Shown: piece after piece, positions 1 to 64,000 of the stretch
Numbering within the stretch: the stretch's first letter is position 1
Layout: each line of letters opens with the position of its first letter
NCBI RefSeq assembly: GCF_029254265.1
Contig: NZ_JAQWXX010000115.1
Coordinates: 1 to 64,000, forward strand
Source of the DNA: Algoriphagus sp.
GTDB lineage: Bacteria > Bacteroidota > Bacteroidia > Cytophagales > Cyclobacteriaceae
Direction of reading: 5' to 3'
DNA length: 64,000 nt
Notes under the pieces: generated by a model
What the model was told of the DNA's origin: nothing
Seen by the model: the letters and a program-made list of their open reading frames with translations, nothing else
Databases searched by the model: none
Position numbers and translations under genes: made by a program

Positions 1-87
1 TTCCAAGAGGCATCGAGCCCCTTGGAAGTTTACCCAAGAGAAGAACCTCTGGCTCATAATTGCCCGATGGAATTAAATAAATGTTGA
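1..87 (+). CDS. Possible 3' end of an upstream gene (partial)
   Basis: Frame 1 is open from the window edge for 28 codons and ends at TGA (85-87). The residues (ending HNCPMELNKC) match no family I recognise. A minus-strand frame over the same stretch also looks protein-like, so neither the strand nor the reality of the gene is certain. The rest of the leader to base 257 shows nothing else I can support. Confidence 0.2.
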   Translation, partial: FQEASSPLEVYPREEPLAHNCPMELNKC

Positions 88-257
88 ACCAAACGGTCAA
101 CGCTATTTAGGGAAGTACAGTAAGTATATTTCAGCTTTCTCACTTCTACTTTCTAAATTTTCAAGCTTAACCAAGATGGCATTTCCTTAAATAAAACTAG
201 GCATTTCCTGCCGAAATGGATAATTTTGAGGCCCTTACTAAAATATAAAACCCAATT

Positions 258-1646
258 ATGGCTGTCAACGATTTCATACGCTCCAACAAAGACAGATTTC
301 TTAACGAACTCCTAGATTTACTTCGCATTCCATCAGTAAGTGCTGATCCAAAATTCAAAGACGATGTCTTTGCGGCAGCTGATTTTGTGAAAGAATCTCT
401 TCTAAAAGCTGGTGCCGATACCGTAGAAATCTGCCAAACTGCAGGCTATCCAATCGTCTATGGTGAAAAAATCATTGACCCTTCTTTGCCAACCGTTTTG
501 GTTTACGGACACTACGACGTACAACCTGCAGATCCATATGAATTATGGGATTCTCCACCATTTGAGCCAGTCATTAAAAACACCAAAATTCATCCCGAAG
601 GAGCGATTTTCGCTCGAGGTTCGGCAGATGATAAAGGTCAATTCTACATGCATGTGAAAGCTTTCGAAGCCATGATGGCTGAAAATGACTTGCCTTGCAA
701 TGTGAAATTCATGATCGAAGGAGAAGAAGAAGTGGGTTCAGATAACCTAGACAAATTCGTGATTGAAAATAAGGAGCGACTTAAAGCAGATGTAATTCTA
801 ATTTCGGATACGCATATGATCTCCATGAAAGACCCTTCCATCACGGTTGGTCTTCGCGGCATGGCTTACATGGAAGTAGAAGTGACAGGTGCCAATCGGG
901 ATTTACATTCAGGAACCTATGGCGGAGCAGTTGCAAACCCAATCAATGTGCTTTGTGATATGATCGCTTCCATGAAGGACGAGAACAATCACATCACTAT
1001 TCCTGGCTTTTATGATAAAGTACAGGAGCTTACTGATGCGCAACGTGCACGGTTGAATGAAGCCCCTTTTGACTTAAATGAGTATAAAGAAAAACTAGAT
1101 ATCAACGATGTTGAAGGTGAAAAAGGCTATACAACCATTGAGCGAATCGGTATCCGTCCGACGCTTGATGTGAATGGAATCTGGGGAGGATACATTGGTG
1201 AAGGTGCAAAGACAGTATTACCATCTAAAGCTTCAGCAAAAATCTCCATGCGATTGGTGCCTGATCAAGATTGGCGAGAGATAGCAGCGCTTTTTGAAAA
1301 TCACTTCAAATCCATCGCTCCGGCTTCAGTTAAGGTGAAAGTAAAAGCACATCATGGAGGTGCTCCGGCGGTAGTTTCAGATTCCTCAGTGGGTTACCAA
1401 GCAGCAGAAGCTGCGATGGAAGAGACTTTTGGCAAGCGACCAATCCCAACTCGTGAAGGCGGCTCTATTCCAATCGTCGCTTTATTCCAAAAAGAGTTGG
1501 GTTCTGATCCAATATTATTTGGCTTTGGATTGGATACTGACGCCTTGCATTCTCCAAATGAGCATTATGGTGTTAAAAACTATTTTATTGGAATAGAGAC
1601 CATTGCTGCCTTCTTTCGACATTTTAGATCGCTAAGTGGAAAGTAA
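258..1646 (+). CDS. M20 family metallopeptidase (dipeptidase)
   Basis: This is probably a cytoplasmic di-zinc dipeptidase or aminoacylase-type hydrolase of peptidase family M20 (CNDP/PepV-like), acting on small peptides. At 462 residues it has the full family length. Visible motifs are the first metal site YGHYDVQP (His85, Asp87), the bridging region with GSADDKGQ near 120, the general-base/metal segment EGEEEVGS near 155, and a C-terminal HSPNE that supplies the last metal ligand. There is no signal peptide. The start ATG follows an AT-rich leader. It reads in the same direction as dsbD 55 bases downstream and may share its transcript. The exact substrate cannot be told from sequence. Confidence 0.9.
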   Translation: MAVNDFIRSNKDRFLNELLDLLRIPSVSADPKFKDDVFAAADFVKESLLKAGADTVEICQTAGYPIVYGEKIIDPSLPTVLVYGHYDVQPADPYELWDSPPFEPVIKNTKIHPEGAIFARGSADDKGQFYMHVKAFEAMMAENDLPCNVKFMIEGEEEVGSDNLDKFVIENKERLKADVILISDTHMISMKDPSITVGLRGMAYMEVEVTGANRDLHSGTYGGAVANPINVLCDMIASMKDENNHITIPGFYDKVQELTDAQRARLNEAPFDLNEYKEKLDINDVEGEKGYTTIERIGIRPTLDVNGIWGGYIGEGAKTVLPSKASAKISMRLVPDQDWREIAALFENHFKSIAPASVKVKVKAHHGGAPAVVSDSSVGYQAAEAAMEETFGKRPIPTREGGSIPIVALFQKELGSDPILFGFGLDTDALHSPNEHYGVKNYFIGIETIAAFFRHFRSLSGK

Positions 1647-1701
1647 TTCAGGAACTTAAACTTCAATTTTCTCCTTTGGATAGCAATTATTCCTCATCTC
1701 C

Positions 1702-3807
1702 ATGCATTCAATGTTAGGCAAATTCGGAAAACTCATTCTTCCGATCTTTTTCTTATTTATCGCTATTTCAAACGGGCAAATCATCGCACCTCCCAAATGG
1801 ACAATAACGTTGAGCCCCAACGAGCCAGAGATTGGAGAAAAAGCAACTTTGATTTTGGAAGCTACCATTCCGGTGGGCTGGTATATCTATTCCAATGACT
1901 TTAAGCCGGATTTAGGACCAATTCTCACCACGCTTGATTTAGAGCAATCTGAAGCTTATGAAAAAGCTGGAAGCCTTAAAGCAATAAATCCGAAGAAGAA
2001 GTTTGAAGAAATTTGGGAAGGAGATGTCACCTATTTTATGGGAAAAGGCCGCTTTGAGCAGCCGATTATCCTGAATTCTAAAAATGGGATAATAGTAGGT
2101 TCCATCACATACCAGATGTGCTCTGACCTCACAGGTCAATGTATCAATTACGAAGAGGATGTGGAAATTTCTTTCATTGCTGTTCAAAAATCTCCTGAAA
2201 AATCAGCAGATACCAAGACTGAATCTGCATCCACAGAAAGCAAGCAGAAGGAAGAAGTCATAGCAGAAAGTGATTCCATTTTTGCCTTAACCCCAAATCA
2301 GACAATCCCAGCAGATGAGACGAAAGATTCACAATCTGAAACCAAAGAAATACAGCTGATTGAAGCTCCTGAAGTACAGCAGGAATCGCTTTGGGGTTTT
2401 ATGATCTTGGCGTTTTTAGCAGGATTGGCGGCTTTGTTGACTCCTTGTGTATTCCCGATGATTCCAATGACGGTGAGCTTTTTCACTGGTAGGACAACTA
2501 GCAAAGCAACTGGAATTCGGAATGCATTCATTTATGGAGCGTCAATTATTGGTATTTATACCATTGCAGGGACAGCAGTAGCTGCTATTCAAGGACCGGA
2601 GTTTGCCAATTGGCTGGCCACACACTGGCTACCAAATCTCTTTTTCTTTGGAATCTTTATCTTCTTTGCGCTAGCTTTCTTGGGCCTATTTGAGATCACC
2701 TTGCCATCAGGGCTGGTTAATAAAGTGGATGCTAAAGCTGAAAAAGGCGGATTGGTTGGCGTGTTCTTTATGGCCTTCACTTTAGTCTTAGTCTCCTTTT
2801 CTTGTACAGGTCCCATTGTAGGTTCGATTCTGATTTCCTCCGCAGGAGGAGAATTGGTGAAGCCCGTTTTAGGCATGTTTGCTTTCTCTTTAGCATTTGC
2901 AATTCCGTTTACGCTATTCGCAATTTTTCCGGAGTGGATGAATAGACTTCCAAAATCTGGAGGCTGGCTGAATTCTGTGAAAGTAGTTTTAGGCTTTTTG
3001 GAATTGGCTTTGGCTTTTAAATTCCTCTCGATAGCCGACTTGGTGTATCATTGGGGTATTTTGGATCGGGATATTTTCCTAGTGATCTGGATTGTAATTT
3101 TTGCAGCTTTAGGTCTCTACCTTTTGGGGAAAATCCGCTTGCCGCATGATTCTCCGATGGATCACATTGGAGTACCAAGGCTGCTTTTGGCATTGACCAC
3201 TTTTATGTTTATGGTCTATATGATCCCAGGCCTTTGGGGCGCTCCGCTCAAATATCTCAGCGGCTATTTGCCGCCTCTGACCACGCAGCAGTTTAAAATC
3301 GGTAAGGGAGTATCTGCCTCAAGTGAGCCTCGCGCTCAAGTTAAATACGGCGAATTGCTTGAAATTCCCTTTGGCATTCAAGGTTTCTTTGACTACCAAG
3401 AAGCCCTAGCCGCAGCAAAAGAGCAAGGCAAACCACTATTGATCGACTTCACCGGACATGGCTGTGTGAACTGTCGGAAAATGGAAGAAAATGTCTGGTC
3501 AGATCCTCAGGTTTTGGCTCGCTTGAAAAAGGATTTTGTGATGGTAGCACTCTATATCGATGAGCGATTGGAACTACCAGAAAGCGAATGGTACACTTCA
3601 TCTTATGATGGAAAAGTGAAAAAAACCCTTGGAAAGCAAAATGCTGACTTCCAGATCACACGCTTTAATAACAACGCTCAACCTTACTATGTGATTTTGG
3701 ATCACAGCGAAAAGCTCTTAGCTCCGCCAAGGGGTTATGAAACCAATATTCAGGAATTTGTAGAGTTTTTGGATGGTGCTAAAAATGAATTTAAAATTAG
3801 AAATTAA
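1702..3807 (+). CDS. dsbD: Thiol:disulfide interchange protein DsbD-like
   Basis: This inner-membrane protein should pass electrons from cytoplasmic thioredoxin to periplasmic thiols (protein-disulfide reductase). The order is a signal peptide (about 1-25), a periplasmic N-domain with a paired-cysteine segment (CSDLTGQC, about 136-143), a charged linker (about 165-225), an eight-helix cytochrome-c-biogenesis domain with its two membrane cysteines in TPCVF and FSCTGP, and a C-terminal thioredoxin domain whose active site is Cys588-Val-Asn-Cys591. At 701 residues it is complete. ATG at 1711 is an alternative start that would shorten the signal peptide by three residues. The gene converges on the response regulator gene; an inverted repeat lies between them. 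Confidence 0.93.
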   Translation: MHSMLGKFGKLILPIFFLFIAISNGQIIAPPKWTITLSPNEPEIGEKATLILEATIPVGWYIYSNDFKPDLGPILTTLDLEQSEAYEKAGSLKAINPKKKFEEIWEGDVTYFMGKGRFEQPIILNSKNGIIVGSITYQMCSDLTGQCINYEEDVEISFIAVQKSPEKSADTKTESASTESKQKEEVIAESDSIFALTPNQTIPADETKDSQSETKEIQLIEAPEVQQESLWGFMILAFLAGLAALLTPCVFPMIPMTVSFFTGRTTSKATGIRNAFIYGASIIGIYTIAGTAVAAIQGPEFANWLATHWLPNLFFFGIFIFFALAFLGLFEITLPSGLVNKVDAKAEKGGLVGVFFMAFTLVLVSFSCTGPIVGSILISSAGGELVKPVLGMFAFSLAFAIPFTLFAIFPEWMNRLPKSGGWLNSVKVVLGFLELALAFKFLSIADLVYHWGILDRDIFLVIWIVIFAALGLYLLGKIRLPHDSPMDHIGVPRLLLALTTFMFMVYMIPGLWGAPLKYLSGYLPPLTTQQFKIGKGVSASSEPRAQVKYGELLEIPFGIQGFFDYQEALAAAKEQGKPLLIDFTGHGCVNCRKMEENVWSDPQVLARLKKDFVMVALYIDERLELPESEWYTSSYDGKVKKTLGKQNADFQITRFNNNAQPYYVILDHSEKLLAPPRGYETNIQEFVEFLDGAKNEFKIRN

Positions 3808-3855
3808 TAATTTAAAATAGGGTTCACTCCAATCTTAATTATCAATTTTAAATTC
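3787..3855. terminator. Inverted repeat between convergent dsbD and response-regulator genes
   Basis: GAATTTAAAATT (3787-3798) is the exact reverse complement of AATTTTAAATTC (3844-3855), and the pairing extends imperfectly inward. It spans the ends of two convergent genes, so a bidirectional terminator is plausible. The arms are purely A/T and the loop is long, so this is weak evidence. Confidence 0.35.
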
Positions 3856-3857
3856 CT

Positions 3858-4508
3858 TTACCCTTCAATTATCCGATTTTTCACAGCTTTTTGGACTGCT
3901 TCAAGCTTAGAGTGCACTTGGAGTTTGCCGTAGATATTCTCGATATGCTTGCGGACAGTTTTCGGAGATATAAAGAGATTTTCCCCGATTTGATTGTAGT
4001 TAAGTCCTTTTGAAGTTTGCTCAAGAATCTCTATTTCACGTGTGGTAAGATTGATTTCTTCCCTTGGTTCTTCAAAATTAGGGGGATTTCGAAGGAGCTT
4101 TAAAGCCTTCATTGCCACCGAGGGTGTCATTGCCGCTCCTCCTTCTAAGGTATCCAAAATGCCTTGATGGAGAGATTTAGCGTCTACTTCCTTGAGCAAG
4201 TAGCCATGTGCCCCTGCCTGAATTGCCCTAAAGATATTCTCATCATCATCGAATACCGTGATCATAATAATTTTGATTTGGGGATACTTCTTAGTGATTT
4301 CGGCGACAGTTTCGATGCCATTCATTTTGGGCATCTCAATGTCCATTAGAATCAGGTGGACATTGGAATCCTGCGCTAGTTTTTCCAAAAACTCAACTCC
4401 ATTATAGCCATGAAATTTGACCTCCACGTCTTCAAAAAATGAAAGTTTTTCCAAGATTGCTTTGAGCAAAAATGAATTATCCTCTGCAATTGCAATTTTT
4501 ATCCCCAT
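3858..4508 (-). CDS. LuxR/NarL-type response regulator
   Basis: This is a DNA-binding response regulator, partner of the histidine kinase encoded 15 bases upstream in the same operon. Residues 1-120 form a receiver domain with the acidic pair Glu9/Asp10, phospho-acceptor Asp56 (LILMDIEMP), a conserved Thr-Val in ITVF and Lys in LLKEV. Residues about 150-210 form a LuxR HTH (LTTREIEILEQ, followed by NQIGENLFISPKTVRKHI). At 216 residues it is complete. Targets are unknown. Convergent with dsbD. Confidence 0.93.
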   Translation of the reverse strand: MGIKIAIAEDNSFLLKAILEKLSFFEDVEVKFHGYNGVEFLEKLAQDSNVHLILMDIEMPKMNGIETVAEITKKYPQIKIIMITVFDDDENIFRAIQAGAHGYLLKEVDAKSLHQGILDTLEGGAAMTPSVAMKALKLLRNPPNFEEPREEINLTTREIEILEQTSKGLNYNQIGENLFISPKTVRKHIENIYGKLQVHSKLEAVQKAVKNRIIEG

Positions 4509-4523
4509 GATGATTTTTAAAAA

Positions 4524-6389
4524 TTAATAAATACAAACTTCTGTTCCTTGATTTTGCTGAGTATCTATGCTTACATTCTTTCCTATTCGGTCAGCCCGAT
4601 TTCGCATATTACCTAATCCATTTCCCAGACTTTGATTTTGAATACCTTGCCCATTATCTCGAACACATATCCGTAGAGTTTCACCTGCTTTAACCAAGTT
4701 TATCGTGATTTTAGAAGCACCAGAATGCTTAATCGCATTATTGATGGCCTCTTGGACTACTCTAAAATAATTAATTCCTTCCAGTGAATTGAGTAAAAAT
4801 TCCTTTTCAATCTGATCATCCACCTTTAATTCAAAGTCAATCGTAGGACATGCTTCAATTGCCTTTGCAACGAAGTTGGCCAATCTTCCCCGAAGGTCTT
4901 CCAGACTTACATTTTCCTTATTCATGGCCCAGATAGTATCCCTCAATTCACCGACTGTTTCTACGGTAAAGGAGGAGATCTGATCAATTTTAGTTGCCAT
5001 TTTCTCTGGACTGAGATTTCCTAATTTCAGGTTGTTGAGCGAAGAAACAATAAAGGTCAGCTGAGCGCCAATATTGTCATGCAAATCAGATGAAATACGA
5101 TCCCGCTGCTCATGAAGACGCTGTTGCGTTTTTTGTTCTGCATAAATCGCTTGAAGTTTCGCCTCTTGTTCCAAATGTCTGTTTTTGGTTTTTTGTCGGT
5201 AGTAAATAAAGAATCCCAAACCAATTAGCGAAATGGATGAAATCAAGGCAAGTAACAATTGGTTATTTCTATTTTTGACCAGAAGTTCATTTTCTGCCAA
5301 TGCAGCTCTTGACTCGGCTAGTTCCCGTTCTTTTGATTCCACCTTATACCTTGTTTCAAGATCAGCCATAAGCTTCACTCGTTCCTCTTTGAAGATAGAA
5401 TCCTTCAAAGAGCTGTATTGCTCCAGAAAATCTAAGGCTGTCGAAAGGCGACCTCGAAGTTTATTGTAGCGATATTGCTCTTGAAGATAATCCCGCTTTT
5501 TCTCTATGGATTGACTCAATTCCACATATTTCGCAGCTGAATCCAACATGCTTTCTGCTTCGCTGTAATTGCCCAGATTATAAGCGATCGTCCCTAAGTT
5601 GGTATAGTTTGTCGCTATTCTGGTATTGCTTTTTGCCTTCTGATTAAGAGAAAGTGAGATGCCCATCCACTTTTTAGCCTCTAGGAAATTCCTTTGCTTT
5701 AATAGCGTATTCCCAATATTATTGAAGGTATTAGCGAACTTCATGCTATCGAGATTTTTCAAATCATCAATTACTAGGTAGTGGTAGTATAATGCACTGT
5801 CAGGTTTATCCCAATCATCAAAATTAATAGCAATCGCATTCAAGGCATAGGCACGGAAGAGTGGCTTAGCTTTTGGGAAATTTTCTAAGAGCTGAAGCGA
5901 TTCTTTTCCATAGGCAACTCCTTTGTCATATTGCTCCATATCATGGTAGATCACCGAGATATCAAACAAAGCAAAAGCCATGTAATTCGAGTCAGGAACA
6001 TTCAGCGCATGGTTAAAGTGTGCTTGGGAAAAGGACAATGCTCGGTCCCAATCTCCCGCGAAACTATTAATACGAGAAAGGGAAATAAAACCCATACTTC
6101 GAATGCTGGCTTCTTTTGATGGGTCGACTAGGTCAACGCTTTTTTGAAAATAGAACTCAGCACTATCGTATTCCGAATTGGAATAAAATCGATCAGCGAT
6201 GAAATAAAAATAAAGACCAGAATCTGGAGCATTGCGGAGGTTCACTCTTTCAAGTTCAAAAATAATCGATGCTGAATCTGGATTCAACACAGTTCTTCCT
6301 AGCCTATCCCGCAAAGTTTGAGAATAGGAAGCCGTAATCACTAGAAATGCTACTTGAAAAAGGGCAAATGTTCGAAGCATAAAGGTCAA
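4524..6389 (-). CDS. TPR-containing sensor histidine kinase (HisKA_3 type)
   Basis: This membrane histidine kinase should phosphorylate the adjacent LuxR-type regulator. It has a signal peptide (about 1-23), a periplasmic region of tetratricopeptide repeats (about 55-300), a coiled coil, one transmembrane helix (about 378-397), a HisKA_3 dimerisation domain with phospho-acceptor His437 (SDLHDNIGAQ), and a HATPase domain with N-box EAINNAIKHSG (547-557) and G-boxes DNGQG (578-582) and GNGLGNM (589-595). This TPR-kinase architecture is common in Bacteroidota. Met1 and Met4 are alternative starts. The ligand is unknown. Confidence 0.93.
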   Translation of the reverse strand: MTFMLRTFALFQVAFLVITASYSQTLRDRLGRTVLNPDSASIIFELERVNLRNAPDSGLYFYFIADRFYSNSEYDSAEFYFQKSVDLVDPSKEASIRSMGFISLSRINSFAGDWDRALSFSQAHFNHALNVPDSNYMAFALFDISVIYHDMEQYDKGVAYGKESLQLLENFPKAKPLFRAYALNAIAINFDDWDKPDSALYYHYLVIDDLKNLDSMKFANTFNNIGNTLLKQRNFLEAKKWMGISLSLNQKAKSNTRIATNYTNLGTIAYNLGNYSEAESMLDSAAKYVELSQSIEKKRDYLQEQYRYNKLRGRLSTALDFLEQYSSLKDSIFKEERVKLMADLETRYKVESKERELAESRAALAENELLVKNRNNQLLLALISSISLIGLGFFIYYRQKTKNRHLEQEAKLQAIYAEQKTQQRLHEQRDRISSDLHDNIGAQLTFIVSSLNNLKLGNLSPEKMATKIDQISSFTVETVGELRDTIWAMNKENVSLEDLRGRLANFVAKAIEACPTIDFELKVDDQIEKEFLLNSLEGINYFRVVQEAINNAIKHSGASKITINLVKAGETLRICVRDNGQGIQNQSLGNGLGNMRNRADRIGKNVSIDTQQNQGTEVCIY

Positions 6390-6466
6390 GAGCGCTAACC
6401 TTTTAAATATAAAAAATGCTTTTTGGGTTTATACTTTTTTCTAGATTATTTGAAATTATTTGTTGA

Positions 6467-7234
6467 TTAACCGTAAATCTCTTCCAAAATCTGCGCTAAT
6501 CTAACGCTTGCTGCAACCAATCTCTCCTCAAGGGCATCATTGGATTCATACATATAAACCCAGCTGATTTTTTTACTCTCCGGAAGTTTGTAGACAAGAG
6601 GACGAAGTGCAACAGCTTCTTTCAGCCAATCTTCCATGGTAGCGCCACGGTATTTTTGCTTCATAGCCGGAGTCAATCTGCGGAAGAGCTCATCTGCAAG
6701 CTCAGAATAGCTCATGCCTTTGCGGTCAATCATGCCACTATCCCAAAGGGCGTGAAGATTGGTTGATTGGTTAAAGAATTCTATTCTGACATCATTTCCT
6801 CCACGATCTTCACCTGTGCCTACGTGGAGCGGCTGATGGATATCCTCAACCATATGAATCAGCATTTTGAGTTTTTCTGCCTCTTCCTTCTGGCTTAGGT
6901 TTCCAGCTTTAAGTTCTGCCTTCAATCGCTGAATCGCTTCAAAAGCATCCCCTTCTTTTTCCTGGTGTGCTGGATCATACTCCCCATTTTTGGAAGTCAG
7001 GTAATGCCAAGAATTTGCATAATCATAGGACCTGTCAGATCTAATCTCGTCCATCCAAGTACCACTTCTTCCCAGAGACATAGGATAAAGAACCTTTTCA
7101 ACTTTGGCTAAAACCGATTTTTTCATTTGCCGCTCAGCCATAAGGCCTATTACATAGTGACCTAATTGCCCCCAAGCAGAAGCTTGAGTCACAGAGAAAG
7201 AGAGCATTACTGCAAATAGAAGTGCTTTTTTCAT
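6467..7234 (-). CDS. S1/P1-type zinc-dependent nuclease
   Basis: This is a secreted or periplasmic single-strand-specific nuclease/3'-nucleotidase. The signal peptide (1-20, ending QASA) would leave Trp21 as the mature N-terminus, as in P1 nuclease, where that residue's amine is a zinc ligand. The remaining tri-zinc ligands can be placed at His26, Asp62, His77, His127, Asp131, His137, His161 and Asp165 (motifs HMVEDIHQPLHVG and NLHALWDSG). At 255 residues it has the normal bacterial length. It is monocistronic on the minus strand and probably serves phosphate or nucleoside scavenging (inference). Confidence 0.92.
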   Translation of the reverse strand: MKKALLFAVMLSFSVTQASAWGQLGHYVIGLMAERQMKKSVLAKVEKVLYPMSLGRSGTWMDEIRSDRSYDYANSWHYLTSKNGEYDPAHQEKEGDAFEAIQRLKAELKAGNLSQKEEAEKLKMLIHMVEDIHQPLHVGTGEDRGGNDVRIEFFNQSTNLHALWDSGMIDRKGMSYSELADELFRRLTPAMKQKYRGATMEDWLKEAVALRPLVYKLPESKKISWVYMYESNDALEERLVAASVRLAQILEEIYG

Positions 7235-7298
7235 AAATTATGATAATAGAATAATCGTAAAGATAGTAGGTAGTATATTGAGCAGGGTGAAGAAAAGG

Positions 7299-8489
7299 TT
7301 AAGCTTTTTCCAATTCAGCCACAGCAAGCCAGGCCATCAAACCAGCTCCGATTTCAAGGGCATCCTCATCAATATCAAAAGTCGGTGTATGCACTCCCGA
7401 GACAATTCCTCTTGCTTCATTTCTGGTTCCAAGTCTATAAAAGCATCCATCTACGACTTGAGAATAATAAGCGAAATCTTCAGCTGCCATCCAGATATCC
7501 AAGTCAAGTACATTTTCATCGCCAAGATAGGCTCGTGCAGCTTCGGTTGCCCGAGCGGTTAGTTCAGGATCATTCTGAAGGAAAGGATAACCTTTTCGGA
7601 TTTCGAAATCGAGCTCACCTCCCATTCCTTCCACGATACCATGAGCGATTTGAAGCATCTTTTGATGTGCTTTGGCACGCCATTCTTCATTCAGGGTTCG
7701 AAATGTGCCTTGTATCTTAACCTCATTTGGAATCACATTTGTCGCTCCAAGAGCCTCCACTCTTCCAAAGGAAAGTACAGAAGGGATTTTTGGACTAGCG
7801 GCTCGACTTACCACTTGCTGCAAAGCTACGATTAGATGAGACGCAATTAAAACCGGATCAATCAGCGTTTCTGGCATTGCTCCATGACCTCCTTTTCCTT
7901 TTACAGTTATGTAAAGCTCATCGGCAGAAGCCATGTACAAGCCTTGTCGAAACCCCACTTTTCCCGCAGGAATAAAAGGCATCACATGTTGGCCGATAAT
8001 CCCGGCTGGACGGGGATTCTCCAATACCCCATCTTTAATCATAAAAGATGCTCCCCCAGGAGCCACTTCTTCACCAGGTTGAAAAATAAGTTTGATTGTT
8101 CCTTCAAATTGGTCTTTGACTTCGTTCAGGATTTTTGCAGCTCCAAGTAAGGAGGCAGTATGCGCATCGTGCCCACAAGCATGCATAACGCCTGGATTTT
8201 GTGATTTATAGGGAACGTCATTTGCCTCAATAATCGGCAATGCGTCCATATCAGCCCTCAAGGCAATCACTTTTTTCCCGGGATTTTTTCCTTCAATTAG
8301 CGCTGACCATCCGGTAGTTGCTTTTTGCTCTATTTGAGTGATCCCAAGTTCTTCCAATCGCTCCTTAACAAAAGCCGCAGTTTTAAATTCTACATATGAA
8401 AGTTCAGGATTTGCATGAAGATGTCTTCTTGTGGCAATTACTTCTTCCTTATATGCTTTTGCCAGTTCCTTAATTTTTTCCTTCAGCAT
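7299..8489 (-). CDS. M20D amidohydrolase (N-acyl-amino-acid / hippurate hydrolase type)
   Basis: A cytoplasmic di-metal amidohydrolase that probably deacylates N-acyl amino acids or related amides. The M20D signature is clear: MHACGHDAHTA (Cys105, His107), GEE (Glu140-Glu141), the GQHVMP lid residue and MAAEDFAYY near the C-terminus. The length of 396 residues is standard. There is no signal peptide. The start overlaps the end of the SPOR-like lipoprotein gene by 20 bases, which suggests co-transcription downstream of secA. The substrate cannot be assigned. Confidence 0.9.
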   Translation of the reverse strand: MLKEKIKELAKAYKEEVIATRRHLHANPELSYVEFKTAAFVKERLEELGITQIEQKATTGWSALIEGKNPGKKVIALRADMDALPIIEANDVPYKSQNPGVMHACGHDAHTASLLGAAKILNEVKDQFEGTIKLIFQPGEEVAPGGASFMIKDGVLENPRPAGIIGQHVMPFIPAGKVGFRQGLYMASADELYITVKGKGGHGAMPETLIDPVLIASHLIVALQQVVSRAASPKIPSVLSFGRVEALGATNVIPNEVKIQGTFRTLNEEWRAKAHQKMLQIAHGIVEGMGGELDFEIRKGYPFLQNDPELTARATEAARAYLGDENVLDLDIWMAAEDFAYYSQVVDGCFYRLGTRNEARGIVSGVHTPTFDIDEDALEIGAGLMAWLAVAELEKA

Positions 8490-9030
8490 TATCTTTCTCC
8501 AGTGGTGTCACAAAACCTTCCCGTTGAAAACGGTCCTGAATGATCCGGGCAGTAGGAAATTGAGACTTTATTAATGAAAAGTTTTTTTGAGATTCAAATT
8601 TGTAATTGTATTTCCCGACTTTGACCAAATAGCGTGGCTGTTGATACTGCATTTCTGGATTGAGATCAGGAAAATATTCGTTGAGTTCAGATTGAGTTTT
8701 GAAAGCCCGATCTCGATCAATACCTGAGTAAACCAAGATAGTATATCCTGAATAATATGGCTCCGATTTATTCTTTTCAATCAATCGAGTTTTGACCTGA
8801 TTTAGGTCTTTATCTACAGTATTATCCGAACTAGTCAAGTTTGCCCGACTTGATTCATTAAGTTGTTGTGTATAATCTGGGTATTGAGGTAGGGAAGAAA
8901 GCTGAATATCTTCCCGATAGTTCTGATAGGTATTTCCGGAATCAGTAGTCACCTTGCTTGTTTTACAACTAGCAAAAACCAACACTATTCCAACAATCCA
9001 ATAACCTCTCATTGTCCTTTTAATTTTCAA
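8470..9030 (-). CDS. SPOR-like lipoprotein, function unknown
   Basis: A predicted lipoprotein with a short hydrophobic signal ending in VFASC (lipobox) and a low-complexity linker. A C-terminal region (about 95-165) has the look of a SPOR/sporulation-related repeat: YTILVYSGIDRDRAF, then PRYLVKVGKYNYK. SPOR domains bind denuded glycan strands of peptidoglycan; that role here is an inference. The start at 9030 overlaps secA by 11 bases. The internal ATG at 9012 gives a more typical signal peptide and no overlap and may be the true start. It lies between secA and the M20D gene in one minus-strand run. Confidence 0.6.
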   Translation of the reverse strand: MKIKRTMRGYWIVGIVLVFASCKTSKVTTDSGNTYQNYREDIQLSSLPQYPDYTQQLNESSRANLTSSDNTVDKDLNQVKTRLIEKNKSEPYYSGYTILVYSGIDRDRAFKTQSELNEYFPDLNPEMQYQQPRYLVKVGKYNYKFESQKNFSLIKSQFPTARIIQDRFQREGFVTPLEKDNAEGKN

Positions 9031-12000
9031 TAATTACACAATTTCCTTCCTGCACGTCTTGTTCCACACTTTTATATTTCACGTCTTTTTTCGTGGTACC
9101 ATTGGAATATTGAACAGTAACTTTGTCATTTCGCCCATAGGCTTTATCCGATTTTCGGGGCGCTACAACTTGCGGAGCTGGTCTTCCTGCATTTGAAGCT
9201 GCTACTGCTGCACGATTAGCTCCTGGATTTAGGGTACTTGACACTTCTGCTTTTGAAGCTTGAACCTGTGGCTCCGCCTGTTTTCTTGGCTGTGCAGCAT
9301 TTACTTGAGAAGGATCTTGCTTAGGTAAATCCGCTCTGGTCAAGAAGGAAATCATATCTTCATTCAACTTGCCTATAAATCGCTTAAACATTTCAAAAGC
9401 CTCAAACTTGTAAATCAAAAGAGGATCCTTTTGCTCATAAACGGCATTTTGAACTGACTGTTTCAAGTCATCCATATCTCGAAGATGTTCTTTCCAGTTT
9501 TGGTCTATAATAGCAAGGGTAACATTCTTTTCGATGGATCTCACAAGCTCTGCTCCTTCATTTGACAGCATAGAATCCAAGTTAACCACTACACCTATTT
9601 GCTTCATTCCATCCGATATCGGAACCATAATGTCCTTGACAGTAGCTCCTCGCTCTTCGTTAACTCTTTTGAAAATTGGAAGTGCGGTAAGCATTATCTG
9701 ATTATTCTTCTGCTGATATGTTTCAAAAGCGAGCCTATAAAGCTCTTGTGTCAGGGTGTTAGCATCTTTGCTCTTAAGATCATTTTCTGTGATTGAAAAA
9801 TCAACTCCTAATGTCGTAAATGCATTCATACGAAGATTTTCTGCATCCTCCGTGGATTTAGCCATATCAATTAGACTTTCACTCACATCAAAGATGACGT
9901 TCAGAATATCCAACTCAAGTCTATCCCCTTTCAGCGCATTTCTTCTCTTCTTATATACAACCTCACGCTGGGAATTCATGACATCGTCATATTCCAATAG
10001 TCGCTTTCTAGTGCCAAAGTTATTTTCTTCCACTTTTCGCTGAGCTCGCTCAATAGACTTTGTGATCATACTATGCTGAATCACTTCACCCTCGTCAAGA
10101 CCCATTCGGTCCATCAATTTGGCTATTCGATCTGACCCAAATAATCGCATCAAACTATCTTCCAAAGACACGAAGAATTGAGATGATCCAACATCTCCTT
10201 GTCGACCAGATCGACCTCTAAGCTGTCTATCAACACGACGAGACTCATGACGCTCAGTACCGATAATCGCCAAGCCTCCAGCTTTTTTGGATTCTGGGGA
10301 AAGCTTTATATCGGTACCTCTACCAGCCATGTTGGTAGCAATTGTAACAGTTCCACTTTGACCTGCTGCCGCTACAACATCAGCTTCTTTCGCATGTTGC
10401 TTCGCATTCAATACCTGATGAGGAATTTTTTTCAACGTAAGCATTCGGCTGAGTACTTCAGAGATTTCGACAGAAGTGGTACCAACCAAGACTGGTCTTC
10501 CGGCGGCCACCAACTCATTGATCTCGTCCACTACCGCATTGAATTTCTCCCGCACGGTTTTGTAGACTTTGTCCTCCTTATCGTCTCTTTGGATTACTCG
10601 GTTGGTAGGAATTACTACCACATCCAGTTTGTAGATCTCCCAGAATTCTCCAGCCTCCGTCTCGGCTGTACCGGTCATACCGGCAAGCTTGTGATACATT
10701 CGGAAATAATTCTGAAGAGTAATAGTCGCATAGGTCTGTGTAGCATCTTCAACCTTCACATTCTCCTTAGCTTCGATCGCTTGATGCAATCCATCAGAAT
10801 AACGACGCCCCTCCATCACACGACCTGTCTGTTCATCGACAATTTTCACTTTGCCATCCACCAAAATATATTCGGTGTCACGCTCAAACATGCAATAGGC
10901 TTTGAGCAATTGGTTTACCGTGTGAATTCGCTGTGCTTTTACACTGTAATCTTTAATTGCTTCTTCTTTCCGGATCAGTTTTTCTTTATCATCGATCTCC
11001 TCAGATTTTTCCAAGTCAGCGATGACAATACCGATATCCGGTAAAATGAAAAAGTCAGGATTTTCATTTTTGGTAGTCATCGTTTCGATACCTCGATCGG
11101 TCAAATCGACAACATTGGTCTTTTCATCTATGGTAAACAATAGCGGCTCATCTGCTTCTGGCATATTTCGCTTATTGTCCTGCAAGTAGAAATTCTCTGT
11201 TTTCTGAAGGATTACTCTAATCCCTGGTTCAGAGAGGTATTTGATCAAAGGCTTATACTTAGGCATTCCTCGAAAAGCTCTAAATAAAGCTAGACCACCA
11301 TCCTTATCATTTCCATCTGCAATTTGTTTTTTGGCGGCAGTTAGGAAACCTTGAACCAATTTCCGTTGCTCATCAACTAATGCTGAAACCCTTGGTTTCA
11401 TATCATCAAATTCGTGGACATCACCTTTAGGCACCGGTCCTGAGATGATCAATGGTGTTCGAGCGTCATCAATCAATACCGAATCGACCTCATCAATCAT
11501 AGCAAAATGATGCTTTCCCTGAACCAAATCACCAGCCTCACGAGCCATATTATCTCTCAGGTAGTCAAATCCAAATTCGTTGTTAGTACCATATACGATA
11601 TCACTTGCATATGCTTTTTTCCTACCAGCAGAATTTGGGGTGTATTTATCAATACAATCCACAGTAAGCCCATGGAACTCAAAAAGTGGTGCATTCCATT
11701 CGGAGTCACGCTTTGCCAAGTAATCGTTTACGGTCACGATATGAACACCTCTTCCTGCCAAGGCATTTAAAAATGCAGGCAAGGTTGAAACCAAAGTTTT
11801 ACCTTCACCTGTAGCCATCTCGGCAATTTTTCCTTTGTGGAGCACCATACCGCCAATTAGCTGCACGTCGTAGTGAACCATGTCCCAAACGACTTCTGTA
11901 CCAGCAGCAAGCCACTTATTATGCCAGATTGCGTCTTCACCTTGAATTTCAACATTAGCTTTTACCGCAGCAATTTCCCGGTCTCGTAGATTGGCTTTTA

Positions 12001-12400
12001 CTACTAATTTGCCAACTTCCTTCAGTCTTCTGGCAGTCTCTTTTACAACAGCAAATGCGGTAGGGAGAACTTTCTGAAGAATTTCTTCTAATGCCTGATC
12101 CCGGTCTTTTTCAATTTGATCTATTTGATTGAAAAGCTGATCTTTTTCATGAATCGCAGTGGCAGGCAATTCATCCACCTTAGCTCTGATATCAATGATT
12201 TTTTGATCGAACTCCTGCAAGTGATCATTGATCTGAGATTTGATCTCTTGGGTTTTTGCTCGGAGTTGTTCATCACTGATTCCTTTTAAACCATCAAAAA
12301 CTGTATTGATTTCCTTGACGATTGGTAATAACTCCTTAATATCTCTATCAGACTTGGTTCCAAATACTTTAGCAAGTCCTTTTGCTATAAAATCTAACAT
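9020..12400 (-). CDS. secA: Preprotein translocase ATPase SecA
   Basis: The motor ATPase of the Sec secretion pathway, working at the membrane with SecYEG. Walker A is GEGKT (198-202) and Walker B is DEVDS (303-307); the helicase motif GRSGRQGD and the preprotein cross-linking region are present. At 1126 residues it is well above the ~900 of E. coli. Extra length comes from an insertion before LPTAFAVV (about 75-110, coiled-coil-like), one after DDARTPL, and an Ala/Pro/Gln-rich tail. The C-terminal cysteine zinc-binding motif seen in E. coli is absent. These features are usual for Bacteroidota SecA. Upstream of the SPOR-like lipoprotein gene in a minus-strand run. Confidence 0.97.
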   Translation of the reverse strand: MLDFIAKGLAKVFGTKSDRDIKELLPIVKEINTVFDGLKGISDEQLRAKTQEIKSQINDHLQEFDQKIIDIRAKVDELPATAIHEKDQLFNQIDQIEKDRDQALEEILQKVLPTAFAVVKETARRLKEVGKLVVKANLRDREIAAVKANVEIQGEDAIWHNKWLAAGTEVVWDMVHYDVQLIGGMVLHKGKIAEMATGEGKTLVSTLPAFLNALAGRGVHIVTVNDYLAKRDSEWNAPLFEFHGLTVDCIDKYTPNSAGRKKAYASDIVYGTNNEFGFDYLRDNMAREAGDLVQGKHHFAMIDEVDSVLIDDARTPLIISGPVPKGDVHEFDDMKPRVSALVDEQRKLVQGFLTAAKKQIADGNDKDGGLALFRAFRGMPKYKPLIKYLSEPGIRVILQKTENFYLQDNKRNMPEADEPLLFTIDEKTNVVDLTDRGIETMTTKNENPDFFILPDIGIVIADLEKSEEIDDKEKLIRKEEAIKDYSVKAQRIHTVNQLLKAYCMFERDTEYILVDGKVKIVDEQTGRVMEGRRYSDGLHQAIEAKENVKVEDATQTYATITLQNYFRMYHKLAGMTGTAETEAGEFWEIYKLDVVVIPTNRVIQRDDKEDKVYKTVREKFNAVVDEINELVAAGRPVLVGTTSVEISEVLSRMLTLKKIPHQVLNAKQHAKEADVVAAAGQSGTVTIATNMAGRGTDIKLSPESKKAGGLAIIGTERHESRRVDRQLRGRSGRQGDVGSSQFFVSLEDSLMRLFGSDRIAKLMDRMGLDEGEVIQHSMITKSIERAQRKVEENNFGTRKRLLEYDDVMNSQREVVYKKRRNALKGDRLELDILNVIFDVSESLIDMAKSTEDAENLRMNAFTTLGVDFSITENDLKSKDANTLTQELYRLAFETYQQKNNQIMLTALPIFKRVNEERGATVKDIMVPISDGMKQIGVVVNLDSMLSNEGAELVRSIEKNVTLAIIDQNWKEHLRDMDDLKQSVQNAVYEQKDPLLIYKFEAFEMFKRFIGKLNEDMISFLTRADLPKQDPSQVNAAQPRKQAEPQVQASKAEVSSTLNPGANRAAVAASNAGRPAPQVVAPRKSDKAYGRNDKVTVQYSNGTTKKDVKYKSVEQDVQEGNCVIIEN

Positions 12401-12501
12401 GTTGGTCTTTTGTAATTCTCAAATGAAGGGTTAAAATTAAGCCCTTTTTATTATAAATGATACTAATGCGAAGATGGGATATGCTCCTTTCTTAGCCTTT
12501 T

Positions 12502-13275
12502 TTATACTGTAATTTGCCCTTTAAATACTTGTTTGGCTGGCCCTATCAGCCAAATATCTCGGAAGGTACCATCCGGTAGGGATAGAAATTTTACGGATAA
12601 TTGGCCCCCGCGGGTGTTAATTTTCACATTACCTGTAGGTTTATCTTTGGAAAATGCAATCGCTGCAGCCGTCACTCCGGTACCGCAAGAGAGTGTCTCA
12701 TCCTCTACGCCTCGCTCATAAGTTCGAACGAACAATTCGTCATTATCTATTTTTTCTACGAAATTCACATTAGTCCCTGCAGGAGCATATTCTTGATCAT
12801 ATCTCACTTCTTTTCCCTTCTCAAAGACAGGATATTCCCTCACTTTTTCAACAAATCGAATATGATGGGGAGATCCTGTATTGACAAAGAGATCCTGCCC
12901 CTTTTTTTCTAGGGTCTCAACATCACCCATCTTTAATTGCACTAACCCATCTTCAATAACCGCCTCATGTGGTCCATCAATGGCTAAAAAATTTGTTTTT
13001 TGGTTTACTATCCCGAGAAATGCTGAGAAAGCAACTGCACAACGAGCTCCATTTCCACACATACTTTGGCTACCATCCGCATTGAAGTAAATCATCTCAA
13101 AATCAAAGTTTGCATAATTTCGAATGAGAATCAGGCCATCAGCACCCACTCCAAAACGACGATCACAGAGTTTGGAAATTAGATCCAGATCAGTCAAATC
13201 AAATATTTCTTTCCGATCATCGATCATGACAAAGTCATTTCCTGTTCCTTGATATTTATAAAAAGAGATTTCCAT
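12502..13275 (-). CDS. dapF: Diaminopimelate epimerase
   Basis: Interconverts LL- and meso-diaminopimelate, the last step before the meso-DAP needed for peptidoglycan and lysine. Both catalytic cysteines are in their signature contexts: Cys73 (SQSMCGNGARC) and Cys197 (ETLSCGTGVTA). The N-terminal substrate motif QGTGNDFVMID is present. At 257 residues it is complete. Cytoplasmic, minus strand, 101 bases downstream of the secA start and apparently transcribed on its own. Confidence 0.96.
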   Translation of the reverse strand: MEISFYKYQGTGNDFVMIDDRKEIFDLTDLDLISKLCDRRFGVGADGLILIRNYANFDFEMIYFNADGSQSMCGNGARCAVAFSAFLGIVNQKTNFLAIDGPHEAVIEDGLVQLKMGDVETLEKKGQDLFVNTGSPHHIRFVEKVREYPVFEKGKEVRYDQEYAPAGTNVNFVEKIDNDELFVRTYERGVEDETLSCGTGVTAAAIAFSKDKPTGNVKINTRGGQLSVKFLSLPDGTFRDIWLIGPAKQVFKGQITV

Positions 13276-13353
13276 AAATTTTTATTATTAAAAAGGAAGA
13301 CAAAAACCTATCCAAGGTATTTGAGTGCTACAAACTTAAACAACTTGTCAGAA

Positions 13354-13374
13354 AATCAGACTTATTGTCTGATT
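13354..13374. promoter_or_regulatory. Inverted repeat in the dapF-sodA divergent intergenic region
   Basis: AATCAGAC (13354-13361) and GTCTGATT (13367-13374) are perfect 8-bp arms around a 5-base spacer, between divergent dapF and the superoxide dismutase gene. No T-tract follows, so an operator or leader hairpin is more likely than a terminator. The binding protein is unknown. Confidence 0.3.
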
Positions 13375-13450
13375 GCCAATTTCGAATCAATCGATTTAAT
13401 GGTTAATTTCAGGTTTGAAAAATCAAATTGAAATCTAAATCCATTACCTG

Positions 13451-14209
13451 ATGAATACTCCTGAGAATTTAATCACTAGAAGAATGTTTCTGTCTAACAC
13501 ATCAAAGGCGAGCATCGCTTTGGGACTTGCTGGGACAGGAATTTTGAGTGCTTGCGCAACAGATGCGAATGGTGACGAGAAAGCTATCTTAGCAACCGCT
13601 TTTACGCAGACTCCATTAGCCTATGATTATGCAGCTTTAGCTCCCAATATTGATGCGATGACTATGGAAATCCATTATACTAAGCATGCTGCAGGATATG
13701 CCAAGAATCTAAACGATGCCATTGGTGAGGAAAATGTAGATACAAATAAGCCGTTGGAAGATGTCCTGAGTAAAATATCAAGCTATTCCACCAAGATGCG
13801 AAACAACGGGGGTGGACATTACAATCATGAATTGTTTTGGAAAGTAATGAGTCCAACCGGAGGTGGAAAACCTGAAGGCGATTTGGCAGCGGCAATTGAT
13901 TCCTCTTTTGGAAGTTATGATGCATTTGTGACCGAATTTGAAACAGCTGCAAAAACACGGTTTGGATCAGGCTGGGCTTGGCTAGTATTAGGAGAGGATA
14001 ATAAACTAGCAGTAGGATCAACTGCAAATCAAGACAATCCATTGATGGATATCTCCGAATTCAAGGGAGTTCCACTTTTGGGAATAGACGTTTGGGAACA
14101 TGCATACTATCTGAATTACCAAAACAAGCGTCCCGACTATGTTTCTGCTTTTTGGAATGTAGTAGACTGGAATACTGTGAGTCAGCTATTTACAGCAGCC
14201 TCTATGTAA
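13451..14209 (+). CDS. Fe/Mn superoxide dismutase with Tat-like lipoprotein signal
   Basis: Converts superoxide to hydrogen peroxide and oxygen. Metal ligands are visible at His75 (EIHYTKH), His126 (GGGHYNHELFW), Asp213 and His217 (GIDVWEHAYY). The GGG context resembles Mn-type enzymes, but metal choice is not certain. Unusually, the N-terminus has a twin-arginine segment (Arg10-Arg11-Met-Phe-Leu) followed by a hydrophobic stretch and a lipobox ending at Cys35 (ILSAC). This predicts export in folded form and lipid anchoring outside the cytoplasm. At 252 residues it exceeds the ~200 of cytosolic SODs by about the signal length. A terminator follows. Confidence 0.93.
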   Translation: MNTPENLITRRMFLSNTSKASIALGLAGTGILSACATDANGDEKAILATAFTQTPLAYDYAALAPNIDAMTMEIHYTKHAAGYAKNLNDAIGEENVDTNKPLEDVLSKISSYSTKMRNNGGGHYNHELFWKVMSPTGGGKPEGDLAAAIDSSFGSYDAFVTEFETAAKTRFGSGWAWLVLGEDNKLAVGSTANQDNPLMDISEFKGVPLLGIDVWEHAYYLNYQNKRPDYVSAFWNVVDWNTVSQLFTAASM

Positions 14210-14229
14210 AATTCTAGCTATTGGAACCA

Positions 14230-14256
14230 AAAAAGACCGGAAATTCCGGTCTTTTT
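14230..14256 (+). terminator. Rho-independent terminator after the superoxide dismutase gene
   Basis: AAAAAGACCGG (14230-14240), a loop of AAATT, then CCGGTCTTTTT (14246-14256) form an 11-bp perfect stem ending in a T run, 21 bases after the stop codon. Confidence 0.9.
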
Positions 14257-14287
14257 CATTTATTTCAAGAATTCAAAAATAAAAATC

Positions 14288-14755
14288 ATGCAAGACCCTA
14301 AGTCACTTTCTTCAGTAGCTTTATTTCACGAAACCTTCAAACATCCAATTGTATCGGATCCGGCCATCCCATCTGAAACACGATGTAACCTTCGGGTCTC
14401 ATTGTTAGCCGAAGAGTTAAAAGAATTGGAGGAAGCAATAGAAAATAAGGATTTGGTGGAAATCGCAGATGCCCTTTGCGATTTACAATATGTGCTCTCC
14501 GGAGCAATTCTGGAGTTTGGATTAGGAGAAAAATTCAAAACCCTTTTTGATGAAGTACAGCGCTCTAATATGAGCAAAGCCTGCAAAACTGAAGAAGAAG
14601 CCAAAGCGACAGTGGTACATTATGAGGCAAAAGGAACACCTTGCTTTTATGAAAAAGAAGGTGATCTATTTTTGGTTTTTAGGGAAGGTGATCACAAGAC
14701 ATTAAAGTCTGTAAATTATTCTCCGGCGGATTTGAAAGGGATATTAGGGAAATAA
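14288..14755 (+). CDS. MazG-like nucleoside triphosphate pyrophosphohydrolase
   Basis: A small cytoplasmic protein of the all-alpha NTP pyrophosphatase superfamily, which removes pyrophosphate from (d)NTPs or related nucleotides. Residues about 40-75 hold the paired acidic helices typical of the family: LLAEELKELEEAIE, then LVEIADALCDLQYV, which give the ExxE and ExxD Mg-binding sites. The remaining ~80 residues are a less familiar C-terminal extension (155 residues in total). The substrate is unknown: house-cleaning of non-canonical nucleotides and a HisE-like reaction are both possible. The stop codon abuts the convergent mscS stop. Confidence 0.75.
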   Translation: MQDPKSLSSVALFHETFKHPIVSDPAIPSETRCNLRVSLLAEELKELEEAIENKDLVEIADALCDLQYVLSGAILEFGLGEKFKTLFDEVQRSNMSKACKTEEEAKATVVHYEAKGTPCFYEKEGDLFLVFREGDHKTLKSVNYSPADLKGILGK

Positions 14756-15601
14756 TCAGGAAGTCTTCAGGCTTTTTCCCTGATGGTTTTTCAATTCAAT
14801 AATTCGGGCCGGTAGATTGTAGCCGGCCTTTTCTAATGCCGTCAAGACTTCCAAAATGGCATTACTTTTTACGACTACATCCAAAACATCACGATCGAAA
14901 GTATCCACCCAAATGGTTACTTGAAGATTCAAAGTGCTTTCAACAAGATCAGAAACCCAGACATTTGGACTTTTCTGATCTGACAACACTCCAGGTATTT
15001 TTGAGACTGTATTTAGAATCAATGCCATCGCTGCCTTATAGTCAGAACCATAGTCCAATCCGATGATAAAATCATAACGTAGAAATCCATCTATCGTAAA
15101 GTTGACGAGCGGGTTTTTTATTATTGTAGCGTTAGGTATAAAAACGTCTTTTCCATCGTTTGTCTTAATCTGAGTATCTCTAAGGTTTAGGGAAAGGATT
15201 TGCCCGCGAAATCCATTTATATCCACAAAATCACCAATCCTAAAAGGGGGCTTAAATGCAAGTATTATACCCGACAGGAAATTCTCACCAATATCCTTCA
15301 AAGCAAAACCAATAATGAAAGCTGAGATTCCGGCTCCGGTTAATACACCAGTAACCACACCTGATAGTCCCAAAAAGCGGAAAACAATCATAAAACCAAC
15401 CAGGATAACTATTAGTCTAAAAACAACTGAAATAAAATTCGCTAAAAGCAAATCATTCATTCGCTTAAGTAGTCTCCTTTTGAGAAGCTTTTGAAGCGTA
15501 TTGGCCAAAAAATAGAAGAGAATGATAATTCCCAAAGAAATGCCAAATGTCTTCAGTGTACCGTAAGTATCATCCAGATTTATACCGAAAAATGTTTCCA
15601 T
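14756..15601 (-). CDS. MscS-type small-conductance mechanosensitive channel
   Basis: An inner-membrane channel that opens on membrane tension to release solutes after osmotic downshock. At 281 residues it has three transmembrane helices (about 17-36, 55-78 and 82-110). The third contains the Gly/Ala-rich pore helix (GVLTGAGISAFIIGFALKD), followed by the MscS beta domain (FRIGDFVDINGFRG) and an alpha/beta C-terminal domain. It lies just beyond the tRNA-Leu fragment that ends the 12-kb block. A decayed homologue lies on the other side of that fragment. Confidence 0.93.
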   Translation of the reverse strand: METFFGINLDDTYGTLKTFGISLGIIILFYFLANTLQKLLKRRLLKRMNDLLLANFISVVFRLIVILVGFMIVFRFLGLSGVVTGVLTGAGISAFIIGFALKDIGENFLSGIILAFKPPFRIGDFVDINGFRGQILSLNLRDTQIKTNDGKDVFIPNATIIKNPLVNFTIDGFLRYDFIIGLDYGSDYKAAMALILNTVSKIPGVLSDQKSPNVWVSDLVESTLNLQVTIWVDTFDRDVLDVVVKSNAILEVLTALEKAGYNLPARIIELKNHQGKSLKTS

Positions 15602-15749
15602 AAAGGAAAGTAGGAAAAAGAGGCCTTCTCTACAAGTTTCAGCTATACCAAGACAGGGAAATAGATTTCAAAAAGTTTCTTTATCACTTACTCCAAGACT
15701 TAATTTCTAGCCTGAGTTGAAATCAAATAAAAATTGAAAACCTATAAAT

Positions 15750-15841
15750 ACAAAAAGACCCGTATTTCTACGAGGCTCTTGTACCAGGAGCGGGAATCGA
15801 ACCCGCACGGGATTGCTCCCACAAGATTTTAAGTCTTGCGT
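15750..15841 (-). repeat. Direct repeat copy 1 (tRNA-Leu 3' part plus terminator), possible attachment site
   Basis: This 92-base stretch matches 27914-28005 at 89 positions. The last 62 bases (15780-15841) are identical. It covers the tRNA-Leu(UAA) anticodon arm, variable loop, T arm and acceptor 3' strand plus the terminator hairpin; similarity stops at once beyond the anticodon stem. It has the form of an integrative-element attachment core using a tRNA gene. No integrase is seen, so that reading is an inference. Confidence 0.7.
15782..15841 (-). pseudogene. Truncated tRNA-Leu(UAA)
   Basis: The 3' 60 nt of an 84-nt tRNA-Leu are present (acceptor 3' strand, T arm, long variable arm, anticodon arm with TAA). 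The 5' acceptor strand and D arm are missing: bases after 15841 differ from those of the intact gene at 27946-28029. It cannot fold into a functional tRNA. Confidence 0.85.
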
Positions 15842-15847
15842 ATTCAA

Positions 15848-16487
15848 CTATACCGCAAGAGATTTAACACCCTTTAAAACACTTGGACCTTGCTCTGTCA
15901 CCATTGAAGTTTTTATGAAATCTACCGCTTCTTGATAGTTTAGTCCTACAATGAAATCGTACCTTAAAAACCCATCAATGGTAAAATTGACGAGCGGGTT
16001 TTTGAGAATTATCTGGAATTAAAACATCTTTTCCATCTCCAGTTTTAATATGGGTATCTCAAAGTTTCAAAGTCAGCAGTTGAACTCTTATACCATTGAT
16101 ATCCAATCTATCTCCTGTGCGAAAAGGTCTTTTAAATGCCAAGATTATTCCAGAAAGGAAGTTTTCTCCGATATCTTTCAGCGCAAAGCCTATAATAAAT
16201 GCCGATATACCAGCTCCGGCCAACATTCCGGATACCACTCCGGTAAGTCCAATAATTCGCAGGATGATCATTATAACGACGATTATTACCAGTGATGCAA
16301 AAATCCCTGCAAGAAAATTGGCTAATAGATCATCATCCATTTTTTTGGTAAGCCTTTTCTCTAAAATTATTTTAGTCTTACGGGAGAGATAAATTAATAG
16401 GATTAGTGTACCCAGAGCAACACCAAAAAGAATAAGCTAGTTCTGAACTTCTACCCAGTCTATTGTGAAATTTTCAAAATCAATCAT
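15848..16487 (-). pseudogene. Decayed MscS channel gene
   Basis: This is a broken homologue of the intact mscS at 14756-15601. From a possible ATG at 16487 the reading is interrupted by an in-frame TAG after about 15 codons. It then resumes (ILFGVALGTLILLIYLS, then MDDDLLANF) and shares the pore segment AGAGISAFIIGFALKDIGEN with the neighbour. A frame disruption follows near 16055, after LDINGIRVQ. The piece NPLVNFTIDGFLRYDF continues in another frame, and the C-terminal ~80 residues are replaced by the tRNA-Leu fragment, with a stop at 15848-15850. Several independent lesions make function unlikely. Confidence 0.85.
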
Positions 16488-16509
16488 AGGGCTCAAAATA
16501 CAAAAAAAA

Positions 16510-16534
16510 TAACACCGAGTGTGAACCCGGTGCT
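16510..16534 (-). terminator. Terminator after the large Ig-repeat lipoprotein gene
   Basis: Read on the minus strand, a hairpin with arms AGCACCGGG and CTCGGTGTT is followed by a run of eight T residues, 28 bases past the stop codon of the 845-residue lipoprotein gene. Confidence 0.8.
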
Positions 16535-16561
16535 ATCTAAACTTGCTCTTACGTTCTTAAA

Positions 16562-19099
16562 TTATTTAAGAGTAATGACAACATTTGCCATTCCACCACC
16601 GGATAAGGATGAAGCTATCCACTCTGGTAGAAGTGGATCACAAGACGAAGGTTGTGCACTACACCATGTGGCTCCTAAAGAATAGTAATAACTGCCTCCA
16701 CTAATACCTTTGGAATCGCTCTCTGGCCATCCGTAATAGCTTGGAGGACTTCCTCCATTTGCCCAGGATACTGTTTTGTTTTCGTAGGGATGCTTGTAAG
16801 GTGTTTTGAAGCCATAAGTTGTTACCGTGTAAGTTTTTGCATCTGAGTTAACTGGAACAATCACTAATGCATGAACCCCTGCGCTATAACCTCCACCCGG
16901 AGACGTTAACTTATAACTTTTTGCAGTTACTGGTATATTCAGAATTATTTTCTTAGGGTCGTTATTGACCTTTACTTTACCTGTGACCTCTTCTCTAAGA
17001 ATCCAATCGCCAGAACCAGGAACTCTAAAGTAAATACTTGCTTTGATGTTTTCTATACCTTCCAGTACATCTCCATCTATCGCTTGATAGTTAATAGCAT
17101 TGCCTCTAGTCGTGGCTATGGTGTTTTTCCCATCAAACATGCCATGCTTGCCTTCTGTGGACCATTCCACTTTATATTCTAAGGCACTGGTGCTCACGAT
17201 GTCATTGACATTGTCGCTTCGCTCTAGGTAAAGGCGTACCGATTGCTTCTTCTTTCCGCTCAGCGTGATACCATCCGGCTTCATCACTACTTTCTGCTTT
17301 TTCACATTGATCGTTGCTGTAGCATCACCTATCAAGGTCAAGTCAACGCCTTTTTTAATATATACTTCTACAGTTACAGTCTCTATATTATTTTCTTCCA
17401 AATCAGCTGCATTTACTTCACTTCTAAAGTTCACAGTAGCGGAGGTTGTTTCGATTTTAGGTCCTTTGAGGCCGCCTGTGGCCGTAATCACCCCATATTT
17501 TCCAGTAGTGGACCATTTGTACAAGAAGGATTGCCCTTCTCCAAGCTGGGTTTGCGTTTCTACCTTCAGAGGCAAATTAGCAAAAGCGACTACGGTCTCT
17601 TTTGCAGGGTTGATTTTTACATCGGTTCTACGGGCCTTAGCTGTGAACTCGACGATTCGATCAGACATAATCAACTCTGCTGTCAATTTACCCATATCGA
17701 GAAGTTTTACGCACATTTCAACCGCCTTGATTACTTTGAGGTATTTATCAACCGCAGCAGCATTCTGGTAGTCACGATTCAGATCGATCCAAGTAGGCTT
17801 ATCTAGATTTTTGTATTTATTGACAACAATTTTAATAAACTCCTCTTGAAGTTCTTTGCCTTGATTATCTACTACTATAAATTTTAAGAAATCTTCGATG
17901 GCTTTCTCAAAATTTCCGCTAATAATCAAATCCATAATTAGAGGAGTTTGTGAAATGGTCGCTTCAAAAGCATCAAAAGCTAAATTGTTTTCTTCTGCAC
18001 CTTTGATCTCGGAAATTATTTCAGAAAGAATGGGAAGAACAAAGTCCACATAGAACTGCTTGAGCATCAGTTTTTGCCAGGCAGCCTTTTCTTCGTTTGT
18101 CATGGTAAGCGAACTAGAAGGTCTAAATGCTGTACCTACTACTCGTACCTTATAAATCGCCTCATCTTCATTTTCTCCTAAAGCCAATGGAATTGGTCCA
18201 GATTCCTTTCGTGCATACTCTATACCGCTCCCCGAAACCCAGTCTGCGATGGTACCCAAGGTACTGCTAAACCCTTTTGTCCCTTCTACGTCCGCTGTAG
18301 AGTTAGCTGCTTGACCTGGTCCAATTGATGGAATCAATGGCACTACTTCTTTAGATCCTTTCGCTTTATAGGCAGTTTTATAGATGAATGCTTTTCCGAT
18401 TCTTCGGTAATGATTGGCAATCTTGATGTTCAAGGCATCATTTTCAAAAATCTGTATACCACTCTGAAAGCCATTAGGATCTACATTGATTTGCCTAGCT
18501 CTCATATCCAAAACTTCCACCTCCTTTGTATACTCACTCAGGAGTGTAGATAAATCCTGCTCGAACTTGAGATTTTCTACATATAACTTGTCACTACTTA
18601 TTCCAGCTACAACTCTAGTCTTAAATTCCTCATAGCCAGGAAGGGCTATTGACGGGGTAAGAAACTCATTTACTATTTCTTTTGGCATATAAAAAACACC
18701 AGAACCTAAGTAGAAAAGCGCTTGAGCTGTAGTCTCGGCATTCAAATTTTTATTCTTTGCACTCAAAACTCCCATTAGAATTAGGTTATTGGCATCATCG
18801 AATAAGTATCCCAAACGAACCACAGTATCGGGTAAAACGGCTTTAGTCTTTCCAGCAGCATCTACAGGGAAAGTCATGAGTCCTGTAGAAAGAGTAGCCT
18901 TAGACAAGTCAACATTTACTCCTGCAGGCAAGGATACGCTTATATCCACCGTTTGAGCAAGTGAAGTAGTGCCTCCTCCAGCGACAGGAGGATTTCCGGG
19001 ATCTGGAGTCGGAATTGTAGGATCTTCTGGATCAGTACAAGCGAATGCCAGCACCGAAAAAAGGATAAAAACCCATTTGAAGAGTTGTAAGTTTTTCAT
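16562..19099 (-). CDS. Large surface lipoprotein with two Ig-like repeats, function unknown
   Basis: An 845-residue predicted lipoprotein: signal peptide with lipobox LAFAC (Cys21), a Pro/Asp/Gly-rich tether (22-45), an N-terminal domain (about 48-150), a long helical middle (about 150-480), then two tandem beta-rich repeats. The repeats share WSTTGKYG / WSTEGKHG and a later VTVEVYIKK / IKASIYFRV segment (about 495-600 and 601-712). A Gly/Tyr/Trp-rich C-terminus follows. I do not recognise the family. The TGATGAC-N15-CGAT element sits 24 bases upstream of the start codon, tying it to the nearby ECF sigma factor. A decayed paralogue of its N-terminal half lies immediately upstream. Confidence 0.85.
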   Translation of the reverse strand: MKNLQLFKWVFILFSVLAFACTDPEDPTIPTPDPGNPPVAGGGTTSLAQTVDISVSLPAGVNVDLSKATLSTGLMTFPVDAAGKTKAVLPDTVVRLGYLFDDANNLILMGVLSAKNKNLNAETTAQALFYLGSGVFYMPKEIVNEFLTPSIALPGYEEFKTRVVAGISSDKLYVENLKFEQDLSTLLSEYTKEVEVLDMRARQINVDPNGFQSGIQIFENDALNIKIANHYRRIGKAFIYKTAYKAKGSKEVVPLIPSIGPGQAANSTADVEGTKGFSSTLGTIADWVSGSGIEYARKESGPIPLALGENEDEAIYKVRVVGTAFRPSSSLTMTNEEKAAWQKLMLKQFYVDFVLPILSEIISEIKGAEENNLAFDAFEATISQTPLIMDLIISGNFEKAIEDFLKFIVVDNQGKELQEEFIKIVVNKYKNLDKPTWIDLNRDYQNAAAVDKYLKVIKAVEMCVKLLDMGKLTAELIMSDRIVEFTAKARRTDVKINPAKETVVAFANLPLKVETQTQLGEGQSFLYKWSTTGKYGVITATGGLKGPKIETTSATVNFRSEVNAADLEENNIETVTVEVYIKKGVDLTLIGDATATINVKKQKVVMKPDGITLSGKKKQSVRLYLERSDNVNDIVSTSALEYKVEWSTEGKHGMFDGKNTIATTRGNAINYQAIDGDVLEGIENIKASIYFRVPGSGDWILREEVTGKVKVNNDPKKIILNIPVTAKSYKLTSPGGGYSAGVHALVIVPVNSDAKTYTVTTYGFKTPYKHPYENKTVSWANGGSPPSYYGWPESDSKGISGGSYYYSLGATWCSAQPSSCDPLLPEWIASSLSGGGMANVVITLK

Positions 19100-19123
19100 G
19101 GTAAAAGTAGTTTATTCCTCACC

Positions 19124-19149
19124 ATCGAAAAACTTAGAAAATGTCATCA
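19124..19149 (-). promoter_or_regulatory. Shared ECF-type promoter element (Ig-repeat lipoprotein)
   Basis: Minus strand TGATGAC (19149-19143), exactly 15 bases, then CGAT (19127-19124). The start codon at 19099 is 24 bases downstream. The same element occurs with identical spacing before three other genes of the block. Confidence 0.75.
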
Positions 19150-19211
19150 AAAATCTGAAAAATATTCTATCACTTGCCTAGATACGTCGTCTATTAAGCT
19201 TGAATGGATTA

Positions 19212-20720
19212 CTACATCTCTTTTCCTAGCTTTGAAATCAGCTCAATTGATTCCTCTCGATCAGAGGCTTTGAGGTACGGAGTTGCTTCGTCGAATTGCC
19301 CTTCCTTGATCATAATCAGAACCCTTTAATATCAAATCAATCGTTGTCAAAATTTTCGATTTTCGTACAGCAATTTTTTTAAAGTCCTCAATGCTTGGTT
19401 TTGGTAGATTAGCTGGAGCATTTTCCCAGATAGTTTCTGCAGCCACTCTGGCTAAATCCTCCAAAAAGATGGATCCAAATTGATTATATCCTATCGTGAA
19501 AAAATCTAACACAGCTTCAGAAAGTTCCCCATTTTGGACCTTCCCATTTACTGATGGCATTTGATCCAAATACCCCGCTACCGCTGTTATTAATGCTTCC
19601 CAAAAATCCTGTTGACCTTTCGGTGCTCCTGTGTTTTTAGATGCAGTAGCTTTCGCTGTCAAACCATCAGCAATCAATGGCACAACAAAATCTAAGGTAA
19701 AGGTTAATAAAATAATATTTGTTCTAGCAGAAATTTCAACCTGATTGAGATTAGTCGCGGACTTTCCCATACCTATTGCCCTTAGCTGCCACTCCACCTC
19801 TTTTTCATCCAAATCTAAAGGAATCTCAATTGCTCCAGTTTTGATTCGGAAAGATTTATCTGTATCTCCCAGTAAATAATCATAAACGGTGCCCGAAAAA
19901 CTGGTAACTACTTTAACCATAGAAATATCTATTTCCAAATCAGGAACGGATGCATTGTTTATTCCAGGGAATTCATTGACGGGTATCTTTTATCCAGACT
20001 CAACAATACTATATCTTTTATATAAAAACCCCTTCACTCTTCGGCGGAAGGTATTGGCGACTCCAAACTGGCTCAAACCAGTCTGGTAAACTTGTAAACC
20101 ACTTTGAATTTCTACATCTACCAACAAATCTGAAGCTTTCTTCTCTTCATTAGTCCTAGCATTTCTTAAATTTGGTGCAACTTTTTCGATCAAATCTGCT
20201 AAAGATTCTCCGATTTTACTTTCAGAAAGAAAAAATGGGTTAGCTATCCAAGCTGCTTCTACCGTATTTTTCCACTCATCCCAAATTGGGAAAGATTCTA
20301 CTTCATCAAAGAATTTCTCTGCGAGCTCAGATTCGAAAAATGGTCCTGACAAACCCCAATAGAGTAAGGTTTTTGCTGTGGTTTCAATATCTAAGTTTTG
20401 CTGATTTTAGTCTATCAATCCTGCAAGTAGAAGGCGGTCTTCTTTGTCAAATAAATAGGCGAAAGCAGGCTCATCCGGAAAAATTATCACTTTCACTACC
20501 TCATCCTCATCTAAAGAGCTAAGCTTATCCCAAGAAAGTATTTTTGCATCTGTCAAATCCGGTGCACTCCCTTCTGGGAATTTTACTTGAACAGAATAGG
20601 TACTATATCCTTCAAATGGATTTTCACTAGAAGGAGGGCTAGGAAGAATATCCTCTTCTCCCGATTCGGAAGAGAGCATAAATAGTGAAAAAAACAGTCC
20701 AAATACTAAAATATTCTTTT
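19212..20720 (-). pseudogene. Decayed paralogue of the Ig-repeat lipoprotein
   Basis: One reading frame from about 20715 to 19330 carries in-frame stops at 20407-20409 and 19990-19992 and aligns with the intact lipoprotein at 16562-19099. Examples are NLDIETTAKTLLYWG against NLNAETTAQALFYLG, and VEIQSGLQVY followed by VKGFLYKRYS against SGIQIFENDA followed by GKAFIYKTAY. The signal-peptide remnant (KNILVFGLFFSLF) lacks a start codon. After about 19310 the frame becomes a 33-residue scrap (MIKEGQFDEA..., 19313-19212) of unknown origin. The Ig-like repeat region is missing. The remnant follows the outer-membrane protein gene by about 30 bases and would once have shared its transcript. Confidence 0.8.
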
Positions 20721-20748
20721 AATAGTTGAATGATCTTTTTTTAAAATT

Positions 20749-21930
20749 TTACTTCCTCCAAAGAAGGTTTAGTCCAAAAGAGAATTGAAAAGTATTTTCT
20801 GTGAAGACATTAGGGTGGGTATAAATCTCTTCATTAAGAGAAGAAAGCTGCTTTGCTGTAATAAAATCAACTTGAATATCAAAAGGCATTTTTCCTCCAG
20901 TCAATTGATTTGTCGGTATCAACGTACCATATCCCCAGGTAAATCCTGCCCGGTTTCCGGTGACCCATAGTTCACCGGTATCTTTTGTGCCAGAAGGTCC
21001 TTTTTCGTTGAAATAACCCAAGCGTACTGCCAGTCTCTCAAAAAACCAAGCTTCAGCACCTACACCAAAAGCAGTATTACTCTCATGATCCGTAGTAGGG
21101 GCATCTGAACCCTTCAGATAATCTTGGTATTGGACATCAAGAGAAAAACGGACTTGTTGTGGAGAGTTCTGGAAATAACCTTTATCGACTATCCAGCCTG
21201 ATTTCAGAGAAGTGTCAAACTGATAACCTGCTCCTATCCGAAGAATTATGGGGAGGTATTCAACTGAGACTGAATTCTCGTAAGTTTGAAGAGTGGTATT
21301 CTTGAATAAAAAATTCGTTAAGGATAATGCACCTTTGATTCTTTGGTTCTCAAAGCTCTCAGATTTAATAAGTGGAAGCTCTTTTTCGTATTGAAAACCT
21401 ACACTAGGCATAAAATCTGAATTCGTCTGCTCTCCATTAATAGCGTTTTCTTCCATCAGATTTATCCCTAAACCCATCTCTAACTCTTCGAAGATTTGAT
21501 AGGATACCACCGCAGATAGTACGCTTTGGGCGAAAAAGTCCGTATCATAAGTTACTCCTCCGATGATGGTAGTCCAAACCGGATCAGGGTTTCTGTAGGT
21601 GAAATAAGAAAGCCCAATCGCTAATTTGGGATTAATCTTGTAGGCGCCTCCTACAAAATAGTAATGCGAGTCCGGTCTATAAGAGTGTCCATTGGCATAG
21701 TTGGCATATACCTGTACTGGAACTCCTGTATTTCCAATAGCTGCGGGATTATAAAAAGAGTTCTCAATGCCCCCTTTGGTCAAGGTAGTAAAGCCCATTG
21801 CCTGCGACCTTGCACTTGTCAATTGATTGTTCAAAAGACCAAAATAGCCTGGAGGATAATAGTATAAAGTTTGTGAAAAAACAGGGAAGCTTAAGCAGGC
21901 CGCTAAAAATAAAGTAACTAGATTTTTCAT
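20749..21930 (-). CDS. Outer-membrane beta-barrel protein (PorV/UPF0164-like)
   Basis: A predicted 393-residue outer-membrane protein. It has a signal peptide (1-19, ending FSQ), then a segment typical of the PorV/PorQ/FadL-like group (SARSQAMGFTTLTKGG, then SFYNPAAIG). Alternating amphipathic beta strands run to a C-terminal strand ending in an aromatic-rich segment (FQFSFGLNLLW). PorV-type proteins serve type IX secretion or uptake. Which role applies here is unknown. It has its own TGATGAC-N15-CGAT element, about 24 bases upstream of the start. Confidence 0.8.
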   Translation of the reverse strand: MKNLVTLFLAACLSFPVFSQTLYYYPPGYFGLLNNQLTSARSQAMGFTTLTKGGIENSFYNPAAIGNTGVPVQVYANYANGHSYRPDSHYYFVGGAYKINPKLAIGLSYFTYRNPDPVWTTIIGGVTYDTDFFAQSVLSAVVSYQIFEELEMGLGINLMEENAINGEQTNSDFMPSVGFQYEKELPLIKSESFENQRIKGALSLTNFLFKNTTLQTYENSVSVEYLPIILRIGAGYQFDTSLKSGWIVDKGYFQNSPQQVRFSLDVQYQDYLKGSDAPTTDHESNTAFGVGAEAWFFERLAVRLGYFNEKGPSGTKDTGELWVTGNRAGFTWGYGTLIPTNQLTGGKMPFDIQVDFITAKQLSSLNEEIYTHPNVFTENTFQFSFGLNLLWRK

Positions 21931-21953
21931 AGGATAAGAAGTTTTAACTACCC

Positions 21954-21979
21954 ATCGTATGAATTTTAAAAAGTCATCA
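21954..21979 (-). promoter_or_regulatory. Shared ECF-type promoter element (outer-membrane protein)
   Basis: Minus strand TGATGAC (21979-21973), 15 bases, CGAT (21957-21954). The start codon at 21930 is 23 bases downstream. The element lies between the anti-sigma-like gene and the barrel-protein gene, separating their transcription. Confidence 0.75.
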
Positions 21980-21993
21980 AAAATTTAAAGTTT

Positions 21994-22722
21994 TTATTTG
22001 AGCTCTTCCAGCAGTGTCTTGGCATCAGGCTTTTGTAATTCCTTCAGTAGGCTTTTCGCCATTTCAATTTCACCCTTTTTCAAATAAAGTAAGGCCAAAT
22101 ACCACTTGGCCTCTTCACTGAACTCGGTATCCCTTCCATTGACTAAGTTGGTCAACAAACCCTCACTTTGCTCGTATTTTTCTAATTCCAATTTTGCCAT
22201 TGCAACAAAATATACCAAGGTGTCTTGACTACTATCGGCTTCTAAAAGGGGCTCCCAAAACTGCAATGACCCCGTATAATTCTCAGATTTAAAATCTACC
22301 ATTCCCCGATCAAATTCATAACTATCTGTTCCCGACATTGCAGTGATCAGTCCAGGATCAGTCTCGTAATACGCCTCAAAAAGTCTTTCATTCTTATTTT
22401 GAAACAAGCCAAGAAAACTAGCCCCTGCTATTAATAAAAATAAAATGGACGCGGCTATTGCCAAGGGCCAGAATGAATTTATTTTAAGTTTATTGGATCG
22501 CCTATTAAAGTTTTCCTGATGTATTTTCTCAATCTCTTCTTTGAACAAATAGTTTTCCAGACCCTGCTTAAGGAACTTTACTTCCTCTATTTTTAGGTTC
22601 CAGTCTGGGTCGCTAGCTTCAAAATTTTTAAATTCAATCTCCTCCTTTTTAGAAAGACAATCCTCTAAAAATCCTTCGATAACTTCGTATTCCTTTGGGG
22701 CTATATTTAGGTCTTTTGCCAT
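21994..22722 (-). CDS. Membrane-anchored TPR protein, probable anti-sigma factor
   Basis: A 242-residue protein encoded 5 bases after the ECF sigma gene. The N-terminal ~75 residues are soluble, acidic/helical and would face the cytoplasm. One transmembrane helix (about 84-107) is followed by a periplasmic region with TPR-like repeats (about 130-240: RGMVDFKSENYTGSLQFW, KWYLALLYLKKGEIEMA). Position and topology are those of a sigma-regulating protein. No zinc-binding anti-sigma motif (HxxxCxxC) is present, so the assignment rests on context. Confidence 0.75.
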   Translation of the reverse strand: MAKDLNIAPKEYEVIEGFLEDCLSKKEEIEFKNFEASDPDWNLKIEEVKFLKQGLENYLFKEEIEKIHQENFNRRSNKLKINSFWPLAIAASILFLLIAGASFLGLFQNKNERLFEAYYETDPGLITAMSGTDSYEFDRGMVDFKSENYTGSLQFWEPLLEADSSQDTLVYFVAMAKLELEKYEQSEGLLTNLVNGRDTEFSEEAKWYLALLYLKKGEIEMAKSLLKELQKPDAKTLLEELK

Positions 22723-22727
22723 TGATT

Positions 22728-23312
22728 TTATTTTTGGATGATTTTTCTAAGCGTCTCCATACAGCGATACTTATTATTTTTGGCTGTCTGAGGAGTCCAA
22801 CCAAACTTTTCTGCTAATTCCCCAATAGAAGCTTTCTCGAAATAAAAACTTTTTAACAGTTCCTTACAGTTATCTCCTAAATCTTTAAAAGCAGTTTTTA
22901 ATCGATTAAGCTTTTCTTCATAGTCATCTGTTTCTTCCTCATGAGAAAAAGAAAAGTTTTGATCTCCTAATGCAACCACTTTTTTGTATTTACTAGACCT
23001 CAACCAATCCAACCATTTATTTTTAGCTACTTGGTAAATAAAACCCTGAAGAGATGAGGCATTCTCAGGTTTAAATCCTCCTGATTTCACTTGTTGCCAG
23101 GCTACAATAAACGCCTCTTGATAAATATCTTTTGCCTGATCCTCATCCCCATTATTTTTTAATATATAAGTTCTGACTTTTGGAAATCCCTCTTTGTACA
23201 TTTCGGTAAGAGCTTCCGATCTGTTTTCACAGATTTTTTTTATAAGTTCTTCTTGAGAAAGTGTACGAATGGAATCTTTTGGCATAAATATAAAGTTGCC
23301 AAAAAGATACAC
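22728..23312 (-). CDS. ECF-family RNA polymerase sigma factor
   Basis: A sigma-70 family regulator of 185-194 residues. Region 2 is visible in DIYQEAFIVAWQQV and FIYQVAKNKWLDWLR, and region 4 HTH in IGELAEKFGWTPQTAKNNKYR. The internal ATG at 23285 (MPKDSIRT) is the more likely start, because the residues before it are hydrophobic and unlike the family N-terminus. It forms an operon with the TPR anti-sigma candidate (5-base gap). Its own upstream region lacks the TGATGAC-N15-CGAT element found before four neighbours, so it is probably expressed from a housekeeping promoter and controls the neighbours (inference). Confidence 0.92.
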   Translation of the reverse strand: MYLFGNFIFMPKDSIRTLSQEELIKKICENRSEALTEMYKEGFPKVRTYILKNNGDEDQAKDIYQEAFIVAWQQVKSGGFKPENASSLQGFIYQVAKNKWLDWLRSSKYKKVVALGDQNFSFSHEEETDDYEEKLNRLKTAFKDLGDNCKELLKSFYFEKASIGELAEKFGWTPQTAKNNKYRCMETLRKIIQK

Positions 23313-23356
23313 TTAAATCCATTTTATCCCAAGAGTTCTACCTCTAATAGAGTAGA

Positions 23357-24541
23357 TTAAAACTGATCAATATCCTGATATACATTGATATCCTTAGTTA
23401 ATAGTTCTACCATTAATGCATCGTGTGCATTAGCAAAATTGGAATAATTCGTCTTAGTATAATCTGCGTTTCCATTGAATATCAGTGTAACTGCCATTCC
23501 ATTTGAATGAAACATGTATCCGGATCTTGTACCTGGAAGTGCTCCGTAGAAATATTTAAATTGATTGGACTTTGCAATTCCATTTGCAAAATTTTGGTTA
23601 GGGTTTGACCCTTGGATAAACTGATTATAGAAATCAGATCTGAGCAGATCAGGTTTTGATGCGTTTCCATCCATGGCAACTACTATCTTCATTAAATCCA
23701 CTGCCGTAGTTACAATTCCTGCATCTCCATCTCGTCTCTCAATATTGAAATTATATTCAAATCCTTTAGTATCTCCTTGTCCATAATAAGTAGCTTCATT
23801 GGCCTGCTTACCTGACAATCCATTTTTTGCTAATACTGTAGAGCCCATCTTTAATGGATCTGTGATAGACTCCTTTACAAACTGACTGTAAGATTTACCG
23901 GAAACTTTTTCAACGATTCTGGCAGCCACAAAATAATTGGAATTGATATACCAATATTGAGATCCAGGTTCAAAATTCAATGTTGCATTATCCAGCATCC
24001 AGTCGAAATAGCTTTCATTTGTTAGGGTTTGTTGATAGTCGATAGCATCTCTGTTTCCATTTATTACCCATCCTCCAGAGGTCATTTGAAGTAGGTGCTT
24101 CACAGTGACTTGGCTTACCCGAGCTGAATATGGTTTTGAACCGTAAGAATTTCCCAAGATGCCCATATCACCAAACACCTTGTCGTCTAGGTTAATTCTA
24201 CCCTCCTGAACAAGTAGCATGATTGCTAACCCAGTGAAGCTTTTTGAAACACTTGCCACTCTCATTTGAGTTTGTGGGGTCATCGCCTTCCCAGACTGAA
24301 CATCCTGTAAACCGAAAGCTTTTTGGTAGACTAACTTACCATTTTTGGAAATTGCCAAACTTGCTCCTGGGATTTCATGATCCAAAAGAAATTTCTCGAC
24401 TTTAGCATCTACACTGAGGATATCCTCTTGTTTTTCGATTGGAGTTGGATCAGGATCGTCATTACTGGAACAAGCTAATGATGAGATCAAAATCAAGAAG
24501 ATCAGAGAAAATTGATAAAAGAAGTTGAATTGTTTTTTCAT
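23357..24541 (-). CDS. Serine hydrolase lipoprotein (class C beta-lactamase-like family)
   Basis: A predicted lipoprotein of the serine beta-lactamase/penicillin-binding-protein-like hydrolase family (394 residues from this start). The signal peptide ends in SLACS. The nucleophile motif is SVSK (in RVASVSKSF) and the second motif is the Tyr/Asn region WYINSNYF. The usual C-terminal HTG/KTG triad appears changed (ALPGTRSGY). True beta-lactamase activity is not implied: esterase or D-aminopeptidase roles are as likely. An in-frame ATG at 24574 would lie within the promoter element (24575-24600) and would spoil the signal peptide, so the start at 24541 is preferred. Confidence 0.87.
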   Translation of the reverse strand: MKKQFNFFYQFSLIFLILISSLACSSNDDPDPTPIEKQEDILSVDAKVEKFLLDHEIPGASLAISKNGKLVYQKAFGLQDVQSGKAMTPQTQMRVASVSKSFTGLAIMLLVQEGRINLDDKVFGDMGILGNSYGSKPYSARVSQVTVKHLLQMTSGGWVINGNRDAIDYQQTLTNESYFDWMLDNATLNFEPGSQYWYINSNYFVAARIVEKVSGKSYSQFVKESITDPLKMGSTVLAKNGLSGKQANEATYYGQGDTKGFEYNFNIERRDGDAGIVTTAVDLMKIVVAMDGNASKPDLLRSDFYNQFIQGSNPNQNFANGIAKSNQFKYFYGALPGTRSGYMFHSNGMAVTLIFNGNADYTKTNYSNFANAHDALMVELLTKDINVYQDIDQF

Positions 24542-24574
24542 GTGATTAGAAAGTTTTGGTTCTCTTTCCTTCAC

Positions 24575-24600
24575 ATCGTATTACTTTAAAAAAGTCATCA
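24575..24600 (-). promoter_or_regulatory. Shared ECF-type promoter element (serine hydrolase)
   Basis: Minus strand TGATGAC (24600-24594), 15 bases, CGAT (24578-24575). The first three bases are the TGA stop codon of the CHAT gene, so the element is embedded at that gene's 3' end. It supports 24541 as the hydrolase start. Confidence 0.75.
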
Positions 24601-27600
24601 CACCCTTGCAAATCTTTTCCTAAAGAAGAAAAGAAGTAAAACCAAGAAAAGTACACTCAAAACCAAGGTATTGTAGGGAAATTTAGGACGAATAGTTATA
24701 GGGTCGTTATTTCCTAACAATATTAAACCAGCCCAGAAGGATGGGGCCAATTCTCTTCCTTTAGCTGTAGATAAATATTCCAGTTTTGCCAATCGAAGTG
24801 CCTCATCCTTACTTTTTCCTTCCTGCAAGAAGCCATAAAATAAAGATGTAATTCTGACACTAGCTTTTTCATCAATTTTCCAGAGGCCCATTAAAAGTGA
24901 TTTTGTACCTGAATAATTGAATGCATGAGCTAGTGAAACCATGCCCTCCCCAGGGGAATATGTAGGCTTACCAGACTCACAAGCAAGCAAAACCGTTAGA
25001 TCTGCTCTAAGATCTAGTTTATAAATCTCACTTGAATAAATCTCATTAGGGGACGAAGGGTCTTCTTGGGATTTCGCAAAAATCAAGCGAGAATCCCCAG
25101 GATTTACATTATCAGAAATAGCATGCGTTCCTATATGAATTATTTGATTATTTCCAGCCCAATCTTTAAAGTTCTTGGCTGTGGAATAACTTTCTAAAAA
25201 TGCTTTCCCTCCGAATTTTGTTATCACTTCATTGACTAACTGCCGAGTAAAAGGCTGAGGAATTAATTGAAGATAAGCAAGATCTAAGATTTTATTATTC
25301 TGTTGATTATCACGATACGTTTTTTTCATTTGGTCAAAAAATCCAGGAGCAAAGGCAACCATTTGATTTTCATAAACTTTCTCTTCGATAGGTTCTATAA
25401 ACAAAAGTCCATATTGATAAGAAATACTATGTTTTGCCAATAGCGATGAAGATGCTAATTCATCCCAATTTTGAATTTTTTTGAAGGTCATCGTTTCAAA
25501 ACTCAAATTGAAAAGTGGCCCATCTGGAATAATTACAACTCGTTCACTCAGAATTTCTGCTGAAGCGGGCATCCAAAGTTGCTCGTAAAGATGAAAAAGC
25601 AATTCCTTGCTAAAATTTCTTTCGTAGGCTTCATCCGATAACTTACTTAAGTTTCTTTCAATAGCAACAGATTCCAAGGATATCAGCTTTTTCTTATTCC
25701 CGTTGAGAATCAATAATTTCCATTCTTCACCTACTTTTAGATACCTGAGGTAGGTGATTTCGGGGTTCAATTGAGTGTAAATACGATTCAAAGTACTTTC
25801 GCTTGACTCGAAATGCAATTGATAATATTGAGGGAAATTTATCCTGAGTGAGTCCATAAAGCTATCCCAAACTTGACTTATCTTCCTAAACTGAGTAAGA
25901 TTCTGATCCTCCGACTCTAGAAACGCTTTGAGCTGTTTTTTCAATTCTTCTTCACGATCAATTATTGTCTCAGGAACTCCACCATATTTAATAGACTTAT
26001 TTTTTTGAAGTCTCGTTCTGATCTGCCGGTAGCGAGCATATTCATGAAATGCAAGGAGCCTATCAAGATAAATTTGATTTTGAGAAAGTTGATAGAGTTC
26101 TAATTCAATTTTATTAAGGAAATCAAAGTAATCCCGGTTTAAATCCAATAAGATATTAATATCCAGAGTTTCTACTAATAGATCCGTTTTTGAGTCTAAA
26201 ATTTTCAATCCTTCTCTGAGTTCCTTTTCAACAGCCTGTAGGAATTGAATATCTTTTTCATCAACCAAAGCATACCTACTTCTATTTTTAATCAAAATTG
26301 CCGTAGGCTTTTGAAAGGTCATTTGAAGGGAATCAGCAGGAGATTTTGACTTCTTGATCAATTGATCTGCTAGCTCCAAAGCTGCAGTAGCTTGGTTGTA
26401 TGACCGTGAAAAATCCTTTCCCAATTCATAGATTGAGGCGAGATTTATACTTTGTTCAAATTCTAGGTATAGGTTTTCTGAATCAAGTTCCTCAAGATAT
26501 TTTCCTGCCAATTTTGAGATTCTTACAGCTTCAGAAAGCTGTTGATTTTCAGCCAAAAATTTACTGTAGTTTTTTAAAAAACCCAGAAAGATAACATCGT
26601 ATTCTCCTTGAAGAGATTCCTCAAATAAGGCTTTTGCCTCTAAATAAAGTGAATCGGCTCTCAGTTCATTCCCCTCGTAGTCTTCCAATCTTGCCAGTGC
26701 ATAAACTGCATCTGCTTGATAATAAGTAGTGACTTCATTGGCGTTTCGAATATTTTGCAAGCCTTGATTCAAATTTGCTCTAGATTTTGAAAGTTGCAAT
26801 ATTTCTAAATAAAGCTGGCCTAAAAATATTCTTGATTTTGCTGTTTCGATATCTTCATCTCCAAACTCTTCTGCTTTTCTTCGAAAAGAATATTCTAAAA
26901 GTTGTAAGGCTTGATGATATGCACCTTTCTGCTTGTAGAGCCCAGCCAGATTGTCAGTTGCCTGAAAGTAAAAGCTGATTGCATCTTTGTATTGTGCGGG
27001 ATCCAAATCAGACACTTGATATTTTTCCAAGCTAGAGATGGTCTCTTGCATGGATATTTCTGCATTTTGATAGTCACCTTGAGCAATCTGTACACCTGCA
27101 AGATTATTGTTTATAATACTATTCCTGTAGAATTGATTCTTTGGTGTCGCTGGTAATTTATCAATTGCCAACAGTGCTTTTCTATAATAAAAAGCAGCCG
27201 AGTCTAAATTGCTCGTGAAATAGGAAATATTTCCAAGGCTACTATTTGCCAAATAAATGGATTCGGGATCTTGGTCCAAAACCTCTAAATCCAAGGCTTC
27301 TTTTAAGTATTTCTTCGCTTCAGGCAGATTCATCGTATTTACTGCCAAACCACCCAAGCTCAAGTAAATTTGAGCAATAACAAAATTATTCTTTGGGGAT
27401 TCTTTTTCAGCCCAGTCTAATGCTTCCAATTGAGTTTCAAAAGCTGAAGAAAAATTCCCTTGATATTTATACCAGCTGGATAAGCTCATAGCTAGCTTTC
27501 GCTTTGAACTGGCCAAATCCATTGTTTTATTCCAGTCGTGATATATCTCCAAAAGGCTTTTAGTGATAGCTGTATTAGATTGCTTTGCTTCTAATGCCCT

Positions 27601-27810
27601 CCCATAGATTTCCAAATAGTTAGATAGGCTATCTTGAAATGCATTTTGGATAAGATCATCGGTTGTATTTTTGATTTGCTCCAGTGCAAGTTCAGCTTTA
27701 CCCTCCTTAATCAATTGGTCCCAATGCTCTATTTTGTTTTCTTGCTGGTAATTATTCAGCATAGAAAACAGAACTAATATCAATGAAACTACTTCGGTAA
27801 ACTTTGGCAT
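24598..27810 (-). CDS. Exported TPR-CHAT (caspase-like) protein with C-terminal membrane anchor
   Basis: A protein of 1070 residues. It has an N-terminal hydrophobic signal-like segment (about 5-20), an array of tetratricopeptide repeats (about 100-560), a helical linker, and a C-terminal CHAT domain with the caspase-type dyad His896 (IIHIGTHA) and Cys944 (VLLACESG). One transmembrane helix (about 1047-1063) and a short basic tail (RKRFARV) follow. That topology places TPR and CHAT domains in the periplasm. CHAT domains are clan CD protease relatives; no substrate is known here. The open frame extends upstream to 27972, but that runs through the promoter element and tRNA-Leu, so ATG 27810 is chosen. 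Confidence 0.87.
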   Translation of the reverse strand: MPKFTEVVSLILVLFSMLNNYQQENKIEHWDQLIKEGKAELALEQIKNTTDDLIQNAFQDSLSNYLEIYGRALEAKQSNTAITKSLLEIYHDWNKTMDLASSKRKLAMSLSSWYKYQGNFSSAFETQLEALDWAEKESPKNNFVIAQIYLSLGGLAVNTMNLPEAKKYLKEALDLEVLDQDPESIYLANSSLGNISYFTSNLDSAAFYYRKALLAIDKLPATPKNQFYRNSIINNNLAGVQIAQGDYQNAEISMQETISSLEKYQVSDLDPAQYKDAISFYFQATDNLAGLYKQKGAYHQALQLLEYSFRRKAEEFGDEDIETAKSRIFLGQLYLEILQLSKSRANLNQGLQNIRNANEVTTYYQADAVYALARLEDYEGNELRADSLYLEAKALFEESLQGEYDVIFLGFLKNYSKFLAENQQLSEAVRISKLAGKYLEELDSENLYLEFEQSINLASIYELGKDFSRSYNQATAALELADQLIKKSKSPADSLQMTFQKPTAILIKNRSRYALVDEKDIQFLQAVEKELREGLKILDSKTDLLVETLDINILLDLNRDYFDFLNKIELELYQLSQNQIYLDRLLAFHEYARYRQIRTRLQKNKSIKYGGVPETIIDREEELKKQLKAFLESEDQNLTQFRKISQVWDSFMDSLRINFPQYYQLHFESSESTLNRIYTQLNPEITYLRYLKVGEEWKLLILNGNKKKLISLESVAIERNLSKLSDEAYERNFSKELLFHLYEQLWMPASAEILSERVVIIPDGPLFNLSFETMTFKKIQNWDELASSSLLAKHSISYQYGLLFIEPIEEKVYENQMVAFAPGFFDQMKKTYRDNQQNNKILDLAYLQLIPQPFTRQLVNEVITKFGGKAFLESYSTAKNFKDWAGNNQIIHIGTHAISDNVNPGDSRLIFAKSQEDPSSPNEIYSSEIYKLDLRADLTVLLACESGKPTYSPGEGMVSLAHAFNYSGTKSLLMGLWKIDEKASVRITSLFYGFLQEGKSKDEALRLAKLEYLSTAKGRELAPSFWAGLILLGNNDPITIRPKFPYNTLVLSVLFLVLLLFFFRKRFARV

Positions 27811-27846
27811 TTCAAAATGGATGATTAAAAAAATCCTTTTTCTTAT

Positions 27847-27872
27847 ATCGTTTAAGTTAAAGAAAGTCATCA
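27847..27872 (-). promoter_or_regulatory. Shared ECF-type promoter element (CHAT gene)
   Basis: Minus strand TGATGAC (27872-27866), 15 bases, CGAT (27850-27847), 36 bases before the start codon at 27810. It lies between the tRNA-Leu terminator and the CHAT gene. Confidence 0.75.
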
Positions 27873-27910
27873 AAAAATTAGACTGAACTGAAATAGATTT
27901 ACTGATCAAA

Positions 27911-27941
27911 AAAACAAAAAGCCCCGTATTTCTACGAGGCT
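27911..27941 (-). terminator. Terminator after tRNA-Leu
   Basis: Minus strand arms AGCCTCGTA and TACGGGGCT around GAAA, followed by TTTTTGTTTT. The same hairpin, slightly degraded, follows the truncated tRNA copy near 15.76 kb. Confidence 0.8.
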
Positions 27942-28005
27942 TCTGTACCAGGAGCGGGAATCGAACCCGCACGGGATTGCTCCCACAAGATTTTAAGTCT
28001 TGCGT
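27914..28005 (-). repeat. Direct repeat copy 2 (within intact tRNA-Leu)
   Basis: This is the partner of 15750-15841, with 89 of 92 bases identical in the same orientation. It includes the tRNA-Leu anticodon arm to 3' end and the terminator. The 12.07 kb between the copies contains the sigma/CHAT gene set. Confidence 0.7.
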
Positions 28006-28029
28006 GTCTACCTATTCCACCATCCCGGC
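27946..28029 (-). tRNA. tRNA-Leu (anticodon UAA)
   Basis: An 84-nt gene with a class II long variable arm. The anticodon stem CAAGA/TCTTG encloses the loop CTTAAAA, giving anticodon TAA. The T arm is GCGGG-TTCGAAT-CCCGC. The acceptor stem GCCGGGA pairs with TCCTGGT (two G-U pairs), and the discriminator is A. CCA is not encoded. The adjacent 3' region acts as one end of the 92-bp repeat. Confidence 0.97.
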
Positions 28030-28071
28030 TTCACTTGGACTTGACCAAGCTACTTGTTGACCGAAACAAGA

Positions 28072-28096
28072 AAGCCCTTGAATCAAGGGCTTTTTT
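28072..28096. terminator. Hairpin between tRNA-Gly and tRNA-Leu
   Basis: AAGCCCTTGA and TCAAGGGCTT form a near-perfect stem with a T run on the + side and an A run on the other. On the minus strand it lies downstream of tRNA-Gly and may end or process that transcript. Confidence 0.55.
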
Positions 28097-28097
28097 G

Positions 28098-28170
<73 letters not shown>

Positions 28171-28310
28171 TTTTTTCGTACTCAGAACTTGATCTGAGCG
28201 TATTGTGGATGCAAAGGTAAGCTACTGAAATAAAATTACAAGAATTCGGCACTTAATTTTTTTATTAATCTTACTCTACAAATAGCTATCCCTTGATTTT
28301 CAACTCTCTA

Positions 28311-29108
28311 TCAGAAATCATAAGAGGCAAGAATTTTTATCATCTCCCCCATATTTCTTGCATTTAGTTTCTTTAGGATATTTTTTCTATGAGTTCCGAC
28401 TGTATTCATAGAAATATTTAGTGTTTCGCTCACCTCTTTGGATTTTTTTCCATCCAAAATCATTTGAGCAATTTCTTTTTCCTTTTTAGTCAGTTTTACA
28501 TTATTGTCTTTTGGTGAGCTTTTGCTGACATAGACTCTAGACCCGTCTTCTTTTTGATAAGAATAATTCCAATCATAGCTAGTTACCTTCGGCTGATTTT
28601 GCAATTGAATAATGATATGCAAATCAATCGCAAAATTCCCATCAGAATCAATCAAGAATGGTTTGGCTTTCCCGACAGTCCATATAATCTCATTAGTAGT
28701 TCGATGGACCCAACGAGTGGTGTAAGAGAACTCAAAACTATGTCGCTCCTTCATGGTCAATTGATGAAAAACGTCAAAGACAATTTTCTGGAATCGAAAT
28801 AACTCTGGTCGATCACCAGGATGAATCATGGAAAAAGAAGCCTCCATCCCTTTTTCACGAAAGATAGACTCTGGGTAACCCGTAATTTCCTCTACATTTC
28901 CTGTAAAAAAAGCTAAATCCAAATTTCGGTAGTCAAAACAAGCAATCACGAATCCTTCCCGCATTCCAATGTTTTTACTCAAAACCTCTAATTCTTCCAA
29001 AACTTTTGCTTCATCTGGGTGGTCTTTGAACTCCTGTTCCTGCCACTCTTTGAAAAATTTGGTGTACTTATTTTGTCTTTTTAAGTCCTTTAAAAGTACT
29101 TTATCCAT
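28311..29108 (-). CDS. PAS-domain LuxR-type transcriptional regulator
   Basis: A 265-residue cytoplasmic regulator without a receiver domain. Residues about 50-165 form a PAS-like sensory fold (DYRNLDLAFFTGNVEEITGY, SMIHPGDRPEL). Residues about 200-260 form a LuxR HTH (LTKKEKEIAQMILDG, then SKEVSETLNISMNTVGTHRKN). The ligand and targets are unknown. Similar PAS-HTH regulators are common in Bacteroidota. The gene stands alone beside the tRNA-Gly gene, outside the repeat-bounded block. Confidence 0.85.
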   Translation of the reverse strand: MDKVLLKDLKRQNKYTKFFKEWQEQEFKDHPDEAKVLEELEVLSKNIGMREGFVIACFDYRNLDLAFFTGNVEEITGYPESIFREKGMEASFSMIHPGDRPELFRFQKIVFDVFHQLTMKERHSFEFSYTTRWVHRTTNEIIWTVGKAKPFLIDSDGNFAIDLHIIIQLQNQPKVTSYDWNYSYQKEDGSRVYVSKSSPKDNNVKLTKKEKEIAQMILDGKKSKEVSETLNISMNTVGTHRKNILKKLNARNMGEMIKILASYDF

Positions 29109-29163
29109 AGAAATACATTCTATTATGCTTTTTACAAATTAAATATAAGGAAAATGAACCTAA

Positions 29164-31770
29164 TCAGCCTTCTATTTTCTTTTTGATTTCGTGCAGCTTC
29201 AATAGTGCCTCAATGGGAGAAATGGCATTTATATCAATTTTATCTATCATTTCTTTAGCCTCTTGGAACTTGGGATCAAGCTCAAACATACTCAGTTGAT
29301 AGTTATTTTTTGGAATAGATTTAAGATTTTCTTTACTCTTCTTTACTGATTTGTCATGTTCCAAATGGGACATTATCTCAGAAGCTCTGAACACAATGGG
29401 GTTTGGCATACCTGCCATTTGGGCTACGTGAATTCCAAAGCTATGCTCGCTTCCCCCAGCTTTAAGTTTCCTCATAAAAATAACTTTATCACCAACTTCC
29501 TTTACCGACACGTTGAAGTTTTTGATTTTGGGAAAATCTGAGGCTAATTGGTTCAATTCATGGTAATGAGTGGCAAAAAGAGTTTTGGCCCTAAAAGTTG
29601 GATGATTATGCAAATATTCTACAATGGACCAAGCGATTGAAACACCATCGTAGGTGGATGTCCCCCTTCCTATTTCATCCATCAATACCAGACTTCGATC
29701 AGAAAGATTGTTCAAAATACTTGCTGTCTCGGTCATTTCGACCATGAAGGTAGATTCTCCTTTAGATAAATTATCTGATGCACCGACTCGGGTAAAGACT
29801 TTGTCAATGATACCAATCCTAGCAAAAGAGGCCGGTACAAAGGATCCCATTTGAGCCATCAGAACAATTAAAGCTGTTTGCCTCAGCAAAGCAGATTTAC
29901 CGGCCATATTCGGACCGGTAATGATGATGATTTGCTGGGTGTCATTATCCAGATAAATATCATTGGGAACATAATTTTCTCCCGGAGGAAGTTGCTTTTC
30001 GATGACTGGATGACGACCCTCTTTGATTTCCAAGGTTTCTGTCTCAGAGATTTTTGGCCTAGCGTAATTATTTTGTATCGCAACCTGTGCAAAGGAAAGC
30101 AAAGCATCCAAAGTCCCCAAGACTCTCGCGTTTTGTTGAATTTCTGTAACAAACTGTGCTACTTCCTGTACCAAGGCCTGAAAATAGCGTTGCTCAATGC
30201 CGATCATCTTTTCCTCTGCATTCAAAATCTTTTCCTCATATTCTTTCAATTCAGGAGTGATGTATCGCTCTGCATTTACAAGGGTTTGCTTTCTGATCCA
30301 CTCTTGAGGCACCTTATCCCGATGCACATGGGTCACTTCCAGATAATATCCAAAAACTTTATTGAAGGCTATTTTTAAGGAAGAAATCCCCGTCTTTTCT
30401 ACCTCCCGTTGCTGAATTTGGACTAGAAAGTCTTTACCCGAAGTAGCCAATCCACGATATTCATCCAATTCCTCATCTACTCCATCGTTGATGATTCCCC
30501 CTTGATGGGTTAGCATTGGGGCATCTTCTTTCAGTTCCTTTTCAATTTTTTCTAGTAAAAATTCGCAGGGGTGTAGTTGATCAGAGAGTTTTTTTAGAGT
30601 CGGGTTTTTCTGGACTTTCAAAAGCTCTTTAATCGGAAGAGTCACTTTTAGGGCTCTTTTGATCTGATTGATTTCTCTGGGGTTTGCACGGCCGACAACT
30701 ACTTTTGAAATCAATCGCTCCAAGTCTCCGATTAATTTCATCGGGCTGATGATATCATCAATCAAGGACGGATTTTGGTAAAAAAAATCAACCACATTCA
30801 AGCGCTCCTCAATCATCGCCTTTTCTTTCAAAGGAAGCACAAGCCACTTCTTCATCATTCTAGAACCCATAGGGGTCACAGTTTGGTCCAAGACTTGAAT
30901 CAGCGGAACTCCTCCTTCGTGCTGCGGAAAAACCAGTTCCAGATTCCGAATGGTAAACTTATCCAACCAGACATATTTCTCTTCGGCAATTCTGGAAATG
31001 GCTGAAATATGCTGGATTTCCTTGTGCTCTGTTTCTTCCAAATAATATAAAATCGCACCCGCAGCGATCGTTCCAGCTTGGAGCTCCTCTATTCCAAAGC
31101 CTTTTAGATTTGCTGTTCCGAAGTGACTTTTCAGCTTCTCGTAAGTGAAGTCATATTGGTAAACCCAATCTTCACAATGAAAGGTGATAAACTCATTTTT
31201 CAATAATTCTGATGCGGTTTTTTTTGCCGCTTTAGAATATATTATTTCTGCAGGAGCAAAGCTTTGGATAAGCTTTTCAAGGTAGGGGAGCTTCCCTTCT
31301 GCACACATGAATTCCCCCGTAGAGAGATCCAAAAAGGCGATTCCATGAATATCTTTCCCAAAATAAATTGAGGCTAAGAAGTTGTTTTTTTTGGTGTCTA
31401 AAACTTGGTCATTAAATGAAAGACCGGGAGTAACCAATTCGGTCACGCCTCGCTTGACAATTCCTTTCACGGATTTTGGATCCTCTAATTGATCACAAAT
31501 AGCTACCCGGTTGCCCGCTCTAACTAATTTTGGGAGGTAAGTATCCAAGGAATGATGTGGAAAACCTGCCAATTCAATATGAGAGGCGGCTCCGTTTGCC
31601 CGTTTTGTCAAAACGATATCAAGAATCTTACTTGCTCGGATGGCATCTTCACCAAAAGTCTCATAAAAATCTCCAACCCGAAAAAGTAACAACGCTCCAG
31701 GGTGTTTTGCCTTGATCGCATTGTATTGTTTCATCAATGGGGTTTCGTTTCCGTCTTTGGACTTACTCAT
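29164..31770 (-). CDS. mutS: DNA mismatch repair protein MutS
   Basis: Recognises base mismatches and starts methyl-independent or strand-directed repair with MutL. The N-terminal mismatch-binding motif GDFYETFGEDA (with the Phe-x-Glu wedge) is present. So are the connector/lever domains and the ATPase with Walker A GPNMAGKSA, Walker B LVLMDEIGRGTSTYDG and the ATHYHEL signature. It has 868 residues from ATG 31770 (MSKSKDGNE), the start matching the family. The frame is open to 31833, but those residues are basic and atypical. Divergent from the TrmH-type gene. Confidence 0.96.
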   Translation of the reverse strand: MSKSKDGNETPLMKQYNAIKAKHPGALLLFRVGDFYETFGEDAIRASKILDIVLTKRANGAASHIELAGFPHHSLDTYLPKLVRAGNRVAICDQLEDPKSVKGIVKRGVTELVTPGLSFNDQVLDTKKNNFLASIYFGKDIHGIAFLDLSTGEFMCAEGKLPYLEKLIQSFAPAEIIYSKAAKKTASELLKNEFITFHCEDWVYQYDFTYEKLKSHFGTANLKGFGIEELQAGTIAAGAILYYLEETEHKEIQHISAISRIAEEKYVWLDKFTIRNLELVFPQHEGGVPLIQVLDQTVTPMGSRMMKKWLVLPLKEKAMIEERLNVVDFFYQNPSLIDDIISPMKLIGDLERLISKVVVGRANPREINQIKRALKVTLPIKELLKVQKNPTLKKLSDQLHPCEFLLEKIEKELKEDAPMLTHQGGIINDGVDEELDEYRGLATSGKDFLVQIQQREVEKTGISSLKIAFNKVFGYYLEVTHVHRDKVPQEWIRKQTLVNAERYITPELKEYEEKILNAEEKMIGIEQRYFQALVQEVAQFVTEIQQNARVLGTLDALLSFAQVAIQNNYARPKISETETLEIKEGRHPVIEKQLPPGENYVPNDIYLDNDTQQIIIITGPNMAGKSALLRQTALIVLMAQMGSFVPASFARIGIIDKVFTRVGASDNLSKGESTFMVEMTETASILNNLSDRSLVLMDEIGRGTSTYDGVSIAWSIVEYLHNHPTFRAKTLFATHYHELNQLASDFPKIKNFNVSVKEVGDKVIFMRKLKAGGSEHSFGIHVAQMAGMPNPIVFRASEIMSHLEHDKSVKKSKENLKSIPKNNYQLSMFELDPKFQEAKEMIDKIDINAISPIEALLKLHEIKKKIEG

Positions 31771-31855
31771 CGGGATATGCTTACTTTTGTGTTTGTAAAA
31801 AATTCTGGTGATTCCAGCCTGAAAATACGGCATTCAAATAGGAGAACAAAAAGGG

Positions 31856-32389
31856 ATGAAAAAATTAAGCATGGAAGAGCTCGAAAGGCTCTCAATAGAG
31901 GAGTTCAAGGAAGTGAAAAAGTCACCAATAGTTTTAGTATTGGATAATATCCGAAGTCTAAATAATGTTGGATCTGCGTTTCGTACCGGAGATGCATTTC
32001 GTGTAGAAAAAATATACCTCTGCGGGATCACGGGTACACCACCTCATCGGGATATTCAGAAGACAGCACTTGGAGCTACGGAGTCTGTGGAATGGGAATA
32101 CCATTCAGATACAACTCAAGCACTCGAGAAGCTTAAATCTGAAGGATATATCAATTGTGCTTTGGAGCAGGTAGATAGATCCGTAATGCTCCAAAACTTT
32201 AAACCGGACCAAGCCAAAAAATATGCCTTGATTTTTGGAAATGAGGTTTTTGGAGTAGAAGAGGAAGTTCTTAAAGCCTGCGATTATGTGCTGGAAATAC
32301 CACAGCTTGGGACCAAACACTCCTTAAATATTTCAGTCACTTTAGGAATCGCAGTCTGGGATTTGATGGTAAAAATGAAGCAGTTCTAA
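31856..32389 (+). CDS. TrmH/SpoU-family RNA methyltransferase
   Basis: A SPOUT 2'-O-ribose methyltransferase acting on tRNA or rRNA. All three motifs are visible: motif 1 DNIRSLNNVGSAFRTGDAF, motif 2 LIFGNEVFGVEEEVL, and motif 3 EIPQLGTKHSLNISVTLGIA. At 177 residues it is a minimal catalytic domain without an N-terminal substrate-binding domain. The specific nucleotide target cannot be assigned. It is divergent from mutS and converges on the barrel-protein gene with a 4-base overlap of stop codons. Confidence 0.92.
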   Translation: MKKLSMEELERLSIEEFKEVKKSPIVLVLDNIRSLNNVGSAFRTGDAFRVEKIYLCGITGTPPHRDIQKTALGATESVEWEYHSDTTQALEKLKSEGYINCALEQVDRSVMLQNFKPDQAKKYALIFGNEVFGVEEEVLKACDYVLEIPQLGTKHSLNISVTLGIAVWDLMVKMKQF

Positions 32390-32799
32390 TTCTTAGCGAA
32401 TCGGTACCTTATTCCAAAAGAACCTCTAAATAATGAGTTGTCATTAAATCCGATTATTGGGGCTCCTTCGATATGAAATCCAAAATCTTTTTGCTCAAAA
32501 GGGTAAATATTCAATCCAACCGGGACTACTAGCCCATCAAAACTCCCAACTCTAACTCCCAGTCCTGCATAAAACTCATACCGTTCCTCACTTTTAAAAA
32601 TATAATTTCCAGCTAATTCCAAAGAAATATCCTCAAAGAATTGGTCAGTACCTATTCTAAATTCAGGGATAAAACGTTCACCAAACTGATAATTCACTCC
32701 AATGAAAGGGAGGTTGCTTTGGTGAAAAGATACAGTGGTTTGAGAATAAGCGGATATAGTAAATAGTCCAAATAAGGCAATAAGAAGCGTTTTTTTCAT
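32386..32799 (-). CDS. Small outer-membrane barrel-like protein, function unknown
   Basis: A 137-residue exported protein with a cleavable signal peptide (1-19, ending AYSQ). Amphipathic beta strands with alternating aromatic and polar residues follow, ending in GIRYRFAKN. This resembles a short OmpA/OmpW-type eight-stranded barrel; I cannot name the family. Its stop overlaps that of the convergent methyltransferase gene. Confidence 0.7.
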   Translation of the reverse strand: MKKTLLIALFGLFTISAYSQTTVSFHQSNLPFIGVNYQFGERFIPEFRIGTDQFFEDISLELAGNYIFKSEERYEFYAGLGVRVGSFDGLVVPVGLNIYPFEQKDFGFHIEGAPIIGFNDNSLFRGSFGIRYRFAKN

Positions 32800-32828
32800 T
32801 TGTATAAAAGTTCATTGTGTCAAAGCTA

Positions 32829-33287
32829 TTAGAGTCCTAACTCGCTCAACTTAACATGAGTCTTAATCATGTTGCTACTTGCTTTAGCTACGATTTTTCC
32901 AGAACCTTTTGTGATTACGGCTTCCCAATGATTTAGGTTTGATCCTAAACGGATCAATTTCGCTTCTACCTGTACTTTCTCACCAAATTTGACTGATGAA
33001 AGAAAATCTACATTCAAATTGATTGAACTCATTAGATATTCAGACCCCAAAGAAAAATTTGCTAGTCCAATTACATCATCGAGCATCAAAGAAGAAATCC
33101 CACCATGCAAAATCCTACCGGGGTTACAAAACTCTTCTCTAACCTCATACTCTAATTTTGAGTAGCCATAATCTATTTCTAAAAGCGTTCCAGCAAGCCA
33201 ATTTCCTGCAGGAGAAGGCGTATTAGTAAGTTTTTGGCCTATCATTTTTTTGAAAAATGCCAATTTTGAATTCATTTGCTCGGTCAT
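32829..33287 (-). CDS. Hotdog-fold thioesterase (PaaI-like)
   Basis: A 152-residue cytoplasmic protein probably hydrolysing acyl-CoA thioesters. The PaaI-type pattern is visible: NPGRILHGGISSLMLDDVIGLA carries the HGG motif and the Asp/Glu helix, followed by the strands SSINLNVDFLSSVKFGEKVQVEAKL. The substrate is unknown. It lies in a minus-strand run with a short membrane protein gene and the PLP decarboxylase. Confidence 0.85.
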   Translation of the reverse strand: MTEQMNSKLAFFKKMIGQKLTNTPSPAGNWLAGTLLEIDYGYSKLEYEVREEFCNPGRILHGGISSLMLDDVIGLANFSLGSEYLMSSINLNVDFLSSVKFGEKVQVEAKLIRLGSNLNHWEAVITKGSGKIVAKASSNMIKTHVKLSELGL

Positions 33288-33297
33288 AGTTTGAGAA

Positions 33298-33882
33298 TTA
33301 GTCTGTAAGATTTTGAAAATCTTCTAAGATCGCGTTTAATGCTTCCTTTTCCTTAGGTGTGGACCAAATGGGATTCCACCCAGAACCTGTTTGTATTTCT
33401 ATTAAGTTTCCAGCTTCAATGGCTGGCTTCAAAAGTTGAAAATAGTGCAAGTGATCTGATTTGTTGCCATTTTCGAAAGTATAGGTTTTTGACTTTTCGT
33501 TAGAAATAATTCTTAGTGTTATTGGCCAATTCAATTTTATAGGCTCCAAATAAATGTATGCTTCATCCTTCGAAGGATTCAGGATGATCATTATACTAAT
33601 GTTAGAGTTATTTGCTTCAGGTGTCAACTTTTTATGCCTGTAAACAGTCATTCCTGCGTCTCGACGCACTTCCATATCATACTGAATTGCTTTGACATTC
33701 TGAAAATACATTCTATTGGCTGATGTCATCACGAAAGTCTGATCCTGACCGGTATTATTTGCTCGCCGTTCATTAAAAAAAGACAACATCAGAACAAGCC
33801 CTAAGGAGACCGCCCCAAAAATCTTGATTATCCGAATCAACTCAGGGGTAAAGACCGAATCTGAATTGGCTCTTTTGGACAT
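33298..33882 (-). CDS. Single-pass membrane protein, function unknown
   Basis: A 194-residue protein with one N-terminal transmembrane helix (about 14-35, IRIIKIFGAVSLGLVLMLSF) and a presumably periplasmic, beta-rich remainder containing several charged segments. I recognise no domain. The gene begins 3 bases after the PLP decarboxylase stop and ends 10 bases before the thioesterase gene, so it is part of that operon. Confidence 0.75.
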   Translation of the reverse strand: MSKRANSDSVFTPELIRIIKIFGAVSLGLVLMLSFFNERRANNTGQDQTFVMTSANRMYFQNVKAIQYDMEVRRDAGMTVYRHKKLTPEANNSNISIMIILNPSKDEAYIYLEPIKLNWPITLRIISNEKSKTYTFENGNKSDHLHYFQLLKPAIEAGNLIEIQTGSGWNPIWSTPKEKEALNAILEDFQNLTD

Positions 33883-33885
33883 AGA

Positions 33886-35310
33886 TTAATGATCAGTTAG
33901 GGTTTGTTGTAATTGTTCCAACAATAAACTCCATGCTTTTTGGATATGTTTTTCGGTAACATCCGTTTGGCCGATAACCCATCTGATCACATATTTCCCA
34001 TTTAGCTTGGTGTGCGAAAAAAAGGCTTCTCCAGTGGCATTCACATGATTCATCCAGGTCTCATTGATTTGATTTTCTTTTTCAAGAGAAAGACCTTCTG
34101 AAAAATACCTAAAACAAATTGTGTTGAAATTTACTGGAGCCATTATTTCCAGTCGGTCCTCAGCCTCAATCAAAGATTTGGCTTTCTGAGCAAGTAAAAG
34201 ATGATTTCTCAACTTTTCTCTCAAACCCTGCAATCCATAGGATCGAACTACGAACCATAATTTCAGCGCTCTAAATCTTCTTCCTAGTGGAATTCCCCAA
34301 TCGCGGTAGTTATTCACTTCCTCATCTAATTTGGTTTTCAAATATTCCGGAGTCATGGAAAATGTATTCACCAAATACCTAGGCTCTTTGAGGTACATGA
34401 TTGTACAGTCAAAATTTGTAAACATCCACTTGTGGGGATTGAATACGTAGCTATCTGCCAGTTCATGGCCTTCGATCAAGTTTTGAAATTCCGGCAAAAT
34501 CAATGCTGTTCCAGCAAATGCAGCATCTATATGGTGCCAAATCTTATATTTCTGAGTGATTTGGGAGATTTTACCAATTGGATCCACAGCGGTAGAACTC
34601 GTCGTTCCTAAGGCTGAGACAACACAAAGTGGATGAAAACCATTTTCTAGATCTTCTAAAATCGCTTTTTCTAAGGCTTCAGCAATCATTGAAAAATTTT
34701 CATCTACGGGGATTCTCACCAGATTATTTAATCCAATCCCTGCTATTTTTAGTGCTTTATCAATTGAGGAATGGACATGTGAAGAAGAATAAACCCGAAA
34801 TTTCTCATTACCCTGGAATCCATTTTCATTGATTTGATAATTGGTGGCCTTTTCTCTAGCAGCTAATAACGCACTTAACGTGGCTGTGCTTGCAGTATCG
34901 TGAATACATCCTTTCCAGGTTTTATCAATTCCTTTAGCGTCCCGAATCCAATCACAAACACGTTCTTCCAACTCAGTGGCAGCAGGCGAAGTCAACCAAG
35001 ACATGCATTGAGCACCAAGGGTGGACATAAGCATTTCTGCTAGAATCGAAGGTTCAGAATTATTTGCAGGAAAATACCCAAAAAAAGCAGGATGCTGCCA
35101 GTGAGTCATCCCAGGGACAATAATCTCTTTAAAATCCTCTAAGATCGCATCAAATGATTCTCCCTTTTCAGGCGCCGAATCTGGAATTTGATCAAAAATA
35201 GCTCTTGGTTGAATTTGCGGAGTCACCGGATAATTTTCTTTCTGAATCAGATAATCAGCCATCCAATCCACCAATTCGTGTGCTCTTTTTCTAAATTCTT
35301 CTTTTTCCAT
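33886..35310 (-). CDS. PLP-dependent group II (aromatic-L-amino-acid type) decarboxylase
   Basis: A 474-residue cytoplasmic enzyme of the group II decarboxylase family, expected to turn an aromatic amino acid into its amine. The Schiff-base lysine is Lys294 (NPHKWM) and the PLP-nitrogen aspartate is Asp262 (HHIDAAFAG). The signature HWQHPAFFGYFPANNS near 70-86 is also present. It lies 5 bases downstream of an SDR gene. Which amino acid is used (tryptophan, tyrosine, DOPA or another) cannot be read from sequence. Confidence 0.9.
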   Translation of the reverse strand: MEKEEFRKRAHELVDWMADYLIQKENYPVTPQIQPRAIFDQIPDSAPEKGESFDAILEDFKEIIVPGMTHWQHPAFFGYFPANNSEPSILAEMLMSTLGAQCMSWLTSPAATELEERVCDWIRDAKGIDKTWKGCIHDTASTATLSALLAAREKATNYQINENGFQGNEKFRVYSSSHVHSSIDKALKIAGIGLNNLVRIPVDENFSMIAEALEKAILEDLENGFHPLCVVSALGTTSSTAVDPIGKISQITQKYKIWHHIDAAFAGTALILPEFQNLIEGHELADSYVFNPHKWMFTNFDCTIMYLKEPRYLVNTFSMTPEYLKTKLDEEVNNYRDWGIPLGRRFRALKLWFVVRSYGLQGLREKLRNHLLLAQKAKSLIEAEDRLEIMAPVNFNTICFRYFSEGLSLEKENQINETWMNHVNATGEAFFSHTKLNGKYVIRWVIGQTDVTEKHIQKAWSLLLEQLQQTLTDH

Positions 35311-35315
35311 GGGGT

Positions 35316-36074
35316 TTAATGGACGTATGATCCAGCATTTATATCAATTGTCGCTCCAGTGGCGTGATCTGCAAGTCCCGAGCATAATAAAGTAACCATT
35401 GGTGCAATATCCTCCGGCCTAGTGAGCTCTCTAAGAGCAATATCATTTAAAGCAAAGTCTTCACCGTATTCGGATAGGATCTCATCGGCCATATCAGTCC
35501 GGGTGAAGCCCGGCGCAATTAGAAAAGCCTTTATTCCGAGTTTCCCATAATGCCGGGCTATAGTCCGAGTAATGCTCACAATGGCTCCTTTTGAGGCTGC
35601 ATAGGCGATGTAATCTGTCGTGTCACCTCTAAATGCCGCACGAGAAGAAATGTTGATTATCCTCCCGTTGTTTTGTGATTTAGCTTGATCGACAAACTCC
35701 TTGCATAAAATCGCCAGTGAAGTCGTGTTTACAGCCATGGTTTCATCCCAGATTTGGAGCCATTCAGAGGTAGGAAGCGTATCCGGAGCTGATCTAGAAA
35801 TTCCCGCATTGTTTACAATGGCTGAAATAAAGCCATATTTTTCGACCAAACTTGGTATAAAGCCTTTTACTTCCAAAGGATCTGCTAAATCACAAGGGGC
35901 AAGGATTGCTTCATTTTTCATTTCTGACAAAAGTGATTCCGCTTCTTTTTGATTGCGGTTATAGTGAATTATCACTTTTGCTCCAGATTCAGAAAGCTGT
36001 TTGGCAATAGCCCTACCAATACCTCTTGAGGCACCAGTTACAAGGATCAGTTGATTGTTGAGAGAAATATTCAT
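35316..36074 (-). CDS. Short-chain dehydrogenase/reductase (FabG-like)
   Basis: A 252-residue classical SDR using NAD(P)H. It has TGASRGIGRAIA (13-24) for cofactor binding, NNAG (88-91), and the catalytic residues Ser143/144 (INISSRAA), Tyr158 and Lys162 (YAASK). It ends with the usual GATIDINAGSY. It resembles 3-oxoacyl-ACP reductases, but the position beside a decarboxylase rather than fatty-acid synthesis genes leaves the substrate open. It begins the operon running down to the thioesterase gene. Confidence 0.9.
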   Translation of the reverse strand: MNISLNNQLILVTGASRGIGRAIAKQLSESGAKVIIHYNRNQKEAESLLSEMKNEAILAPCDLADPLEVKGFIPSLVEKYGFISAIVNNAGISRSAPDTLPTSEWLQIWDETMAVNTTSLAILCKEFVDQAKSQNNGRIINISSRAAFRGDTTDYIAYAASKGAIVSITRTIARHYGKLGIKAFLIAPGFTRTDMADEILSEYGEDFALNDIALRELTRPEDIAPMVTLLCSGLADHATGATIDINAGSYVH

Positions 36075-36159
36075 ATTCAGCTCATTGGGATTATTAGGAT
36101 TCTACTGACTTCGGCAATTCCAGTCAGGTAGAGTTGTTTTATTTTCTGTCAAGAAAAAA

Positions 36160-36702
36160 TCAGATTTTCCCTTCAGTTAAACTTGGAAGGTGTACATGGG
36201 CCAAATGATGTTTGGAATGCCAAGTATACATCAAGGTAACCTCCGCTAAAGTTTGGCTTCGCTTTTTTTCTGGGTGAAAATATGTTTTCTGGAAGTCATC
36301 ATCAGTCATGGACTCTAGTAATGCGACCCACTTAAAATGTACAGCTTTGATGATTGCCATTGAAGATTCTATACCAAGCGACGCATCAGCGAGGTTTGCC
36401 CATGCTGATTCATCGTAAGGTTTGATCGCTGGATTATCTTCTGTCAATGCCAGTTTGAATCTACTGAAGGCATTCATGTGACTATCTGCGATGTGGTGAA
36501 TCACTTGCTTGAGTGTCCATCCTCCTGGTCTATACGGCGTGTCTAATTGTTTTTCAGACATGTTATTGACCGAATCAGCTAGATAAGAGGGAAAATCCCT
36601 CAAATATTCTATTGATTCCTGAATTTGAGTCGATGTGATGGTTTCTGGTACTGAGAATTTTCCTATTGGAAATTTCAAATGCTCGATATCTATGTTTGTC
36701 AT
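36160..36702 (-). CDS. DinB/YfiT-type putative metal-dependent hydrolase or thiol transferase
   Basis: A 180-residue four-helix DinB-superfamily protein. The metal-binding histidines typical of YfiT (BstA) fit at His69 (QVIHHIADSHMN) and in WHSKHHLAHV near the C-terminus. The stretch RFKLALTEDNPAIKPYDE is also characteristic of this subgroup. In Bacillus the homologue is a bacillithiol S-transferase; whether this organism uses such a thiol is not known. The start overlaps the comF stop by 4 bases. Confidence 0.85.
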   Translation of the reverse strand: MTNIDIEHLKFPIGKFSVPETITSTQIQESIEYLRDFPSYLADSVNNMSEKQLDTPYRPGGWTLKQVIHHIADSHMNAFSRFKLALTEDNPAIKPYDESAWANLADASLGIESSMAIIKAVHFKWVALLESMTDDDFQKTYFHPEKKRSQTLAEVTLMYTWHSKHHLAHVHLPSLTEGKI

Positions 36703-37397
36703 ATTTTTCCTCCTGCTGCTAAAGTGATCAAATCTACAGTTTTTGCATTATTTCTCAAGAGCTCATTTGCGCAGGCACAAAGCGTAGCACCGGTAGTCAT
36801 GACATCATCCACAAGCATTACTTCTTGATTGTCAACACTTTTACTACTTGAAAGTCGAAAAACATCTCCGACATTTGACATACGCTCTAATCTGCTTTTT
36901 TTTGTTTGGGTTTCCGTATATTTTTCACGAACCAATAGGTTCTGAAGAGGGATTCCCAGTTCTTTGCTTAAGCCTTTTCCAAATTCCTCACTTTGATTAT
37001 ATCCTCTTCGTTTTAATTTTAGAGGGTGAAGAGGCACCGGAACAATCACATTCCAGCGATTTTTTAATTGGCCTTCTGCTAATATTCTCCCATACAAAAC
37101 CCCAAGCTCTTGGGCCAACTGAGGCTTATTTCTATATTTCAATTGATGAAGAAGCTGCTGACTTTTACCTTCTTTGGTGAATTTTAGAAAAGCCATAGCA
37201 AGGTCAATTCTACTCAATCCTCGAACTTTATCAATAAGGTCATTATCAGAAGCCCTCAAATGATAAGTGGTTACAGGCAATAATCCAATACATACAGAAC
37301 AGAGACAATTTTCTCGATCAAAAAGTGTTTGACCACACAAATCACAATTCCTGGGGAAAATCAAATCCAAAAAATCTTTTACTAAAAATAAACGCAT
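36699..37397 (-). CDS. ComF-family phosphoribosyltransferase-like protein
   Basis: A cytoplasmic protein of the ComF family linked to DNA uptake and processing in competent bacteria. An N-terminal zinc site (Cys18, Cys21, Cys33, Cys36) precedes a type I phosphoribosyltransferase fold with the PRPP motif VMLVDDVMTTGATL. The start at ATG 37397 (MRLFLVKDF) fits homologues; the open frame continues to 37451. With it a minus-strand run of genes ends, and coding switches to the + strand. Confidence 0.88.
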   Translation of the reverse strand: MRLFLVKDFLDLIFPRNCDLCGQTLFDRENCLCSVCIGLLPVTTYHLRASDNDLIDKVRGLSRIDLAMAFLKFTKEGKSQQLLHQLKYRNKPQLAQELGVLYGRILAEGQLKNRWNVIVPVPLHPLKLKRRGYNQSEEFGKGLSKELGIPLQNLLVREKYTETQTKKSRLERMSNVGDVFRLSSSKSVDNQEVMLVDDVMTTGATLCACANELLRNNAKTVDLITLAAGGKI

Positions 37398-37478
37398 TGC
37401 TAAAAAGGCTTGTTGTACACTCCTAAGGATAAATAGGTGGTATATTTGCATCCTACAATTTCCTAAACAGTTAATTTA

Positions 37479-37826
37479 ATGAATCTTATAGAGGAATTCA
37501 ATGCATATCGCAGCAAAATGAATGAAAGTATTCTAGCTGCAGATAACAAAGTAATTAAGAGGTTTTTTAATCTTGACACAAACGCCTATGCTGCTGGTGA
37601 GCTGGAAGTAAAAACCAAAGAAATGATAGGTTTGGCATGTTCGATGGTTCTTCGTTGTGATGATTGTATAAAGTATCATTTGGGAAAATGCCACGAAGTG
37701 GGAATAAATAAAGAGGAAATCTTTGAAGTATTCTCCATTGCGACACTTATCGGAGGATCAATTGTGATTCCTCATTTGAGAAGGGCGACGGAATATTGGG
37801 AGGAATTAGAAAAAGTAAATCAATGA
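37479..37826 (+). CDS. AhpD-like carboxymuconolactone decarboxylase-family protein
   Basis: A 115-residue protein with the AhpD-type redox motif Cys60-Asp-Asp-Cys63 and His67 (LRCDDCIKYHLGKC). Proteins of this group act in alkylhydroperoxide reduction or as small thiol-redox enzymes; the true decarboxylase role is less likely given the CxxC. It overlaps the next gene by 4 bases (ATGA) and is the first gene of the + strand run. Confidence 0.88.
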   Translation: MNLIEEFNAYRSKMNESILAADNKVIKRFFNLDTNAYAAGELEVKTKEMIGLACSMVLRCDDCIKYHLGKCHEVGINKEEIFEVFSIATLIGGSIVIPHLRRATEYWEELEKVNQ

Positions 37827-38182
37827 AGAAAGATCTTGAACTAGAAAAACGCTGGGGAAAATTACTGGATGGCTTAAAAGAATCCATTGGAAAAAAACCT
37901 ACAGACTTAAATGGCGTTCTCTTCCTTATTGGGGTACAAGAACTTGGACAAGGAACCAAAACCTTCAGTAAAGAGCAAAAACAAGATTTATTGCATATTG
38001 CTGTCTGCAAAGTCCTAAGTTTAGCAGGATTTTACGAACTTGATTTTATTGATCAAGATGGCTGGCCGCATTGGAATTTAATAAAGGAATTACCACATTT
38101 TGATCTGTTGGATCAAGAGAAACTCCTAAAAATTCAGGTTTTGGATTACTTTGAGAAAGAGTATCAAATAGAAATAAAATAA
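37823..38182 (+). CDS. Conserved protein of unknown function
   Basis: A 119-residue soluble protein, helical and acidic, without a motif I recognise. ATG 37823 overlaps the preceding stop (ATGA) and is the better start; an upstream ATG at 37796 in the same frame lies deep within the AhpD-like gene. Only three bases separate it from the exonuclease III gene, so translational coupling within one operon is likely. Confidence 0.8.
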   Translation: MKKDLELEKRWGKLLDGLKESIGKKPTDLNGVLFLIGVQELGQGTKTFSKEQKQDLLHIAVCKVLSLAGFYELDFIDQDGWPHWNLIKELPHFDLLDQEKLLKIQVLDYFEKEYQIEIK

Positions 38183-38185
38183 ACT

Positions 38186-38947
38186 GTGAAAATCATATCA
38201 TATAATGTCAATGGAATCAGGGCCGCAATGAACAAAGGCTTTGTAGATTGGTTAAACCAAGAAAACCCAGATATCATTGGCTTACAGGAAGTTAAAGCAG
38301 AATTAAATCAAATAAATCCTACAATATTTGAAGATTTGGGGTATGAGTTGTTTTGGTATCCAGCAGTAAAAAAAGGATATAGTGGTGTGGCAATTCTGAC
38401 TAAAATAAAACCTAAATCAGTAAAATACGGTATGGGTTTATCCAAATATGATGACGAGGGTAGGATAATTCAGGCAGATTTTGATGATTTCTCATTTATC
38501 TCATCCTATTTTCCTTCAGGGACCACTGGAGATGCCAGGCAAACATTCAAATATGAATTCTTGGATGACATTTCCGGATACCTGCAAGATTTGAAAAGAG
38601 AGAATACAAACCTTATTGTAAGCGGAGATTATAACATTTGCCATAAAGCAATAGATATACACAATCCAATATCAAATAAAAACAGTTCGGGTTTCTTACC
38701 AGAAGAACGGGCTTGGATGGATCAGTTTACAGATCTAGGGTTCATTGATAGTTTCAGACATTTTAATCCAAACCCTCATCAATATACATGGTGGAGTTAC
38801 CGCGCAAATTCAAGAGCAAAAAATCTCGGATGGAGAATTGATTATCATATGGTAACAAGTAAAATGCAAAACAGATTAAAAGGGGCTGTAATTTTACCAG
38901 ACGCAAAGCATTCAGATCACTGCCCAATACTTCTTGAAATAGATTAA
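38186..38947 (+). CDS. xth: Exodeoxyribonuclease III (AP endonuclease)
   Basis: Cleaves at abasic sites and acts as a 3'-5' exonuclease in base excision repair. It has 253 residues with a GTG start directly after the previous gene. Metal and catalytic motifs are NVNGIRAA, LQEVK (Glu35), SGDYNICH, and SDHCPI near the end (Asp244-His245). The Trp and Tyr rich segment QYTWWSYR is typical. Cytoplasmic. Confidence 0.94.
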   Translation: MKIISYNVNGIRAAMNKGFVDWLNQENPDIIGLQEVKAELNQINPTIFEDLGYELFWYPAVKKGYSGVAILTKIKPKSVKYGMGLSKYDDEGRIIQADFDDFSFISSYFPSGTTGDARQTFKYEFLDDISGYLQDLKRENTNLIVSGDYNICHKAIDIHNPISNKNSSGFLPEERAWMDQFTDLGFIDSFRHFNPNPHQYTWWSYRANSRAKNLGWRIDYHMVTSKMQNRLKGAVILPDAKHSDHCPILLEID

Positions 38948-38984
38948 AAATTAGACTATAAGCAACAGGTTTTTCAATATAATC

Positions 38985-39389
38985 ATGATGAAGACTATAA
39001 AAATTTCAATTCCTTCTTTAATTGAGAATATAAAAATAATTGAAAGTTTCATTGACAATGCTAAAGAAAGCTTTGAAATAAACGATGATATCTATGGCAA
39101 CATCATGATTTCAGTGACAGAATGCATCAGTAATGCTATAATTCACGGAAATCAAAATGATAAAAACAAGCTAGTTCATTTAGAATTAAATGTGGAAGAT
39201 GACACACTAAAATTCACCATAGAAGATGAAGGAGTTGGTTTTGATTCGAATGAATTAAAGGATCCAACCGCTCCAGAAAACATTGAAAAAACCGGGGGAA
39301 GGGGAATCTTCTTGATAAAGCATTTATCTGATGATGTTAAATTCGAAGAAAATGGGAAAAAGACCATTTTATCTTTTTACATGATTTGA
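38985..39389 (+). CDS. RsbW-like serine-kinase / anti-sigma ATPase
   Basis: A 134-residue GHKL-fold ATPase of the HATPase_c_2 group: N-box TECISNAIIHGN, G1 DEGVGFD and G2 GGRGIFLIKHLSDD. In Bacillus RsbW/SpoIIAB bind sigma factors and phosphorylate STAS antagonists. No such partner is seen in this window, and the homologues are common near ybeY in Bacteroidota, so the role here is open. Met1 and Met2 are both possible starts. The gap to ybeY is one base. Confidence 0.85.
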   Translation: MMKTIKISIPSLIENIKIIESFIDNAKESFEINDDIYGNIMISVTECISNAIIHGNQNDKNKLVHLELNVEDDTLKFTIEDEGVGFDSNELKDPTAPENIEKTGGRGIFLIKHLSDDVKFEENGKKTILSFYMI

Positions 39390-39390
39390 A

Positions 39391-39828
39391 ATGGCAATAA
39401 ACTTTTTTTCTGAAGATACTTCGTTCCTAGTCAAACAAAAGCGAAAGCGAAAACAATGGCTAAAAGAAATCGCACTTCAAGAGTCCTTTAAAATTCTAGA
39501 TTTAAATTACATTTTCTGCTCAGATGAGTATCTGCATAAAATAAACTTACAATATCTAGATCACGATACATATACTGACATAATCACATTTGACAACTCA
39601 GAATATGAAGCAGAAATAGAAGGCGATATTTATATCAGCATAGACCGAGTTAAAGAAAATGCGAAAGATCACAAGGTAGATCAAGAAACAGAGTTAAGCA
39701 GGGTATTGAGCCATGGCTTGTTCCACCTAATCGGATATAAGGACAAAACAAGGAGCGAAGCAAACACAATGCGGGAGAAAGAAGAGTTTGCAATCTCCCT
39801 ATACAAAAAACTGAACTGTTCCACGTGA
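39391..39828 (+). CDS. ybeY: Endoribonuclease YbeY (16S rRNA maturation)
   Basis: A zinc-dependent RNase needed for 16S rRNA 3'-end processing and ribosome quality control. It has 145 residues. The catalytic region is LSHGLFHLIGYKD: the first two histidines match the HxxxH pattern, but the third ligand position holds Asp (GYKD) instead of His in E. coli (GYDH). From memory this substitution is usual in Bacteroidota. The TGA stop lies inside the first parS site. Confidence 0.92.
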   Translation: MAINFFSEDTSFLVKQKRKRKQWLKEIALQESFKILDLNYIFCSDEYLHKINLQYLDHDTYTDIITFDNSEYEAEIEGDIYISIDRVKENAKDHKVDQETELSRVLSHGLFHLIGYKDKTRSEANTMREKEEFAISLYKKLNCST

Positions 39829-39832
39829 AACA
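39817..39832 (+). promoter_or_regulatory. parS centromere site 1
   Basis: TGTTCCACGTGAAACA matches the ParB-binding consensus TGTTNCACGTGAAACA exactly. It contains the ybeY stop codon (39826-39828). Confidence 0.9.
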
Positions 39833-39861
39833 GTCAAGCAAAGAGTTATAATAATACTACG

Positions 39862-39877
39862 TGTTTCACGTGGAACA
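39862..39877 (-). promoter_or_regulatory. parS centromere site 2
   Basis: TGTTTCACGTGGAACA is the exact reverse complement of site 1, 29 bases further on and just before mnmG. Two inverted parS copies mark this as a chromosome-segregation locus. Confidence 0.9.
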
Positions 39878-39893
39878 GTAAAGACAAAAGAGA

Positions 39894-41759
39894 ATGTTTC
39901 CAATATATGATGTAATTGTTGTAGGTGCAGGGCATGCCGGATGTGAGGCTGCACATGCTGCTGCAAAAATAGGCGCCAAGGTACTTTTGTGTACAATGAA
40001 CATGAACACAATTGCACAAATGTCTTGCAATCCTGCGATGGGAGGAGTCGCAAAAGGGCAAATAATAAGAGAGATAGATGCTTTAGGAGGAATGTCTGGA
40101 ATTATATCAGACAAGTCAATGATCCAGTTTCGAATGCTTAACCGATCAAAGGGTCCAGCAATGTGGTCTCCAAGAAGCCAGAATGACCGAATGAAGTTTG
40201 CAGAAGAATGGAGACTTGCCCTAGAACAAACTCCCAACGTAGACTTTTGGCAAGAAATGATCACTGGTATCCTAACGAAAGATGGAAGAGTGGTAGGAGT
40301 AAGGACAGGGATTGGTATCGAAATTAGTTCTAAATCAGTTGTTTTAACCAACGGTACTTTCTTAAACGGCATTATCCATATTGGAGAAAAGAAATTCGGA
40401 GGTGGAAGAACAGGTGAATCTGCATCAAAAGGCATTACAGAGCAATTAGTAGAGTTAGGCTTCCAATCAGGAAGGATGAAAACCGGAACTCCGCCTAGAG
40501 TAGATGGTAGAAGTTTGGACTATTCAAAAATGGAAGTTCAATACGGAGATGAAAACCCTGAAAAGTTTAGCTACGACGATAGCACTAGTGCTTTAAAAGA
40601 ACAAAGAACTTGTTGGATCACCTATACCAACAAAGCGGTTCATTCAAGCTTGGAAGAAGGCTTTGATCGATCTCCAATGTTTAATGGTAGAATTCAAGGA
40701 TTAGGACCAAGATATTGTCCATCTATAGAAGATAAAATCAATCGGTTTGCAGAGCGTGATCGTCATCAGATTTTTGTCGAGCCGGAAGGATGGAATACCG
40801 TTGAGATGTACATCAACGGTTTCTCAACATCACTTCCAGAGGATATTCAATATAAAGCAATGCGACAAATCCCTGGATTTGAAAATGCTAAAATGTTTAG
40901 ACCAGGATATGCGATCGAATATGATTTCTTTCCACCTACTCAACTTCGCTTGACATTAGAAACACAGCTGATTGAAAACCTTTATTTTGCAGGACAAATA
41001 AATGGCACAACCGGATATGAGGAAGCTGCATCTCAAGGATTGGTAGCAGGAATAAATGCAGCTCTCAAAATAAAAGAAGAAGAACCTTTTTTACTTAAAA
41101 GATCAGATGCCTATATCGGTGTTCTAATTGATGATTTAATAAACAAAGGTACAGAGGAACCATATCGCATGTTCACTTCGAGGGCTGAATTTAGATTATT
41201 ACTTCGGCAAGATAATGCTGATTTAAGACTGACTCCAATGGGTCACCAAATCGGTTTGGCCTCAGATGAGAGATTAGAAAAGGTCATTATCAAAAAAGAA
41301 AATACTGCCCGTTTAATCAATGATTTAAAGCAGAGAAAGGCAGAACCAAACATTTTTAATACAGGCTTAGAATCATTAAACTCCGCAACGATTAGAGAAA
41401 AGGTTTCTCTTGAACAATTACTTAAGAGACCTCAGATAGGAATTCAGGATTTGATCAGGATAAATTCAGAAACCTCTGTTTATCTAAGTAAATATGCCAA
41501 GGACGAACTAGAACAAGCAGAAATTCAGATTAAGTATGATAGTTACATCGACAAAGAGCAACAAATGGTCGATAAGCTTAGTAACATGGAGAATTACAAA
41601 ATTCCACTGCAATTTGACTATCTAGCAATTACAGCGCTTTCAGCAGAGGGAAAACAAAAACTGAGCAAAGTAAGACCAGAGACACTTGGACAAGCATCTC
41701 GAATAAGTGGCGTATCCCCGGCAGATTTATCCATCATCACAGTATATTTAGGAAGATAA
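39894..41759 (+). CDS. mnmG: tRNA uridine-5-carboxymethylaminomethyl modification enzyme MnmG (GidA)
   Basis: With MnmE, this FAD protein modifies the wobble uridine of several tRNAs. It has 621 residues: N-terminal FAD-binding VVVGAGHAGCEAA, a second signature GRGTGES-like segment (FGGGRTGESASK), the conserved PPRVDGRSLDY and PGYAIEYDFFP, and a helical C-terminus ending in the MnmE/tRNA-binding part (ARISGVSPADLSII). The gene is often near oriC in bacteria, which agrees with the parS sites and the DnaA boxes beyond it. Confidence 0.97.
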   Translation: MFPIYDVIVVGAGHAGCEAAHAAAKIGAKVLLCTMNMNTIAQMSCNPAMGGVAKGQIIREIDALGGMSGIISDKSMIQFRMLNRSKGPAMWSPRSQNDRMKFAEEWRLALEQTPNVDFWQEMITGILTKDGRVVGVRTGIGIEISSKSVVLTNGTFLNGIIHIGEKKFGGGRTGESASKGITEQLVELGFQSGRMKTGTPPRVDGRSLDYSKMEVQYGDENPEKFSYDDSTSALKEQRTCWITYTNKAVHSSLEEGFDRSPMFNGRIQGLGPRYCPSIEDKINRFAERDRHQIFVEPEGWNTVEMYINGFSTSLPEDIQYKAMRQIPGFENAKMFRPGYAIEYDFFPPTQLRLTLETQLIENLYFAGQINGTTGYEEAASQGLVAGINAALKIKEEEPFLLKRSDAYIGVLIDDLINKGTEEPYRMFTSRAEFRLLLRQDNADLRLTPMGHQIGLASDERLEKVIIKKENTARLINDLKQRKAEPNIFNTGLESLNSATIREKVSLEQLLKRPQIGIQDLIRINSETSVYLSKYAKDELEQAEIQIKYDSYIDKEQQMVDKLSNMENYKIPLQFDYLAITALSAEGKQKLSKVRPETLGQASRISGVSPADLSIITVYLGR

Positions 41760-41760
41760 A

Positions 41761-42660
41761 ATGATAGAAAGGCTTACAAAATGCCCCCTCTGCAAAAGTG
41801 GGCTTTTTCTTAATTCAACTGAAGTAATAGACCATGCGGTTAGCAAAGAGCTTTTCATAATATGCAAATGCACTTCATGTGATGTCCTTTTTACGAATCC
41901 CAGACCAACACAACAACAAATATCCAAATACTACGATTTTCCCGAATACTATTCTCATACTGATTCTACAAAAGGCTTAACTCAATTCATTTATAATAAG
42001 GTTAGATTAATTGCCATTAAGGGGAAAATCTCACTACTTACAGAATTAAAACCAAAAAAAGGAAGTCTACTTGATTTTGGCTGTGGTACAGCAGAATTTA
42101 TTTATCGAGCAAAGCAAAAAGGTTGGAATGTAACAGGGATAGAACCCAATACGAAAGCAAAAGAACAAGCATTAACTAAATTAGATAATCAAATTCATTC
42201 AAATTTAGACACACTAAATAAAAATGACCGATTTGATCTAATAACAATGTTCCATGTTCTAGAACATGTACATGAGTTAAGAAAAACAGTAAAAAAGATT
42301 TTAAAGCACTTAAAATCAAATGGTTATATAATTATTGCAGTACCAAATCCAGCGAGTTTTGATGCAGAAATATATGGCAAAAATTGGGCGGGTTGGGATG
42401 TACCAAGGCATCTTTACCACTTCTCTCCAAAAGCTATTGAATCTTTCCAAGAAATCTTTGACCTTGAATTGATTGATCAAAAGAAGATGCCCTTTGATAG
42501 TTATTATGTTTCTCTCTTATCAGAGGGATATAAAGCCCCAAAGACATCACTTCTATCTAAATATTGGAAAGCCTTAAAGACTGGATACAAATCAAATAAT
42601 CTTGCACAATCTCGAGGCTCCAATTATTCTAGTAACCTGTACATTTTCAAAAAGAAGTGA
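41761..42660 (+). CDS. Class I SAM-dependent methyltransferase with N-terminal cysteine cluster
   Basis: A 299-residue methyltransferase. An N-terminal zinc-ribbon-like segment has CPLCKSG and CKCTSC (about 8-40). Then comes the SAM-binding Rossmann motif LLDFGCGTAEFIYRAK with the acidic end of strand 2 (GIEPN), and the post-motif FHVLEHVHE. The substrate is unknown; similar proteins act on small molecules or sugars. It begins one base after mnmG and overlaps the next gene by 4 bases. Confidence 0.85.
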   Translation: MIERLTKCPLCKSGLFLNSTEVIDHAVSKELFIICKCTSCDVLFTNPRPTQQQISKYYDFPEYYSHTDSTKGLTQFIYNKVRLIAIKGKISLLTELKPKKGSLLDFGCGTAEFIYRAKQKGWNVTGIEPNTKAKEQALTKLDNQIHSNLDTLNKNDRFDLITMFHVLEHVHELRKTVKKILKHLKSNGYIIIAVPNPASFDAEIYGKNWAGWDVPRHLYHFSPKAIESFQEIFDLELIDQKKMPFDSYYVSLLSEGYKAPKTSLLSKYWKALKTGYKSNNLAQSRGSNYSSNLYIFKKK

Positions 42661-44303
42661 AATACTTAAATCTATTCATACTCATCTTATTAATGTCATC
42701 TTGCGCAAAGCAAAGCACCCCTATGGGAGGACCAAGAGATGAAGACCCGCCTGTATTAGTTGAAATAAACCCCGAGAATGAATCATTAAATATAAAACCT
42801 GAAAAAATAACCCTCACTTTTGACGAATACATAAAACTTGATAATGCTAATAAAAACATCATAATCACCCCTCGGGTCAATAACGATGAGCTAATAATTT
42901 CCGCTTTGAAAAATTCAGTTATTATAGAACTGAACCAGGAATTAGAGGATAGTACAACCTATGTTTTCAACTTTCAAAAGTCAATTCAAGATCTCTCCGA
43001 AGGTAATTCAGCAGAAAATCTTAAGCTTGTTTTTTCAACAGGTACAACCATAGACAGCCTTACTTTTTCAGGAAAAACAAATATCTATTATCCGGATCCT
43101 AGAGCACCTTATGAAGATATTATCGTCGGGTTATATCCATCAAATGATACAACTGATGTTTTTACTGCTCCTCCATATTATTTGACTCAGGCAGACAGTG
43201 TTGGAAATTTCAAGATAACCAACATCAAATCCGGAGATTATCGAGCATATGCCTGGAAGGATGACAATAATTCTCTTAAAGCAGAATTTAAATCAGAATC
43301 ATTCGATTTTTTGCCTGATACAATAACAATAAATAAAAATGTAGAAGGTATAAACTTCAATTTGGCTAAAGGGGATCAAACTCCTATAAGAATATTGAGA
43401 TCATCAACTAATGCAAGAGGCTACGACATTATCTACAATAAAACACCTGTAAAGATAAACATTGAAACAGAAGGTTTAGGTGAGAATATTTTCTACACCG
43501 AAGGAGATAAACGAATCAAGCTCTTTGCTAAAGAATCATTGACGGATAGCATTGCAACAAAAATCTCTCTAATAGACTCAGTAGGAAATAAAACCGATTC
43601 TTTGATTTATACAAAGTTTGAGGAGTCTGAAAGAAGAAAAGAAGAGTTAACAATCAGTCCTAATTCAGGTAAGAGTTTTTACAAAGAATTAGTCATGGAA
43701 TTAACCTTTAATAAACCTCTTCAATCTATACGATACGACTCACTATACTTATCCTACGATACTGCATCAGTCATTCCAATAATCCCTTCTATGATTTCAT
43801 TCAACGATTCAATGAGAATGGATAAAATGAAGATAAACATGTCGATTCCACATCCAATAGCATTTCAAATATTCACATTGAATGCTAAAGACTCTACTTT
43901 CTTAGATATAGAGGGTATTTTTAATGAAAAAGAGCTTAAAGCCAACTATAAAAAACTAAGACTTGAAGAACTTGCTGATGAAATTTCAGGAAGCATAATC
44001 GGAGCAGAAGGACCATTTATAATACAGCTGATCAGTAAGGATGAAATCAAACGTGAAGAATTCATCAATAATGGGAACACATTTTCTTTCAAACTGGTAG
44101 AAGCAGGTATCTATCAAATAAGAGTAATTGCAGACACGAATGGAAACAAACGATGGGATCCTGCTAATTTTTCAGAAAATCGCTTAGCTGAACAAGTATT
44201 CTATTTTCTAGATGAAGAAAACAGTCAAAACATTACTATTAGAGCAGGATGGACAGTCCCGGATCAAATCATAAAAGCAAGCCCAAAAACAGGCAAAAAT
44301 TGA
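42657..44303 (+). CDS. Lipoprotein with Big_5 Ig-like domain
   Basis: A 548-residue predicted lipoprotein: signal peptide with lipobox MSSC (Cys16), then a Big_5/SbsA Ig-like domain (about 33-125, with PPVLVEINPENESLNI and ITLTFDEYIKL) and further beta-rich regions to the C-terminus. The GTG start overlaps the preceding TGA stop (GTGA). Such proteins are frequent in Bacteroidota envelopes; the function is unknown. Confidence 0.85.
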   Translation: MKYLNLFILILLMSSCAKQSTPMGGPRDEDPPVLVEINPENESLNIKPEKITLTFDEYIKLDNANKNIIITPRVNNDELIISALKNSVIIELNQELEDSTTYVFNFQKSIQDLSEGNSAENLKLVFSTGTTIDSLTFSGKTNIYYPDPRAPYEDIIVGLYPSNDTTDVFTAPPYYLTQADSVGNFKITNIKSGDYRAYAWKDDNNSLKAEFKSESFDFLPDTITINKNVEGINFNLAKGDQTPIRILRSSTNARGYDIIYNKTPVKINIETEGLGENIFYTEGDKRIKLFAKESLTDSIATKISLIDSVGNKTDSLIYTKFEESERRKEELTISPNSGKSFYKELVMELTFNKPLQSIRYDSLYLSYDTASVIPIIPSMISFNDSMRMDKMKINMSIPHPIAFQIFTLNAKDSTFLDIEGIFNEKELKANYKKLRLEELADEISGSIIGAEGPFIIQLISKDEIKREEFINNGNTFSFKLVEAGIYQIRVIADTNGNKRWDPANFSENRLAEQVFYFLDEENSQNITIRAGWTVPDQIIKASPKTGKN

Positions 44304-44774
44304 AAAATCTTCACTGTGAATAAGTACCAAATTAAGTGTGGATATCTAGATGGTTGGAAAGATAATAAGATCACTTACCAACAATGGAATTATAAAAAAC
44401 CAACAACTCTTTAAAATTGGGGATATCTACTCTTTTATACACACAAGAAAATCAAGTAATCCACATTCAAATAATCAACACCAATAAACTTTAAGAAATC
44501 CACCAAAAAGTAAATAAGAAAAGAAAAAACAGATCTTCAAGTACTTAGATGTGGATAAAATCTTGATAAGAGGTGAACATATAGATTCACAGAAATTAAA
44601 ATCGTGGACAATTATAAAAGACAAGGTTTTCAACAAATCCACAGACTTAATAATCATAAGAGGAATTTTTTTAAAAAATCTTATTTCAACTATTATAAAA
44701 AGGGGCTGTGGATAAACCTTTGTTTTTCGAATTTGCTTTGGTAATATTAAATATCAACCCAAATTAACCTAACA
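44304..44774. other. Candidate replication origin (oriC): AT-rich region with DnaA boxes
   Basis: No credible gene is seen in these 471 bases. Perfect DnaA boxes (TTATCCACA, on the minus strand) lie at 44550-44558 and 44707-44715. Boxes fitting TTWTNCACA lie at 44315-44323 (minus strand) and 44435-44443 (+). One-mismatch boxes lie at 44337-44345 and 44457-44465. A very AT-rich stretch at 44660-44702 could be the unwinding element. The nearby parS pair, mnmG and the switch of coding strand agree. dnaA itself is not in the window. Confidence 0.75.
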
Positions 44775-46523
44775 ATGGAATTAACCAGATTATTTGATCT
44801 TATACCTTATCAGATTGCTAATTTTGATAAAGATATAGCACTGGCAAAAAAAGAGAATGGATCTTGGACTACCTTTTCTTCCAGGAAAGTCAAAGAAATT
44901 GTAGATAAACTGAGCTTGGCATTTATCGAGCATGGTATTGAACCTGGAGATAAAGTTGCTTTGATTTCTAATAATTGTCCTGAATGGAACTTTGTTGATA
45001 TTGCTTTGCAGCAAATGGGAGGAATATCGGTTCCCATGTATCCCACTATTACTTCTTCAGATTACGAATACATATTTGATCATGCTGAAGTAAAAATGAT
45101 TTTTGTAGGTGATCAGGAAATCTTTGATAAAGCTAAAGTAGTATCAGGAGATCGAGTGATTGTTTCCTTTGAAGACATTGCCGGGACAATACCATTTAAT
45201 GATTTCGTTGAAAAGGGGGCAAGTGGAAATTTAGAGATCCTTGAAAATTCCAAAGCTGCAGTAAAGCCTGATGATTTATTTACTGTAATCTATACCAGTG
45301 GTACGACTGGAAGGCCAAAAGGAGTAATGCTCACGCATCATAACGTATTTTCGAATGTTCTTCAGGTTGGAAAAATTTTTACACCTGAAAAAGGTACATC
45401 TCGCGTTTTAAGCTTTTTACCTCTTTGTCATATTTATGAGCGATCTGCTTCTTTTGCTTTTATGGTCATGGGTTACTCTGTATACTATGCAGAAAGCATG
45501 GAGACCATCGGAGAAAATCTTAAAGAAATCAAGCCTCATTTATTTAACACTGTACCTAGGTTATTGGAAAAAATTTATGATAAGATTGTCTCTAAGGGCT
45601 ATGAATTAAGCGGAGTAAAAAAGAGTTTATTTTTCTGGGCTTTAAATCTTGGTTTGAAATATGATCCTGCAAAGCCCATGGGAGGTTGGTTTGATTTTCA
45701 ATTGAAACTTGCAAACAAGATAATATTTAGTAAATGGCGTGAAGCCTTGGGAGGAGAAGTTCTACAGATCAATTCTGGAGCCTCTGCCTTGCAACCCAGA
45801 TTAGCAAGAGTATTTTGGGCTGCAGGAATAAAGGTTTGTGAGGGTTATGGATTGACAGAGACTTCTCCTGTGATTTCGGCCTCAATCTGTAATTTCGAAG
45901 AAATTAGAATAGGATGGGTGGGTAAACTCATTGAAGATATTGAAGTGAAAATTGCTTCTGATGGAGAAATATTGGTTAAAGGGCCAAATGTGATGAAAGG
46001 GTATTATAAAGAGCCTGAATTGACTGCTGAAGCATTAAAAGATGGTTGGTTCCACACCGGAGATATTGGAGAGCTAGATGGCCCTTATTTAAGGATTACC
46101 GATCGGAAAAAGGAAATGTTTAAAACCTCCGGAGGAAAATATGTAGCTCCTCAGGTGATGGAGAATAAGTTTAAAGAGTCAAGCTTGATTGATCAACTAG
46201 TAGTTATTGGTGAAAACAGAAATTATCCGGCTGCTTTGATTGTCCCAAGTTTTGAAGGGTTAAAAGAATATTGTAACCATAAGGGTATTCCTTACAGTTC
46301 AGACTATGAAATGATTAAAAAACCTGAAATCATTGAGAAATATGATCGTGAAGTAGAGAACGCAAATAAGTTCTTTGCTAAATGGGAACAGGTAAAGCGT
46401 TACAAACTACTAAGGAATCCATGGTCTATCGAAACTGGTGAATTGACTCCTACCATGAAACTCAAACGAAAAGTAATTCATCAAAAATATGAAACAGAAA
46501 TTGAGGGAATTTATCAAGGTTAA
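44775..46523 (+). CDS. fadD: Long-chain acyl-CoA synthetase (AMP-forming)
   Basis: Activates fatty acids to acyl-CoA with ATP, feeding the beta-oxidation operon downstream. It has 582 residues. The AMP-binding P-loop YTSGTTGRPKGVMLTH (about 174-189), the A5 motif GYGLTETSP, the A7/A8 region WFHTGDIGEL and TDRKKEMFKTSGGKYVAP, and the C-terminal catalytic lysine region (TMKLKRK) are seen. It is a cytoplasmic or membrane-associated enzyme. It is separated from marR by a terminator-like hairpin. Confidence 0.93.
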   Translation: MELTRLFDLIPYQIANFDKDIALAKKENGSWTTFSSRKVKEIVDKLSLAFIEHGIEPGDKVALISNNCPEWNFVDIALQQMGGISVPMYPTITSSDYEYIFDHAEVKMIFVGDQEIFDKAKVVSGDRVIVSFEDIAGTIPFNDFVEKGASGNLEILENSKAAVKPDDLFTVIYTSGTTGRPKGVMLTHHNVFSNVLQVGKIFTPEKGTSRVLSFLPLCHIYERSASFAFMVMGYSVYYAESMETIGENLKEIKPHLFNTVPRLLEKIYDKIVSKGYELSGVKKSLFFWALNLGLKYDPAKPMGGWFDFQLKLANKIIFSKWREALGGEVLQINSGASALQPRLARVFWAAGIKVCEGYGLTETSPVISASICNFEEIRIGWVGKLIEDIEVKIASDGEILVKGPNVMKGYYKEPELTAEALKDGWFHTGDIGELDGPYLRITDRKKEMFKTSGGKYVAPQVMENKFKESSLIDQLVVIGENRNYPAALIVPSFEGLKEYCNHKGIPYSSDYEMIKKPEIIEKYDREVENANKFFAKWEQVKRYKLLRNPWSIETGELTPTMKLKRKVIHQKYETEIEGIYQG

Positions 46524-46623
46524 TTAATCTGGTTCTCCATTCGGTTATAAGTATTCATAATTTGATCCTGATCAAAAAGAGTACTTTATTCTGATTTTCT
46601 TGTTTTATCTTTAATTTATTTTG

Positions 46624-46670
46624 AATACTCTCTTTTCAAGCATGTTTGAAGGGAGAGTATTTTGTTTTTT
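46624..46670 (+). terminator. Terminator after the acyl-CoA synthetase gene
   Basis: AATACTCTC (46624-46632) pairs with GAGAGTATT (46653-46661), with further pairing of the inner TTTTCAA and TTTGAAGG, and is followed by TTGTTTTTT. Confidence 0.8.
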
Positions 46671-46695
46671 AGATAAATTCAACTTTTTATTTGTG

Positions 46696-46736
46696 ATGCA
46701 TGCATAACTTTTTTCTTATTTAGTATGCATGCATAC
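46696..46736. promoter_or_regulatory. Palindromic operators upstream of marR-fadNAE
   Basis: GTATGCATGCATAC (46723-46736) is a perfect 14-bp palindrome. A second copy of its core, ATGCATGCAT, lies at 46696-46705, with centres 29 bases apart. They are about 50 bases before the marR start and probably bind its product (inference). Confidence 0.6.
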
Positions 46737-46784
46737 AATATTTTTTTTAAATTAGTAGACTAAAAATCTCAGGATTATTAAAGA

Positions 46785-47255
46785 ATGAAGCGCGAAGAAA
46801 CAGTCGATTATCATATTAAAAGCTCATGGCATGCAATATCCCGCATGTACAATCAGCAGGCTGCTGAAGAAGGTTTTACCACCGCTATTGGCTTTGTGTT
46901 GATTAATATAAATTCCAAAGAAGGTACGCCCGCAACCAAAATTGCTCCGCAAATAGGACTAGAAACTAGAAGTCTTACTCGGATGCTTAAAACAATGGAG
47001 GAAAAGGGGCTTATTTTTAAAAAACCTGATCTGGTAGATAAGCGTTCTGTTAGAATTTACCTTACGGAAGAAGGCAAGCGAAAGAAAGAGATTTCCGTTA
47101 ACACAATCAGGGAATTCAATGAGCAAGTAAGGACTGTCGTAGCGCAAGAAGAATTGGACGTTTTTTTCTCTGTTTTCCAAAAAATACAAAGCGTAATCGA
47201 TCAAGTCCAAAGTGATAAGGAAATAGATCTTCAAAAAGCAATCATAGAATTTTAA
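46785..47255 (+). CDS. MarR-family transcriptional regulator
   Basis: A 156-residue winged-helix dimer regulator. The DNA-recognition part reads ATKIAPQIGLETRSLTRMLKTMEEKGLI, cut here into the helix-turn-helix (about 47-75) and the wing with KPDLVDKRSVRIYLTEEG. It is the first gene of the fadNAE operon (42 bases before fadN) and probably represses it until an acyl-CoA or related ligand binds (inference). Palindromic sites lie upstream. Confidence 0.9.
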   Translation: MKREETVDYHIKSSWHAISRMYNQQAAEEGFTTAIGFVLININSKEGTPATKIAPQIGLETRSLTRMLKTMEEKGLIFKKPDLVDKRSVRIYLTEEGKRKKEISVNTIREFNEQVRTVVAQEELDVFFSVFQKIQSVIDQVQSDKEIDLQKAIIEF

Positions 47256-47297
47256 TAATAAATGGCTTCATGCCAAAGACTACCAAAACCCAAAAAA

Positions 47298-49703
47298 ATG
47301 AAAAGAACCATTAAAAAAGTTGCCGTATTAGGCTCAGGAGTAATGGGATCCAGAATCGCCTGTCATTTCGCCAATATAGGCGTACAGGTACTTTTATTGG
47401 ATATCGTTCCATTTGAACTCACAGAGCAAGAGCAAAAGAAAGGTCTGACTAAAGAAAGTCCTTTGGTGAGAAATAGGATTGTGGAGACAGCACTGCAAAC
47501 TACCTTGAAAACAAACCCCTCTGCGATTTATGATAAAGCCTTTGCTTCAAGAATAACCACTGGAAATTTTGATGATGATCTTCCAAAAATCAAAGATTAC
47601 GATTGGGTAATCGAAGTAGTTGTAGAGCGATTGGATATCAAGCAGCAGCTTTTTGAAAAAGTAGAAAAATATCGAAAGCCAGGCACATTAATCACTTCCA
47701 ATACCTCAGGTATTCCAATGCATTTGATGTGTGAAGGAAGAAGTGAAGATTTCCAAGTGAATTTTGCAGGTACACACTTTTTTAATCCTCCGAGATATTT
47801 GAGGTTATTGGAGATCATTCCTGGACCAAAGACAGACCCTGAAATCATCGATTTCTTGATGGAATATGGAGACAAATTCCTTGGAAAAGAAACTGTGCTA
47901 TGTAAAGATACTCCGGCATTCATCGCCAATAGAATTGGGGTATATGCCATTATTTCCGGGATGCACGCTATCGAAAAAATGGGTTTTGGAGTATCCGAAG
48001 TAGATAAATTAACGGGTCCTGTGATTGGAAGAGCTAAGTCTGCAACATTCCGAACCATGGATGTCGTAGGATTGGATACTACCGTCAATGTGGCCAACAA
48101 CCTATACAAAGCTCTGCCTGATGATGAGTCACGAGATAAATTCAAACTTCCAAAAATTGTTGAGTTCCTTTATAACAATAAGTGGTTTGGAGATAAGACG
48201 GGTCAGGGTTATTTCAAAATGATCCGTCATAAAGATGGTACCAAAGAACTCAAAGAACTTGATTTCAATACCTTCGAATACAAGCCTGTTGAAAAACCAA
48301 AATTCAAAGCACTTGAAGCTTCCAAAGAAATCGAAGACTTGAAGAAACGAATCAAATTCTTGGTGAATTTTGATGATCGTGCTGGTGAGTTTTATAGAGC
48401 TTCTTTTTATGATCTTTTCAAATATTGCTCTCACCGAATTCCCGAGATTTCAGATGAACTCTACCGAATTGATCAAGCCGTTAGCGCAGGATTTGGTTGG
48501 GAGCTCGGACCATTTGAGACCTGGGATGCATTAGGAGTTCGAGAAACTGTTTCAAAAATGGAAGCTGCTGGCGAACCTGCAGCTAAATGGGTTCATGAAA
48601 TGCTCGATGCCGGGCATGAGTCATTTTACAAAGTAGAAGGCGGCAAAAAGAAATACTATGATATTCCTACCAAGTCATTTGTAGAAATACCAGGTATCGA
48701 GGAGTTTATCATTTTGGACACCTTAAAATCAGCAGGTAAGAAAATCTGGGGGAATGCTGGAGCTTCAGTTTATGATATGGGTGATGAAGTGATCGGATTG
48801 GAATTTCATTCCAAGATGAACTCCATGGGCCAAGAAGTGATCGAAGGAATCAATACTGCCATAAGTATGGCTGAAAAATCCTACAAGGGATTAGTAATTG
48901 GAAACGAAGGAGGAAATTTCTCTGCAGGTGCCAATTTAGCAATGCTATACATGTTTGCAGGCGATCAAGAATTTGATGAGATCAATATGATGATCGCTCA
49001 ATTCCAAAACACCATGATGCGTGCGCGTTTCTCATCAATTCCAGTGGTCGTAGCCCCACACAATATGGCTTTGGGTGGTGGTTGTGAATTGTCACTCCAT
49101 TCTGACCATATTCAGGCACATGCTGAATTATACATGGGTCTGGTTGAAGTTGGAGTAGGATTGATTCCTGCCGGTGGTGGAACCAAAGAAATGACCTTAA
49201 GATTTTCAAATAGGACGATTGAAGGAGATGTCGAAGTAAATCAGCTTCAAGAATACTTCATGAATATTGCAACTGCGAAAGTTTCTACCTCTGCTGCTGA
49301 GGCAAAAGCATTGGGCTACTTGAGAAAAGATGATGGGATCACTATCAATAGAAAGCGCCAATTAGCGGAAGCAAAGACAAAGGTTTTGGATCTCTTTGCA
49401 GCTGGGTATATCCAACCAATTCAGCAAACAAACATTAAAGTATTGGGAAAAACATCGCTGGCACTTTTCGAAGCAGGGATCACCGGTATGCGCTATGGAG
49501 CATACATTTCTGAGCATGATGCATTGATTGCTAGAAAACTTGCTTGGGTGATGTCTGGAGGAGACTTATCTTCTCCAACCTTAGTTTCGGAGCAATATTT
49601 ATTGGATCTCGAGCGGGAGGCATTCTTGAGCTTGACTGGAGAAAAGAAAACTTTGGAAAGAATTCACAGCATTTTATTCAAAGGCAAACCACTTAGAAAC
49701 TAG
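47298..49703 (+). CDS. fadN: 3-hydroxyacyl-CoA dehydrogenase / enoyl-CoA hydratase (FadN-like)
   Basis: A bifunctional beta-oxidation enzyme of 801 residues. The N-terminus has an NAD-binding motif VLGSGVMGSRIA and dehydrogenase C-terminal domains. The enoyl-CoA hydratase/crotonase domain is at the C-terminal side (GNEGGNFSAGANLAM and ALGGGCELSLHSDH oxyanion segments, about 545-690). This order is that of Bacillus FadN rather than FadB/FadJ. ATG 47298 (MKRTIKKVAV) is preferred to 47262, which would add an unusual Cys/Pro leader. Confidence 0.93.
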   Translation: MKRTIKKVAVLGSGVMGSRIACHFANIGVQVLLLDIVPFELTEQEQKKGLTKESPLVRNRIVETALQTTLKTNPSAIYDKAFASRITTGNFDDDLPKIKDYDWVIEVVVERLDIKQQLFEKVEKYRKPGTLITSNTSGIPMHLMCEGRSEDFQVNFAGTHFFNPPRYLRLLEIIPGPKTDPEIIDFLMEYGDKFLGKETVLCKDTPAFIANRIGVYAIISGMHAIEKMGFGVSEVDKLTGPVIGRAKSATFRTMDVVGLDTTVNVANNLYKALPDDESRDKFKLPKIVEFLYNNKWFGDKTGQGYFKMIRHKDGTKELKELDFNTFEYKPVEKPKFKALEASKEIEDLKKRIKFLVNFDDRAGEFYRASFYDLFKYCSHRIPEISDELYRIDQAVSAGFGWELGPFETWDALGVRETVSKMEAAGEPAAKWVHEMLDAGHESFYKVEGGKKKYYDIPTKSFVEIPGIEEFIILDTLKSAGKKIWGNAGASVYDMGDEVIGLEFHSKMNSMGQEVIEGINTAISMAEKSYKGLVIGNEGGNFSAGANLAMLYMFAGDQEFDEINMMIAQFQNTMMRARFSSIPVVVAPHNMALGGGCELSLHSDHIQAHAELYMGLVEVGVGLIPAGGGTKEMTLRFSNRTIEGDVEVNQLQEYFMNIATAKVSTSAAEAKALGYLRKDDGITINRKRQLAEAKTKVLDLFAAGYIQPIQQTNIKVLGKTSLALFEAGITGMRYGAYISEHDALIARKLAWVMSGGDLSSPTLVSEQYLLDLEREAFLSLTGEKKTLERIHSILFKGKPLRN

Positions 49704-49740
49704 GAACTCAAAAAACCCAATTACCAAAAACTAAAATACA

Positions 49741-50916
49741 ATGGAAGCATATATTATAAATGGATATAGGTCAGCAGTAGGTAAAGCAAAAAAAGGAGGC
49801 TTTAGATTTTATCGCCCGGATGATTTAGCTGCAGATGTGATCAAACACTTGATTGCTAATACTCCTGGTCTAGAGACTAAAATGGTCGATGATTTGATCG
49901 TAGGTAATGCAGTTCCAGAGGCAGAACAAGGCATGCAAATGGGCCGAATGATTTCGCTTTTGGCTCTAGGAATTGATAATCCAGGATTTATCATCAACCG
50001 ATATTGCGGATCTGGTTTAGAAGCTATCGCTCTAGCTGTTGGTAAAATCAAAGCTGGAATGGCAGACTGCATCATTGCAGGAGGAACAGAATCCATGTCT
50101 TTGGTACCAATGATGGGCTACAAGACTGCATTGAACTGGAAGATTGCGAAAGATCATCCTTCTTATTACCTCAGTATGGGATTGACTGCTGAAGAATTAG
50201 CGAGAGAGTATGAAATCACTAGAGAAGAGGCTGATGCATTTTCTGTAAAATCTCATGAGAAAGCTTTGGCGGCAATCGCCGCTGGTAAATTCAAAGACGA
50301 GATCGTTCCTGTGGAAGTAGAGGAAACTTACTTAGACGAAAAAGGAAAGAAAAAAACCAGAAAATACATTGTGGATACAGATGAAGGTCCTCGTCCAGGC
50401 ACTACCATGGAGGCATTAGCAGGATTGCGACCAGCTTTCAAAAATGGTGGTCAGGTGACAGCAGGAAACTCTTCCCAGACTTCCGATGGAGCATCTTTTG
50501 TAGTTGTAATGTCAGAGCGAATGGTCAAAGAATTAAATCTAGAGCCCATTGCAAGAATGATGTCTTATAGTGTAGCAGGTGTCGATCCTCGGATCATGGG
50601 TATTGGACCAAAAGAAGCTGTTCCAAAAGCATTGAAGCAAGCAGGATTGACTCTGAATGATATCGAATTGATCGAGTTAAATGAAGCATTCGCGGCACAG
50701 GGACTTTCGGTTATGAAAGCCTTGGACATGAATCCAGACATTGTTAATGTAAATGGTGGTGCTGTGGCTTTGGGTCACCCACTGGGATGTACCGGAGCAA
50801 AGCTTTCAGTTCAGATTTTCAACGAATTGAGAAGACAAAACAAGAAATACGGAATGGTCACTGCTTGCGTAGGTGGTGGTCAAGGTGTCGCAGGGGTTTA
50901 TGAACTCTTGAAATAA
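49741..50916 (+). CDS. fadA: Acetyl-CoA acyltransferase (3-ketoacyl-CoA thiolase)
   Basis: Cleaves 3-ketoacyl-CoA with CoA, the final beta-oxidation step. The 391-residue thiolase has nucleophile Cys89 (NRYCGSGLEA), His346 (GGAVALGHPLGCTGA) and the second acid/base Cys376 (ACVGGGQG). It lies 37 bases after fadN and 57 before fadE. Cytoplasmic. Confidence 0.95.
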   Translation: MEAYIINGYRSAVGKAKKGGFRFYRPDDLAADVIKHLIANTPGLETKMVDDLIVGNAVPEAEQGMQMGRMISLLALGIDNPGFIINRYCGSGLEAIALAVGKIKAGMADCIIAGGTESMSLVPMMGYKTALNWKIAKDHPSYYLSMGLTAEELAREYEITREEADAFSVKSHEKALAAIAAGKFKDEIVPVEVEETYLDEKGKKKTRKYIVDTDEGPRPGTTMEALAGLRPAFKNGGQVTAGNSSQTSDGASFVVVMSERMVKELNLEPIARMMSYSVAGVDPRIMGIGPKEAVPKALKQAGLTLNDIELIELNEAFAAQGLSVMKALDMNPDIVNVNGGAVALGHPLGCTGAKLSVQIFNELRRQNKKYGMVTACVGGGQGVAGVYELLK

Positions 50917-50973
50917 CCAACTTCTTGACTTCATAATTCTTACATCTTATGTCTAAAATCTTAAATTAATACA

Positions 50974-52767
50974 ATGGCAACGCTAACAAAATCAACACAA
51001 GGAGGAGAATTCCTCATCAAAGATGTTCTTTCGAGTGACATTTTTATCCCTGAGCAATTTACAGAAGAGCAGCGAATGATGGCTCAGGCCTGCCAAGACT
51101 TTATCGATACTGAGATCACTCCAAATATCGAGGAGATTGACAGTATGAAGAATCCGGATTTGGTCCCCTCAATTTTTAAGAAGGCAGGAGATCTGGGTCT
51201 TTTGGGAATTACCGTTCCTGAGCAATATGGAGGAATGGGAATGAGCTTCAACACCTCTATGCTGATTGCTGACATCATAGGAGCAGCAGGATCGTTTTCT
51301 ACCACTTATGGAGCACATACAGGAATCGGTACACTTCCGATTTTGTATTATGGAGATGAGGCTCAAAAATCTAAATATCTTCCTAAACTAGCTACTGGCG
51401 AATGGGCAGCATGTTATTGCTTAACCGAGCCTGATGCTGGTTCGGATGCCAACAGTGGTAAAACCAAAGCGACTTTGTCAGCAGATGGTAAAACCTATAT
51501 GCTCAATGGTCAGAAGATGTGGATTTCTAATGCTGGCTTTGCAGATTTATTTATTGTCTTCGCCAAAATTGAAGATGATAAAAATCTGACGGCATTTATC
51601 GTGGAGAAAACATTTGGTGGAATCACCATGAATGAGGAGGAGAAAAAGATGGGCATTAAAGGCTCGTCTACCCGCCAGGTATTCTTTAACGATTGCCCGG
51701 TTCCAGTTGAGAATATGCTTTCTGAAAGACAAAATGGATTCAAGATCGCAGTTAATATTTTGAACATAGGAAGAGTGAAGTTGGGGGCAGGTGTACTTGG
51801 CGGAGTCCGTACGGTTACTTCTCTTGCCACTCAGTATTCTACAGACCGAAAGCAGTTTGGCGTAAGCATTAATACGTTTGGAGCAGTGAAAGCGAAACTC
51901 GCTGAAATGGCAACCAGAACATTCGTGACGGAATCACTTTGCTACAGGGCGGGTCAAGATATCGAAGACCAGATCAATTCATTAATCGCTGGAGGAATGG
52001 ATGAGACAGAGGCAAAGCTTAAAGGAGTGGAAGCTTTTGCAATTGAGTGTGCGATTGCAAAAATTCACGGTTCTGAGGTTTTGGACTACGTAGTAGATCA
52101 GGGCGTTCAGGTATATGGTGGAATGGGTTATTCTGCAGATGCCCCTATGGAGAGAGCCTATCGAGATGCTCGAATCGCTCGTATTTATGAGGGAACAAAT
52201 GAAATCAACAGAATGCTGATGGTTGGGATGCTCTTGAAGCGTGCAATGAAAGGTGAGATCAATCTTTTCGAGCCGGCAATGGCAGTTTCGGCGGAATTGA
52301 CAGGAGTACCATCCTTTGAGTCTATTGATACTTCAGAGCTTTTTGCAGCAGAAAAAGACGTGCTTAAAAAACTCAAGAAAGTATTTCTAATGGTTGGAGG
52401 AAAAGCAGCTATGGCACTTCAAGACAAAATTGAAGACGAGCAGGAAGTGATGATGAACTTAGCTGATGTAATGATTGAAATTTATGCCGCAGAATCAGGA
52501 ATTCTCCGAGCTGAAAAGCTGGTAGGTATGAAAGGAGAAGATGCTTGCCAAAGTCAAATCGCAATGGCTCAGGTTTATCTTTCTGAAGCAGTAGACAAAA
52601 TCGCAATGGCAGCTAAAGAAGCAATAGGTAGCTTCACCAAGGGGAATGAGCAAAAGGTCATGCTTATGGGCTTGAAGCGGTATACTAAGGCAGACTTGGT
52701 TGATACTAAAACACTGAGAAGACATATTGCTGACTACATGATAGCGCAAGGAAAATATCCATTTTGA
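50974..52767 (+). CDS. fadE: Acyl-CoA dehydrogenase (FadE-like)
   Basis: An FAD enzyme introducing the first double bond into acyl-CoA. The 597-residue length matches Bacillus FadE, which carries a C-terminal extension. Signatures are CYCLTEPDAGSDANS (FAD loop), MWISNAGFADLF, and the catalytic region RIYEGTNEINRM with Glu406 as a probable base. The C-terminal ~170 residues are a helical extension. It ends the operon and is followed by a strong terminator. Confidence 0.94.
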   Translation: MATLTKSTQGGEFLIKDVLSSDIFIPEQFTEEQRMMAQACQDFIDTEITPNIEEIDSMKNPDLVPSIFKKAGDLGLLGITVPEQYGGMGMSFNTSMLIADIIGAAGSFSTTYGAHTGIGTLPILYYGDEAQKSKYLPKLATGEWAACYCLTEPDAGSDANSGKTKATLSADGKTYMLNGQKMWISNAGFADLFIVFAKIEDDKNLTAFIVEKTFGGITMNEEEKKMGIKGSSTRQVFFNDCPVPVENMLSERQNGFKIAVNILNIGRVKLGAGVLGGVRTVTSLATQYSTDRKQFGVSINTFGAVKAKLAEMATRTFVTESLCYRAGQDIEDQINSLIAGGMDETEAKLKGVEAFAIECAIAKIHGSEVLDYVVDQGVQVYGGMGYSADAPMERAYRDARIARIYEGTNEINRMLMVGMLLKRAMKGEINLFEPAMAVSAELTGVPSFESIDTSELFAAEKDVLKKLKKVFLMVGGKAAMALQDKIEDEQEVMMNLADVMIEIYAAESGILRAEKLVGMKGEDACQSQIAMAQVYLSEAVDKIAMAAKEAIGSFTKGNEQKVMLMGLKRYTKADLVDTKTLRRHIADYMIAQGKYPF

Positions 52768-52789
52768 TAAATACACAGGATAATTATTT

Positions 52790-52821
52790 AAGCCTCCGAT
52801 TATTAAAATCGGAGGCTTTTT
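52790..52821 (+). terminator. Terminator after fadE
   Basis: AAGCCTCCGATT (52790-52801) and AATCGGAGGCTT (52807-52818) make a 12-bp stem with a 5-base loop, followed by a T run, about 22 bases after the stop codon. Confidence 0.92.
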
Positions 52822-52894
52822 GCTTTATAATGAATAGATTAAAGAAAAAATATTCTTATTATCCATTCCATTATTTTGATAAACCCCAGAAGAA

Positions 52895-53905
52895 TTGAAA
52901 AAGACCTTACTAATTTTAATTCCACTCTGCCTGTTGATACCTTTTGCTTTCCAGATGATGGGAGAGGATCCTGCATCCAAATTTATTGATTCGCTAAGCC
53001 CAGAACAGCGAAGTAAAGTGGTGTTGGATTTTGAAGATCAGCGAAAGTTGGATTGGCATTTTTTTCCAAGCACCATGTTTTCGCGTGAAGGAATTCCACT
53101 TGATGAGTTAAGTAGTCCTCAATTAGAGAAACTTGAAGAACTCATGCTTACTTTTCTTTCGAAATCGGGTTACGAAAAAGTTGAAAAAATTAAAGGACTG
53201 GAAGACGTATTGCGCGCTATTTCCGGTGATTCAGTTATGCGGGATTCAGGGAAATACTTTACCACCTTTTATGGAGACCCTAAGAATGATCCTGTTTGGG
53301 CCATGTCATTTGAAGGGCATCATATTTCCTTGAATTTTACGGTTGTGGACGGCGAAGTTTCTAGCACACCACGATTTTTGGGCGCAAATCCGGCAATGAT
53401 ACCAGAAGGTCCAAGAAAGGGTGATCGAACACTTCAAGAAGAAGAAGATTTAGGATTTGATTTGATCAACTCATTTACAGAAGCACAAAAGCAGAAAGCT
53501 ATTTTTCAAGAGGAGTCATTCAAAGATATTGTCTCCTTCAATATTCCAAAAGTAGATCCTTTTGAGCCAGCTGGGATTCCATATTCAGAATTAGACGCAG
53601 ATCAGCAAAAGAAATTGATGCGATTGATTGATGAATATTTGAATACCATGCCTAAGAAATCCGCAATGGAACGAAGGGATAAAATAATGGAGGAAGATCT
53701 AAGCGATATATATTTTGGGTGGGTTGGTGCTTTTAAACTGGGATCAGCTCATTATTACAGGATTCAAGGAAAGACGTTTTTGATTGAATTTGACAACTCT
53801 CAAAACAATGCGAATCATATACACACCGTTTGGAGGGATTTTGATGGTGATTTTGGGCGGGATCTAATCCATGAACATTTACAGTCTTCACCACATCATC
53901 ACTGA
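52895..53905 (+). CDS. DUF3500-family exported protein
   Basis: A 336-residue protein with a TTG start and signal peptide (about 1-20). The pattern WHFFPSTMFSREGI, LAEELM-like helices, FYGDPKNDPVWAMSFEGHHIS and the C-terminal HIHTVWRDFDGDFGRD match DUF3500. The ending HHH follows HEHLQSSP. The function of the family is not established. Upstream AGAAG may be a ribosome-binding site. Confidence 0.85.
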   Translation: MKKTLLILIPLCLLIPFAFQMMGEDPASKFIDSLSPEQRSKVVLDFEDQRKLDWHFFPSTMFSREGIPLDELSSPQLEKLEELMLTFLSKSGYEKVEKIKGLEDVLRAISGDSVMRDSGKYFTTFYGDPKNDPVWAMSFEGHHISLNFTVVDGEVSSTPRFLGANPAMIPEGPRKGDRTLQEEEDLGFDLINSFTEAQKQKAIFQEESFKDIVSFNIPKVDPFEPAGIPYSELDADQQKKLMRLIDEYLNTMPKKSAMERRDKIMEEDLSDIYFGWVGAFKLGSAHYYRIQGKTFLIEFDNSQNNANHIHTVWRDFDGDFGRDLIHEHLQSSPHHH

Positions 53906-54035
53906 TAAGTTTAGAAAGCTTTAAAAAAACTTAATAATTCAGATTTCTGTTCCTGATTTAAATCACTAACTTTCTTCTAATCCGGTGGAGAAGAAAACGG
54001 ATGATTTTATCCTTATCTCATTAAATCCCGAACCA

Positions 54036-54149
54036 ATGGCAAAACAACCAGAAGGTAAACCCAAGGACGATAAATCCAAGGCTACCAAAACACTGAAAGA
54101 AAAGAGGGCTGATAAAGCTGCTAAAAAAGAAAGTAAGAAGAATTATTAA
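54036..54149 (+). CDS. Small highly charged basic protein (37 residues)
   Basis: ATG 54036 to TAA 54149 encodes 37 residues, of which 14 are Lys and one is Arg (start MAKQPEGKPKDD, end KKESKKNY). It has no hydrophobic core and is likely disordered or coiled. A perfect-looking terminator follows within 25 bases, which supports a real transcript. I do not recognise the family; similar Lys-rich short proteins are common in Bacteroidota. Confidence 0.65.
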   Translation: MAKQPEGKPKDDKSKATKTLKEKRADKAAKKESKKNY

Positions 54150-54170
54150 AACCATTCGTTACTAGTATAA

Positions 54171-54199
54171 AGGGAAGTCTAAAGCTTCCCTATTTTTTG
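54171..54199 (+). terminator. Terminator after the 37-residue protein gene
   Basis: AGGGAAG (54171-54177) pairs with CTTCCCT around a short loop, followed by ATTTTTT. The remaining bases to 54368 show no other feature. Confidence 0.85.
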
Positions 54200-54368
54200 A
54201 TAGGGGTGCAAGAATCATTCAATAAGTTTGAAAATAGGAATAGTCTCATTTTCACAAAAGATTTTAATAAGAAAAGTTTGTTAAAAACTTGATTTATTCT
54301 GTCGGTTTCCCAATTCCAAGAAGAATTCGGATATTATCAGCTAATCCTATGCGCTAATCTTCTCTTAT

Positions 54369-56045
54369 ATGAATTTTCGTTTCGCTTACATCACGCTACT
54401 GTTCCTTATTTTCGAAGCGTGTTCACCTCGTGGAGAAAAAATATTCGGTGAGGATATCTCTACCTCATCGGAGCAGATATTGGCTGGAAAAAAACTTTTC
54501 GAACAAAATTGTTCCACCTGCCATAATTTTAATGAGAATGCAATCGGGCCAAATCTAAGTGGCTTAACCCGTCAGGTGGAAACAGATTGGATCAAAAGAT
54601 TCATAAAAAACCCTCAAGAGTTTTTTCTCGCCAAAGATGAAAGAGCGTTGAGGCTTCTGGCAATTTATAAGAATGAAATGCCGGCTTATCCTGCCTTTTC
54701 GGATCAAGATCTTGATGCTGTCCTCAGCTACCTTCATACGTTTGAAACACTTCCAATTGAAATTCTGGGAGATACCACTTCCAATCTTATTCCAGAGAAA
54801 ATTCTGGATTCCGGGATAAGATTAGAATTAGAATTTTTTGCGCAGCTGCCTGCTTCAGACACAGTGCCTGCTTTGGCCAAAATGACCAAAATGGAGCCAA
54901 TTCCAGGGACAAATCGCTTGATGATCAATGATCAGCGAATTGGAATCTATGAGTTGGTTGACCAAAAACCACAGCTCTATTTGGACCTGTTACAGCAAAA
55001 ACCGGATATGGTCAGCAAGCCAGGTTGGGCAACTGGGGTAGGTAGTTTTGCCTTTCACCCAGAATTCGACAAAAACGGACTTTTCTATACTGCGCATACT
55101 GAGCCAGGAGGAACACAGCCTTCTGATTTCGGCTATACGGATAGTTTAGCGGTCTTCATGCAATGGGTCTTGACGGAATGGAAAGCGGATTCTCCAAGCG
55201 CTAAAATCTTCAAAGGAAGTAATCGAGAAGTCCTTCGGATCGATAATTCCTCACAAGCTCATGGAATGCAAGAGCTGACTTTCAATCCAAATTCGAAGAA
55301 AGGAGATCCTGATTTTGGATTGCTTTACATTGGTTATGGTGATGGAGGAACAGCTGAAAAAAGATTTGCCCATATTTCTAACCATGGAGGAGCGGGAATT
55401 TATAGTAGCATTTTGCGAATCGATCCAGCTGGAAAAGACGGAAAAAATGGAAAATACGGAATACCCAAAATCAATCCTTTTGCAGGAGCTCCGGGAAAAG
55501 CTGGTGAAGTTTTGGCCTTTGGATTCCGAAATCCTAACCGGATCTTTTGGAATGAGTCAGGAATTCTTTTTGCCACCGATATTGGACAACATAGCATTGA
55601 AGAAATCAATTTGATAGAGCCAGGTAAGTTTTATGGCTGGCCCATTCGCGAAGGAAGGTTTATGATCAATCCTTTTGGAAGCTTCCGCACGCTTTATCCC
55701 TTGCCGAAGGATGATGCAGAAAAGGGTGTCACTTATCCATTGATCCAGCTGGAGCATGATGAGACCGTTGCAGTGATCGGTGGATATTTTCTTCCTGAAG
55801 GAAATCTTAAGGGCGATTTCATTTTTGGAGACATTCCAACGGGCCGATTGTTTTTAGCTGATTTGAATCAGAGACCTACCCCTGAAGTAAAAAGTCTGAA
55901 AGTCATTTTTGAGGGAAAAGAAACTACCATGGAAGAATTGGTTGGTGGCCGAGTAGATTTGAAATTCGGAATAGATGCTGAAAAGCAAGTTTACATCATG
56001 AGTAAGAATCAGGGAAAAATTTATAAAATTATCAACACCCTATGA
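54369..56045 (+). CDS. Cytochrome c / sugar-dehydrogenase fusion lipoprotein
   Basis: A 558-residue exported protein. Signal peptide with lipobox (Cys18), a single-haem cytochrome c domain (haem Cys48-x-x-Cys51-His52; axial Met probably in NEMPAY), and a beta-propeller glucose/sorbosone-dehydrogenase domain (about 150-555; FAFHPEFDKNGLFYTAHTEP, SQAHGMQELTFNP, GFRNPNRIFW). Such enzymes oxidise sugars or alcohols with PQQ, passing electrons to the fused haem. No PQQ synthesis genes are in the window. It overlaps the next gene by ATGA. Confidence 0.88.
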   Translation: MNFRFAYITLLFLIFEACSPRGEKIFGEDISTSSEQILAGKKLFEQNCSTCHNFNENAIGPNLSGLTRQVETDWIKRFIKNPQEFFLAKDERALRLLAIYKNEMPAYPAFSDQDLDAVLSYLHTFETLPIEILGDTTSNLIPEKILDSGIRLELEFFAQLPASDTVPALAKMTKMEPIPGTNRLMINDQRIGIYELVDQKPQLYLDLLQQKPDMVSKPGWATGVGSFAFHPEFDKNGLFYTAHTEPGGTQPSDFGYTDSLAVFMQWVLTEWKADSPSAKIFKGSNREVLRIDNSSQAHGMQELTFNPNSKKGDPDFGLLYIGYGDGGTAEKRFAHISNHGGAGIYSSILRIDPAGKDGKNGKYGIPKINPFAGAPGKAGEVLAFGFRNPNRIFWNESGILFATDIGQHSIEEINLIEPGKFYGWPIREGRFMINPFGSFRTLYPLPKDDAEKGVTYPLIQLEHDETVAVIGGYFLPEGNLKGDFIFGDIPTGRLFLADLNQRPTPEVKSLKVIFEGKETTMEELVGGRVDLKFGIDAEKQVYIMSKNQGKIYKIINTL

Positions 56046-57325
56046 AAAAGTTATTGAAAAGCCTACCGGTAATCGCCCTTGGCTTAGTAGTACTCATCTC
56101 TTCTTGCCAACAGCCGGAAGAAAAAGTCGAATTTATAGTCAATGAAAGGGCCATTGCGAGATTGGATTCCACACTTCAGAGCTACGTCAACTCCGGAAAT
56201 GTAGCCGGAATCTCTGCGTTGATTTTCGAAAAAGATCAGGAGGTTTATTTCAATGCCTTTGGCTTTGCCAACCAAGAGAAACAAATCCCGATGGATAGAA
56301 ACACCATTGTGCAGATTTATTCCATGACCAAACCGATTACCGGAACTGCACTGATGACACTTTGGGAAGAAGGGAAATTTCAATTGGATGATCCCTTGGA
56401 GAAATACGCACCAGAGTTCGCTAATATGAAGGTATATCAGGGAGTGGATGAGAATGGTAAAATGATTCTGGTGGATGCTGATCGACCTGTTACGATTCGA
56501 GATATCACTAGGCATACTGCAGGATTTCCTAACCGAAATGATATTCCCGGGCTTAGTGAGCTGATGGCTGAGAAAGATGCTCGAAGCTATGAAAACACGC
56601 TGACCCAAATGGCTGAAAAGATCGGAAGCACTCCGCTTTGGTTTCAGCCAGGGACCCAATGGGAATATGGCCAATCTGTGGATGTTCAGGCATTTTTGGT
56701 TGAAAGACTTTCCGGAGTGCCCTATGCTGAATATGTCCAAGAGCATGTTTTGAGCCCATTAAAAATGAATACTACCCGCTATGTAGTTCCAGAAGAAGAT
56801 TTAAATCGATTCTCGGCAGCCTATCAGCGAACTGGTGAAGGGCAATTGACGCAAATGCCAGATTCGGCTGCGCATGCATTTAATTTAAAAAAGTGGCCTT
56901 TGACACCCGGAGGTTTTGGATTGACTTCCACTTTGGATGATTACATGACCTTTGCTCGAATGCTTGTCAATGAAGGAACAATCAATGGAACGACTATTCT
57001 AAAACCAGAAACCGTAAAACTGATGGCAACAAACCATCTTCCAGATTCTGTCACAGAGCGATCTTGGCTGCCAAGTAAAGGCCGAGTGGGATTTGGAATT
57101 GACTTTGCCGTACGAACAGACCCTCCTGCAACAGCTGAAGAAATGAATGGTGTGGTGGGAGAATTTTTCTGGGACGGAGCAGCTAGTACCCTATTTTGGG
57201 TTGATCCTAAAAATGATTTGGTAGCAGTGCTTTTTGTCCAGCTTTATCCTTACGATGGGATTGGGCTACATAAAAATTTTAGGGATGCTGTGTATGGAAA
57301 AATTGTAGTGAATCCAGCTCAATAA
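56042..57325 (+). CDS. Serine hydrolase lipoprotein (class C beta-lactamase-like family)
   Basis: A 427-residue predicted lipoprotein (lipobox ending at Cys22). Nucleophile motif Ser94-Met-Thr-Lys97 (IYSMTKPITGTAL), second motif Tyr in WEYGQSVDVQ and a C-terminal FWDGAAST where KTG/HTG would stand. It resembles esterase/peptidase members (EstB-like) more than true beta-lactamases. Co-transcribed with the upstream cytochrome-dehydrogenase by a 4-base overlap and 16 bases before the alpha/beta hydrolase. Confidence 0.9.
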   Translation: MKKLLKSLPVIALGLVVLISSCQQPEEKVEFIVNERAIARLDSTLQSYVNSGNVAGISALIFEKDQEVYFNAFGFANQEKQIPMDRNTIVQIYSMTKPITGTALMTLWEEGKFQLDDPLEKYAPEFANMKVYQGVDENGKMILVDADRPVTIRDITRHTAGFPNRNDIPGLSELMAEKDARSYENTLTQMAEKIGSTPLWFQPGTQWEYGQSVDVQAFLVERLSGVPYAEYVQEHVLSPLKMNTTRYVVPEEDLNRFSAAYQRTGEGQLTQMPDSAAHAFNLKKWPLTPGGFGLTSTLDDYMTFARMLVNEGTINGTTILKPETVKLMATNHLPDSVTERSWLPSKGRVGFGIDFAVRTDPPATAEEMNGVVGEFFWDGAASTLFWVDPKNDLVAVLFVQLYPYDGIGLHKNFRDAVYGKIVVNPAQ

Positions 57326-57341
57326 TTAAAAACAAACTTGT

Positions 57342-59795
57342 ATGAAGAAATTTTTTAAGAAAATAGGGACTTGGATCAAAGGCAAACTTAACCTCATCAA
57401 GCCGGGAGCATTTGCGATCAAAGGTGCAGCGATTGGGTTGTTGGTTCTAACTTTGATCGTTTTTGTAATTGAGATAGTAGGGATGAGTGTCAACTGGAAG
57501 GATCCTTGGATTCTTGTTTTTGGGTTGTTGATTCTTCTTGCTGTGACCCTGGTTTCATTCCTTGCTGTCAAGCTGATCAAATTGATTTTTGAAATCCCGA
57601 AAGATTATAAACGAGTATTAATTGCTTGCGCCATTCTGCTCAGCTTGGTCCGGCTAAGTGACGAGCGATATGCGATTTTTCTGGTGTTGATTTTTTCACT
57701 TTTTGGTGCCGGGATTGCGATGTTTTGGAAAGGGCATTTTCAGCGTTTAACCACTCCCAAGAAAGTTGTTTCCATCTTGGGATTTTTGGTAGGAATAGCG
57801 GGAATAGGCTTTTTGATCTATTTTGGAAGTATTCGCGGATTAGAAATCGATGAACAGATCAATGCTGCCAAACTCACGGAAGATAAGATTTCACCGATTG
57901 AAGCTGCCTCTCCAGCACTGAATGGAAGCTTTCAGTTTACCACTTTTACCTACGGGTCCGGAAAGGATCTGCGACGAGAGGAATTTGCTGAAGGCGCCAC
58001 CTATCAGACCGAATCGGTAGATGGGAGAGCTTTTATTGATAATTGGGAAAAATTTGGGGGCTGGTGGCGTGAGAAGTATTGGGGATTCGATGCAAAAGAA
58101 TTACCGCTTAATGCCCGAGTTTGGATGCCGGAAGGTAAAGGGCCTTTTCCGTTGGTTTTGGTGGTTCATGGCAATCATTCCATGCAGGACTTCTCTGACC
58201 CTGGCTATGATTACTTGGGCGAGTTTTTAGCCTCCAAAGGCATGATCTTAGCCTCAGTGGATGAGAATTTTATCAATGGGTCTTGGACAGATCTTTTTGG
58301 TCGGTTGGAAAAGGAAAATGATGCCCGAGGCTGGATCTTGCTTGAGCATTTGCGGGTTTGGGACGAGTGGAATAAAGATGAAACTCATCCGCTATTCCAA
58401 AAAGTGGATATGAATAAACTTGCGCTGATGGGTCACAGTCGTGGTGGAGAAGCAGTAGGTCATGCGGCCATGCTAAATGCCTTGGAATATTATCCAGATG
58501 ACGCATCCATCAAACAGGGGTACCATTTCAACATCAAAGGAATAGTGGCGATAGCGCCTGTGGACGGGCAGTATAAGCCGGGAGGTTCAGGGACGAAATT
58601 TGAAAACGTGAATTACCTGACTTTTCATGGAGCTCAGGATGCGGATGTGACTTCTTTTTCAGGAGCAATGCAATATGAGCGAATCAAATTCACTGATAGC
58701 GCCTACCATTTCAAGTCTGCTGTCTATATCGCTGGTGCAAATCACGGGCAATTCAACACTTCTTGGGGAGATAATGATTATGGGGTGACTTTCAAAGGAA
58801 TTCTCAATCTAGGTCAATTGATACCTGCGGAGGAACAGCAGGAAGTGGCTAAAGTGTATATCGGAGCTTTTTTGGAAGCTTCCCTGAATGATCGAAGGGA
58901 ATATTTGCCTTTATTTCAAGATGCCAGAAAAGGAAAAGATTGGCTTCCAGAGTCTATTTACCTAAGTCAATTTGAAGATTCAAATACTCGAATTTGGGCG
59001 AATTTTGATGAGGATTTTGAACTGACGAGTACTACTACAGGAGGTGTTGCTGATGGAGAGAATCTAACTGTCTGGAGAGAATCAGAAATCGAGATGGAAT
59101 ATGGGAAAAAGGGAAGTCGGGCAGTTTATTTAGGATGGAACTATGAGAAATTAAATGAGGATATCGATACCCTTTGGAAAGATGGCGCCAAACCGACGAT
59201 TCCAGATTCAGTCTTAGCGAGTTACTCGATTAGCCTGGACTCGATGAGTTTCAGACCAGACTCCACTTCTGTATTGGCATTTTCTCTTGCAGAATCTACC
59301 GAAAGCTCCAATCCGAAAAGTGGAGGCAAATGGAAAAACGATAATGATTCTAATAATAATAATGATTCTAATTCAGATGAGGAGTTGAATGCTGAAGGCG
59401 ATAACAACTCAGAGGAAGAATCAACGAATGAGGAAGCCATCGAAGAAAAGGAGGATGAAGAAGCTGAAAAAACTCCTGATGCTCCCCTAGACTTCACGAT
59501 CATCTTGACCGATCAGTCTGGTGCAGAAATCAGTTTTCTTCTGTCAGAATTTTCTCATCTTCAGCGGCAGATCAAGTCTAGAGTATTGAAACTGGACTTT
59601 CTGGATAAGAAGGATCATTCAGAAAATATTTTCCAAACATTCACTTTTGATCTGGAAAAATTGAAATCTAAGAATCCTGACTTTGCGCTGCAGACATTGC
59701 ATCAGATTACATTTCAGTTTGATCAAAATGAAAGCGGCGTTATTATTCTAGACCAACTCGGGATTTCGAAGAATATTAATTTGGTAAAACGCTGA
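57342..59795 (+). CDS. Membrane-anchored alpha/beta hydrolase with acidic linker
   Basis: An 817-residue protein. Four to five N-terminal transmembrane helices (about 20-45, 50-75, 85-110, 112-130 and 140-165) precede an alpha/beta-hydrolase domain (about 240-560): oxyanion region LVVHGNHSMQDF, nucleophile Ser366 in LMGHSRGGEA, and His in GANHGQFNTS. A strongly acidic Asn/Glu-rich linker (about 660-715) precedes a C-terminal beta-rich domain that may bind carbohydrate. The substrate is unknown. This combination of membrane bundle, hydrolase and acidic linker is unusual. Confidence 0.85.
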   Translation: MKKFFKKIGTWIKGKLNLIKPGAFAIKGAAIGLLVLTLIVFVIEIVGMSVNWKDPWILVFGLLILLAVTLVSFLAVKLIKLIFEIPKDYKRVLIACAILLSLVRLSDERYAIFLVLIFSLFGAGIAMFWKGHFQRLTTPKKVVSILGFLVGIAGIGFLIYFGSIRGLEIDEQINAAKLTEDKISPIEAASPALNGSFQFTTFTYGSGKDLRREEFAEGATYQTESVDGRAFIDNWEKFGGWWREKYWGFDAKELPLNARVWMPEGKGPFPLVLVVHGNHSMQDFSDPGYDYLGEFLASKGMILASVDENFINGSWTDLFGRLEKENDARGWILLEHLRVWDEWNKDETHPLFQKVDMNKLALMGHSRGGEAVGHAAMLNALEYYPDDASIKQGYHFNIKGIVAIAPVDGQYKPGGSGTKFENVNYLTFHGAQDADVTSFSGAMQYERIKFTDSAYHFKSAVYIAGANHGQFNTSWGDNDYGVTFKGILNLGQLIPAEEQQEVAKVYIGAFLEASLNDRREYLPLFQDARKGKDWLPESIYLSQFEDSNTRIWANFDEDFELTSTTTGGVADGENLTVWRESEIEMEYGKKGSRAVYLGWNYEKLNEDIDTLWKDGAKPTIPDSVLASYSISLDSMSFRPDSTSVLAFSLAESTESSNPKSGGKWKNDNDSNNNNDSNSDEELNAEGDNNSEEESTNEEAIEEKEDEEAEKTPDAPLDFTIILTDQSGAEISFLLSEFSHLQRQIKSRVLKLDFLDKKDHSENIFQTFTFDLEKLKSKNPDFALQTLHQITFQFDQNESGVIILDQLGISKNINLVKR

Positions 59796-59881
59796 ATGGA
59801 TAGTTGATTTTTTAATCAATTTGTCAATTCAAAACAATAAAATACCGCACGATGTAATTTTTGTGGTTTAGTTATATCTAT

Positions 59882-59898
59882 TTTGTCAAATTGACAAA
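59882..59898. promoter_or_regulatory. Palindrome upstream of the sugar-dehydrogenase lipoprotein gene
   Basis: TTTGTCAA-A-TTGACAAA is a perfect 17-bp palindrome, 42 bases before the start codon at 59940. Placed in a promoter region, it is probably an operator; the regulator is not identified. Confidence 0.45.
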
Positions 59899-59939
59899 TT
59901 AAAGAGAGTTATCTCGATTAACCCGTAATCATATTATTT

Positions 59940-62753
59940 ATGAACCAATTGGTGAACAGTGGCAAAAGGATTCTATCGTTTCTCATCATCTTATTTTCCA
60001 TTGGATTAAGTTCCTGTGAGAAGTCAGAACCTTTTGATGATCCGACTGTCAAACCGGATGAAAATCGGTTTACGAAAGTTGTTTTGACAGAAGGAATGGA
60101 TGAACCCATGGAAATGACCTTCCTTCCCGAAAGCAGAATTCTCTTTGTGGAAAGAAAAGGTGGAGTGAAGATTTTTGATGAGAAAACAGGTGATGTGACC
60201 TTAGTGGCCACGATTCCTGTAAATACTAAATACACCAACAAAGAGGGGGTGGTGAGAGAAGCAGAAGAAGGCTTGATGGGCGTGATCGTTCATCCTAATT
60301 TTGAAAAGAATCACTGGATTTACCTTTACTATGCGGACCCGATTGATACCCAGCATGTGTTGGCTCGGTATGAGCTAGACGGAAACATCCTTAAGGAAGA
60401 GACGAAGAAGATACTTTTGGTCGTGCCAACACAACGTGAAGAGTGTTGCCATACAGGCGGAGGAATGGTCTTCGACCAGGAAGGTAATCTTTACTTGACA
60501 GTTGGAAACAATACCGTTAACCCACGTACAGGATCATCTAATTTGGATGAAAGACCTGGATTTGAGAACTCGGATGATCAAAGAGCTCCTGGAAACACCA
60601 ATGATTTAAGAGGAAAGATTTTAAGAATTCATCCAGAAGATGATGGAACTTATACTATTCCAGAAGGAAATTTATTCCCTATAGGAACTGAGAAAACTAA
60701 ACCTGAAATCTATACCATGGGTCATAGAAACCCATGGAGAGTTTCTTTAGACAGTGAAACTGGCTATTTGTACTGGGGCGAAGTGGGGCCTGATGCATCC
60801 GTAGACTCTATCTGGGGACCAAAAGGGTATGATGAATTTAATCAGGCTAAAGGCCCGGGATTTTTTGGATGGCCATATTTTATTGGTGACAACCAACCAT
60901 ATAATAGGCATGACCTTGCAACGGAGACTTATGGAGCTCCTTTTGATGTCAATAAGCCTGTGAACGAATCTGTCAACAATACGGGTTTAAGAGAATTGCC
61001 TACTCCTGTGGTTCCTGCTTTCATTTGGTATCCTTATGGGATATCTGAAGAGTTTCCTATGCTTGGAAGTTCTGGAAGGAGTGCAACAGGTGGGCCTGTA
61101 TTCAGAAAAAAAGATTTTGCAAAAGATGCACCTTATGTATTTCCTGCGTATTACGAGGGGAAATGGTTGATCGTCGACTTTATGAGAGGTTGGATCATGG
61201 CGGTCTCGATGGATGAAAATGGAGATTATCAATCCATGGAACGGTTTTTACCGGAAGAGAACTTCAGTTCGGCTATTGATATGGATTTTGGACCAGATGG
61301 AGCACTTTATGTGTTGGAATATGGGAGCGCTTGGTTTAGAGGAAACTCGAATTCCAGAATTGTTAAAATTGAATACAATGCTGGAAATAGAAAACCAAAC
61401 ATAAATGCTTCTGCGGATGTCATGGCAGGTTCGGTGCCATTCACAACCAAATTCAGTTCAGCCGGAACCAACGATTATGACGATTACGATCAGGGAAAGC
61501 TTACCTATTCTTGGGAGATCTCTTCTGACAATGGAACAACGGTAGACCTTCAAGGTGCTGACGTTTCCTACACCTTCGAAAGTCCAGGGATATATAAAGT
61601 AGTATTAACGGTGACTGATACCAAAGGCGAATCTAATTCTTCCAGCTTGGAAATAGTGGCCGGAAATGATCGCCCAGTGGTTAGCATAGATTTCAGCGGT
61701 AAAAACAGAACCTTCTATTTTGGAGATAAATCACTGGATTATAAAGTTTTGGTTACTGATAAAGAGGATGGAAGCACTTCAAACGGTGCAATCAAGCCAG
61801 AGGAAGTCGCAGTAACTTTTGATTATGTTCCTGCCGGTTTTGACCCGATCGAAATGGCTTCCAAGCAAAGTGGGGTAGAATCCATGGCAGTATTAAATAT
61901 TGGGCGAAATCTAATAGAGGCTAGTGATTGCAAATCTTGTCATCAATATGATTCGACTTCAATCGGACCTAGCTATTCTGCAGTTGCCCTAAAATATCCC
62001 AAAACTCAAGAGAACGTTCGTATGCTTATTGGTAAAATAATCAATGGAGGCAGTGGCGTTTGGGGAGACCATGCAATGAGTGCGCACCCGCAATTATCAG
62101 AAGGAGATGCCAAGCGAATGGTGGATTATATTTTCAGCTTGAATGAAGTCAATCCCACAGTTGCGTCTCTTCCTTTGGAAGGTAAATTGACTCCAGAAGT
62201 TCCTGAGGGGGAAGATGGCCAGGGAGGATATTTATTAAGAGCATTTTACAGTGATAAAGGAGTAGGAAACATTACATCCTTGACAGGCGAAGACTTTGTT
62301 GCTTTACGTAATCCTTTCTTGGATCCTCAACTATCTGAGGTAAGAAAAGGCGTACAATTGTTGACTACTCCAAGTGTGAATTTCTTCATGGTAGGAGATC
62401 AATCCTATATTGGATTTAAAGATCTAGACATGACAGGAATCAAAGAAATTACCCTTTATTTAGGTCTTAGTTCTAGAGTAGGTGCCAAAGGTGCCTCCGT
62501 TGAGATCAGACTGGATGCTCCAACAGGTCAGTTGTTGGGAGAGACTGAGAAAGTAACCAAAGCGCCTGAAGGCGGTTTCCGACCACCTGCTGGTGTTTCT
62601 CGAACAGAATGGAGAAGACAAAATTCTGCCAAGCCGACACTGACTTTTCAGCCAGTTTCAGGAAAACATGATGTTTATTTCATATTCAAAAACGCGGATG
62701 TGAAACCAGAGGAAATACTAGTTGCTATTAATGAAATAGAGTTTAAAAACTAA
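59940..62753 (+). CDS. Sugar dehydrogenase-PKD-cytochrome c lipoprotein
   Basis: A 937-residue predicted lipoprotein (Cys26). Domain order: PQQ/glucose-sorbosone-dehydrogenase beta-propeller (about 40-470; GLMGVIVHPNFEKNHWIYLYY, HTGGGMVFDQEGNLYLT, MGHRNPWRVS), PKD fold (about 485-580), an unassigned domain, cytochrome c with haem Cys664-x-x-Cys667-His668, then a beta-sandwich C-terminal region (about 760-937) that may be a carbohydrate-binding module. The product oxidises a sugar, or serves that role in polysaccharide use (inference). A tandem paralogue follows. Confidence 0.9.
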   Translation: MNQLVNSGKRILSFLIILFSIGLSSCEKSEPFDDPTVKPDENRFTKVVLTEGMDEPMEMTFLPESRILFVERKGGVKIFDEKTGDVTLVATIPVNTKYTNKEGVVREAEEGLMGVIVHPNFEKNHWIYLYYADPIDTQHVLARYELDGNILKEETKKILLVVPTQREECCHTGGGMVFDQEGNLYLTVGNNTVNPRTGSSNLDERPGFENSDDQRAPGNTNDLRGKILRIHPEDDGTYTIPEGNLFPIGTEKTKPEIYTMGHRNPWRVSLDSETGYLYWGEVGPDASVDSIWGPKGYDEFNQAKGPGFFGWPYFIGDNQPYNRHDLATETYGAPFDVNKPVNESVNNTGLRELPTPVVPAFIWYPYGISEEFPMLGSSGRSATGGPVFRKKDFAKDAPYVFPAYYEGKWLIVDFMRGWIMAVSMDENGDYQSMERFLPEENFSSAIDMDFGPDGALYVLEYGSAWFRGNSNSRIVKIEYNAGNRKPNINASADVMAGSVPFTTKFSSAGTNDYDDYDQGKLTYSWEISSDNGTTVDLQGADVSYTFESPGIYKVVLTVTDTKGESNSSSLEIVAGNDRPVVSIDFSGKNRTFYFGDKSLDYKVLVTDKEDGSTSNGAIKPEEVAVTFDYVPAGFDPIEMASKQSGVESMAVLNIGRNLIEASDCKSCHQYDSTSIGPSYSAVALKYPKTQENVRMLIGKIINGGSGVWGDHAMSAHPQLSEGDAKRMVDYIFSLNEVNPTVASLPLEGKLTPEVPEGEDGQGGYLLRAFYSDKGVGNITSLTGEDFVALRNPFLDPQLSEVRKGVQLLTTPSVNFFMVGDQSYIGFKDLDMTGIKEITLYLGLSSRVGAKGASVEIRLDAPTGQLLGETEKVTKAPEGGFRPPAGVSRTEWRRQNSAKPTLTFQPVSGKHDVYFIFKNADVKPEEILVAINEIEFKN

Positions 62754-62830
62754 TTGTTAAATAGCGAAAGTCTGATCAATTCGGCTTAAAAAAGGCTGAA
62801 AAAAATATTTTTGTTTTAATATTCAAAAGG

Positions 62831-62865
62831 AATGCCCCTAGCCGAAAGGTTCGGGGCATTTTGCA
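62831..62865 (+). terminator. Terminator between the tandem dehydrogenase genes
   Basis: AATGCCCC (62831-62838) and GGGGCATT (62853-62860) form the outer stem with inner pairing around GAAA, followed by TTGC. It lies 78 bases after the stop codon. Confidence 0.75.
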
Positions 62866-63039
62866 TTTATCCCTGATTATTGCTGTATCTGGCATCTTCG
62901 TTCTTTTGACAACACGAATAAAAATCTCTTGATCAAAGGAAATCTGGCTGCTGGCGAAACGCTGATAATTACAAATTATTTTGACAATCTCACGAATAAA
63001 TAAGAACTTCATTCTTAATAAATAACAAAGAACTTTTTT

Positions 63040-64000
63040 ATGAACCATTTGGCGAATAAAATATGGAGGTTTTTTTCCTTCATTTTCGTAGTAGGAGTTG
63101 TAAGTGCTTGTCAAAAATCCGAAGGATTCTCAAAAGTTGTCTTGATAGAAGGAATGGATGAGCCAATGGCAATGACGTTTCTACCTGATAATCGAATTCT
63201 TTTTGTAGAAAGAAAAGGAGCGGTAAAGATTTTAGATCAAGAAACAAGAAAAACCAGATTAGCAGGGACAATTCCCGTTAGCACCAAGTACACTGACAAA
63301 GAAGGAGTTGTTAGTGAAACCGAAGAAGGATTAATGGGAGTGGTCGTTCATCCAGAATTTGAAAAAAATTCATGGGTGTTCATTTATTATGCAGATCCGG
63401 TAGATCCTAAACATGTGTTGGCTAGATATGAACTCAATGGAAGTACACTAGTTGAGGAATCAAAAAAAATCCTTTTAGTCATACCAATTGATAGAGGTTA
63501 CAACCATACTGGTGGAGGAATGGTCTTTGACAAGGAGGGAAATCTCTACCTGACTGTTGGAAATAATACAGAAAACCCAAAATCTGGGACTTCCAGCTTG
63601 GATGAACGTCCTGGATATGAAGGCTCTGATGATCAAAGGGCTGCCGGAAATACCAATGATTTGAGAGGTAAGATATTAAGAATTCATCCAGAAGATGATG
63701 GAACTTACTCGATTCCAAAAGGGAATTTATTTCCCGTAGGCACAGACAAAACCAGACCTGAAATTTATACCATGGGGCATAGAAACCCATGGAGGGTTTC
63801 TTTGGATAGTGAAACGGGATATTTGTATTGGGGCGAAGTGGGACCCGACTCTGATTATGATTCTATCGGGGGATCTAGAGGATATGATGAGTTCAATCAG
63901 GCCAAAGGCCCAGGATTCTTTGGATGGCCATATTTTATTGGTAATAATCAGCCGTACAATAGACATGATGTTTTTACAAACACCTATGGGGAACCATTTG
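63040..64000 (+). CDS. Second sugar dehydrogenase lipoprotein (partial, runs off the window)
   Basis: ATG 63040 opens 320 codons to the window end with no stop. The signal peptide ends in VVSAC (lipobox), and the propeller domain closely follows the 59940-62753 protein (for example IYTMGHRNPWRVSLDSETGY is shared over 20 residues). The start sequence MNHLANK also resembles MNQLVNS of that gene, pointing to tandem duplication. One change is visible: the first protein has REECCHTGGG where this has DRGYNHTGGG, so a Cys-Cys pair is absent here. The 3' domains are not visible. Confidence 0.85.
   Translation, partial: MNHLANKIWRFFSFIFVVGVVSACQKSEGFSKVVLIEGMDEPMAMTFLPDNRILFVERKGAVKILDQETRKTRLAGTIPVSTKYTDKEGVVSETEEGLMGVVVHPEFEKNSWVFIYYADPVDPKHVLARYELNGSTLVEESKKILLVIPIDRGYNHTGGGMVFDKEGNLYLTVGNNTENPKSGTSSLDERPGYEGSDDQRAAGNTNDLRGKILRIHPEDDGTYSIPKGNLFPVGTDKTRPEIYTMGHRNPWRVSLDSETGYLYWGEVGPDSDYDSIGGSRGYDEFNQAKGPGFFGWPYFIGNNQPYNRHDVFTNTYGEPF

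Follow-up and report, generated by a model that had tools for sequence, protein, structure and literature searches.

The DNA that we analysed (hereafter, the window) is a 64,000-nucleotide stretch from an Algoriphagus sp., and comparison of its sequence groups it with Algoriphagus. It carries a minus-strand gene cluster that is transcribed in the order TPR-CHAT protein, serine hydrolase, ECF sigma factor, putative anti-sigma factor, outer-membrane barrel, a broken second lipoprotein gene, and a large lipoprotein, LipoA. The TPR-CHAT protein (24598-27810; 1070 aa) was recognized by the Pfam CHAT family (E = 7.3e-33), alignment, hydropathy and a structure model, and is laid out as an N-terminal hydrophobic segment, a TPR solenoid, a CHAT domain with H896 and C944, and a C-terminal TM-like segment. 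The serine hydrolase (23357-24541) has a beta-lactamase fold (Pfam Beta-lactamase, 8.3e-55) and a lipoprotein-type signal, its lipobox having been read from the sequence. After a gap of 71 nt comes the ECF sigma gene (22728-23285; Sigma70_r2, 7.9e-10; TIGR02937, 2.4e-22), which we analysed from the start at 23282, that is, without the first methionine. Its product of about 185 aa consists of regions 2 and 4 only, with Sigma70_r2 above cut-off and TIGR02937 above cut-off over residues 23-181.

Five nucleotides further on lies the gene of the putative anti-sigma factor (21994-22722), a protein that would bind and inhibit the sigma factor. It has the layout of a membrane anti-sigma factor: it adjoins the sigma gene and has N-terminal helices forming a cytosolic domain, one TM segment (about residues 85-103) and an exported C-terminal TPR domain, the topology being deduced from the sequence and a structure model. 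The model (mean pLDDT 79) contains the N-terminal helices, the TM helix and the TPR helices. A fold search with it listed mostly TPR domains among its PDB matches, none below E 0.001, and no protein of the cluster matched an anti-sigma domain in Pfam at E 0.01. Next is a PorV/FadL-like barrel (20749-21930; NF033709 PorV_fam, 8.3e-19, below the curated cut-off). Behind the barrel, 19261-20679 holds three open pieces that, searched piecewise, match successive parts of the behind-barrel gene of four relatives at 53-80%. LipoA (16562-19099; 845 aa) has homologs in relatives and no match in Pfam or NCBIfam at E 0.01. Outside the cluster, a short open frame at 16059-16340 resembles, by eye, part of an MscS-type channel gene (14756-15601) and is perhaps a decayed copy. 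The earlier note had described a sigma/anti-sigma pair lying among genes for a large lipoprotein, a barrel, a serine-hydrolase lipoprotein and a CHAT protein, and these are the gene kinds that we find.

Four of these genes are preceded on the minus strand by the element TGATGAC-N15-CGAT. Element 1 (27847-27872) stands before the CHAT gene (ATG at 27810), element 2 (24575-24600) before the serine-hydrolase, sigma and anti-sigma genes (ATG at 24541), element 3 (21954-21979) before the barrel gene (ATG at 21930) and element 4 (19124-19149) before LipoA (ATG at 19099). Counted from the final T of CGAT, the start codons follow at 36, 33, 23 and 24 nt, respectively. A pattern search thus returned all four elements where the earlier note had put them, with both boxes, the 15-base spacer and the 23 to 36 bases to the start codons that it had given. 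Its description of the promoter as identical holds for the boxes and not for the spacers, which differ except for a T-rich start. Dinucleotide shuffles of the window gave a mean of 0.01 matches, and 0 of 100 shuffles reached four. Allowing one mismatch returned the same four sites and added none, in line with the claim that the window has no further such element. With the spacer set to 17 bases there is a single minus-strand match, starting at 40768 (0.05 expected in shuffles). The opening TGA of element 2 doubles as the stop codon of the CHAT gene, an overlap also present in 9 of 22 CHAT genes of relatives. Directly before the sigma gene there is no element in the window. Because element 2 would serve the serine hydrolase, sigma and anti-sigma genes, however, the sigma factor would be autoregulated through its operon, and the same element does stand before the sigma operon and the target genes, as in an autoregulated ECF regulon.

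The earlier note proposed a genome scan with TGATGAC-N14-16-CGAT. Over 4.75 Mb this pattern gave 14 matches, more than the 6 of a reversed-pattern control, yet with 6 in the control the bare boxes are not specific genome-wide. A sharper pattern, GATGACNWNNTN{10,11}CGATR, requires, besides the boxes, a W and a T near the start of the spacer and a purine following CGAT. It matched exactly the four window sites, with 0 in the reversed control. Since it matches nothing else in the genome, the regulon of this Algoriphagus sp. would, judged by motif, be wholly local.

We then compared relatives. Among 117 genomes searched, the organism's own included, sigma orthologs (at least 42% identity) occur in ten genomes besides its own; an eleventh (G117, 58% identity) was added from later searches. 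A profile of the anti-sigma factor gave 13 loci, from A. marincola, A. formosus, A. iocasae, A. antarcticus, A. marinus, A. winogradskyi, A. litoralis, A. faecimaris, two more Algoriphagus, a MAG labelled A. marincola, Cognataquiflexum rubidum and a Cyclobacteriaceae MAG. In stretches of up to 20 kb, relatives with an orthologous sigma factor, in Algoriphagus and other Cyclobacteriaceae, carry the element before the same kinds of genes, with a spacer of 15 or 16. Ten loci from other genera and a MAG (L098, L100 and L133-L140) were held out, none having been used in defining the motif. They contain 28 TGATGAC-N15/16-CGAT sites, against 0.05 in 20 shuffles, and 23 of the 28 stand 8-160 nt upstream of the ATG of an ORF. 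Spacers of 12-14 and 17-19 gave 0-2 matches per set and none upstream of an ORF ATG; the two matches with spacer 14 in the held-out set (0.00 in shuffles) both lie within genes.

Over 21 ortholog loci, the window excluded, 59 of 66 NGATGAC-N15/16-CGAT sites stand before an ORF start. By gene kind, the element is upstream of 17/26 LipoA genes, 13/17 serine hydrolases, 7/8 barrels, 10/22 CHAT genes and, directly, 7/21 sigma genes, and of none of the 22 anti-sigma genes. The pattern is missing before 12 of 22 CHAT and 9 of 26 LipoA genes, some of which lie within operons or have variant or cut-off sites. Of ten genus CHAT genes, five have CGATGAC replacing TGATGAC (L048-L052), L057 has no form of the box and the others have other variants. 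An alignment of 27 sites from the window and ten genus loci has a T-rich spacer start, G after CGAT in 26 sites and A eight bases further on in 21; only the columns outside the boxes are informative here, because the sites were picked by their boxes. Sites beyond the main locus also precede lipoproteins: LipoA paralogs in L086 and L145, small lipoproteins (194-195 aa, similar by eye) in L074 and L146, and one of 169 aa in L242. In G390 (L251) another such site lacks an ORF of 60 aa immediately downstream. Two loci, L144 (G117) and L099 (A. litoralis), hold two module copies side by side, both with TGATGAC..CGAT elements. In another, L134, two lipoprotein paralogs are preceded by identical copies of the promoter (13868-13893 and 16704-16729), which probably arose by recent duplication.

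The presence of the sigma factor in every locus with the element follows partly from how loci were chosen. Genome-wide pattern searches are free of that bias, and for these we used a strict pattern, TGATGACNWNNTN{10,11}CGATG. Among the 72 genus genomes, 14 have matches, 33 in all, compared with 3 for the reversed control. All 12 genus genomes with a sigma ortholog have matches (31 in total), as against 2 of the 60 without one, a group that includes the two genomes with a divergent sigma factor described below. Those two have one match each, both inside genes and one antisense. A family sample of 35 genomes among the matches listed gave a similar split, with strict matches in 7 of 8 genomes that have a window-type anti-sigma factor and 5 of 27 others (reversed control, 2). 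The exception among the eight, G338, has the sigma factor and module, and CAAT and CGATGAC forms in place of a strict match. Four of the five matches without a window-type anti-sigma factor lie inside ORFs (two antisense), and one, in G265 (L241, 1501-1526), is intergenic. The G265 site is near-identical to the sequence before LipoA in a relative (L100) and lies between the two genes that in L100 border the module; G265 itself has a far weaker best sigma match. The site is apparently a promoter that remained when the module was lost.

In A. faecimaris (G059) and G019 the sigma factor is divergent, at only 36% identity. Their loci lack the CGAT form and have three TGATGAC-N15-CAAT matches, all before genes, compared with 0.05 in shuffles; a fourth site, before the G059 sigma gene (L058), has TAAT. 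In ECF structures the corresponding region-2 and region-4 segments contact the -10 and -35 boxes, respectively. The region-2 loop of these two sigma factors reads LFPG in place of the usual xPxN (A for P in L057), and the region-4 helix [KR]N[NST]KYRC and the -35 box are both kept. In a sigma tree the CAAT pair is supported at 100/99, and the CGAT group lies on one side of a modestly supported branch (55/91). The CAAT pattern is not exclusive to the pair: the held-out set has 3 matches (0.40 in shuffles), and over 24 genomes it gave 12 matches in 9 genomes (reversed control, 4), of which three fall in the G059/G019 loci and two others in these genomes lie inside ORFs. Because two CAAT sites (in L137 and L140) stand before genes despite a sigma factor of the usual type, a strict -10 switch is disfavoured. 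A change from CGAT to CAAT appears to track divergence of the sigma factor, not cleanly and in two genomes. The opening C shared by CGAT, CAAT and CGAC, the last from the paralogous module below, agrees with a statement in the portion of PMC8103513 available to us.

A paralogous sigma/anti-sigma/CHAT module has a common layout in 17 loci, one of them in the organism's own genome (L211, contig 98); three of the 17 were placed in the sigma tree. Its sigma factor differs from the window type in both the region-2 and region-4 segments. An alignment inspected by eye first revealed a different element, GRTTACA-N16-CGAC, of which there are 42 sites in the 17 loci when the first box may end in A or G; shuffles gave 0.05. 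No match was found in these loci with spacers of 13-15 or 17-19, and the 21 ortholog loci and the window have 0 sites. The element is upstream of the sigma gene in 15/17 loci and of a lipoprotein of 241-244 aa in 12/17, and TGATGAC..CGAT matches twice in the 17 loci. A short form of the GRTTACA element is not specific, since it gave 3 matches in the organism's own genome (two in the contig 98 locus) compared with 5 in the reversed control.

The local ECF regulon that the earlier note had ascribed to this sigma factor, then on grounds of proximity, is supported by four comparisons: phylogenetic footprinting, presence and absence across genomes, an altered -10 box beside an altered sigma factor, and a paralog with a different element. 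These make it highly probable, in our judgement, that the ECF sigma factor encoded at 22728-23285 uses the element as its promoter. TGATGAC would be the -35 box and CGAT the -10 box, and the sigma factor with RNA polymerase would start transcription just downstream of CGAT at the four places. It would thereby switch on the CHAT gene, the barrel, the large lipoprotein, and the serine-hydrolase/sigma/anti-sigma operon, through which it would amplify itself. The membrane anti-sigma factor would retain the sigma factor until an envelope signal reached the exported TPR domain. Counting against the promoter reading, 12 of 22 CHAT and 9 of 26 LipoA genes lack the pattern, G338 has no strict match, the -10 change is not clean, and TGATGAC..CGAT also occurs twice at the paralog loci.

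We considered three other readings of the element. In the first, it is conserved for some other reason, as a promoter of housekeeping type or as a signal in an RNA leader. The conserved bases downstream of CGAT could belong to a leader. In contrast, over the 21 ortholog loci the start codon lies anywhere between 22 and 149 nt from the element, the element overlaps the CHAT stop codon in relatives, and most genomes that lack the sigma factor (58 of 60 in the genus) or the window-type anti-sigma factor (22 of 27 in the family sample) also lack the strict form. The housekeeping-type promoter pattern of Bacteroidota is TTTG/TAnnTTTG, and we did not find it in the 300 nt before the four starts. This reading is very unlikely. 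Slightly less likely still is that the element is the site of another regulator rather than a sigma promoter. A candidate lies next door, where a LuxR-type regulator with a PAS fold (28311-29108) is encoded about 440 nt upstream of element 1. Its homologs (65% identity or more), however, occur only in L053-L056 and L144 of the 21 ortholog loci (stretches of 14.5-20.7 kb), and the element is asymmetric, has -35/-10 spacing and changes along with the sigma factor. Finally, duplication of a promoter segment does occur, because two L134 sites are identical over the printed stretch, but chance or recent duplication of one segment has a negligible probability here, as the window spacers and flanks differ and the same boxes stand before homologous genes in the ten held-out loci. 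With this evidence, we reject the LuxR neighbour as reader, a housekeeping promoter, chance and duplication.

Three known systems come closest to this locus. The RpoE-RseA type of E. coli is an autoregulated system of an ECF sigma factor and a membrane anti-sigma factor. The window system resembles it in its ECF sigma factor, adjoining single-span anti-sigma gene and autoregulation through its own operon, and in an asymmetric -35/-10 pair with a short spacer and a cytosine in the -10 box. It differs in that its anti-sigma factor has no Pfam anti-sigma domain at E 0.01 and an exported part made of TPRs, and in that its regulon is, by motif, wholly local with a CHAT protein in the module. A second resemblance is to the type III-E CRISPR (CASP) locus of Csx29, Csx30 and CASP-sigma, which, in the part of PMC10028731 available to us, likewise combines a TPR-CHAT protein, a sigma inhibitor and an ECF sigma factor in one locus and has sigma motifs inside that locus. 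The window sigma factor scores weakly against the III-E sigma model (37.7 bits; cut-off 100). A type III-E locus is marked by a Cas7-11 effector with a CRISPR array; leaving this weak score aside, the matches listed for the scanned cluster proteins were to other families and included no Cas family. The window CHAT protein differs from that system in its N-terminal hydrophobic and C-terminal TM-like segments, and the window anti-sigma factor in being a membrane TPR protein. Last, according to the portion of PMC8999054 that we could consult, CHAT-domain proteins occur in the genetic context of the ECF54 group, so that a CHAT protein beside an ECF sigma factor is common to both, a likeness of described context; there, unlike in the window, ECF54 is discussed under control without an anti-sigma factor.

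What the CHAT protein does in the module is a separate question. All 23 window-type loci have a CHAT gene in the stretch retrieved. As eight genomes hold only 2-5 CHAT genes each, this linkage is far above chance. The same was seen in 19 of the 20 next-nearest ECF loci, which are no control for linkage because they belong to the same sigma/anti-sigma/CHAT superfamily. At distant anti-sigma loci a CHAT gene was within the stretch in 26 of 49 and missing in 23, some stretches being cut by contig ends. The CHAT domain (PF12770) keeps its His-Cys pair: over 83 domain hits, His fills its column in 68/68 and Cys in 69/69, the remainder being partial matches, and the pair is present in 13/13 proteins of a smaller alignment. 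By our own thresholds, 42 CHAT proteins (22+2+13+5) and that of the window have a hydrophobic N-terminus and a TM-like C-terminus. The structure model supports the TPR solenoid and the C-terminal helix, with low confidence in the CHAT part. When the CHAT alignment was searched against solved structures, most of the matches listed were TPR proteins, and a single CHAT-domain protein appeared weakly (E 0.047).

Two roles can be weighed. In one, to which we give about an even chance, the regulon is as described and the CHAT protein acts as an effector on surface lipoproteins or the cargo of the barrel, which it would process, the anti-sigma factor being released by other proteases or by ligand binding. 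The CHAT, serine hydrolase, barrel and lipoprotein genes do carry the element, as effectors would, and 23 of the 49 distant anti-sigma factors are without a CHAT gene in the stretch examined. Against this role stand the near-constant presence of CHAT in the window-type and next-nearest ECF loci, given so few CHAT genes per genome, and a published precedent: Csx29, the TPR-CHAT protease of type III-E CRISPR, cuts a sigma inhibitor, as described in the available part of PMC10028731. In the other role, the exported, membrane-tethered TPR-CHAT protein may cut the anti-sigma factor, or a partner, in the periplasm and so control release. The Csx29 cleavage and the CHAT proteins noted near ECF54 make a releasing protease attractive, and we put it forward tentatively, at rather less than an even chance. 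The 23 distant anti-sigma loci without a CHAT gene and the low confidence of the CHAT part of the model count against it.

Among the papers listed by literature searches on ECF, CHAT and anti-sigma proteins in Bacteroidota or Algoriphagus, none describes such a module or promoter in Bacteroidota in its title and abstract, although the main ECF classification may assign this sigma factor to a group. To our knowledge, the promoter codes of Bacteroidota ECF sigma factors are little known. The comparison presented here pairs a sigma factor with its -35/-10 code and adds both a naturally occurring -10 variant and a paralogous module whose code differs, and with these in hand, sigma-promoter specificity is directly testable. 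The modules also offer candidate orthogonal sigma-promoter pairs, and a caspase-like protease emerges as a possible part of envelope sigma control, with a CRISPR-linked protease as its precedent. More tentatively still, Bacteroidota may possess a widespread family of modules that sense the envelope: an exported, caspase-like TPR-CHAT protease tethered to the membrane would cut a TPR anti-sigma factor and free an ECF sigma factor, and each module would have a private code (TGATGAC..CGAT, TGATGAC..CAAT or GRTTACA..CGAC), so that several could work in one cell and not cross-talk. If this is true, the CRISPR-linked Csx29 pathway would have a counterpart in the envelope.
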